Both the position numbers and the translations under genes were made by a program. Shown piece after piece: positions 1-34,006 of a stretch of 34,006 bases of DNA. Within the stretch, counting starts at the first letter, position 1, and each line of letters begins with the position of its first letter. Below the pieces are notes generated by a model, which was not told where the DNA came from, ran no database searches, and worked only from the letters and a program-made list of their open reading frames with translations. The DNA lies in the NCBI GenBank assembly GCA_003153435.1, contig PLYR01000084.1:1-34006 (forward strand), written 5' to 3'. The DNA is from Bacteroidota bacterium. GTDB lineage: Bacteria; Bacteroidota; Bacteroidia; Palsa-965.

Positions 1-6
1 TCGGGT

Positions 7-80
7 ACCATGAAGTAGAAAGGCCATTAGAGCAATCTGGTGGCCTTTTACTTTTCGTTACTGGCCTTTCACTTCATGGT
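7..80. repeat. Nested inverted repeat with alternative pairings
   Basis: Bases 7-26 are complementary to 62-80 along their whole length, with a single bulged base (A17). That gives a 19-bp stem with a 35-base loop. The inner part of the left arm (19-26, AAAGGCCA) can instead pair with 41-48 (TGGCCTTT). The right-arm motif TGGCCTTT therefore occurs twice, at 41-48 and 62-69, and the two foldings exclude each other. No gene lies in 1-218 on either strand that I can support. The structure may belong to the 3' end of a gene just outside the window. Confidence 0.6.
19..55 (+). terminator. Probable intrinsic terminator of an upstream gene
   Basis: An 8-bp stem, AAAGGCCA with TGGCCTTT, encloses a 14-base loop and is followed by a T-rich tract (TTTTACTTTT). 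This is the shape of a rho-independent terminator read on the plus strand. It would end transcription of a gene lying before the window. The loop is somewhat long, so this is probable rather than certain. Confidence 0.5.
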
Positions 81-206
81 CCTGCAGTGATCGACCAGGT
101 AAACTGCATTTTAATGTCCTTTTTTCTGCCTTATTTTTGATTTATATTGGCTGCCAGACGTTTAAAGAAGTTCGAGAATCCCGTATGGGTAATAGCAAAC
201 CTTCTT

Positions 207-214
207 TAATTTTG
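207..214 (+). promoter_or_regulatory. Promoter -7 element of the sulfotransferase gene
   Basis: TAATTTTG matches the Bacteroidota -7 consensus TAnnTTTG. It ends four bases before the ATG at 219, so the RNA would begin at or just before the start codon. I see no good TTG at the -33 position. Confidence 0.5.
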
Positions 215-218
215 CAAT

Positions 219-905
219 ATGAACGGTCAGTCCCCAATTAAACAAACTATTCATTTTTTACATATTGGAAAAACAGGTGGCACAGCTGTGAAGTACGCAC
301 TAGAGAACACTTCATTATGTCCTCAGTATTCTTTCCTTCTTCATGGCCATCGTGTTAAACTGCGAGACATTCCTAATGGAGAAAAGGTATTCTTCTTTTT
401 GCGGGATCCCATCACTCGTTTTGTCAGTGGTTTTTACAGCCGTCAGCGCCAAGGAAAGCCCCGTTATAATAGCCCATGGACTAAACAAGAAGAAACGGTG
501 TTCTTGCAATTTAAAACCGCCAACGACCTCGCAATTAGTTTGACTTCTGAAACGCTAAAGATCCGGGAGTCTGCCTTTGAGGCAATGATTAATATCCACC
601 ACGTAAAATCCTTTTACATGGATTGGTTCGAGAGTGAAGACTATTTCAATAGCCGGTTAAGCGATATCTTTTTCATTGGCTTTCAAGAAAGCCTAGAAAG
701 TGATTTTGAAATATTGAAAATAAAAACCGGGTTGCCTCCAACTATCAGTTTGCCCCGAGACTCACTAAACATGCACCAAAGCCCTGCAGGACTTCATACC
801 CAATTGGCTGAATCAGCCATCACTAATTTAAAAAAGTGGTATGAAAAGGATTATTTATTTCTGAATCTTTGCAAGGAACATGCACTGCTATGCAGGAATA
901 CATAA
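219..905 (+). CDS. Sulfotransferase family protein
   Basis: A 228-residue protein resembling PAPS-dependent sulfotransferases, which move a sulfuryl group from 3'-phosphoadenosine-5'-phosphosulfate to a hydroxyl or amine, often on a carbohydrate. The N-terminus carries FLHIGKTGGTAV (about residues 13-24), the P-loop-like 5'-phosphosulfate motif. FFFLRDPITRFVSGFY (about residues 58-73) fits the 3'-phosphate-binding RDPxxRxxSxF motif. There is no signal peptide or membrane segment, so it is probably cytosolic; some relatives are Golgi-type or membrane anchored. A -7 element lies four bases before the ATG, suggesting a single-gene, nearly leaderless transcript. The next feature is a tRNA on the opposite strand. 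No polysaccharide genes are nearby in the window, so the acceptor cannot be guessed. Confidence 0.8.
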   Translation: MNGQSPIKQTIHFLHIGKTGGTAVKYALENTSLCPQYSFLLHGHRVKLRDIPNGEKVFFFLRDPITRFVSGFYSRQRQGKPRYNSPWTKQEETVFLQFKTANDLAISLTSETLKIRESAFEAMINIHHVKSFYMDWFESEDYFNSRLSDIFFIGFQESLESDFEILKIKTGLPPTISLPRDSLNMHQSPAGLHTQLAESAITNLKKWYEKDYLFLNLCKEHALLCRNT

Positions 906-958
906 AATAGGTTATTCTTACCCGTAAGAAAGAAAATATTTGCAAACTGGAGTGAAGC

Positions 959-985
959 AAAAAGGCCTTCAGAGTGGAAGGCCTT
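959..985 (-). terminator. Intrinsic terminator of tRNA-Gly
   Basis: Read on the minus strand, AAGGCCTTC pairs perfectly with GAAGGCCTT around a 6-base loop and runs into five T residues. It begins nine bases after the encoded CCA of the tRNA, so it is the natural terminator of that transcript. It lies downstream of the convergent sulfotransferase gene and could serve it as well. Confidence 0.8.
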
Positions 986-993
986 ACTGTGAC

Positions 994-1069
994 TGGAGCG
1001 AAAGACGGGGTTCGAACCCGCGACCTCGACCTTGGCAAGGTCGCGCTCTACCAACTGAGCTACTTTCGC
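994..1069 (-). tRNA. tRNA-Gly (anticodon GCC)
   Basis: A complete 76-base tRNA including an encoded 3' CCA. The acceptor arms GCGAAAG and CTTTCGC pair perfectly. The D arm is GCTC/GAGC, the anticodon stem is CGACC/GGTCG around loop TTGCCAA (anticodon GCC, glycine), and the T arm holds the standard TTCGAAC loop. The discriminator base is T (U), as expected for many bacterial tRNA-Gly. It is transcribed on its own and ends at the hairpin at 959-985. The 3' end of the tRNA is not duplicated nearby, so I see no sign of an integrated element. Confidence 0.97.
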
Positions 1070-1218
1070 TTAAAAAATGAACGAGGCGTAAAATTAAGTA
1101 TTTTTCTCAATTCCACCTTAAAATGTTCTTTGGGTCTGAAAAACAGGGAAATAAGTACTTCAGAAAGAGATTTCCAAGGCTTTCCACGGAGAATAATAAG
1201 TATGGTTGTCTCGAAGCT

Positions 1219-2358
1219 TTAAGCTTGCGCCTCTAAAACCCGGGAAAGAACCGGAGCAAAGAACCGAACGAAGGTTTCGTGGGGAACAGAAACACAAATC
1301 CTCGACATGGATGCGGTCTCGCTGGTCTTCAGAGAAGTAAAGTAATTCATAGATACACTTCCGATCCGGTAGTTCAGCAGTTCTTCTTCCGATTTATTCA
1401 CGACCGCAAATATTCCAACCGGTTTGTTCTTTGTATAAAGTTGCTTGGCCAGCAAGCCTTGTTCCTTTAACCAGGCTATGTTTTTACCGATCTCTTCTGC
1501 TGTTTTCTTCCGAAAGTTTTGTACTGCTTTTCTTCCTTCTTCTGTGGTCAAAAGAAGATAGATCAGCTCCTGCGCAAAGGCATTGACCCCGTTTACGCTA
1601 TATAAGATTCGGATATTCAGTTCTTCGTTGAACTCAGCATTCATGGAGTGGATGAATCCTATCCGTTGTCCGCTCAGCCCCATAGACTTGCTGAAGCTTT
1701 CGAGGATGATTACATTTTCAAGAGCGCTGATTTGCCTGAACAGAGGATCTTCTTTGCCGCAATAGATACGACGGTAAGGGCTGTCGAACAGTACGGCTGC
1801 ACCGAGACTATTCAACGCACGGATCCATTGAACGAGGTTATCATCATCCATTTTATCTCCTACCGGATTATTCGGATCGCAGATGAGCACTGCCACTTTT
1901 CGTTCAGGAGGTTCTGCTTTGATTTTCCGGATCAGGTCGGCTGGGGAGGAGTAATGGGCCGTTTCTATCCCCCTTATCTTAGCCACCTTGGCATAGCTTC
2001 CCCAGAAGTAATCAGCAAAATAAAGTTTATCAAGCTTGAGTGTTTGTATCGTCAGATCAATAGCGGGCATCCCTCCTGGTACAATAGAAATCTGATCAGG
2101 ATCTGAGAGGCCCCCAAAATATTCTTCACTGATGGCTTTACGTAGCTCCGGCATTCCTTTGTTGGGAGGATAAACCTGGATCCGGGGAGTATTGAAATCA
2201 ATCTTGCATACAACCTCCTTCAGGTCTATCGGGCAGACCGCATTCACCCCTCTGTTCAGGAAGAGGTATTCCTGTTTTTGTTCTTCACTTCTTTTCTTGA
2301 GTTTGACTCCTATCCCTACAATCGAGGAAAAGGTAGCCCCTGATTTGTTGATGTCCAT
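1219..2358 (-). CDS. PLP-dependent aminotransferase, class I/II
   Basis: A 379-residue fold-type I aminotransferase. The key residues are visible: the cofactor-phosphate loop PGGMPA (about 94-99), DPNNPVG (161-167) that contacts substrate and PLP, the Asp of FDSPYRRIY (D192) that pairs with the pyridine nitrogen, the Schiff-base lysine in ESFSKSMGLSGQRIGF (K224), and an arginine nearby (R232). It is slightly short for the family (about 390-400), mainly at the N-terminus. It lies 48 bases downstream of asnB on the same strand and is probably cotranscribed. An aspartate- or asparagine-linked role is therefore plausible, but the substrate cannot be read from sequence. The stretch AAGGAG touches the ATG directly, too close for a normal Shine-Dalgarno site; no better in-frame start is evident. 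Confidence 0.88.
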   Translation of the reverse strand: MDINKSGATFSSIVGIGVKLKKRSEEQKQEYLFLNRGVNAVCPIDLKEVVCKIDFNTPRIQVYPPNKGMPELRKAISEEYFGGLSDPDQISIVPGGMPAIDLTIQTLKLDKLYFADYFWGSYAKVAKIRGIETAHYSSPADLIRKIKAEPPERKVAVLICDPNNPVGDKMDDDNLVQWIRALNSLGAAVLFDSPYRRIYCGKEDPLFRQISALENVIILESFSKSMGLSGQRIGFIHSMNAEFNEELNIRILYSVNGVNAFAQELIYLLLTTEEGRKAVQNFRKKTAEEIGKNIAWLKEQGLLAKQLYTKNKPVGIFAVVNKSEEELLNYRIGSVSMNYFTSLKTSETASMSRICVSVPHETFVRFFAPVLSRVLEAQA

Positions 2359-2375
2359 CTCCTTTTTTTATTAAA

Positions 2376-2390
2376 CCCACGCGATGTGGG
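2376..2390 (-). other. Short intercistronic hairpin between asnB and the aminotransferase
   Basis: On the minus strand CCCAC pairs with GTGGG around a 5-base loop and is followed by TTTAATAAAAAA. It sits in the 48-base gap between asnB and the aminotransferase. It could be a weak partial terminator or an RNA-processing or stability element that lowers expression of the second gene. The stem is short, so this is tentative. Confidence 0.35.
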
Positions 2391-2406
2391 ATCATGTAAT
2401 TTTTAA

Positions 2407-4020
2407 TTAAGCATTTACCGACTCCAATGAAGCCTCATGGATCTGATTCGCTCGTCCGGAAGGATCAGCATTCTTCTGCCATTTTGGAACCCATTTGTGT
2501 ACGGTCTTGGCACTGGCATCTTCCGGAAAATGCTTGTGGAAGATGCGCCGGATATAAAAGGCTTCTTTTGTTTCCGGGGTATTGTATGGAAAGAGCTTGG
2601 AAGCACGGGCGAATTCTGCATCACTCACTGAAGCTTCACAATGCGCAACCAGTCCATCAATCCAGCTGTATCCAACCCCATCGGAGAACTGTTCTTTCTG
2701 TCTCCATAGAATGGAATCCGGGAGATAAGGGTTCTGCTTGTCGTCAAAGGCTTTGCGCAGAATATATTTTTCAATTCTTCCTTCCGATCCGTTTCCTTTT
2801 CGGTAAGGGCGTTTCAGTTCGGGTTTGAGTCCTATTACTTTTTCAATGAAATCCTTGTCCAGCATAGGCTCCCTTGCTTCAATACAGTTGGCCATGGTCG
2901 ATTTGTCGGCCCGGAGGACATCGGCGGTGGAGAGCAGCCGAACCCTTCGCTTGGTTTCTTCCTGAAATTCTTCATCACCGGGAGCGTTGTAGAAGTACAG
3001 GTAGCCTCCAAATATTTCATCCGCACCTTCTCCCGAAAGCACCATTTTGATCCCCTGTTTGAAGATGTATCTGGAGAGAAAGTACATGGGCGTACTTGCA
3101 CGTATGGTGGTTACATCATAGGATTCAAGGTGCCAGACCAGTTTCTCTATGATTTCAATTCCTTCTTCTACAGAAAATAAAACCTGATGATGTTTAGTAC
3201 CCAGAAAAGAAGCCACTTCAGCAGCTGCTTTCAGATCGGGAGCTTCCATGTTGAGACCTATGGAAAAAGAATGCAGGTCTTTTCCGGTGTTCTTCATCTG
3301 TCTTTGCATGATGGATGCAATGAGACTGGAATCCAATCCCCCGGAAAGAAGGACTCCGAAAGGCACTTCGCAGTCAATTCTTTTGGCAACCGAAGCTTCG
3401 AGAAGAGAGCGAATGGAAGAGGTATCTGTATCCTCTGCTTTTTGTGTTTCCCATTTAGGTATATAATATCTGACAAGCCCGGTTTCAGGAGTATAATAAT
3501 GGCCCGGAGGAAAAGCTTCGAAAGTTGTACAGATGTCGCAGATCACTTTCATCTCTGAAGCAAACCACAGGTCTCCCGCCTCATCCGTTCCATAATAAAG
3601 GGGTTTGATCCCGATCGGATCTCTTCCTGCCATGAATGTTTTCTGGTCGTCATCGAGGACCACGAAAGCGAACATTCCATCCAGCAGATTACAGAATTGG
3701 GTGCCGTACTCTTCATAAAGATGTACGATGACCTCACTGTCTGATTTTGTCCGGCAGGGATATTTATTATTCAAAACCGATTCTTCCAGCTCTCTGTAGT
3801 TATATATTTCACCATTATGGGCTACGGCAGTATTTCGCGTTCCTTTAATAGGCTGACGTCCTGTTCTGAGGTCCGTGATGGCAAGTCGCTCGTGACTGAG
3901 CGTTCCTGTTTCCATAACCAGGATATCTCTTTCATCAGGTCCCCGGTGACGCATTCTTGAAGAATGTTCCTGAATCCTGACTTTGTCTTTTTTGCCGATA
4001 ACGGCTAGAATTCCGCACAT
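2407..4020 (-). CDS. asnB: Asparagine synthase (glutamine-hydrolysing)
   Basis: A 537-residue enzyme that makes asparagine from aspartate, ATP and glutamine-derived ammonia. The N-terminal class II glutaminase domain starts MCGILAVIG, so Cys2 becomes the nucleophile once Met1 is removed. RMRHRGPDE, RLAITDL (about 45-51) and HNGEIYNY (68-75) shape the glutamine pocket. The C-terminal synthetase domain has the ATP-pyrophosphatase loop LLSGGLDSS (about 224-232) and LSGEGADEIFGGY further on. The length is close to that of E. coli AsnB (554). It is the first gene of an operon with the aminotransferase, is driven by a very good promoter at 4063-4094, and diverges from an Lrp/AsnC-type regulator gene. 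That arrangement strongly suggests control by this regulator. Confidence 0.95.
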   Translation of the reverse strand: MCGILAVIGKKDKVRIQEHSSRMRHRGPDERDILVMETGTLSHERLAITDLRTGRQPIKGTRNTAVAHNGEIYNYRELEESVLNNKYPCRTKSDSEVIVHLYEEYGTQFCNLLDGMFAFVVLDDDQKTFMAGRDPIGIKPLYYGTDEAGDLWFASEMKVICDICTTFEAFPPGHYYTPETGLVRYYIPKWETQKAEDTDTSSIRSLLEASVAKRIDCEVPFGVLLSGGLDSSLIASIMQRQMKNTGKDLHSFSIGLNMEAPDLKAAAEVASFLGTKHHQVLFSVEEGIEIIEKLVWHLESYDVTTIRASTPMYFLSRYIFKQGIKMVLSGEGADEIFGGYLYFYNAPGDEEFQEETKRRVRLLSTADVLRADKSTMANCIEAREPMLDKDFIEKVIGLKPELKRPYRKGNGSEGRIEKYILRKAFDDKQNPYLPDSILWRQKEQFSDGVGYSWIDGLVAHCEASVSDAEFARASKLFPYNTPETKEAFYIRRIFHKHFPEDASAKTVHKWVPKWQKNADPSGRANQIHEASLESVNA

Positions 4021-4062
4021 GGTATTCGTTGTTTTAAGTATTATTACTCACTTCTATTACGA

Positions 4063-4094
4063 CAAATGTATTTATGGCTTGATTATTATACAAA
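4063..4094 (-). promoter_or_regulatory. asnB operon promoter
   Basis: On the minus strand TTTG (4091-4094) is followed after exactly 20 bases by TACATTTG (4063-4070). Both match the Bacteroidota -33/-7 consensus TTTG-N(19-21)-TAnnTTTG. The start of transcription would be near 4059, giving a 5' leader of about 39 bases before the asnB ATG. Confidence 0.8.
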
Positions 4095-4102
4095 TAAATC
4101 AT

Positions 4103-4120
4103 AATAATTGAATAATTATT
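4103..4120. promoter_or_regulatory. Candidate Lrp/AsnC operator
   Basis: The 18-base sequence holds AATAATT and AATTATT as inverted arms separated by four bases. It lies just upstream of the asnB -33 element and upstream of the divergent regulator gene, which is where an autoregulating Lrp-type protein would bind. The surroundings are very AT-rich, so the palindrome alone is weak evidence. A near copy lies upstream of the Phe leader at 18878-18892. Confidence 0.4.
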
Positions 4121-4164
4121 GCTATATTGTCAAAATATAATTGATAATATTAAAATTAATGCAA

Positions 4165-4644
4165 ATGAGTGATCAAAAAGGACAGGAAGATTTAGGAATT
4201 GATAAACTGGATAAACAGATCCTGGGAATCCTGATGAATGATGCGAGTACTCCGTATACAGAGGTAGCCAAAAAGCTGGTGGTATCAGGGGGTACAATTC
4301 ATGTTAGGATGAAAAAACTGGAGGAGCTTGGTGTGATTAGAGGAAATTACCTCAATATCAATCCTGGTAAAGTAGGATATGATGTCTGTGCTTTTCTGGG
4401 TATTTTCTTGGGAAAGGCTTCGGAGTATAGAGATGCGGTTAGGGAACTGGAAAAGATAGAAGAGGTGGTGGAGATGCACTATACAACTGGTACCTACAGT
4501 ATGTTTGCAAAGGTAATCTGCCGCGACACCAGGCATCTTCGGGAAGTGCTGAATGAAAAGATTCAGGTCATCAAAGGGGTACAACGGACAGAAACATTCA
4601 TATCCCTGGAGGAAAGCATACGGAGGCAGATCCGGATTATATAA
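4165..4644 (+). CDS. Lrp/AsnC family transcriptional regulator
   Basis: About 159 residues, the usual length of the family. An N-terminal winged helix-turn-helix starts at LDKQILGILMNDAS and includes TEVAKKLVVSGGTIHVRMKK, the typical Lrp DNA-recognition segment. The C-terminal RAM (ACT-like) ligand-binding domain follows (about residues 65-150), with the characteristic GTYSMFAKVICRD strand-turn. Such proteins form octamers or dimers and sense amino acids. The gene is divergent from asnB, which is therefore its likely target, together with itself. Start choice: ATG at 4165 (MSDQKG) is preferred, with ATG 4159 two codons upstream as the alternative; the frame stays open further upstream to a TTG at 4141. 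A weak promoter-like TATATTGT lies at 4123-4130. Confidence 0.9.
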   Translation: MSDQKGQEDLGIDKLDKQILGILMNDASTPYTEVAKKLVVSGGTIHVRMKKLEELGVIRGNYLNINPGKVGYDVCAFLGIFLGKASEYRDAVRELEKIEEVVEMHYTTGTYSMFAKVICRDTRHLREVLNEKIQVIKGVQRTETFISLEESIRRQIRII

Positions 4645-4685
4645 AATTATTTTCCGGAGGTATTCTGTAAGCCGTGCGAATCACT

Positions 4686-4693
4686 TAGTTTTG
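4686..4693 (+). promoter_or_regulatory. -7 element before the small membrane protein gene
   Basis: TAGTTTTG matches TAnnTTTG and ends eight bases before the ATG at 4702. The predicted RNA would have a leader of about five bases. No clear TTG is present at -33. Confidence 0.45.
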
Positions 4694-4701
4694 CCCTACC
4701 T

Positions 4702-5169
4702 ATGTTATTATACATCATTCTGGCCGCTGTCATCCTGATTATTTTTAACCTCTTGCTCATTAACCGAAGCGAGAGGAAGAAACGGTTTGGAATATTTCCG
4801 CTCTATCTGAGTATGTTTATGACGGTGCTTCTGATTCTTTTCACGGGCACGGTAAGGCTCGCCACGCATCCGAACAGCGCTCCTTCCATGAGTGACTTTG
4901 AAAAGGGAGCCCATGCAAAGGAGCGATTTGAAGAAGCCATGAGCCAGTATGAAATGGCCAAACAAGAGGATGAAGACCGCCAGGATTCGATAGGCCCCTA
5001 TATATCCATCGCCTTTCTGGTGACCCGTATTCAGTTTTGCATTGCATTTGTCCTCGGTATTTTTGGTCTGATTACGGTCTCCGGGCGTTCTAACTATTAT
5101 TATGCGATCATTTTTGCCAATGGATTGGGTATTGTTTTTACTCTTTGGTTGAGTCCTGGGAGCATCTGA
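4702..5169 (+). CDS. Hypothetical small membrane protein
   Basis: A 155-residue protein I do not recognise. It shows four probable membrane segments: residues about 2-20 (LLYIILAAVILIIFNLLLI), 32-52, 98-120 and 128-150. A charged, Glu/Lys-rich loop between segments 2 and 3 (about residues 60-97) looks helical. There are no Cys pairs, His clusters or catalytic motifs. It precedes the VIT1-type transporter gene by 36 bases on the same strand. The two could be cotranscribed, though the second gene has its own weak -7-like element (TACTTTAG, 5193-5200). Nothing in the sequence allows a function to be assigned. Confidence 0.7.
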   Translation: MLLYIILAAVILIIFNLLLINRSERKKRFGIFPLYLSMFMTVLLILFTGTVRLATHPNSAPSMSDFEKGAHAKERFEEAMSQYEMAKQEDEDRQDSIGPYISIAFLVTRIQFCIAFVLGIFGLITVSGRSNYYYAIIFANGLGIVFTLWLSPGSI

Positions 5170-5205
5170 TCCTTATTATTTATTTAGTTTTATACTTTAG
5201 CTCCT

Positions 5206-5904
5206 ATGCATCACACAGAACATCATTTTCAGGGTTCAGAACGGATACGGGATATCGTTATCGGAATGTCTGATGGACTTACCGTACCTTTTGCGCTGAC
5301 TGCCGGCTTGAGCGGAGCGGTAAGCACGAATACAATTATTATCACTGCAGGAATTGCCGAAATCATCGCGGGTTCCATAGCAATGGGACTGGGTGGTTAT
5401 CTGGCCGGTAAAACGGAGTATGATCATTATTTTGCGGAACAGAAGCGGGAATATGAGGAAGTGGAGCGTGTTCCTGAAAGGGAGAAGCAGGAGATCGAGG
5501 ATATATTAAATGATTATGGAATTTCAGATCGGGTAAAAAAGGACTTTGTGAATGAACTTGCTTTAGATAAAGATAAGTGGGTTGAGTTTATGATGAAGTT
5601 TGAGTTATGCCTGGAGATGCCTGCTGCAAACAGAGCTCGCAATTCTGCAATGACCATTGCCGGTGCTTATATATTCGGGGGATTTGTACCTCTCGCATCC
5701 TATTTTTTCACATCCACACCTGTTCATGGGCTTTATTATTCAGTTGGAGTAACCATTCTGGCCTTGGCGGTATTTGGTTATTTAAAGAGTAAAGCAACCG
5801 GGCAAAGTCCATGGTCGGGAGCCCTCAAAACCACGCTCATCGGTGCCGTTGCGGCAGGAGCAGCTTTCTTTATTGCCAAGCTTGTATCTTCCGGAGGAAT
5901 GTAA
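5206..5904 (+). CDS. VIT1/CCC1-type iron/manganese transporter
   Basis: A 232-residue integral membrane protein of the vacuolar iron transporter family, which moves Fe2+ or Mn2+ out of the cytosol, probably in exchange for protons. The first membrane helix carries IGMSDGLTVPFALTAGLSG, the family signature. The second (about 40-62) has GIAEIIAGSIAMGLGGYLAGKTE, with the expected Gly and Met positions. A glutamate-rich cytosolic stretch follows (EQKREYEEVERVPEREKQEIE, about 75-95), corresponding to the metal-binding helices of the family. Three more helices lie at about 140-162, 170-190 and 202-225. An N-terminal HHTEHH could also bind metal. The length and topology are normal. The substrate is inferred from the family only. 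Confidence 0.88.
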   Translation: MHHTEHHFQGSERIRDIVIGMSDGLTVPFALTAGLSGAVSTNTIIITAGIAEIIAGSIAMGLGGYLAGKTEYDHYFAEQKREYEEVERVPEREKQEIEDILNDYGISDRVKKDFVNELALDKDKWVEFMMKFELCLEMPAANRARNSAMTIAGAYIFGGFVPLASYFFTSTPVHGLYYSVGVTILALAVFGYLKSKATGQSPWSGALKTTLIGAVAAGAAFFIAKLVSSGGM

Positions 5905-5927
5905 AATCAAAAGCGGGGGAGCTATGC

Positions 5928-8600
5928 TCAACCTCCAATCATCTTCTTGATTTCATTCAATTTCATAAGTGCCTCGATAGGAGTGAGGATATTCAAATCA
6001 GTCTTTTTGATTTCCTCCTTGATCTGTTCCAGCACAGGATCATCGAGTTGAAAGAAACTCAGTTGGAGATCGTCACCTTTTAGTTTTTTGAATCCTTCCT
6101 CACTTCCAGTGTTTTTGGAATTGAGCTCGGCGCTGCCATGTGTATTCTCCAGATGTTTGAGTATTTCATTGGCCCGGTTCAATACTTTCACAGGCATTCC
6201 GGCCATTTTAGCAACATGTATTCCGAAGCTATGAGCGCTTCCTCCCGGTGTCAGTTTACGTGTGAAAAGGACTTTATTCCCTGCTTCTTTAACGGATACA
6301 TTAAAGTTCTTGACCCGCTTCATGGTGTCAGCTAAGGCATTCAGTTCATGATAATGTGTTGCGAATAAGGTTTTGGCTCTTGCGGCTGGATGTTCATGCA
6401 GATATTCTACAATGGCCCAAGCTATACTGATTCCGTCATAGGTGCTTGTTCCACGACCGATCTCATCCAGGAGGATCAGACTTCGGTCACTCAGGTTATT
6501 GAGAATGCTGGCTGTTTCATTCATCTCCACCATGAAGGTTGATTCGCCGGATGAAATATTGTCTGACGCCCCTACCCTGGTAAATATCTTGTCGACCAGT
6601 CCTATTTCCGCATGCTTCGCCGGTACAAAAGATCCCATCTGAGCCATCAATACAATCAATGCGGTTTGCCTAAGCAGAGCCGATTTCCCCGACATGTTGG
6701 GCCCGGTGATGATGATCACCTGTTGTGTTGCAGTATCCAGGAACACATCATTGGCTATGTAATCTTCTCCGGTAGGAAGCTGTTTTTCTATGACCGGATG
6801 CCTTCCGTCTTTGATAGAAAGGGTATTGTCTTCATTCAGGTGAGGCCTGACATAATTATTTTTCAATGCCACCGTAGCAAAGGATAAAAGGCAATCGATT
6901 CTTGCAATAAGCGTTGCATTGAGCTGTACCGGTTCTATGTAATCGCTTAGCCAGAGCACCAGATTGTTGAAGAGCCGGGCTTCAAGCGTTGCTATCTTTT
7001 CTTCAGCACCCAGAATTTTATCCTCATATTCTTTCAGTTCAGGGGTGATGTAGCGCTCTGCATTGGTGAGCGTTTGTTTACGCATCCAATCGCCCGGTAC
7101 TTTATCCTTATGCGAATTAGTCACTTCGAGATAATATCCGAATACGTTATTGAAAGCCACTTTCAACGACGGGATACCTGTTCGTTCGGATTCCCGCTGC
7201 TGAATCTGGAGCAAGTAATCTTTCCCGGAAAATGCAATGGCGCGGAGGTCATCCAGTTCGGGGTCAACTCCCTGAGCAATCACATTTCCTTTTGCCAGGA
7301 GGAATGGAGGATCGGGCTGGAGTTCTTTTTCAATACGGTCGATTATGCCCTGGCAGGGATTGAGCTGCTCTGCAATCTTTTTCAAGGCAGGTATGGAAGT
7401 ATTTACTAGAATGTTCCGGATGGGTCCGATGGAGGAGAGAGCTCTTTTCAACTGAACCGTCTCTTTCGGAGAGATGCGTGCAGTAGCTACTTTCGAAATA
7501 ATTCTTTCAAGATCCCCGATTTGTTTTATTTCGTTAGCAATCGTATCCGCTATTTCCTGATGCCGGAGAAAATGATCCACACTATCCAGCCTTTCATCAA
7601 TGAGTGTTTTGTCTTTCAGAGGAAGGGCCATCCAACGTTTAAGCATTCGGGAGCCCATCGGAGAAACAGTAGCATCCATTACATTAATGAGTGTATTGGC
7701 ATTCTCATTCTGAGAACCAAACAACTCAAGATTCCGGATGGTAAACCGATCGAGCCATACATACTTCTCTTCCTCAATGCGGGAAAGGGTATTGATATGT
7801 TTTACTTTATCGTGTTGAGTATCGGCAAGATAGTGTAGAGCTGCCCCTGCTGCTATGATTCCGCTGTCAAGCATTTCAACACCGAACCCTTTCAGTGATT
7901 TGGTTCCGAAATGTTTGAGCAAGCTTTCATTTCCGAATTCAGAAGTGAAGGCCCAATCTTCCAGCCCATAGATATAGAACTTATCCCCGAAATATTCCAG
8001 AAACAGTTTTCGGGTGCTCTTTTGATAAAGAATTTCATTGGGTCTGAAGCCCTGAAGGAGTTTATCAATATAATCGGGTTTGCCCTGGGCTACAAGGAAT
8101 TCTCCCGTTGAAACATCCAGAAAGCTCACCCCACATATTCCCTGATCTCCTTTTGAAAGCGCAGGGCTCAGATGCACGCTGGCAAGGAAGTTATTGCTGC
8201 GGTGGTCGAGCGTTTTATCATTATAAGAAACTCCGGGGGTTACAAGTTCTGTAACTCCGCGTTTAACAATCGTCTTTGTCAGCTTAGGATCTTCCAGTTG
8301 GTCGCAAATGGCAACTCTTTGACCGGCCCTCACCAGGCGTGGCAGGTAACTGTCTAAGGAATGATATGGAAAACCTGCAAGTTCAATGAAAGTGGCAGAC
8401 CCATTAGCCCGTCGGGTAAGAACAATACCCAGGATGCCGGCTGCCTTTACGGCATCCTGCCCAAAGGTTTCATAGAAATCACCTACCCTAAATAGCAACA
8501 ACGCATCCGGATAACGCCCTTTGATCTGATTGAATTGCTTCATCAAAGGAGTCTCTTTATCAGCAGGATCGCTTTTTGTTGCGGTACGGGTTTTAGCCAT
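5928..8600 (-). CDS. mutS: DNA mismatch repair protein MutS
   Basis: An 890-residue MutS, the ATPase that recognises mispaired and looped-out bases and recruits MutL. The N-terminal mismatch-binding domain has the F-x-E motif in GDFYETFG (F42, E44), which stacks on the mismatch. The connector, lever and clamp domains follow. Near residue 635-642 the Walker A loop GPNMSGKS is intact, followed by the Walker B region [16 protein letters not shown] and the dimer-contact FATHYHEL. The length is at the upper end of normal for MutS1. It appears to be a single gene, its 3' end 23 bases from the convergent VIT1-type gene. The ATG at 8598-8600 gives [10 protein letters not shown], a sensible basic start. 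Confidence 0.97.
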
Positions 8601-8771
8601 GGACCGCTAAAATACAAAGGATGCCCGGATCAGATGAAAATCTTTATGAACGGGTGTTCAAAAAATTATCCATACTGAATCCATCCCCTCTTCAGTGGCG
8701 AGGAAAGTGTTTGTGGGAACGACTTAAAATCAAGCCGTTATGAAAAATCAATGAAATAATTAGGAAATCAA

Positions 8772-8792
8772 TTAAACGTTTGTTTAACTTTA
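8772..8792 (+). promoter_or_regulatory. tetR promoter with overlapping operator
   Basis: TTAAACGTTTGTTTAA (8772-8787) is largely self-complementary and overlaps a -7 element TAACTTTA (8785-8792). Start of transcription would be near 8796, 12 bases before the tetR ATG. The core AAACGTTTGT recurs at 9444-9453 before the tolC-like gene. Binding of the TetR protein here would block its own transcription. Confidence 0.55.
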
Positions 8793-8807
8793 CCGAAATT
8801 ATTCACC

Positions 8808-9434
8808 ATGTCCGCAGATAAAAGGGAACAAATACTGGATGCCGCCGAAGAACTATTCGGCCACCTGGGGTTTGAAGGTACCTCTATCCGGGCATTGAGC
8901 CTTAAGGCCAGTGTGAATATCGCGATGGTATCTTATTATTTCGGTTCCAAGGAAAAACTCTTTCAGGCAATGGTTGAAAGAAGAGCCGGAGCTACTACCA
9001 TGGCGCTGAAATTTATCAACGCCAAAGAACATGATCCCTGGAAAAAAATTGAACTGGTGATCGACCATTATGTCGATAAGATCTTTGGTAATGTGGGCTT
9101 TCAGCGGATTATGTACCGTGAACTTTCGCTCGATCAGAGAGGTTGGATAACGGAAGCGATTATGGATATCATCCTCCAGAACACCCGAGAAATGTCCAGT
9201 ATCATCGAAGAGGGTATTAAGAAAAAGATTTTCAGAAAGGTCGATGCAGAGTTAACTGTGGTAACCCTCGTCGGGACCATCTCCAAACTAACCTTATGTT
9301 CAAACCTCTCCTGCCGCATGATTGGAGACAAGGGCACTAAAGCTTCCATTACCGATGAAACCAATAAAAAGAGAGTCAAGAAGCACATGCATGATCTGAT
9401 GAAAGCTCATTTGACTCCGGCTTTGAAAGGGTAG
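8808..9434 (+). CDS. TetR/AcrR family transcriptional regulator
   Basis: A 208-residue TetR-type repressor. The N-terminal DNA-binding domain (about residues 4-50) is clear: REQILDAAEELFGHLGFEGTS, then the turn and recognition helices ending in VSYYFGSKEKLFQAMV, the family hallmark. The C-terminal two thirds form the ligand and dimer domain with no conserved motif. It is the first gene of a cluster with an outer-membrane factor, a periplasmic adaptor and a 14-TM exporter, so it very likely represses this pump and itself and is released by a pump substrate. The operator candidates are at 8772-8787 and 9443-9452. The ligand cannot be predicted. Confidence 0.92.
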   Translation: MSADKREQILDAAEELFGHLGFEGTSIRALSLKASVNIAMVSYYFGSKEKLFQAMVERRAGATTMALKFINAKEHDPWKKIELVIDHYVDKIFGNVGFQRIMYRELSLDQRGWITEAIMDIILQNTREMSSIIEEGIKKKIFRKVDAELTVVTLVGTISKLTLCSNLSCRMIGDKGTKASITDETNKKRVKKHMHDLMKAHLTPALKG

Positions 9435-9442
9435 CATTTAAA

Positions 9443-9452
9443 CAAACGTTTG
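9443..9452. promoter_or_regulatory. Second candidate TetR operator
   Basis: CAAACGTTTG is a perfect 10-base palindrome within ACAAACGTTTGTA, itself palindromic over 12 bases. It sits in the 31-base gap between the tetR stop and the tolC-like start. It shares AAACGTTTGT with the site overlapping the tetR promoter. Confidence 0.55.
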
Positions 9453-9465
9453 TACTATTTAAACT

Positions 9466-10779
9466 ATGAAACGCAATATTTTTTTCATTTTCATTCTGAT
9501 TCCTCTGGTGTTTCAGGCTCAGTCGAAGAAACTGAAGCTGGACGAAGCGATCAAGCTTGGACAGGAACAAAGCCGTTCTCTTAAAATTTCACAAAGTAAA
9601 ATTGCAATTGCCGACGCCAAATACGTGGAACTCAAGGATATGGTATTGCCTTCTTTGAATGTATCGGCTGGTTATTCCCGTCTGAGTGATATAACTCCTT
9701 TCGCCTTCCAGATTGCACCGAACACGAAGCCAATAGTATTCTTTCCGACTCTGGTTAATGATTATACCTCACGGGCCTCGATTAATGAAAGTGTCTTCAA
9801 CGGTTTTCGGTTGAAAAACGGATTGATGAGTCAGCAGTATCTTCTGGAAGCATCTAAGTTGGATTATGAAAAGGATAAGTCGGAAATAATCTACAACATC
9901 ATTAATGCCTACTATAATTTGTATAAGATCCAGGCATCCAAACTTCTGATTCAGCAAACGCTGGCTCAGGCGGATGAGCGCATAAAAGAAATCGAGAATA
10001 TGGAAAAGCAAGGATTGGCTATCCATAATGATGTGCTTCGTGCACAGCTTCAACGCTCTAACATAGAACTTTCGGAGGTGGATATTAACAGTAACCTCCA
10101 GATTGCTAATTATAACTTCAGTGTCATGACCGGTTTGCCGGAAGGAACGCAGATAGAGATTGATTCAGTCGATTTGTTTAAGGCCCGGGATTTCAAAAAA
10201 TTCCCTGACTACCTCCAGACCTCCTTTGATAAACGAAGTGATCTGAAGGCAGCAGACTTCCGCAAGAAAGCTTCAGAAATGAACCTGAAAGTGGTTAAAG
10301 GAACGATTCTTCCAACCGTGAATGTGGGTGCAAACTATTATTATGCCAATCCCAATCCACGCTATATCCCACCTGCGGATGTATTTCATGATACCTGGGA
10401 TGTTGGAATAAATCTTAATTGGAACCTGACTTCTTTATACACCACTAAACACCAGGCGAATGAAGCCAAATTTATGATCGATCAGGCTACAGAAATGAAT
10501 GATCTGCTTTCAGATAATATACGGATGGAAGTGAACCAGGATTTTGTGAATTACAAAGAAAGTCAGAAAAAAATCGAAGTAGCTTCCCGTTCGGTAGTGC
10601 AGGCCGCTGAAAACTCCCGGACCCTGCAATCGAAGTATGATAACAATACAGCATTGCTGAGCGATGTGCTCGATGCAAACGTGCTTCTGCTCCAGGCCAA
10701 GCTCAACCTGACTTACGCAAGGGCTGATGCAGAAATTGCCTATAATCATTTGTTAAAATCAACAGGATCTAATCAGTAA
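9466..10779 (+). CDS. TolC-like outer membrane efflux protein
   Basis: A 437-residue member of the outer membrane factor family, which forms a trimeric channel-tunnel through the outer membrane for drug and type I export systems. A short signal peptide (MKRNIFFIFILIPLVFQAQS) is followed by KLKLDEAIKLGQEQS, the usual start of the first repeat of this family. Two long alpha-helical, heptad-rich hairpins (about residues 120-200 and 330-425) and strand-rich pieces (about 60-100, 275-315) match the two-repeat architecture. It lies 21 bases upstream of the adaptor gene, so it is cotranscribed with the pump. The preceding palindrome suggests TetR control at this position too. Confidence 0.93.
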   Translation: MKRNIFFIFILIPLVFQAQSKKLKLDEAIKLGQEQSRSLKISQSKIAIADAKYVELKDMVLPSLNVSAGYSRLSDITPFAFQIAPNTKPIVFFPTLVNDYTSRASINESVFNGFRLKNGLMSQQYLLEASKLDYEKDKSEIIYNIINAYYNLYKIQASKLLIQQTLAQADERIKEIENMEKQGLAIHNDVLRAQLQRSNIELSEVDINSNLQIANYNFSVMTGLPEGTQIEIDSVDLFKARDFKKFPDYLQTSFDKRSDLKAADFRKKASEMNLKVVKGTILPTVNVGANYYYANPNPRYIPPADVFHDTWDVGINLNWNLTSLYTTKHQANEAKFMIDQATEMNDLLSDNIRMEVNQDFVNYKESQKKIEVASRSVVQAAENSRTLQSKYDNNTALLSDVLDANVLLLQAKLNLTYARADAEIAYNHLLKSTGSNQ

Positions 10780-10800
10780 TAATAAGTTACATTCTATAGT

Positions 10801-11877
10801 ATGGAAAATAAAGAAGAAGCACCTAAAAAGAAAAAATTACTCCCCTTTATCCTGCTTGCAGTGGTTGCAGTGGGAGGTTTTTTCGGAGTAAAGGCCTACA
10901 TGTACTCGCAACACCATATCAGTACCGACGATGCGCAGTTGGAAGCAAATATCAGTCCGGTGCTTCCCCGTGTCTCCGGTTACGTCAACGAAATTCGTTT
11001 TGATGAAAATCAAAGAGTGAAAAAAGGGGAGGTGATTATCACGCTCGATGAACGTGACCTGAAAATAAAATGTGATCAGGCGAAGGCTGCTGTGGAAAGT
11101 GCCAATGCAAGTGTATTGGTTGCGAAAGCCAATATCGTTTCAGCCACTGCAACAGTTGCAGCTGTCAAAGCAAATATGGAAGCTGCCACCGTACGTTTAT
11201 GGAGGGCCACTCAGGATTATGGTAGATATGAAAAATTGCTTGCCGAAAAATCAATCACTCAGCAGTCATTCGATGCAGCCCGTGCTGAAAAGGAAAGTGC
11301 AGAGGCACAAATGGAACTAGTAAAAAAACAATCGGAAGCCAGCCAGAGCCAGGCTGATGCATTGCAACAGCAAGTAATTCTGGCGGATGCAGCTGTTAAG
11401 CAGAGACAGGCGGATTTGGATTTTTCGAATTTACAGCTCAGCTATGCAACGATTACGGCTCCGCAAAGCGGGGTGATCTCTAAAAAGACAGTTCAACCTG
11501 GACAATTTGTTCAGGCCGGACAAGCCCTCTTCACGGTTGTAAACGATTCGGATATATGGGTGGTAGCTAATTTTAAGGAAACACAGGTTGCCGACATGAA
11601 ACCGGGTACAGCCGTGGATGTGAGTATAGATGCCTTCAAAGACAGAGTGATAAAAGCATATGTCTGTTCCTTTTCTCCTGCAACAGGAGCTCGTTTCTCC
11701 CTGCTGCCTCCCGACAACGCCACGGGAAACTTTGTAAAGGTAGTGCAGCGTGTGCCGGTTAAAATCAGACTGAAGACCGATGCTGATAAAGATTTGCTCT
11801 CCAAATTAAAACCAGGCCTGAGCGTGAATGTAACGGTCAATATTGATGAGGTTGTTTCGGGTGTGAAAACGAATTGA
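10801..11877 (+). CDS. EmrA/HlyD-family periplasmic adaptor
   Basis: A 358-residue membrane fusion protein linking the inner membrane exporter with the TolC-like channel. The N-terminus has a lysine-rich cytosolic stretch (PKKKKLLPF) and one membrane anchor (about residues 15-33). TDDAQLEANISPVLPRVSGYV begins the lipoyl half-motif, which is completed after the coiled coil by APQSGVISKKTVQPGQFVQAG. Between them (about 90-205) is a long Ala/Gln/Lys helical hairpin. The beta-barrel part WVVANFKETQVADMKPG is the EmrA signature. The gene is 30 bases upstream of the EmrB-like exporter gene. Confidence 0.94.
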   Translation: MENKEEAPKKKKLLPFILLAVVAVGGFFGVKAYMYSQHHISTDDAQLEANISPVLPRVSGYVNEIRFDENQRVKKGEVIITLDERDLKIKCDQAKAAVESANASVLVAKANIVSATATVAAVKANMEAATVRLWRATQDYGRYEKLLAEKSITQQSFDAARAEKESAEAQMELVKKQSEASQSQADALQQQVILADAAVKQRQADLDFSNLQLSYATITAPQSGVISKKTVQPGQFVQAGQALFTVVNDSDIWVVANFKETQVADMKPGTAVDVSIDAFKDRVIKAYVCSFSPATGARFSLLPPDNATGNFVKVVQRVPVKIRLKTDADKDLLSKLKPGLSVNVTVNIDEVVSGVKTN

Positions 11878-11907
11878 TTTCTTTCTGAACATTAAAAGAT
11901 ACGAATA

Positions 11908-13470
11908 GTGACCATTCCTCAATATCCAACAGGTTTTAAGAAATGGATCATCGTCATTACGGTGGTCATGGCTTCCTTGTTGGAGATGATTGATACCACA
12001 GTGGTGAACGTTTCGCTTCCTCAGATTATGGGTAACCTGGGGGCTACTTTGGAAGATGTTGCCTGGATCATTACCGCTTATGCGGTTGCAAACGTAATCA
12101 TCCTTCCGATGACAGGTTGGCTCAGCTCTAAGTTCGGCAGGAGAAACTATTTTGTCGTGTCAATCCTCATTTTTACAGTCGCTTCTTTTTTCTGTGGGAA
12201 TGCACATAATATATGGCAACTGGTAATCTTCCGCTTTATTCAGGGAATAGGAGGGGGGGCTCTTCTTTCTACCTCTCAGTCGATCTTGTTTGAAACCTTT
12301 AAACCTGAAGACCGGGGAATGGCTACCGCTATTTTTGGACTGGGAGTAGTATTAGGCCCAACCTTCGGTCCAACCATCGGTGGTTTTATTACTGATCATT
12401 ATTCCTGGCCCTGGATTTTTTATGTAAACCTTCCTCTTGGAATAATTGCTACGTTGCTTTCCTTAACTTTTATCAGCGAGTCGGCAGACAGAAAGGAGAT
12501 CAGCCGTGTGGACTGGCTGGGCATAGGCCTCCTTGTCATAGGTATTGGTGCTCTGCAGATTGTTTTGGAGCGTGGTGAAACAGAAGACTGGTTCGACACG
12601 AATTACATCATCGTACTTACCGTTTTGTCCATATTGTCTTTATTCGCCTTTGTCTGGAGGGAATTAAGTATCGACTATCCGGTAGTGGACTTCAGGATTA
12701 TGAAGGATAAGTCATTTTCATTCGGACTTGTCTTTTCTTTTATTCTAGGATTTGGAATGTATGCTTCGGTATTTGTTTTTCCGATCTTTTGCCAGAACCT
12801 CCTTGGCTTTTCGGCTCAGCAAACCGGAGAGCTGATGATACCCGCTGGTCTGATTACAATCTTTATCATGCCTATGGTAGGGAATCTGCTCAAGTTAAAG
12901 TTTCCGCCTCAAATCATGGCTGCCATCGGTTTTGGTGTTTTCTTCCTGTTCACCAAAATGCTGAGTGGATCTACACTTGCTTCGGGGGAATCGGATTTCT
13001 TCTGGCCACTGATGATGCGTGGAATAGGAATGGGTTGCCTCTTTGTACCGCTCACCGCAATGGGTCTATCCGGACTTAAAGGAAAGGATATGGCTCAGGG
13101 AGTGGGTATTAACAATATGATCCGACAGTTGGGTGGTTCGTTTGGTGTTGCGCTCATGACCACATTCATTCATAACCGGATGTCGGTTCACCGGGTGAAT
13201 CTGTTACCTCACATCAGTGCATATGAACCTGCTGCGAGCGATCGAATTAATATGATCGTACAGGGATTTGTGTCACGGGGTTATACCCTAACACAAGCTC
13301 AGTCAATGGCCAACGGCGTAATGGAAGGCACGGTGATACGCCAGAGTATGCTCATGTCTTATATGGATTGCTTTTATGTGATCGGCCTCTTCTTCCTCTG
13401 TTGCATTCCGCTGATCATCTTCCAGCGCAGAAGCCGGAACGCAGTTGTTTCTATGGAAGGAGTCCATTAG
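11908..13470 (+). CDS. EmrB/QacA-type MFS multidrug exporter (DHA2 family)
   Basis: A 520-residue inner membrane drug:proton antiporter with 14 predicted membrane segments. Seen motifs: the first helix with LLEMIDTTVVNVSLP (acidic residues typical of DHA2), GWLSSKFGRRNYF (MFS motif A), FRFIQGIGGGAL (motif B) and GVVLGPTFGPTIGGFI (motif C of exporters). A large loop between helices 13 and 14 (about residues 420-480) is usual for EmrB. The start codon is GTG at 11908; no ATG fits better upstream. With the EmrA-like and TolC-like partners it makes a tripartite pump that spans both membranes. No clear terminator follows. Confidence 0.94.
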   Translation: MTIPQYPTGFKKWIIVITVVMASLLEMIDTTVVNVSLPQIMGNLGATLEDVAWIITAYAVANVIILPMTGWLSSKFGRRNYFVVSILIFTVASFFCGNAHNIWQLVIFRFIQGIGGGALLSTSQSILFETFKPEDRGMATAIFGLGVVLGPTFGPTIGGFITDHYSWPWIFYVNLPLGIIATLLSLTFISESADRKEISRVDWLGIGLLVIGIGALQIVLERGETEDWFDTNYIIVLTVLSILSLFAFVWRELSIDYPVVDFRIMKDKSFSFGLVFSFILGFGMYASVFVFPIFCQNLLGFSAQQTGELMIPAGLITIFIMPMVGNLLKLKFPPQIMAAIGFGVFFLFTKMLSGSTLASGESDFFWPLMMRGIGMGCLFVPLTAMGLSGLKGKDMAQGVGINNMIRQLGGSFGVALMTTFIHNRMSVHRVNLLPHISAYEPAASDRINMIVQGFVSRGYTLTQAQSMANGVMEGTVIRQSMLMSYMDCFYVIGLFFLCCIPLIIFQRRSRNAVVSMEGVH

Positions 13471-13499
13471 GAGCGTTGCAATGGGGGCCTGCTAAAAGC

Positions 13500-13955
13500 T
13501 TATTTCTCTCTAAACAATCCACCACCTACAATCCAGAACCCTTCTTTATGAGTGCTGTCTGTCCGGTCTCTCGTATCGGTTAGCTTTTCCTGGGGATTTC
13601 CATACGGTCCTGTATGTGGGGAAATAGAGTAATCTATTTGCTCCCAGTCGGCATAAGCACCGAACCTTATCTTAATCTTTTGTTTGCCATTACGGGTCCA
13701 GGAGATAGGGAAATCACCGCTGTTATCTGGATCAGTATCTCCCCAGGAGCTGTAGATCCCTGTTCCATCTTCATTCAGTTCCAGAGAAGAGCCCCAGATA
13801 TAATGAAGGCCACTCCCATCATCCTCCGAATGCCAGCGACCGAGCAGTTCGTCCGGCTCAGTACCCTTCATTCCTGAACGGGAGGAGCCCGGTTCACGTG
13901 CCCCTTCATCTCCCGAAAGGCTAAAAACCTTTTTTATATATTCCATCAGTGCCAT
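13500..13955 (-). CDS. Hypothetical protein
   Basis: A 151-residue soluble protein I do not recognise. After a short basic N-terminus (MEYIKKVF) and a Gly/Ser/Glu-rich linker (about 12-35) comes a Trp- and Gly-rich beta-strand pattern: LLGRWHSEDDGSG, SLELNEDGTGIYSSWGD, FPISWTRNGKQKIKIRFG. This resembles small lipocalin-like or DUF beta-sandwich proteins in which a tryptophan-containing 'GxW' strand opens the fold; that is a resemblance only. There is no signal peptide. It is convergent with the exporter gene, 29 bases away. The start could be the ATG at 13955 or the one three codons later at 13946. Confidence 0.65.
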   Translation of the reverse strand: MALMEYIKKVFSLSGDEGAREPGSSRSGMKGTEPDELLGRWHSEDDGSGLHYIWGSSLELNEDGTGIYSSWGDTDPDNSGDFPISWTRNGKQKIKIRFGAYADWEQIDYSISPHTGPYGNPQEKLTDTRDRTDSTHKEGFWIVGGGLFREK

Positions 13956-13994
13956 GGAGCGAAAGTTTGAAATTTATTTTATGTCTTTAGGTAG

Positions 13995-14014
13995 CCTGGG
14001 AACTCCCAGGTTTT
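13995..14014. other. Hairpin followed by four T residues in a gene-free gap
   Basis: CCTGGG and CCCAGG form a 6-bp stem with a 4-base loop (AACT), followed by TTTT on the plus strand. It lies in the 243-base gap (13956-14198) between two divergent genes. It could be a weak terminator or part of an untranslated region. Nothing else is recognisable in that gap apart from the promoter at 14158-14165. Confidence 0.3.
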
Positions 14015-14157
14015 AATAAAATGCAGATAAAATCTAGAATAACCGGACTCGTGTGTCGGGTATGCGGTATGCTCGGAGGTCGAAAGAGTACTTATTTGAA
14101 AGATAAGGAGATAAATCTGGATTGTCAAGAGATTTAACGAAAATTACAAAAGGTTAC

Positions 14158-14165
14158 TAACTTTG
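14158..14165 (+). promoter_or_regulatory. -7 element of the Tat-exported protein gene
   Basis: TAACTTTG matches TAnnTTTG. The RNA would start near 14169, about 30 bases before the ATG at 14199. The -33 position has TTTA rather than TTTG, so this half is weak. Confidence 0.5.
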
Positions 14166-14198
14166 GGTGAACCTCAATTATATCCGATTTCAATAGCT

Positions 14199-14879
14199 AT
14201 GGACAATCAACAAAATCTGAATACTCGCAGAAACTTTATCGGTAAACTCGCAGCTGGGGCAGCAGCACTAAGTCTAGCTCCTATCTTATCGGCATACAAA
14301 CCGGAATCAACAATTTCGAACAAGGCGGCGCTAAGGAGCGAAGCTGAAGAATGGATTGACAAAATCAAGGGGAAGCACAAAATGGTATTTGACATCACCC
14401 GGGTGAGTGATGGACACTATTTATTTTCTATGGATGCATTTCTTTCCACAAACAACGATACAGGAACTCCAGATGATGAACTTGGAGTAGTGGGAGTGCT
14501 TCGGAGCGGAGGGATTGCTCTTGCTCTCAAAGATGAAATGTGGGAAAAATTCAAACTCGGAGAGATGTTAAAAATAACTGACCCGTTAACGAAAGCTCCT
14601 GCTATCCGTAACATGTTTTGGAAACCCAAGGAAGGTGATGATTGTTACCCGGATAAGTCTATCGATAAGTTGATGAAACATGGGGTCTTGTTTGGAGTCT
14701 GTGAAAAAGCACTTGGAGGATGGTCTGAAAAGATTGCTGCGGATATGAAACTTAAAGATCATGAGGTTAAGAAAGAGCTGAAGGAAAATATTCTTCACGA
14801 TATACAGTTGGTACCATCCGGCGTTTGGGCTCTGGGGAGAGCTCAGGAAAAGGGATGTACCTATTGTTATGCCGGTTAA
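14199..14879 (+). CDS. Tat-exported DsrE-like protein
   Basis: A 226-residue protein with a twin-arginine signal: NTRRNFIGKLAAGAAALS (R10-R11, then a hydrophobic stretch and SAYKPE), so it is exported folded. The remainder resembles DsrE-family sulfur-handling proteins. DDELGVVGVLRSGGIALALKD and WEKFKLGEM correspond to the DsrE 'hypothetical hydrophobic pocket' strands. A helix-rich middle and the C-terminal VPSGVWALGRAQEKGCTYCYAG follow, where the last strand ends in a Cys-x-x-Cys pair that could be the redox or persulfide site. Two further cysteines lie in GDDCYPD and GVCEKAL. The frame is open upstream to a TTG at 14163, but the ATG at 14199 gives the clean Tat signal. Family assignment is by pattern and moderate. 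Confidence 0.7.
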   Translation: MDNQQNLNTRRNFIGKLAAGAAALSLAPILSAYKPESTISNKAALRSEAEEWIDKIKGKHKMVFDITRVSDGHYLFSMDAFLSTNNDTGTPDDELGVVGVLRSGGIALALKDEMWEKFKLGEMLKITDPLTKAPAIRNMFWKPKEGDDCYPDKSIDKLMKHGVLFGVCEKALGGWSEKIAADMKLKDHEVKKELKENILHDIQLVPSGVWALGRAQEKGCTYCYAG

Positions 14880-14887
14880 CTAAATAA

Positions 14888-14917
14888 AAAAGGGGCTGAA
14901 AATTTTCAGCCCCTTTT
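14888..14917. terminator. Bidirectional intrinsic terminator
   Basis: A perfect 30-base palindrome, AAAAGGGGCTGAAAA and its complement, followed by T-rich sequence in both directions. It lies between two convergent genes (stop at 14877-14879 and stop at 14940-14942), so it can end both transcripts. Confidence 0.88.
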
Positions 14918-14939
14918 ATTTACGCTCGTTATAGTCTTA

Positions 14940-16517
14940 TCAATCCGGCTGCAGGCTGAGTTTACCAGAGGCCTGTTTTCCCACCGCCTTTATATAGTAA
15001 ATATAGGTCCCTGACGGAAGTCTTCCTCCTTCATTATTTCTTCCATCCCAGGTTAGCATATGTGTTCCGGCGAAGTCGGCACGACTTTGAATGGTTTTCA
15101 CCTTCAGTCCATAAATGGAGTAAATATCGATGGTTACAGCCGAAGGGCTGTTCAGTTGATACCCGATAGTAACTTCCTGACTGAATGGATTAGGATAGGC
15201 ATAAGTTTTGAGTTCTCCACTTGCCGATATGAAGGTAGGTTTGATTCCTGCAACGAGCAGGGTGTCGTTTACTAGAAGCGAGCTCACGTCTATATTCTCA
15301 TCACCTGGCTGATAAACGAGCCACTCATACGAATCGAAAAGCATTTCGTTGGTAGTACTGGTGCCTGCAATAACCAGCTGGGGCGGGGTATTGGGATTGT
15401 TCAGGTTTGCCGTTGTATTATCGTAGACATGTTTTGAATAAAGGATATGCCCGGCAGGGATCACCGCCAGCTTCTGGTAGGTATAATATCCCTGCCAGTT
15501 AAAATCCCAGTTGTTAATCCGGATCAGAGGGATCGTATCTGTTGGAGAATAAGCATAATTAACAATGGAGGTACATACCTTATGCGAATGAGGAAAAGCC
15601 CCAAACATAGAAATAGCGTAAGCAGTAGTTCCTGAGGATGGGTAGTGAGCAGAGAACGGTGTAACGGTATTTGCTGGAATGGCCAGACTCCAGTTCTGAA
15701 GAGGAGTGGTAACATACACATGCCTGACTCCTGTTTCACCAATTGGGTAAAAATAGAGGCGGATCTTCGTGCTGTCTATCTGTCCCCCGGTGCCGGTAGG
15801 ATAATGCACTTGCAATACAATCTTGGAACCTGCTTTGATTCGGATTCCGATTTTCAGTGGGGCTTGTCCAGGGAAAACAGTCGGTTCAGCACCAGGTGCA
15901 TAACCACCAATACTGAAATTTCCAGGTGCCTGGTAGCAAGTACCGCTTAGATCGGTTGTAGTGGTAGCGGCAGTATCAATATTTGCAATTACATGGTGAA
16001 CAATAGCAGGGTTCCCGGCTACAATTTCATAAGCCCGAAGAATCCGGTCCTGGGTGAGGCCCATAGGAATTGAAAAACAAACATAGCTATCGGAACTCAC
16101 TGCATTGCTTGTAAAAACAGGAGCTTTGATCTCGAGGTCAGGAGTTCCACGAAGCTTATAGCGGGCATAGACCGGAGGAACAGGAGCAAGAGTGGTATCA
16201 CCCATCAATGAACCCCCATTAATCCAGCTAATGATTTCCGCTTTCTCAGAAGCACTGATATGGCGTTCATGATCAAATCGGGAGTAAGTAGTGTCTGGAC
16301 TCCAGGGTGGCATCTTGCCAGTCTGAAGATAGTTTTTTATGATCGAGCTGTATTGGGCAGTCTCCGTATAATTGAGCATTGAAAAATGCCCATAAGGATT
16401 ATGACAACTCGTACACCGGGAAATAAAGATAGGAGCAACATCCTTATAATAAATTTGCGCCGTTCCGGGGATCGCCAATAATAACAATAGACCAAATGAA
16501 AGTATTTGTTTTTTCAT
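14940..16517 (-). CDS. Secreted cytochrome c / PHM-like copper protein with T9SS domain
   Basis: A 525-residue secreted protein. After a signal peptide (cut near residue 20, GTAQ) there is a small cytochrome c domain: CTSCH (35-39) binds heme and KMPPW (68-72) supplies the axial methionine. The middle resembles copper type II ascorbate-dependent monooxygenases (PHM/DBM). HHV (174-175) and the His of LQVHY (238) fit the CuH site. HSH (310, 312) and Met392 in NEMLFD fit the CuM site. The last ~85 residues (YPNPFS ... SGTYIYYIKA ... KLSL) are a type A Por/T9SS sorting domain, so the protein goes to the cell surface or medium. Heme plus copper in one chain suggests direct electron delivery; the substrate is unknown. 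The frame runs back to a TTG at 16544, but the ATG at 16517 gives the signal peptide. Confidence 0.8.
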   Translation of the reverse strand: MKKQILSFGLLLLLAIPGTAQIYYKDVAPIFISRCTSCHNPYGHFSMLNYTETAQYSSIIKNYLQTGKMPPWSPDTTYSRFDHERHISASEKAEIISWINGGSLMGDTTLAPVPPVYARYKLRGTPDLEIKAPVFTSNAVSSDSYVCFSIPMGLTQDRILRAYEIVAGNPAIVHHVIANIDTAATTTTDLSGTCYQAPGNFSIGGYAPGAEPTVFPGQAPLKIGIRIKAGSKIVLQVHYPTGTGGQIDSTKIRLYFYPIGETGVRHVYVTTPLQNWSLAIPANTVTPFSAHYPSSGTTAYAISMFGAFPHSHKVCTSIVNYAYSPTDTIPLIRINNWDFNWQGYYTYQKLAVIPAGHILYSKHVYDNTTANLNNPNTPPQLVIAGTSTTNEMLFDSYEWLVYQPGDENIDVSSLLVNDTLLVAGIKPTFISASGELKTYAYPNPFSQEVTIGYQLNSPSAVTIDIYSIYGLKVKTIQSRADFAGTHMLTWDGRNNEGGRLPSGTYIYYIKAVGKQASGKLSLQPD

Positions 16518-16646
16518 GTAAGAAAATTTATCTGTTGGGTACAAGTTAGTCCAGTATTTTCACATAAACAAGTATAATTGTAAAAAGGTCCTTGTATACC
16601 TTATCGCAGATCAATTTTAGGTCAGATAAGCCCGGAAAATAATATT

Positions 16647-16654
16647 TACATTTG
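16647..16654 (+). promoter_or_regulatory. -7 element of proC
   Basis: TACATTTG is a full match to TAnnTTTG, 19 bases before the proC ATG, giving a leader of about 16 bases. The -33 position is not convincing. Confidence 0.55.
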
Positions 16655-16673
16655 ATTCCTAATTAGCTGAACA

Positions 16674-17486
16674 ATGAAGATCACTATCGTTGGTTGCGGG
16701 AATATGGGACTGGTATATGCACGTGCCTTCCTCCGCTACAATATCGTTACCTCAGGTGAATTATTACTTGTAGAAAAGAATGAGAAACGGAAGGAAGAGC
16801 TGAAGAGCCTTGGTTTAGGTTCTGTGGTAACTGCAGCAGATCCCCTGATTGCTTCCAGTGACATGATGATTATAGCAGTAAAACCTCAGGATATCCGCGA
16901 GCTTGCCCCTCAGTTAAAAGCGGTACTTGGAAAAGAGACGATCCTCCTGACTATCATGGCGGGGATAAAAATCTCTTTGCTTGAATCTCTACTTAACCAT
17001 AAACATATTATCAGGGCAATGCCGAACTCCCCGGTTGAAATAGGAATGGGGATAACAGGTTTCAGTGCGAACAAAAACATGAGCATGGATCAGATCCGAA
17101 AGGTTGAGAATCTTCTTTCCACAACTGGCAGGACCGTATTTTTCGAGAAGGAAGACATGCTGGATGCTGTCACTGCACTTAGCGGAAGCGGACCTGCTTA
17201 TTTCTTTTACCTCGTGAAATCCATGATTGAAGCAGGAAAGGAAATGGGGATGGAGGAGCCTGTTGCGGCAATGCTGGTTAAGCAAACCATGCTTGGAGCA
17301 TTCCATCTCATCAATAATGCCAATAAATCACTGGATGAATTAATCCAGACGGTAGCCTCAAAAGGGGGTACGACGGAGGCTGCATTTTCAGTATTTCATA
17401 AAAAGGAAGTAGGAGAAGGCCTTTCAGAGGGAATTCTGGCTGCCAGGATCAGGGCTGTTGAGCTTTCAGCAAAAGCTTCGGTCTGA
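16674..17486 (+). CDS. proC: Pyrroline-5-carboxylate reductase
   Basis: A 270-residue enzyme for the last step of proline synthesis: NAD(P)H reduces 1-pyrroline-5-carboxylate to proline. The N-terminal Rossmann domain starts ITIVGCGNMGLVYARA, the dinucleotide fold GxGxMG. IIAVKPQDI and IRAMPNSPVEIGMGITGF follow, both typical of ProC. The C-terminal dimer domain contains the signature DAVTALSGSGPAYFFYLV and, later, ASKGGTTEAA. The length is normal. It is a single gene with its own promoter. Its stop is only seven bases from that of the convergent SprB-repeat gene, and I see no terminator between them. Confidence 0.95.
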   Translation: MKITIVGCGNMGLVYARAFLRYNIVTSGELLLVEKNEKRKEELKSLGLGSVVTAADPLIASSDMMIIAVKPQDIRELAPQLKAVLGKETILLTIMAGIKISLLESLLNHKHIIRAMPNSPVEIGMGITGFSANKNMSMDQIRKVENLLSTTGRTVFFEKEDMLDAVTALSGSGPAYFFYLVKSMIEAGKEMGMEEPVAAMLVKQTMLGAFHLINNANKSLDELIQTVASKGGTTEAAFSVFHKKEVGEGLSEGILAARIRAVELSAKASV

Positions 17487-17493
17487 AGATTCT

Positions 17494-18750
17494 CTAGTCC
17501 CGGATCAATCGTTTCATTGTTGAGCCCTGAGGGCTTCGAACACAAAGGATGTACATTCCTTTAGCCAGTTCGCTTGTATTAATATCCATTGAACCCGATT
17601 GTATTTGCAGATGCCTTACTTCCCGCCCGAAAACATCTGAAATGATGAGCTCTCCTTCTCTTAATAAATCACTGTATTCAAGATGAACTGAATTTCCAAA
17701 TGGGTTTGGAAAAGCATTAAAGGAGGAATAATTCGGATATTCAAGTATAGAAGTGGAATAACCCACCGTGATTGAATATTCGCAGACCTGGCAGGCTGCT
17801 CCATCGGTCACACAACAGGTGTATGTTCCTGGAACAAGACCAGTGTCGGTTTTTGTAATGGCTCCTCCAGGCGACCAAGAATAGGTATAGGGCGGATTTC
17901 CGAAACTTGCGGTAATGGTAGCGGTGCCATTCGGACAGGTACTGCAACTCGCATTTGTAGTAGAAGGGCTTATGGCCAGTGCAGAGTTTTGTGAAATGTT
18001 TACCGGAAGAGAAACCCGGCAACCATTATGGTCTGTCAGGGTTACAGTGTAGGTTCCGGCGCAGAGTCCTGTTGCTTTGTTCGCTGTTCCTCCAGCCGGT
18101 GCCCAGGAGTAGGTATAAGGAACGGTTCCTCCCGTTCCGGTTATTGTTGCAGATCCGGTACAAGCTCCAAAGCAATAAATATTAAGGGTATTGGTGATAG
18201 AAGCAGTTGGAGCAGCATCTGTACTGACGATGGCGGTGACGGTTGTGGTGCAATTATTTTTATCTGTAATGGTAAGGGTGTAGGTGCCGCCCGCTAGTCC
18301 GCTAGCTGCAGCAGTACCTTGCCCTGCCCCTGGTGAAGGCGCCCAGGAATAGGTATAGGGAGAGGTTCCACCTGTAACCGAAGCTGTTGCCGTTCCTGTA
18401 GGTGCGGTACAGGAAGCATTGACTGTGGTGACAGTGCCAGCAAGGGCAACTGGTTGTGTAATAGTAACTGTTCCTGCTCCTGAACCTCCTGCTCCGTCTG
18501 TGACAGCACATGTATAGGTTCCGGCACACAGATTACTCGTACTGGGAGCGGTCGAGCCTCCCGATGTCCAAGAATAAGTATAGGGAGGGGTGCCTCCGGT
18601 TGGTGTTGCCGTAGCAGAGCCATTACAGACCCCTGCACAAGAGCAGTTGTTTCCTGTGATCGTAACCGTTATGGTAGCTTGGGTAAAGGAAGAAACAAAC
18701 AGCAGCACTACAGTAAACAAAAAGCCGGCATGTGAGTAAAGGGTTTTCAT
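17494..18750 (-). CDS. Surface protein with four SprB repeats and a T9SS domain
   Basis: A 418-residue secreted protein. A signal peptide (about 1-25) is followed by four tandem SprB-type repeats of roughly 75-80 residues. Each is marked by a PYTYSW strand at 56-61, 131-136, 211-216 and 287-292 and by a GTYT(C/L/V) strand with the conserved TD turn. The C-terminus (about 345-418; AFPNPFGNSVHLEY ... KGMYILCV ... MKRLIRD) is a type A sorting domain for T9SS export and surface attachment. SprB repeats are known from the gliding adhesin SprB, but that protein is far larger, so this is a short relative, perhaps an adhesin. Repeats 1, 3 and 4 carry several closely spaced cysteines (CSCAGVC, CTGS, TCPN, YTCCVTDGAACQVC), suggesting disulfides. 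The ATG at 18750 is chosen over the open frame to 18849 because it starts the signal peptide. Confidence 0.88.
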   Translation of the reverse strand: MKTLYSHAGFLFTVVLLFVSSFTQATITVTITGNNCSCAGVCNGSATATPTGGTPPYTYSWTSGGSTAPSTSNLCAGTYTCAVTDGAGGSGAGTVTITQPVALAGTVTTVNASCTAPTGTATASVTGGTSPYTYSWAPSPGAGQGTAAASGLAGGTYTLTITDKNNCTTTVTAIVSTDAAPTASITNTLNIYCFGACTGSATITGTGGTVPYTYSWAPAGGTANKATGLCAGTYTVTLTDHNGCRVSLPVNISQNSALAISPSTTNASCSTCPNGTATITASFGNPPYTYSWSPGGAITKTDTGLVPGTYTCCVTDGAACQVCEYSITVGYSTSILEYPNYSSFNAFPNPFGNSVHLEYSDLLREGELIISDVFGREVRHLQIQSGSMDINTSELAKGMYILCVRSPQGSTMKRLIRD

Positions 18751-18877
18751 GTACGTCTGATTAATCCTGGGTTCCGGAATCAAAAATTGATTAAGAATAT
18801 GAAGATAGCGAGATATTTTCGAATTCTCTGCCTGGTTTGTAACCTGCAATAAGTCATGTTTTCAGAATTAAATATCT

Positions 18878-18892
18878 AATTATTCAATAATT
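18878..18892. promoter_or_regulatory. Candidate Lrp-type operator upstream of the Phe leader
   Basis: AATTATTCAATAATT is a perfect palindrome around a central C. It matches the reverse complement of 4103-4117, in the asnB/lrp intergenic region, at 14 of 15 positions. It lies about 50 bases upstream of the -33 element of the aromatic operon. The local sequence is AT-rich, which weakens the match. Confidence 0.35.
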
Positions 18893-18943
18893 GAAGAATA
18901 TTAACAAATTTATAGTTGTAATGTATATTATAATGAAATTAAA

Positions 18944-18975
18944 TTTGGAATTTTTAAATTCTCGATCTATCTTTG
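18944..18975 (+). promoter_or_regulatory. Promoter of the Phe leader and aromatic operon
   Basis: TTTG (18944-18947), exactly 20 bases, then TATCTTTG (18968-18975): a full match to the Bacteroidota promoter and the same geometry as the asnB promoter. Transcription should start three to five bases after the final G, at about 18979-18980, which is the A of the leader peptide's ATG. Confidence 0.82.
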
Positions 18976-18979
18976 GATC

Positions 18980-19048
18980 ATGAAAAATAAGGGTTTGACT
19001 CTCTCTTCTTATTACTTCTTCTTCTTTGGAACCATCCACGGGGGTTGA
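18980..19048 (+). CDS. pheL: Phe/Tyr attenuator leader peptide
   Basis: A 22-codon open frame, beginning MKNKGLTLSS, then Tyr-Tyr-Phe-Phe-Phe-Phe (codons 11-16, 19010-19027), then GTIHGG and TGA. Six aromatic codons in a row in such a short frame, directly before an intrinsic terminator and the gene for prephenate dehydratase, is the signature of a leader peptide that senses charged tRNA-Phe and tRNA-Tyr. When these tRNAs are scarce, the ribosome stalls on the run and the RNA folds so that the terminator does not form. The symbol follows the enterobacterial leader of the same role; no protein homology is claimed. The start codon sits at the predicted transcription start, so it would be translated from a leaderless RNA. 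Confidence 0.85.
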   Translation: MKNKGLTLSSYYFFFFGTIHGG

Positions 19049-19070
19049 CTGTTTTGTTCTAAAAAATGGA

Positions 19071-19107
19071 AAGCGTCCCGGAAGAAAATCCGGGACGCTT
19101 TTTATTT
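19071..19107 (+). terminator. Attenuator terminator of the aromatic operon
   Basis: AAGCGTCCCGG pairs perfectly with CCGGGACGCTT (11 bp) around an 8-base loop, followed by TTTTTATTT. It starts 22 bases after the leader peptide stop and ends 45 bases before the pheA ATG. A competing pairing is possible between CGGGG at 19039-19043, around the leader stop, and TCCCG in the left arm. This is only about five pairs, so the antiterminator is not settled. Confidence 0.85.
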
Positions 19108-19152
19108 GTACACTATCTGAGCGAAAATTACGAACGACAAAATCAAAAGATC

Positions 19153-19983
19153 ATGGAATTAAGAAACATCCGCGTTGCCATTCAGGGAAGCAAGGCTTCC
19201 TTTCACGATGAAGCAGCGAAAACCTATTTTGGACCGGGAGTCGAAATTATATTTTGCAAAAACTTTGAAGAAAGCTGCGAAGCGCTTGCATCGAACCGTG
19301 TTGACTATACCGTAATGGCGATGGGGAATTCCATTGCAGGAAACATTCTTCCTAATTATGAGTTGGTTCTTAAGCATAAGCTGAAAGTGATGGCAGAAGT
19401 ATACCGGAAGATAGCCCTTCATCTGATAGGTATTCCGGAGACAAACAAAACGGAGATTCGGAGGATATGTTCTCACCCTATGGCTCTTCTACAGTGTGCA
19501 TCATTTATCGACAGTCTCGAGAGAGTGGAGGTGGTTGAAGGAGGAGATACTGCTCTTTGTGTCCGGGAGATAGCTGATCTAAAGTTGCTGGATACCGCTG
19601 CTATTGCCGGATACCAAGCTGTTGAAGAATATGGGATGCAGATCCTCCAGGAAAATATTCACAGCCATGCCCAAAACTATACCCGTTTCTGGGTGCTCTC
19701 CAAAGGAGAGGTTTTGCCTGAGAATGTGAACAAAGCGAGCCTGAGCTTTACCCTTAAAGATGAGGCCGGCAGTTTGGCTGATATATTATTCATTTTTCGT
19801 AGTGAAGGACTCAATCTCTCCAGCATCCAATCTGTTTACTTACCTGAAGGAAGCAGGTTTCGCTTTTATGCAGATGTTGAATTTTCATACCGCCCTAAAT
19901 TTCTTCGAAGCCTTCAAGCAATTATCAGGACTGCAGAGGAGGTGAAAATTTTGGGAGAGTATAAACGTGATCTGATTCCATAG
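19153..19983 (+). CDS. pheA: Prephenate dehydratase
   Basis: A 276-residue monofunctional enzyme converting prephenate to phenylpyruvate, the committed step to phenylalanine. The catalytic domain begins VAIQGSKASFHDEAA, includes a VEEYGMQILQENI stretch and ends with NYTRFWVLS; the TRF motif (177-179) carries the catalytic threonine. The C-terminal ACT domain (about 198-270; GSLADILFIFRSEGLNLSSIQS) binds phenylalanine for feedback inhibition. The usual ESRP loop reads QSVY here, so sensitivity may differ. The ATG at 19153 gives the standard N-terminus; the open frame to 19066 runs through the attenuator hairpin and is not translated. It is followed at 45 bases by DAHP synthase/chorismate mutase and is controlled by the upstream leader. 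Confidence 0.94.
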   Translation: MELRNIRVAIQGSKASFHDEAAKTYFGPGVEIIFCKNFEESCEALASNRVDYTVMAMGNSIAGNILPNYELVLKHKLKVMAEVYRKIALHLIGIPETNKTEIRRICSHPMALLQCASFIDSLERVEVVEGGDTALCVREIADLKLLDTAAIAGYQAVEEYGMQILQENIHSHAQNYTRFWVLSKGEVLPENVNKASLSFTLKDEAGSLADILFIFRSEGLNLSSIQSVYLPEGSRFRFYADVEFSYRPKFLRSLQAIIRTAEEVKILGEYKRDLIP

Positions 19984-20028
19984 AAATAAGATGATCCATA
20001 AAGCAAGAAACAAAAAAAATTGAATAAC

Positions 20029-21087
20029 ATGAAAACACAAGAACATCTTCAGCAAATGACTCTTATAGCAGGCCCCTGTAGCGCCGAGAGTGAAGAGCAG
20101 GTTTTGGCAACTGCCATTTCTATTGCGAAAATTAATCCTGCTGCCATATTCCGCGCCGGTATCTGGAAGCCCCGCACACGTCCGAATGCTTTTGAAGGCA
20201 TTGGTTCGGCAGGTCTGCCCTGGCTCTGCAAGGTTAAAGAAATCACTGGCATGCAAACGGCTACGGAAGTAGCTAATGCAAGGCATGTTGAAGAATGCCT
20301 TCGTCATAATATAGACATCCTCTGGATCGGGGCAAGAACCACTGTGAATCCTTTCTCGGTTCAGGAAATAGCCCAGGCACTGAAAGGAACCAATGTCAGG
20401 GTCATGGTTAAAAACCCTGTCAATGCAGAACTAAGCTTATGGATGGGTGCTATTGAAAGACTGGATTTGCAAGGTGTGAAGCATATCACTGCGATTCATC
20501 GGGGTTTTCACAAACCCGAAAAACAAGCTTTCCGCAATGATCCGCGATGGGAGTTAGCGATTGAAATGAGGATACTTGCTCCAAACATACCTATGCTCTG
20601 CGATCCAAGCCATATATGTGGAAACAAAGAACTCATCCCATATGTCGCCCAGAAAGCACTTGATTTGGGTATGGATGGACTCATGATCGAAACCCACATT
20701 AATCCACTCCGTGCATTAAGTGACGCAGATCAACAGTTAACCCCGTCAGAACTGGCATCGGTTCTTGATAATCTCAGGGTTCGACTGCCTGAAATGGATA
20801 AAACAGATGGTAAAGGAGAGCTTCAAAAATTGCGCACATCAATTAATAGAACGGATGAGGAGTTACTCCAGCTAATCTTTCGTCGAATGCAATATTCCAG
20901 GGAAATAGGGGAGTACAAAAAGAAACATAACCTCAGTATTCTGCAAGTGAACCGATGGGAGGAGTTGTTACGGGATCGGATTGGCCTTGCACAGGGAATG
21001 GGATTGAGCAAATCATTTGTCAAAAGGATTTATAACCTTATTCATGAAGAATCTATCCGAAAGCAGTCTGAAGTTATGGCAAATTGA
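20029..21087 (+). CDS. Bifunctional DAHP synthase / chorismate mutase
   Basis: About 352 residues carrying two enzymes of the aromatic pathway. Residues 1-250 form a KDO8P-synthase-like (type I beta) DAHP synthase: LIAGPCSAES, IWKPRTRPNAFEGIG, GARTTVNPF, DPSHICGNKELIP and IETHINP are the metal- and phosphate-binding motifs. It joins phosphoenolpyruvate and erythrose 4-phosphate, the first step of the shikimate route. Residues about 265-352 are an AroQ-type chorismate mutase (LRTSINRTDEELLQLIFRRM ... IGEYKKKHN), which makes prephenate for pheA. The C-terminal mutase often confers feedback control in this fusion. ATG 20029 is preferred to the TTG at 20020. The fusion places entry and branch point under the same Phe/Tyr attenuator. 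The aminotransferase and prephenate dehydrogenase often seen next to it in this phylum are absent. Confidence 0.93.
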   Translation: MKTQEHLQQMTLIAGPCSAESEEQVLATAISIAKINPAAIFRAGIWKPRTRPNAFEGIGSAGLPWLCKVKEITGMQTATEVANARHVEECLRHNIDILWIGARTTVNPFSVQEIAQALKGTNVRVMVKNPVNAELSLWMGAIERLDLQGVKHITAIHRGFHKPEKQAFRNDPRWELAIEMRILAPNIPMLCDPSHICGNKELIPYVAQKALDLGMDGLMIETHINPLRALSDADQQLTPSELASVLDNLRVRLPEMDKTDGKGELQKLRTSINRTDEELLQLIFRRMQYSREIGEYKKKHNLSILQVNRWEELLRDRIGLAQGMGLSKSFVKRIYNLIHEESIRKQSEVMAN

Positions 21088-21126
21088 TGAGCTACTATGC
21101 ATCTGAGCATATCAGTGACATCTTTC

Positions 21127-21134
21127 TATCTTTG
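21127..21134 (+). promoter_or_regulatory. -7 element of the RNA methyltransferase gene
   Basis: TATCTTTG matches TAnnTTTG fully, 14 bases before the ATG at 21149. This suggests that the gene is transcribed separately from the aromatic operon. The -33 position is not clear. Confidence 0.5.
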
Positions 21135-21148
21135 CGAAAAGCAGAGGT

Positions 21149-21679
21149 ATGCGAAAAACAAGGAATGAGGAACTTGGCCGACTGAGTGTGGAAGAGTTTC
21201 GCATTGCAGGTAAGACTCCGGTAATTATTGTACTCGACAATGTAAGGAGCCTGCACAATGTGGGTTCTGTTTTCCGCACAGCCGATGCTTTTCGATTAGA
21301 AGCTGTTTATCTGTGTGGTATCACAGGGCAACCACCAAACAATGAAATTAGAAAAACCGCTCTGGGTGCGACGGAAAGTGTGGGTTGGAGATATTTCTCA
21401 TCAACACTCGAAGCACTGCAAGAGTTAAAAGCCAGTTCATATAAAGTATACGCCGTTGAGCAGGCTCAAAATGCTATTTTGCTCAACCATTTTGAGCCGG
21501 CACAAGGAGGGAAAGTCGCATTGGTTTTCGGGAACGAAGTAAACGGGGTGGATCAGGCAGTGATTGATGCTTCCGACGGGGTGATTGAAATCCCACAATT
21601 GGGAACTAAACATTCTCTGAATATTGCGGTAAGCGTAGGGGTCGTTGTCTGGGAGGTCTGGAGAAAGTTTGCTCTCTGA
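21149..21679 (+). CDS. SpoU (TrmH) family tRNA/rRNA methyltransferase
   Basis: A 176-residue SPOUT enzyme, expected to transfer a methyl group from S-adenosylmethionine to a ribose 2'-OH of tRNA or rRNA. All three family motifs are present: motif 1 LDNVRSLHNVGSVFRTAD (with the catalytic Arg and Asn), motif 2 VALVFGNEVNGVD and motif 3 IEIPQLGTKHSLNIAVSVGVV, which forms the trefoil knot. It lacks the N-terminal L30e-like RNA-binding extension of larger members and so is of the short, TrmL/TrmH-like type. The exact RNA target cannot be predicted. Its stop codon abuts the stop codon of the convergent hypothetical gene with no base between them. Confidence 0.92.
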   Translation: MRKTRNEELGRLSVEEFRIAGKTPVIIVLDNVRSLHNVGSVFRTADAFRLEAVYLCGITGQPPNNEIRKTALGATESVGWRYFSSTLEALQELKASSYKVYAVEQAQNAILLNHFEPAQGGKVALVFGNEVNGVDQAVIDASDGVIEIPQLGTKHSLNIAVSVGVVVWEVWRKFAL

Positions 21680-22333
21680 CTATTTGTTTTCCTTCTTATC
21701 TTCCTTCACAGACTTCTCCTGATACTCTTTGTAAAGAAGCTTCATGTCTCTGCTTATGTTGGACGTATACGTCTGATCGTATTCAAAATTCTTTTTGTCC
21801 CCATCATATTTAACTTTAGCAACTGGACGTTGTAAGGGAGTGGGATTAAAATCGGGAATGAATTCATACAGCTCAAGGTCAAAAGGGAAGATGTAAACGT
21901 ATTTCATTTCCAGGGGTACTCGGGTATCAATGTCTATCAGTTTACTAAAACAACCGACTTTGCTGATTTCCAGACGTAGCTTGCGGTTTAACGGGAGTCT
22001 GAACTTACACTCGCCGTGTTTTCCGGCGTAATACTCGGCGATGAGCCGGGTAGTGTCAACAAAAACTTTGATTCTGGCACTATCCAAATGAAGCTTTCTG
22101 GATGAGGAAGTGGCCTCTACTTTGGTCTTGCTGACAGTCCCCTTCATTTCCAGATAGTAAGGATGGAGGCCTACCAGAGAGTCTGTAATCTTATTCTTTT
22201 CTTTTTTGCTGCTTCCCGTTTGTTCTTTCTTTTTATCATCCTGATCTGGATTCGGCTGGAGTCTGAAGGATAGCAGTGAAATCAAAAATACCAGAAAGGA
22301 AATATGGAGGACTACCTGTTTCCGGAATCGCAT
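21680..22333 (-). CDS. Hypothetical membrane-anchored or secreted protein
   Basis: A 217-residue protein I do not recognise. An N-terminal hydrophobic segment (about residues 7-23, VVLHISFLVFLISLLSF) is an uncleaved anchor or a signal peptide. Then comes a highly charged, lysine-rich linker (29-50, DQDDKKKEQTGSSKKEKNK). A beta-rich domain follows (about 60-150), with RIKVFVDTTRLIAEYYAGKHGECKFRLPLN and KVGCFSKLIDIDTRVP. Such a pattern (a short carboxypeptidase-regulatory-like beta-sandwich) is common in Bacteroidota periplasmic proteins, but the match is loose. The C-terminus is again charged. It lies on the same strand as the lipoprotein gene upstream, separated from it by a strong terminator, so it must have its own promoter or depend on readthrough. 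Confidence 0.65.
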   Translation of the reverse strand: MRFRKQVVLHISFLVFLISLLSFRLQPNPDQDDKKKEQTGSSKKEKNKITDSLVGLHPYYLEMKGTVSKTKVEATSSSRKLHLDSARIKVFVDTTRLIAEYYAGKHGECKFRLPLNRKLRLEISKVGCFSKLIDIDTRVPLEMKYVYIFPFDLELYEFIPDFNPTPLQRPVAKVKYDGDKKNFEYDQTYTSNISRDMKLLYKEYQEKSVKEDKKENK

Positions 22334-22353
22334 ATTGTAAAATTACAAAAAAC

Positions 22354-22388
22354 AAAAGAGCGGAGAACTTGTGGTTCTCCGCTCTTTT
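22354..22388 (-). terminator. Strong intrinsic terminator after the lipoprotein gene
   Basis: A perfect 15-bp stem (AAAAGAGCGGAGAAC with its complement) and a 5-base loop, followed on the minus strand by TTTTGTTTTTTG. It lies 31 bases after the lipoprotein stop. T residues flank it on the plus strand too, but no plus-strand gene ends here. Confidence 0.88.
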
Positions 22389-22419
22389 TAAAACGTTCTC
22401 TTTAAAAGAACAAGTGCAT

Positions 22420-24129
22420 TTACTGAGTGATGCTCTTGAAGTCAGCGTTGTCGCGAAGCTTGAAGAATTCAAGGTCCAGACGGGCCATATCTTTGTAAGC
22501 ACCATCTTTTCCGATGGCGGCTTTCAGGTTACTGATTGCCATATCGGTCTTCCCTGTACGTGCCCCAATGATTGCTTTAAGGTAGTAGGAGATTGCATCA
22601 TCCTTTCCAGGAGAATTGTCAAGAGTTTGTGAAGCTGCATCACCTTGTCCTGCAAGAACCTTGGCAAGTGCTGCATTGAATGTATTCGCACTTCCCATTT
22701 TGGAAATGGCATCATTGTATTTTCCATCCAGTATTGCTATTACACCCAGGTTGTAAGATGTTTCAGTAGAGCTTCCTGCTTTAGCATAATAATCTTTTGC
22801 AGCTTTGCGGTCACCCTTCCAACGGGAAACGATACCCATGTTATTCATTACAGCAGGATTACTTGGAGAAAGCTTGTCGGCTTTCTGAAGTTCTGCTTGT
22901 GCATCATCTGCTTTGTTCTGCATAAGTGCGATGTAGGCAACGTTGTTAGCAGCTCTCCAATCGTTAGGGAAACGCTTTTCAGCAGCTTTGTAGATGTTCA
23001 TCTTGGTGTTCAGATCCTTGGTGAGCGTTGCAGCGTAAAGGATCTCTTCGTTATTCAGACTGTCAGGGCTGGAGATTGCAAGCTGAGAAATCCTGTCGTC
23101 GGTACGGGCCATAGAATCGCAGTTCAGAACAGAAACAGAACGGCGCAATTTTGGGAGGATTTTCTCCTTCAGTACGGTCCAGGTCTGAGACAGATTCTTG
23201 ATTTCTTTTTCACGTTGATCGCCATCTGTATACATGGTAAGAACACGGAGGATAAGATCCTTGTCTTTGATATCAGAGGCTTCCATCAGTTTCTTGAACC
23301 CTTCCCAGTCTTCTGCAGTAGTTGCTTTGGTATAGAAAGATTCGTCTTTACCTGCATTTACCTTGTCTTTTTTCAGTTCCTCCATCATTGCTTTGATTGT
23401 GTGTTTTGCACGTTCTTCAGCAAGATTCGCATTTTTAGAAAGTTCACCATCCGGAGAAGCATAAGCGGAAACGCTCATTCCCTTCATAGTAAATCCTTTA
23501 TTTTCTGCTCTCTTAGTAAAAGCCTTAAAGTCTTTAGTTTCCTTACGGCTGATTTCGCTTGGACGTACGGTGCTTTCGTTGATGATAAAGAAAATCTCAA
23601 GCTCAGCAGACACTGGCAATACCTTCACAAACTTATCCGGACCCAGGATTGCTTTTTCATCAGGTTGAGTGAGGAGCGGTGTGATAATGGTTCCATCTCC
23701 AATCTTCTTGGCAGGAATTTCTTTGGATTTCGATTTAACGACACCGGTAGCGCTAATCTTCAGATCAGCATTCTTCATGTCAGGTGTATAAGCGATCTTT
23801 TTGCTATATGAAAAACTACCCCCTGCTTTAAAAGCAATTTTGGTTCCAGCTCCTGCAGCTTTTTCACCGACGAGTGTCAAAGATTCCAGAGCATGATCAC
23901 CTAATTTCGGAGTAACGGTCAGCACCACTTTTTTACCGAAATACTTGGGTGGATATTTGCCGCTGATATTTACAGCAACAGTATCACCATGCATTTCAAG
24001 CGGTTGAGGAGTAAGGGTATAAGTAACGGAATCAGCTTTTTTAACCATTTTGCCGAGTCCGTTGCAAGAAACCAGTCCCACAGCAGCCACAAATAATATT
24101 CCGAGGGTGTGTAGATTTTTATTTTTCAT
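22420..24129 (-). CDS. Outer membrane lipoprotein with OmpA-like and TPR regions
   Basis: A 569-residue lipoprotein. The signal peptide ends in a lipobox, GLVSC with Cys22, so it is anchored to a membrane. A beta-rich domain (about 30-160) follows. Next comes an OmpA-like region with SAYASPDGELS (about 221-231) and LAEERAKH, resembling the peptidoglycan-contacting helix-strand of OmpA-type domains. Several tetratricopeptide-like repeats lie at about 370-540: RAANNVAYIALMQNKADDAQ, NPAVMNNMGIVSRWKGDRKAAKDYYAKAG, TSYNLGVIAILDGKYNDAISKMG. It may link peptidoglycan to partner proteins, for example in the T9SS or in cell envelope structure, but this is inference. The ATG at 24129 is chosen over the open frame to 24192 because it begins the signal peptide. 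A -7 element lies upstream at 24190-24197. Confidence 0.8.
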   Translation of the reverse strand: MKNKNLHTLGILFVAAVGLVSCNGLGKMVKKADSVTYTLTPQPLEMHGDTVAVNISGKYPPKYFGKKVVLTVTPKLGDHALESLTLVGEKAAGAGTKIAFKAGGSFSYSKKIAYTPDMKNADLKISATGVVKSKSKEIPAKKIGDGTIITPLLTQPDEKAILGPDKFVKVLPVSAELEIFFIINESTVRPSEISRKETKDFKAFTKRAENKGFTMKGMSVSAYASPDGELSKNANLAEERAKHTIKAMMEELKKDKVNAGKDESFYTKATTAEDWEGFKKLMEASDIKDKDLILRVLTMYTDGDQREKEIKNLSQTWTVLKEKILPKLRRSVSVLNCDSMARTDDRISQLAISSPDSLNNEEILYAATLTKDLNTKMNIYKAAEKRFPNDWRAANNVAYIALMQNKADDAQAELQKADKLSPSNPAVMNNMGIVSRWKGDRKAAKDYYAKAGSSTETSYNLGVIAILDGKYNDAISKMGSANTFNAALAKVLAGQGDAASQTLDNSPGKDDAISYYLKAIIGARTGKTDMAISNLKAAIGKDGAYKDMARLDLEFFKLRDNADFKSITQ

Positions 24130-24189
24130 TTTTAAAATAATTGGTTCGAAAATAATTTGTTTAAGATTGAAATTCTGTACTTTAGGTTG

Positions 24190-24197
24190 CAAAAATA
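24190..24197 (-). promoter_or_regulatory. -7 element of the lipoprotein gene
   Basis: On the minus strand TATTTTTG matches TAnnTTTG, about 60 bases upstream of the lipoprotein ATG. A -33 TTG at the right spacing is not seen. It lies inside the open frame upstream of the lipoprotein signal peptide, which supports the later start. Confidence 0.45.
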
Positions 24198-24310
24198 GTC
24201 AAATTTTTAAGAAATGGAATTATTTTGTGTTCCTACCTCAAAAGGGTGGCAATTTGTTTAAGATCAAAGACTTATTCCTCACCCGCAGGGGAGGCGGCAT
24301 TCTTGCTATT

Positions 24311-24826
24311 TCAGCCCTTTATGCTGCTACCCGCTATGGGCCATAAATAGACCGAAAGTGGGTCCTGACAATCCCTGAGCAGCTCCTGAATTGATTTTTT
24401 TGTCACAGGATCTCTGAATAAGGGTCTGATCTCCCCCAAAGGCACAAGAACAAAGCGTCGTTCACGCAGCCTTGGATGTGGAATTTGGAGAGCAGGGGTT
24501 TGGAGAATAAGATTGCCAATAAACAGAATATCGAGATCAATGGTTCTTGAATGCCATCTTTCTCCAGATCTGATCCTCCCTAGTTTCTGTTCAATTCGAA
24601 GCAGGTTTTGCATCAATGCAGATGGCTCCTGGTTTGTGGAGACCATAATGACCTGATTCAGGTATGGAGGCTGGTCTGGTATACCCCAGGAAGCTGTTTC
24701 ATAAATACCTGAAAGGGACAAGATTTTTACCGGCAGGAGGGCTATCTCCCGCAGTGCTTCCTGAAGCATAAGTTCTCTGGCTCCAGTATTTGACCCCAGT
24801 GAAATAAAAATCTCCTCGACCTGCAT
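24311..24826 (-). CDS. folK: HPPK (dihydropteridine pyrophosphokinase)
   Basis: A 171-residue enzyme of folate synthesis that transfers pyrophosphate from ATP to 6-hydroxymethyl-7,8-dihydropterin. Family motifs: EIFISLGSNTGAREL at the N-terminus, YETASWGIPDQPPYLNQVI (pterin-binding loop), LRIEQKLGRIRSGERWHSRTIDLDILFI (metal- and ATP-binding; the DLD aspartates coordinate Mg2+) and IPHPRLRERRFVLVPLGEI. The length is near the usual 160. The ATG at 24826 is preferred over a TTG three codons upstream. It is divergent from sppA. Confidence 0.94.
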   Translation of the reverse strand: MQVEEIFISLGSNTGARELMLQEALREIALLPVKILSLSGIYETASWGIPDQPPYLNQVIMVSTNQEPSALMQNLLRIEQKLGRIRSGERWHSRTIDLDILFIGNLILQTPALQIPHPRLRERRFVLVPLGEIRPLFRDPVTKKSIQELLRDCQDPLSVYLWPIAGSSIKG

Positions 24827-24914
24827 AAGGCTCAAATTTAACAGAATTCCCCTGGCCCCTCAAAAATATCTCAGGCTTCTTGCTAGCCCCATTCATCTTT
24901 CAACCTGATTTTTG

Positions 24915-24922
24915 TAAGTTTG
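24915..24922 (+). promoter_or_regulatory. -7 element of the sppA operon
   Basis: TAAGTTTG matches TAnnTTTG. The RNA would start near 24926, giving a leader of about 43 bases. The leader contains a 6-bp hairpin (AAGTGA/TCACTT, 24929-24943). No -33 TTG lies at the right spacing. Confidence 0.5.
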
Positions 24923-24968
24923 TATCTTAAGTGAAAATCACTTCTGACCAAAAGAAATTCAATCATTC

Positions 24969-26750
24969 ATGAAAAATTTTTTCACATCCCTCCTCGGAAG
25001 TTTTCTAGGTGCTATCATAGCCCTTGTGGTTGTAGCTCTAATCATAGTTGGTGTTGTCGCATCTGCAGTGTCGGGGGTACTTAAGTCAAAGGATAAAGTT
25101 GAAACGGTAACTGAAAATTCTGTTCTACATCTTCGTTTCGATAAAAAAATTGTGGAGCGGTCCGGCAAGAACCCTTTTGAAAATTTTTCATTCTCTTCTT
25201 TTTCCTCAGAGCCTCCTCTGGGTCTGAACGACATTCTTGCTGATTTGGAAAAAGCAAAGACCGATTCCAAGATAAAGGGTATATACCTCGACCTGTCCTC
25301 CGTGGCCTCCGGTATGGCTACACTGGAGGAGATCCGGAATGCGCTTCTGGAATTCAAGAAATCTCAAAAATTTATATACAGCTATGGAGAAAACTATACT
25401 CAGGGGTCCTATTATCTGGCATCTGTATCCGATAAGATTTTTCTAAACCCGGCAGGTGGAATGGAGTGGAAAGGACTTGGCGCCCAAATTATGTTCTTTA
25501 AAGGATTGCTCGATAAGCTTGAAATCTCTGCCCAGATATTCAGGCATGGAAGATACAAAAGTGCTGTAGAGCCGTTTGATCTAGATAAAATGAGCAAGGA
25601 TAACAGGGAACAAACTCTTACTTATGTGAGTTCCTTGTGGAATCATATCCTGGAAGGCGTATCGGCCCAAAGGGAGATTCCAGTTGGATTGCTGAACAGG
25701 ATGGCAGACAGCCTGCTGGTGCAGGGGGCGGAAGATGCAAAGAAATTTAAGCTGGTAGATGAACTATCTTATCAGGATGAGGTCTATGCAGCCATCAACA
25801 AAAAGTTAAATCGAAAAGAAAATGATCAGATAAATTTTCAAACCCTGGAAGCCTACCACAAAGCGGCCGGTGGTGCCAAAACGGATTCCTGGTCTAAAAA
25901 TAAAATTGCAATTGTTTATGCGGTTGGGCAGATCGAAAGTGGAGAAGGAGATGACAAAACGATTGGTTCAGAACGAATATCCAGGGCTATTCGGGAAGCA
26001 CGTCTCGACAGTCATGTGAAAGCAATTGTTTTGAGAGTGAATTCACCTGGAGGAAGTGCACTTGCTTCAGATGTTATCTGGAGGGAGATGGTGATCGCAA
26101 AAAAATCAAAACCTGTAATTGTTTCCATGGGTGATGTGGCAGCATCCGGCGGTTATTATATTTCCTGTCCGGCAGACCGGATTTTTGCTGAGCCGAATAC
26201 GATTACAGGATCTATCGGAGTGTTTGGGATTTTGCCTAATCTGCAGAAATTGTTTAATAATAAACTGGGTATAACCATTGATACGGTAAAAACAAATCAC
26301 CATGCTGATATCGGAACTCCATTTCGCCCTGTAAGTGCCGATGAGTCGAAGTATATTCTTTCTGGTATCCAGCGGGTCTATTCCGAATTTATTACGAAGG
26401 TTGGCGCAGGAAGGAAGATGGATACTTCGGCCGTGAATGCAATTGGGCAGGGAAGGGTCTGGAGTGGAGTGGATGCTAAGTCAATCGGTTTGGTAGATGA
26501 AATCGGAGGAATCCATGAAGCGGTAGCCTATGCTGCAAAGCAAGCCAAAATGGATAAGTATGGGATATTATCCCTTCCCAAACAGAAAGATCCGTTATCG
26601 GCTTTCTTTAATGACCTGGCACTGGATGAGCAAAGCCGCATTATGCAACAGGTGCTCGGACCTCAGTTTGAACAATATCGCAATCTTCGGGCAATTCTGA
26701 ATTGCCGAGGAATCCAGGCAAGGATGCCTTTTGACCTGATCTTTCAATAA
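24969..26750 (+). CDS. sppA: Signal peptide peptidase SppA (protease IV type)
   Basis: A 593-residue membrane-anchored serine protease that degrades cleaved signal peptides, in the long (67 kDa, tandem-domain) form. One membrane segment occupies about residues 10-37. The N-terminal half supplies the catalytic lysine in FRHGRYKSAVEPF (K197). The C-terminal half supplies the nucleophilic serine in MGDVAASGGYYIS (S393), preceded by LRVNSPGGSALASD. ITGSIGVFG is another family motif. This Ser-Lys dyad across two halves is as in E. coli SppA. It is the first gene of a tight operon: the PolX-like gene starts two bases after its stop. Confidence 0.95.
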   Translation: MKNFFTSLLGSFLGAIIALVVVALIIVGVVASAVSGVLKSKDKVETVTENSVLHLRFDKKIVERSGKNPFENFSFSSFSSEPPLGLNDILADLEKAKTDSKIKGIYLDLSSVASGMATLEEIRNALLEFKKSQKFIYSYGENYTQGSYYLASVSDKIFLNPAGGMEWKGLGAQIMFFKGLLDKLEISAQIFRHGRYKSAVEPFDLDKMSKDNREQTLTYVSSLWNHILEGVSAQREIPVGLLNRMADSLLVQGAEDAKKFKLVDELSYQDEVYAAINKKLNRKENDQINFQTLEAYHKAAGGAKTDSWSKNKIAIVYAVGQIESGEGDDKTIGSERISRAIREARLDSHVKAIVLRVNSPGGSALASDVIWREMVIAKKSKPVIVSMGDVAASGGYYISCPADRIFAEPNTITGSIGVFGILPNLQKLFNNKLGITIDTVKTNHHADIGTPFRPVSADESKYILSGIQRVYSEFITKVGAGRKMDTSAVNAIGQGRVWSGVDAKSIGLVDEIGGIHEAVAYAAKQAKMDKYGILSLPKQKDPLSAFFNDLALDEQSRIMQQVLGPQFEQYRNLRAILNCRGIQARMPFDLIFQ

Positions 26751-26752
26751 AA

Positions 26753-28384
26753 ATGGAAACAGAAGCAATTGCAAGGGCCATCAAGCTAACCGCTCAGCTG
26801 ATGGAACTTCATCAGGAAAACCCATTCAAAGTTAAATCATTGATAAATGCAGCATTCCGGCTGGATAAGACGGATGTGTCTCTGAGTGGAAAATCACTTT
26901 CGGAGCTTGAAAAGATGGAGGGGATCGGGAAAGGTATTGCTCAAAAGATTGTGGAGCTGGAAGAAACCGGTACCCTCAAGGAACTGGACCAACTGTTGGA
27001 AAAAACTCCAAAGGGTGTGATAGAGATGCTGGGCATAAAGGGAATAGGTCCGAAAAAAGTTGCGCAGTTGTGGAAAGAGCTGGGTGTTGAAAGCCCCGGA
27101 GAGTTATTATATGCCTGTAAGGAAAACCGATTAGTGGAACTGAAAGGCTTTGGGGCCAAGACACAGGAGTCTGTGAAAAAAGCTATTGAGTTTAATCAGG
27201 CCAGCAAGGGTCGCTTCCATTATGCATCACTCGAATCTTATGCACTTAACCTGGTGGAGGAGATCAAGAAAAAATTGCATACATCGCTTGTAAGTCTTAC
27301 CGGAGAAATGCGGAGAAAGGATATTCTGGTTGATAAGTTGGAAATACTGATCGGATCTGATAAACTTTATACCCTTTCTGAGAGCGAGGTTATGCCCGGG
27401 TTAAACCTGGAACTGTTGTATTGTAGCAAGGAAGAGTTTGCAGCAGAACTTTTCCGAACTACCGGTTCGGCAGCACACCTTGATGGGCTTGGAGCTAAAG
27501 CAATTAATCTGAAAAGCCCGGAATCGGAAGAGGCTATTTATGCTTCCATGAATATGCAGTATGTCGAACCTGAACTGAGAGAGGGGAGAGGGGAAATCGA
27601 GTTAGCCAGGGAGCATAAATTGCCTCGCTTGATTGAGACGAAAGACCTGAAAGGTATCCTGCACAATCATAGCAACTGGAGCGATGGAATCCATACCCTG
27701 AAAGAAATGGCAGAATATTGCCGAGAGCTGGGGTATGAATACCTGGGCATGTGCGATCATTCTCAGTCTGCTTTTTATGCGAATGGACTTAAGCCTGACC
27801 GAGTCTTGGCTCAGCAGAAAGAGATCGAAGAATTGAATAAAATCATGGCTCCTTTTCGCATTTTCAAAGGGATCGAATCGGATATCCTCTTCGACGGATC
27901 ATTGGATTACAGCAATGATATTCTCGCAAGTTTTGATTTTATTGTAGCATCCATCCACTCTGTTTTGAAAATGGATGAGCAGAAGGCAACATCCAGACTG
28001 ATCAAAGCGATTGAAAACCCATACACGACTATTCTTGGGCATCCTACAGGAAGGCTTTTACTTTCCAGAGAAGGTTATCCTATTAATCATGCAAAGGTGA
28101 TTGACGCTTGTGCTGCAAACGGAGTAGTTATGGAATTGAATGCTCATCCTTACCGGCTGGATATTGACTGGACATGGATTTATTATTGCCTGGAGAAAGG
28201 AGTAAAAATTTCTATCAATCCGGATGCGCATGAAAAACAAGGTTACCACGATATGTATTTTGGAGTCTGTGCTGCAAGAAAAGGAATGCTGAGCAAGGAT
28301 ATGTGTTTTAATGCTCTTGGTCTACCGGAAATGGCTGCCTGGTTCAACAAAAGAAATTCTTCCGCTGCAAAGCCCGGATCCTAA
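26753..28384 (+). CDS. PolX-like PHP-domain protein with altered polymerase site
   Basis: A 543-residue protein with the layout of bacterial family X DNA polymerase: an N-terminal 8-kDa-like domain and helix-hairpin-helix motifs (about 1-150; MEGIGKGIAQKI, IKGIGPKKVAQLW, LKGFGAKTQESV), a polymerase-like middle (about 155-290) and a C-terminal PHP phosphoesterase (about 300-530). The PHP metal ligands look complete: HNHSNWSD (304-311), CDHS (334-337), KGIESD, ASIHSV, GHPTGR and NPDAH. In the middle, the place of the catalytic GDxD motif reads VDKLE (about 193-197) and the third Asp position reads LNLEL (about 217-221), and the segment between is short. The protein is probably a nuclease or phosphatase in DNA repair, not a polymerase. 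It lies between sppA and the GH3 gene in one operon. Confidence 0.88.
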   Translation: METEAIARAIKLTAQLMELHQENPFKVKSLINAAFRLDKTDVSLSGKSLSELEKMEGIGKGIAQKIVELEETGTLKELDQLLEKTPKGVIEMLGIKGIGPKKVAQLWKELGVESPGELLYACKENRLVELKGFGAKTQESVKKAIEFNQASKGRFHYASLESYALNLVEEIKKKLHTSLVSLTGEMRRKDILVDKLEILIGSDKLYTLSESEVMPGLNLELLYCSKEEFAAELFRTTGSAAHLDGLGAKAINLKSPESEEAIYASMNMQYVEPELREGRGEIELAREHKLPRLIETKDLKGILHNHSNWSDGIHTLKEMAEYCRELGYEYLGMCDHSQSAFYANGLKPDRVLAQQKEIEELNKIMAPFRIFKGIESDILFDGSLDYSNDILASFDFIVASIHSVLKMDEQKATSRLIKAIENPYTTILGHPTGRLLLSREGYPINHAKVIDACAANGVVMELNAHPYRLDIDWTWIYYCLEKGVKISINPDAHEKQGYHDMYFGVCAARKGMLSKDMCFNALGLPEMAAWFNKRNSSAAKPGS

Positions 28385-28397
28385 CTATTTCCTTCAC

Positions 28398-29942
28398 ATG
28401 CCAACCCCATTCATCAATTCGATTGCATCCTGGTTTATGACCAAGCGTATGCACCAGATCGAGTTGTTTATGCGATATCCACTCGAGGTTCAGCATGAAT
28501 GGCTCTTCAAGTTGATTTCCAGCGCCACAGAAACAGAATTTGGTATTAAACATGGTTTTGGAGATATTCAATCGCTCGAAGCATTTCGTGAACGCATTCC
28601 TTTACAGGATTATGAAAGTCTGAAACCTTCTATTGAAAGATTACGGAGGGGAGAACAAAATATCCTCTGGAATACGGAGGTAAAGTGGTTCGCCAAATCA
28701 TCGGGAACCACCAATGATAAAAGCAAGTTCATACCCCTCAGTCAGGAATCTCTGGAAGAATGTCATTACCGCGGAGGTAAGGATATGGTTTCTATTCATT
28801 GTAATAATTATCCCGAGGCTCAGCTATTTACCGGAAAGAACCTGGCACTTGGAGGGACACTTAACAAGGATGTTTTTGATAATTATGAATCGCATCATGG
28901 GGATGTTTCAGCCATCATCATTCAGAACCTGCCCATGTGGGCTGAGTTTTTAAGAGCTCCAAGTCTGGAGATTGCTTTGCTGGGTAACTGGGATGAGAAA
29001 CTGGAAAAGCTTACTCAAAGCACCATCAATGAGAATGTAACAAGTGTTGCCGGGGTTCCTTCCTGGATGTTAATTCTGTTTAAGAAGATATTGGAAAGTA
29101 CGGGAAAGAAGACTATTTCAGATGTATGGCCGAACCTTGAAGTATACTTTCACGGTGGGGTAAGCCTGGTTCCATATAAGGAACAGTTTAGTTCGATATT
29201 CCGGTCTTCCAATGTAAAATATTTGGAATTATACAATGCCTCGGAAGGCTTTTTCGGAATCCAGGATCAGAAAGATTCAGATGATCTTCTGCTGATGCTG
29301 GATTACGGAATTTACTATGAGTTTCAAACTTCGGATGAATGGGTGAAGGAAAATGGAAAAACGTTGTCTCTTGATGAGGTCAAAACCGATACCAATTATG
29401 CCCTTATCATTACAACAAATGCCGGACTCTGGCGTTACAAGCTGGGTGACACCATAAAGTTTACTTCCCTGTATCCATTCCGTTTTCGGATCAGTGGACG
29501 CACCAAACATTTTATCAATGCATTCGGAGAAGAGCTTATGATAGACAATGCGGAAATGGCACTTAAAATAGCATGTGAACGCAGCGATTCGGCTATGCTT
29601 GATTTTACTGCGGCCCCGGTTTATATGGATGACGGGAATACAGGAGCTCATGAATGGCTCATCGAATTTGAACGCCCACCGGAAAGAGCTGAGTTTTTTG
29701 TGGAGGTTCTTGATAATACCCTCAAAACACTGAACTCCGATTATGAAGCCAAGCGATTTAATAACTATGCATTGAGGCAACCCATCGTCCATTTTCTAAA
29801 ACCGGGAAGCTTCTATAACTGGCTCAAAGAAAGAGGGAAATTAGGTGGACAAAACAAAGTGCCCAGGTTAAGTAACGAACGTAAGTATGTAGAAGAAATA
29901 ATGAAGCTATGTGGTCCGCCACTGCACAGTATAAACCACTGA
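28398..29942 (+). CDS. GH3-family acyl-adenylate-type enzyme
   Basis: A 514-residue member of the GH3 family, best known in plants, where members join amino acids to auxin or jasmonate through an acyl adenylate. Bacterial members are common in Bacteroidota and mostly uncharacterised. Seen motifs: FAKSSGTTNDKSKFIPLS (about 90-107; the ATP/phosphate loop), YNASEGFFGIQD (about 283-294), the middle adenylate-binding YxASEG motif, and LWRYKLGDTIKFTS (motif III, with the YxxGD aspartate). A C-terminal lid domain follows. The ATG at 28398 is chosen; an open frame reaches back into the preceding gene but has no support. The gap to the PolX-like gene is 13 bases, and the next gene begins 14 bases after the stop. 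The substrate is unknown. Confidence 0.88.
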   Translation: MPTPFINSIASWFMTKRMHQIELFMRYPLEVQHEWLFKLISSATETEFGIKHGFGDIQSLEAFRERIPLQDYESLKPSIERLRRGEQNILWNTEVKWFAKSSGTTNDKSKFIPLSQESLEECHYRGGKDMVSIHCNNYPEAQLFTGKNLALGGTLNKDVFDNYESHHGDVSAIIIQNLPMWAEFLRAPSLEIALLGNWDEKLEKLTQSTINENVTSVAGVPSWMLILFKKILESTGKKTISDVWPNLEVYFHGGVSLVPYKEQFSSIFRSSNVKYLELYNASEGFFGIQDQKDSDDLLLMLDYGIYYEFQTSDEWVKENGKTLSLDEVKTDTNYALIITTNAGLWRYKLGDTIKFTSLYPFRFRISGRTKHFINAFGEELMIDNAEMALKIACERSDSAMLDFTAAPVYMDDGNTGAHEWLIEFERPPERAEFFVEVLDNTLKTLNSDYEAKRFNNYALRQPIVHFLKPGSFYNWLKERGKLGGQNKVPRLSNERKYVEEIMKLCGPPLHSINH

Positions 29943-29956
29943 TCTAATCCCAACAC

Positions 29957-30751
29957 ATGTATTCATTCTGGTTAAGCTGTCTGGCATCTGTTTTCCTGAG
30001 CCTGTTTTCAGGAGGGAAATTCACGATGATCAAACATATTGATGGGAAGGTGAATGGAATATCAAGCGATGAATTGCAAAACCTATATCTGATCAAAAAT
30101 GAGGTGCTAGAGAAATATGATGCGAGTGGAAGCTTCTTGTATTCTTACAGCGATAACACCCTGGGTCCGATTAGCTTTGTTGATGCTGCGGATCCAATGA
30201 AACCTCTGGTTTTCTACCGGGCATTTGCCCAGTTTGTGGTATTAGATAATACGTTAACCATCAGTGGTCCCCCTGTGCCTTTGCAAAATTACGGATATGA
30301 GCAGGTTACCCTCTCCTGCATGTCTTATGACCGTGGATACTGGTTTTATAACCCTGCAAATTTTGAGCTGGTTCATATGACTTCCACGGATATTGCAGTG
30401 GACAAAACCACCGGCAATATCTCCCAGTTACTCGGAATTTCCCTTCACCCGAATTACCTTCTGGAGCAAAATAACAAGGTCTTTCTGAACGACCCGGAAA
30501 CTGGAATTCTTGTGTTTGATGTGTATGGCGCTTACTTTAAGACCTTGCCTATAAAAGGACTGAATCAGTTCCAGGTTAGTGGGGAAAAGGTCATCTATCT
30601 GGAGGGAAAGAAGATCAGAACCTATAATTTTAAAACGCTTGAGGATGAAACGGTCCCTCTCCCTGATTCCACAGCAATCAGTATCAGGATTGAGAAAGAG
30701 AGGATGTTTCTACAGAATGATAAGGGTGTGGATGTTTATTCAGTGAAATGA
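29957..30751 (+). CDS. Hypothetical secreted propeller-like protein
   Basis: A 264-residue protein, the last of the sppA operon. An N-terminal signal peptide (MYSFWLSCLASVFLSLFSGG) is followed by recurring short beta-strand units of about 40 residues: LQNLYLIKNEVLEKYDASGSF, MSYDRGYWFYNPANFELVHM, NNKVFLNDPETGILVFDVYGAYFKTL and GEKVIYLEGKKIRTYNFKTL. This is the pattern of a beta-propeller (NHL/6-bladed type) in which each blade ends in a hydrophobic-aromatic-charged strand. No active-site residues can be named. It is probably periplasmic or outer-membrane associated. Its function and its link to SppA, PolX or GH3 are unknown. No terminator with a T-run follows its stop. Confidence 0.72.
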   Translation: MYSFWLSCLASVFLSLFSGGKFTMIKHIDGKVNGISSDELQNLYLIKNEVLEKYDASGSFLYSYSDNTLGPISFVDAADPMKPLVFYRAFAQFVVLDNTLTISGPPVPLQNYGYEQVTLSCMSYDRGYWFYNPANFELVHMTSTDIAVDKTTGNISQLLGISLHPNYLLEQNNKVFLNDPETGILVFDVYGAYFKTLPIKGLNQFQVSGEKVIYLEGKKIRTYNFKTLEDETVPLPDSTAISIRIEKERMFLQNDKGVDVYSVK

Positions 30752-30827
30752 AGTCTCCTTCAGAGTAAAATTAATGAACTATAAATCAGTTTATTGCATA
30801 GATGAGTATTAAAAAAACGTCGACGAA

Positions 30828-30859
30828 TTTGATATTTTAGAAAGTTATAGGTACTTTTG
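30828..30859 (+). promoter_or_regulatory. Promoter of the candidate small RNA
   Basis: TTTG (30828-30831), exactly 20 bases, then TACTTTTG (30852-30859): a full match to the Bacteroidota promoter, with the same spacing as the asnB and Phe-leader promoters. It points into a stretch without a convincing gene, ending at the terminator at 30971-31005. Transcription would start near 30863. Confidence 0.78.
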
Positions 30860-30862
30860 TTA

Positions 30863-31005
30863 CCGATTAGAATGGAATATCAGTTATCGTGTGTGGGTGC
30901 TGATAAATTTCTCTAGTTAATAATTGGTTTGTGTGGTAATCCTGTGAAAACAGGAATTTTCTGTGTGTAAAAGGCCGCCTTGTGTGAGGGCGGCCTTCTT
31001 TTTTT
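30863..31005 (+). ncRNA. Candidate small RNA with four UGUGUG motifs
   Basis: A unit of about 140 bases from a full-consensus promoter to a strong intrinsic terminator. Predicted local stems are UAUCAG/CUGAUA (30878-30883 with 30900-30905), CCUGU/ACAGG with a GAAA tetraloop (30941-30954) and the terminator stem. UGUGUG occurs at 30890-30895, 30930-30935, 30962-30967 and 30981-30986, always in a predicted loop or linker. The only open frame is 14 codons (30872-30916, MEYQLSCVGADKFL); its composition suggests no attenuation role, and no gene follows on the strand. I recognise no known RNA family (not 6S, SRP or tmRNA by eye). The exact 5' end is inferred. Confidence 0.6.
30971..31005. terminator. 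Strong terminator of the small RNA unit
   Basis: AAGGCCGCC pairs with GGCGGCCTT (9 bp) around a 9-base loop, followed by C and seven T residues on the plus strand. On the minus strand the hairpin is followed by TTTT and may also end the ThiE/TenI operon, whose stop is at 31016. Confidence 0.88.
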
Positions 31006-31015
31006 ATTCCTTTTA

Positions 31016-31651
31016 TTACTCGGCTGTAAGGTTGAGTGCTTTAAATTTATTAAGAATATCAATATAAAATTGCACGGGATCTTTGGAAGACCAGAGGGAA
31101 CTGTTCAGGATAAGGCCATCGAATCCTATTTCTACGATATTTTCAATTTTGCTTCCATCCACTCCTCCTCTTGCAACGATTTTAAACGGGGTCTTGCTTA
31201 TGGCTGCTTTTAGGCTATGCTCGTTGAACCCTGCCTGAAATTTGCCGCTGATACTGTCATAGATCGGGGATAAGAATACATAGTGATAAACATTTTCTTC
31301 TTCATAGAGGGATGCAAGTTTCCGAAATGAAGTAGAGACCGTGATATTGGGCTTTTTAAAACGAATCAAGCGGAGGTTAATCCAGAGCCTTATCTTCTTT
31401 TTGAGGTGGGTATGAGTAAGGTGAATACCTTTCAAATTAAATTTAAGGGCAAGGTTATGGTGAGAATGAATCACCACGCGGTTGTGAAACCGGGCTGGGA
31501 TTTTTTCGAGATAGTTGCTTAACTCCTTTGTTGAATAGCGGGGTTTCCGGACGTGAAAGGTTTCTAGTCCCAATTCAAAAAGTTTGGTGGCAATAAGCAC
31601 TTCCTGATTGATGTCGGGGGTTTTGGAAGGGGTCAGGACGTATAGCTTCAT
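31016..31651 (-). CDS. ThiE/TenI-like thiamine phosphate synthase family protein
   Basis: A 211-residue TIM-barrel protein of the ThiE/TenI family. KLYVLTP opens the first strand, ETFHVRKPRYS is the substrate-side loop, HLTHTHL a middle strand, and VFLSPIYDSISGK the strand and loop of the phosphate-binding part. KIVARGGVDGSKIENIVEIGFDGLILNSSLW forms the last two strands. ThiE joins hydroxymethylpyrimidine pyrophosphate and thiazole phosphate; TenI is an aminotransferring tautomerase. The motifs do not decide between them here. The start codon overlaps the stop of GGGP synthase by four bases (ATGA), so the two are translationally coupled. No TPP riboswitch is visible upstream of the operon and no other thiamine gene is in the window, so a role outside thiamine synthesis is possible. 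Confidence 0.78.
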   Translation of the reverse strand: MKLYVLTPSKTPDINQEVLIATKLFELGLETFHVRKPRYSTKELSNYLEKIPARFHNRVVIHSHHNLALKFNLKGIHLTHTHLKKKIRLWINLRLIRFKKPNITVSTSFRKLASLYEEENVYHYVFLSPIYDSISGKFQAGFNEHSLKAAISKTPFKIVARGGVDGSKIENIVEIGFDGLILNSSLWSSKDPVQFYIDILNKFKALNLTAE

Positions 31652-32403
31652 GATTTACTGTAGTTACTGTAAAATGAATGAACGGTGGAACAGATAGCAG
31701 AAGCAAGTGCTGGGTCATCTTGTGCTCCATTTCCTATAACTAATAAGTCAGCCCCTGCTTTGCAAATTTTCATGGCTGCAGACACATCCCTGATTCCCCC
31801 TCCGACGATCAATGGAACTGAAATGTTCTCTCTCACCTTTTTTATCATTATCTCCGAGACATGCTCCATCGCTCCACTTCCTCCGTCCAGATAGACCGCC
31901 GACAATCCAAGCATTTCACCGGCCATGGCTGTACAAGCCGCAATTTCAGCCTTGTCATGTGGGATTGGAGTAGTCATACTGATATAGGATGCAGTGGTCT
32001 GTCGCCCACTATCTATGAGCATATATCCTGTAGGAATAATTTCAAGTTTGCTTGCCCTTAGCATAGGTGCTGCGATGACATGCTGCCCGATCAGAAATTC
32101 GGGGTTTCGTCCGGAGATAAGGGATAAGTTCAGAATTCCATCTGCAGTGGGACTGATCTGCAGCAAACTTCCGGGAAAAATAACGATCGGAGCCTGACAC
32201 CGTTCCTTTAAGAGCGCAATGGTTTTTTCCAGATCGCCGTGACTAATCAAGCTCCCTCCAACAAAAATAAAATCAGCCCCGGAACTGGCAACCATCTCTG
32301 GTGTCTTCCCTGCAATGAAAGTGTCCGGATCAATCAATACCGCAACCTGCTTCCGCTGCTCTCTTCTGGCATTAAGTATAGATTGATAAATGGAGTTCTT
32401 CAT
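31648..32403 (-). CDS. Geranylgeranylglyceryl phosphate synthase family protein
   Basis: About 251 residues, a TIM-barrel prenyltransferase of the GGGPS/PcrB family, which in archaea attaches geranylgeranyl to sn-glycerol-1-phosphate in the first step of ether-lipid formation. Seen motifs: QVAVLIDPDTF at the first strand (glycerophosphate side), ADFIFVGGSLI, IVIFPGSLLQIS, YLDGGSGA, and VPLIVGGGIRDVSAAMKICKAGADLLVIGNG, which binds the phosphate. Bacteroidota carry group II members of this family. Two neighbours in the operon are a phosphopantetheinyl transferase (upstream, 17 bases) and the ThiE/TenI-like gene (overlap of four bases). The ATG at 32403 is preferred to the TTG at 32418. The product's role in a bacterium is uncertain. 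Confidence 0.9.
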   Translation of the reverse strand: MKNSIYQSILNARREQRKQVAVLIDPDTFIAGKTPEMVASSGADFIFVGGSLISHGDLEKTIALLKERCQAPIVIFPGSLLQISPTADGILNLSLISGRNPEFLIGQHVIAAPMLRASKLEIIPTGYMLIDSGRQTTASYISMTTPIPHDKAEIAACTAMAGEMLGLSAVYLDGGSGAMEHVSEIMIKKVRENISVPLIVGGGIRDVSAAMKICKAGADLLVIGNGAQDDPALASAICSTVHSFYSNYSKS

Positions 32404-32420
32404 AGGGAATGCATGCAATA

Positions 32421-33053
32421 TTAACTATTCACAACGTAAACAAGCATGTGCCCATTCACTTTTTCATAACACAGATGAAATTTTCTGTTCATATCTTTTG
32501 TTTCGATGGAGCCGGTAAAAACACCTTTAGTGCCGGAATACCGGAAAGGATCAATCCGGATATGTTCAATAAAAAAAAGTTCTTTATTTCCGTACAGTTT
32601 GTAAAGAGCCTCCTTTGCACACCAGTAGATATGCAACAAATCAACTTTGTCATTGTTCTCCACACATTCGAGCTCATTATCCGACATGAACTTTGTAGCA
32701 AGCAGGGCAATTCTGGGCTTGATCATTTCAATGTCAATTCCGGTCCCTTCCTTTGAATTCGTTATAACCGCTGCCATTTCATTCGTGTGAGATACCGATA
32801 TATGCATCGGAGAACCTTCTAAAAAAGGTTTGCCGGAAGCTTTATAAGATAGATCCGAACGTCCACACAGGTTCTGTAACAAAATTCTAACAGCCAGTCG
32901 CTGAACCTTCAGTCGATTTCCGGATGATTGAATAAGAAGATCCTCCCCTTGTTTTTCGCCTGCAAGTTCAAACAACGCTTCCTCCGTTTCGGTAATGAGC
33001 CAAAGGCCAATGTGGAGTTCCGGAAAAGGTTGTCTGTAAGCGAGTAAGGGCAT
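32421..33053 (-). CDS. 4'-phosphopantetheinyl transferase (Sfp type)
   Basis: A 210-residue enzyme that moves phosphopantetheine from coenzyme A onto a serine of acyl or peptidyl carrier proteins. The family motifs are present: ISVSHTNEMAAVI (about 107-119), GIDIEMIKPR (the Mg2+-binding D-x-E) and WCAKEALYKLYG (the K-E-x-x-x-K catalytic helix). The length fits the Sfp/HetI class rather than short AcpS. The ATG at 33053 gives MPLLAYRQPF; the frame stays open to 33215 but that extension is low-complexity and unlikely to be translated. It is the first gene of the minus-strand operon and divergent from the adenosylhomocysteinase gene. Its carrier protein is unknown. Confidence 0.88.
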   Translation of the reverse strand: MPLLAYRQPFPELHIGLWLITETEEALFELAGEKQGEDLLIQSSGNRLKVQRLAVRILLQNLCGRSDLSYKASGKPFLEGSPMHISVSHTNEMAAVITNSKEGTGIDIEMIKPRIALLATKFMSDNELECVENNDKVDLLHIYWCAKEALYKLYGNKELFFIEHIRIDPFRYSGTKGVFTGSIETKDMNRKFHLCYEKVNGHMLVYVVNS

Positions 33054-33240
33054 TTTAAATATTCGAATGGCAAAATAAACATTTCCTGAAGATATTGCCC
33101 AATCGAGTGCCCGAAAATTGAAATAAAGTATGAAATTCAACAGAAAATCAAAATAATCAAGGCCAGTGACAGACAGACCGGAGGCTATGCATAATCCAGA
33201 TTTAAGCTGGGCCAAATACGGATTGTAAGCCTAATTTACC

Positions 33241-33248
33241 TATATTTG
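33241..33248 (+). promoter_or_regulatory. -7 element of the adenosylhomocysteinase gene
   Basis: TATATTTG matches TAnnTTTG, 27 bases before the ATG, giving a leader of about 24 bases. A TTG is present upstream (33223-33225) but at 15 rather than 20 bases. No SAH riboswitch structure is recognisable in the short leader. Confidence 0.5.
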
Positions 33249-33275
33249 TTCCCCAACAAAAAAAACATCGTCCTC

Positions 33276-34006
33276 ATGGCAAATACAACTGCGGTAAAAT
33301 TCGAAAAATTTAAGGTGAAAGATATGTCCTTGGCAGAGTGGGGCAGAAAAGAAATTAAACTTGCGGAAGTCGAAATGCCAGGATTAATGGCTATTCGCAA
33401 AGAATATGGCCCTAAAAAGGTACTGAAAGGTGCACGCATTGCAGGCTGTCTTCATATGACTATTCAAACTGCTGTTTTGATCGAGACATTGGTTGAGCTG
33501 GGTGCTGAAGTGACCTGGTCATCATGTAATATCTTCTCCACCCAGGATCATGCTGCTGCTGCAATAGCTGCTGCCGGCATCTCTGTTTATGCCTGGAAAG
33601 GAATGAATGCAGAAGAATTTGACTGGTGTATTGAGCAGACCCTGTTTTTCGGTCCCGACCGTAAACCCCTGAACATGATTCTGGATGACGGCGGAGATCT
33701 GACCAATATGGTTTTTGATAAATTCCCTGAATTGGCCAAAGGAATCAAAGGACTTTCTGAGGAGACCACTACAGGCGTTCACCGTCTTTATGAGCGTATG
33801 AAGAATGGTACACTGATGATGCCAGCCATCAATGTAAATGACTCTGTTACTAAATCCAAGTTTGATAATAAATATGGTTGCAGAGAATCACTGGTTGATG
33901 CAATCAGACGTGCAACAGATATTATGCTCGCCGGAAAGGTGGCTGTAGTTGCAGGTTATGGGGATGTTGGGAAAGGATCTGCTCAGTCACTCAGCAGCCA
34001 GGGAGT
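33276..34006 (+). CDS. ahcY: Adenosylhomocysteinase (partial, runs off the window)
   Basis: The first 243 residues of an enzyme that hydrolyses S-adenosylhomocysteine to adenosine and homocysteine, removing the inhibitor of methyltransferases. Seen: [63 protein letters not shown] (substrate-binding region with the catalytic Asp), [24 protein letters not shown] and the NAD-binding start [18 protein letters not shown] (GxGxxGxG). The full protein is usually about 430-475 residues, so about half is missing. It is divergent from the PPTase operon. Confidence 0.96.

Follow-up and report, generated by a model that had tools for sequence, protein, structure and literature searches.

A newly found UG module is common to a free-standing small RNA of a little-known soil Bacteroidota genus and to the yqeY 3'UTR of its sister genera. 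The small RNA (~142 nt; 30864-31005, + strand) lies in the window, which is the whole stretch of DNA analysed (34,006 nucleotides; contig PLYR01000084.1 of assembly GCA_003153435.1). It carries the hexamer UGUGUG four times in positions predicted to be unpaired, and these repeated motifs probably allow it to affect other RNAs or a putative protein.

The small RNA gene and its fold

A promoter of the Bacteroidota type, a transcribed stretch of ~142 nt and a terminator, with no convincing gene between, are all present as a sequence-only reading of the window had described them. The 5' end is placed from the promoter (+/- 3 nt), and full copies measure 142-147 nt. The predicted fold is much more stable than that of shuffled sequences (-41.1 kcal/mol vs -27.2 +/- 3.5, z -4.0) and contains three stem-loops, again as had been claimed: i) stem-loop 1 (30865-30918, + strand), with a UGUGUG in its loop, whose 5' stem folds alike in four homologs while the loop sequence is not conserved; ii) stem-loop 2 (UCCUGUGAAAACAGGA; 30940-30955, + strand), a predicted fold that is kept in homologs; and iii) an intrinsic terminator (hairpin 30971-30997, T-run to 31005, + strand) with UGUGUG in its loop, which is also found by the covariance model R2 described below.

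Pairs of stem 1 survive sequence changes, for example from G-C to A-U (in the relative G002) and from U-G to U-A, and one pair of the terminator stem has gone from A-U to G-C by a double change; with three full sequences these structure statistics are thin. Since the plain MAFFT alignment is out of register by one column, RNAalifold run on it lets stem 1 pair with linker 3. The stem-1 structure was taken instead from single-sequence folds and a hand alignment.

Other identities for the region were rejected. The only notable ORF is a 14-codon ATG frame and the frames differ between homologs, which leaves no small protein. Phage records gave no match, and a phage origin was discarded. In the Rfam search over the window only a tRNA matched at the gathering cut-off; the best sub-threshold score at the small RNA was 27.1 bits vs a cut-off of 70, and a known family was likewise rejected. 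It is highly probable that a conserved small RNA gene is real here.

Conservation within the genus

The genus sample consisted of four genomes, three of them incomplete: G000 (the window's own, 98% complete), G001, G002 and G003. Conservation in close relatives had been set beforehand as a check, and the RNA was found in G001 and G002 with the same neighbours, the region matching at 76-79% identity. Three full copies and one contig-cut copy (in G001) of the RNA gene are known from the genus; none was found in G003, whose genome is 62% complete. The contig-cut copy (L005:1-156) is a second, diverged version of the promoter and 5' stem, next to which the upstream gene is also present a second time; it may stem from a duplication or from an assembly of mixed strains. 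No paralog was found in the window's own genome by DNA, by the exact two-motif pattern or by R2.

The upstream neighbour encodes a 264-aa protein (29957-30751) that has no Pfam match and is kept beside the RNA in the genus. It closes a run of co-directional genes that includes sppA (from 24969) and ends at 30751, and downstream lies a convergent TMP-TENI (thiamine-phosphate-synthase-like) gene ending at 31016. Such a position would suit an ordinary end-of-operon or convergent-gene terminator, UG-rich by low complexity and conserved by recent common descent only. The conservation, however, is patterned. The mean pairwise identity in three genomes is 0.85 for the block upstream of the promoter, 0.41 for the promoter spacer, 0.83 for the -7 box, 0.27 for the stem-1 loop, 0.91 for linker 3, 0.95 for the terminator and 0.39 after the T-run. 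The same UG module also occurs at another locus in other genera, where R2 found it independently. An ordinary terminator is thus a very unlikely explanation.

Promoter and upstream block

The promoter consists of a -33 element, TTTG (30828-30831, + strand), and a -7 element, TACTTTTG (TANNTTTG; 30852-30859, + strand). TTTG is invariant and TA-N-TTTTG is retained in four homologs. The spacing of 20 nt between the two elements is also invariant in the four, while the spacer sequence itself drifts; a fixed spacing with a free spacer sequence is the pattern expected from a promoter. Since 434 kb (both strands) hold 11 instances of the strict pattern TTTG-N19..21-TANNTTTG, the match by itself is only suggestive, and more weight falls on the conservation of the promoter.

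A block of ~60 nt ending in the -33 box (ACTATAAATCAG...ATTG..TAGATGAG...TCGACGAATTTG; 30768-30831, + strand) is conserved about as well as the stems of the RNA. It holds an imperfect palindrome, AAAAACGTCGA/TCGACGAATTT, around TCGACGA, and two ATARATSAG-like words 17 nt apart. The block pattern has no further occurrence within the genus. An exact search of 84,980 genomes with a 17-mer of the block gave, beyond the G001 copy (L023), matches without wider similarity to the region. The retention of so long a block, unique in the genus, suggests regulator binding, and it is probably a binding region for a transcription activator or another regulator.

The UGUGUG motifs

The mean unpaired probability is 0.44 over the whole RNA vs 0.75-0.97 at the four UGUGUG motifs (all on the + strand), which occupy the unpaired places claimed for them earlier. 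Motif 1, in the loop of stem 1 (30890-30895), has a mean unpaired probability of 0.97; G001 also has a UGUGUG in this region and G002 has none. Motif 2, in the linker between stems 1 and 2 (30930-30935; 0.75), is retained in G002. In the G001 RNA it is gone and a new UGUGUG appears in the loop of stem 2; the motif seems to have been relocated to another loop rather than lost. Motif 3, in the linker ahead of the terminator (30962-30967; 0.93), and motif 4, in the terminator loop (30981-30986; 0.84), are invariant in three genomes, and motif 3 recurs at the same place in the sister-genus yqeY 3'UTRs.

Every full homolog in the genus has three or four copies of the motif, the UG clusters numbering four in the window RNA, four in G001 and three in G002. 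TGTGTG occurs at 76 sites in a 400-kb sample of the same genome (both strands), with a maximum of two per 142 nt; by our own arithmetic, a Poisson estimate, four in one 142-nt stretch would arise by chance with a probability of ~1e-9. The UG motifs are quite probably the functional part of the RNA.

The UG module in the yqeY 3'UTR

In the sister genera the module follows yqeY, a gene whose identity was confirmed by Pfam and which is preceded by a gene that we take, from its sequence, to be ftsZ. All eight sister-genus genomes (seven of a second genus and one of a third) carry the module in this 3'UTR. The layout is a stop codon, GUGUGUUGU, (AA)UUGUGUUUGUGUGU, the terminator stem and a GUGUGU loop. 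Two genomes have a weaker version: in G004 the linker is reduced and in G011 the terminator loop is without UG. Viewed locus by locus (L128-L133, L135, L137), these 3'UTRs show a strongly patterned element of UG repeats that closes with the terminator. Double changes occur in three of the nine pairs of the terminator stem, with every cell paired, a result reached by 3 of 500 shuffles.

The module is absent from yqeY in G000 and G001 of the window's genus, where GTGTTAAATGTGTTTGC (G001) and GTGTTCATCGTGTTTG (G000) after the gene may be its remnants. The RNA, in turn, is absent from the thiE-side locus in other genera. In the window's genus, then, yqeY has lost the module and the free-standing gene carries it. 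Architecture and short UG stretches are common to the two versions, the free-standing RNA and that in the yqeY 3'UTR. Their flanks and stems differ in sequence, and it is therefore possible that the two versions arose convergently.

Covariance-model searches

R1, a model covering the entire RNA, had weak matches in four genomes of the second genus, all in the yqeY 3'UTR after ftsZ. Weak R1 matches in G000 (L073, L076) were rejected as ordinary terminators without UG. Since R1 mixed real and chance matches outside the genus and an independent test was wanted, a second model, R2, was made with no other input than five terminators of yqeY 3'UTRs, and was searched against 395 genomes of the class (383 of them outside the family) at E<=0.01. 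The window RNA is the sole R2 match in its genome at this cut-off (33.2 bits, E 0.004). R2 also recovers the RNA in G001 and G002; G011 and G003 are below the cut-off. Five matches pass outside the family, and three were examined in detail: the two-motif module is complete in G284 and partial in G338, and G380 has only the linker motif. The R2 results and the double changes in the yqeY stem establish that the UG module is a feature of this family and is rare elsewhere.

The G284 element (L150:1501-1550), in another family of the class, is an intergenic terminator with UG linker and UG loop near a deaminase-like gene. G002 has a second terminator at an unrelated locus (L148:1501-1542) with UGUGUGUG in its loop and without a UG linker.

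In all module-bearing genomes of the family the terminator is immediately preceded by a UG stretch, usually with another in the loop. This arrangement could mark a cis-acting 3'-end element, serving termination, 3'-end processing or stability, that is attached to a small RNA in one genus and to yqeY elsewhere; the few look-alikes on other terminators, in the loop in G002 and in linker and loop in G284, agree with such an element. The free-standing RNA, however, has two further UG motifs ~35-80 nt upstream of its terminator. UGUGUG is present in one of the 78 hairpin-plus-T sites of the genome, namely the window's own, and a general terminator element is not expected to be single-copy. A cis-acting role is on balance unlikely. 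Because a mere cis-element of yqeY would hardly be expected to turn up again as an independent gene under a promoter of its own, the occurrence of a free-standing gene in one genus vs a yqeY 3'UTR in its sister genera argues for action in trans, which we consider likely.

The question of a protein partner

Three to four short, phase-independent motifs, unpaired and with unconserved surroundings, correspond to the anatomy of CsrB (PMC7652899). The UG motifs might then bind and sequester a putative UG-binding protein of a non-RRM type, with the yqeY 3'UTR of the sister genera doing likewise. The seeming move of one G001 motif to another loop is in line with titration, as is the copy number: the exact two-motif pattern finds the module in seven family genomes, with exactly one hairpin-bearing copy per genome. 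The base-pairing seeds of LhrC share this anatomy, so it does not separate titration from pairing. In the stretches sampled, other genes show no enrichment of UG motifs at their starts or at their ends, and hence no regulon of a UG-binding protein is visible.

Titration is also weakened by the loss of its candidate class. The earlier interpretation holds as far as it concerns a free-standing, conserved small RNA with repeated unpaired UGUGUG; the RRM-domain protein that it proposed as partner has to be abandoned. Of the 12 family genomes, only G004 and G010 have a Pfam RRM_1 domain; the other 10 (G000, the window's own, as well as G001-G003, G005-G009 and G011) have none, the Bacteroides control being positive. 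Some of the genomes without RRM_1 are near-complete and bear the UG module, and with its absence from the window's genome, at 98% completeness, the RRM partner was rejected. Titration of a protein of another type is possible, if somewhat improbable. To our knowledge, post-transcriptional control in Bacteroidota beyond Bacteroides is almost unexplored, and RRM proteins, the proposed hub of such control, are missing in the window's genome.

Proposed base-pairing mechanism

In the mechanism proposed here, the free-standing gene would be transcribed from its own, probably activator-controlled promoter, and the working parts of the RNA would be the redundant single-stranded UG motifs shown in the hairpin loop, the linkers and the terminator loop. 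Each motif would serve as a GU seed; the CA-rich mRNA stretches with which it pairs would probably lie around the start codons of the targets, and translation would be repressed. In the sister genera the yqeY 3'UTR module may be released, or may act as a 3'UTR-derived RNA. By analogy with known small RNAs, pairing of GU seeds with CA-rich mRNA is tentatively taken as the mechanism, with a slight lean over protein titration.

Target sites were sought in sampled stretches, with genes and start codons called by a simple ORF rule and dinucleotide shuffles as controls. CA-repeat 5-mers around start codons (-40..+20) number 70 in the sister-genus genome G007 vs 44.2 +/- 7.5 expected, a count reached by none of 200 shuffles. 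When split by region the excess is weaker, the z values being 1.1 (upstream), 2.7 (coding bases 1-60) and 2.3 (tails). The sample of the window's own genome shows no enrichment of these 5-mers around start codons (28 vs 34.9 +/- 7.0). In the G007 stretches (L173-L192), the start of a tuf-like gene has two ACACAAAC-like stretches.

A broader picture is plausible, though short of probable: a global post-transcriptional UG-motif circuit, in an order mostly without RRM proteins, in which one RNA module, residing in the yqeY 3'UTR in most genera and in a free-standing small RNA under separate regulation in another, controls either a putative UG-binding protein or a CA-rich mRNA regulon. If true, this would be an instance from nature of an independent small RNA arising from the regulatory 3'UTR of a gene next to ftsZ. 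The UG motif itself is a concrete handle for the search for a partner.

Comparison with known systems

CsrB, whose partner is CsrA, carries about 18-22 copies of a GGA motif in loops and other unpaired positions (PMC7652899). The window RNA resembles CsrB/RsmZ in having identical repeated motifs in such places. It has, however, three to four UG motifs instead of GGA; GGA occurs in it just twice, both times in stem arms and never in a loop. FopS and GibS of Bacteroides thetaiotaomicron are bound in single-stranded regions by RbpB, a small RRM protein (PMC11697453). They too are small RNAs of Bacteroidota with the same promoter type, but the window RNA belongs to a genome without an RRM_1 protein. 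The RbpB CLIP motif is 41 nt long, and the main text of that paper makes no mention of UGUG (PMC11697453). At the window RNA, the scores of other Bacteroides small RNA families fall far short of the Rfam gathering cut-off.

GcvB of enteric bacteria pairs through its GU-rich region R1 with CA-rich repeats near ribosome-binding sites (PMC3879156), and the window RNA similarly offers unstructured GU-rich sequence suited to CA-rich repeats near start codons. GcvB differs in having one long GU-rich region and in belonging to Enterobacteria, and the window RNA has no Rfam match to it. LhrC of Listeria monocytogenes has its motif three times, redundantly, and each copy, whether it lies in the loop of a stem, in a linker or in the terminator loop, is able to bind target mRNA (PMC4132741). 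Like the window RNA, LhrC is short and places its short redundant motifs in these three kinds of position, the linker being single-stranded. The LhrC motif is CU-rich (UCCC) and directed against Shine-Dalgarno regions, and LhrC is a five-copy RNA of Firmicutes with unrelated sequence, whereas the motif of the window RNA is UG and its gene single-copy. The proposed mechanism would resemble that of LhrC in the redundancy of its seeds and that of GcvB in their type.
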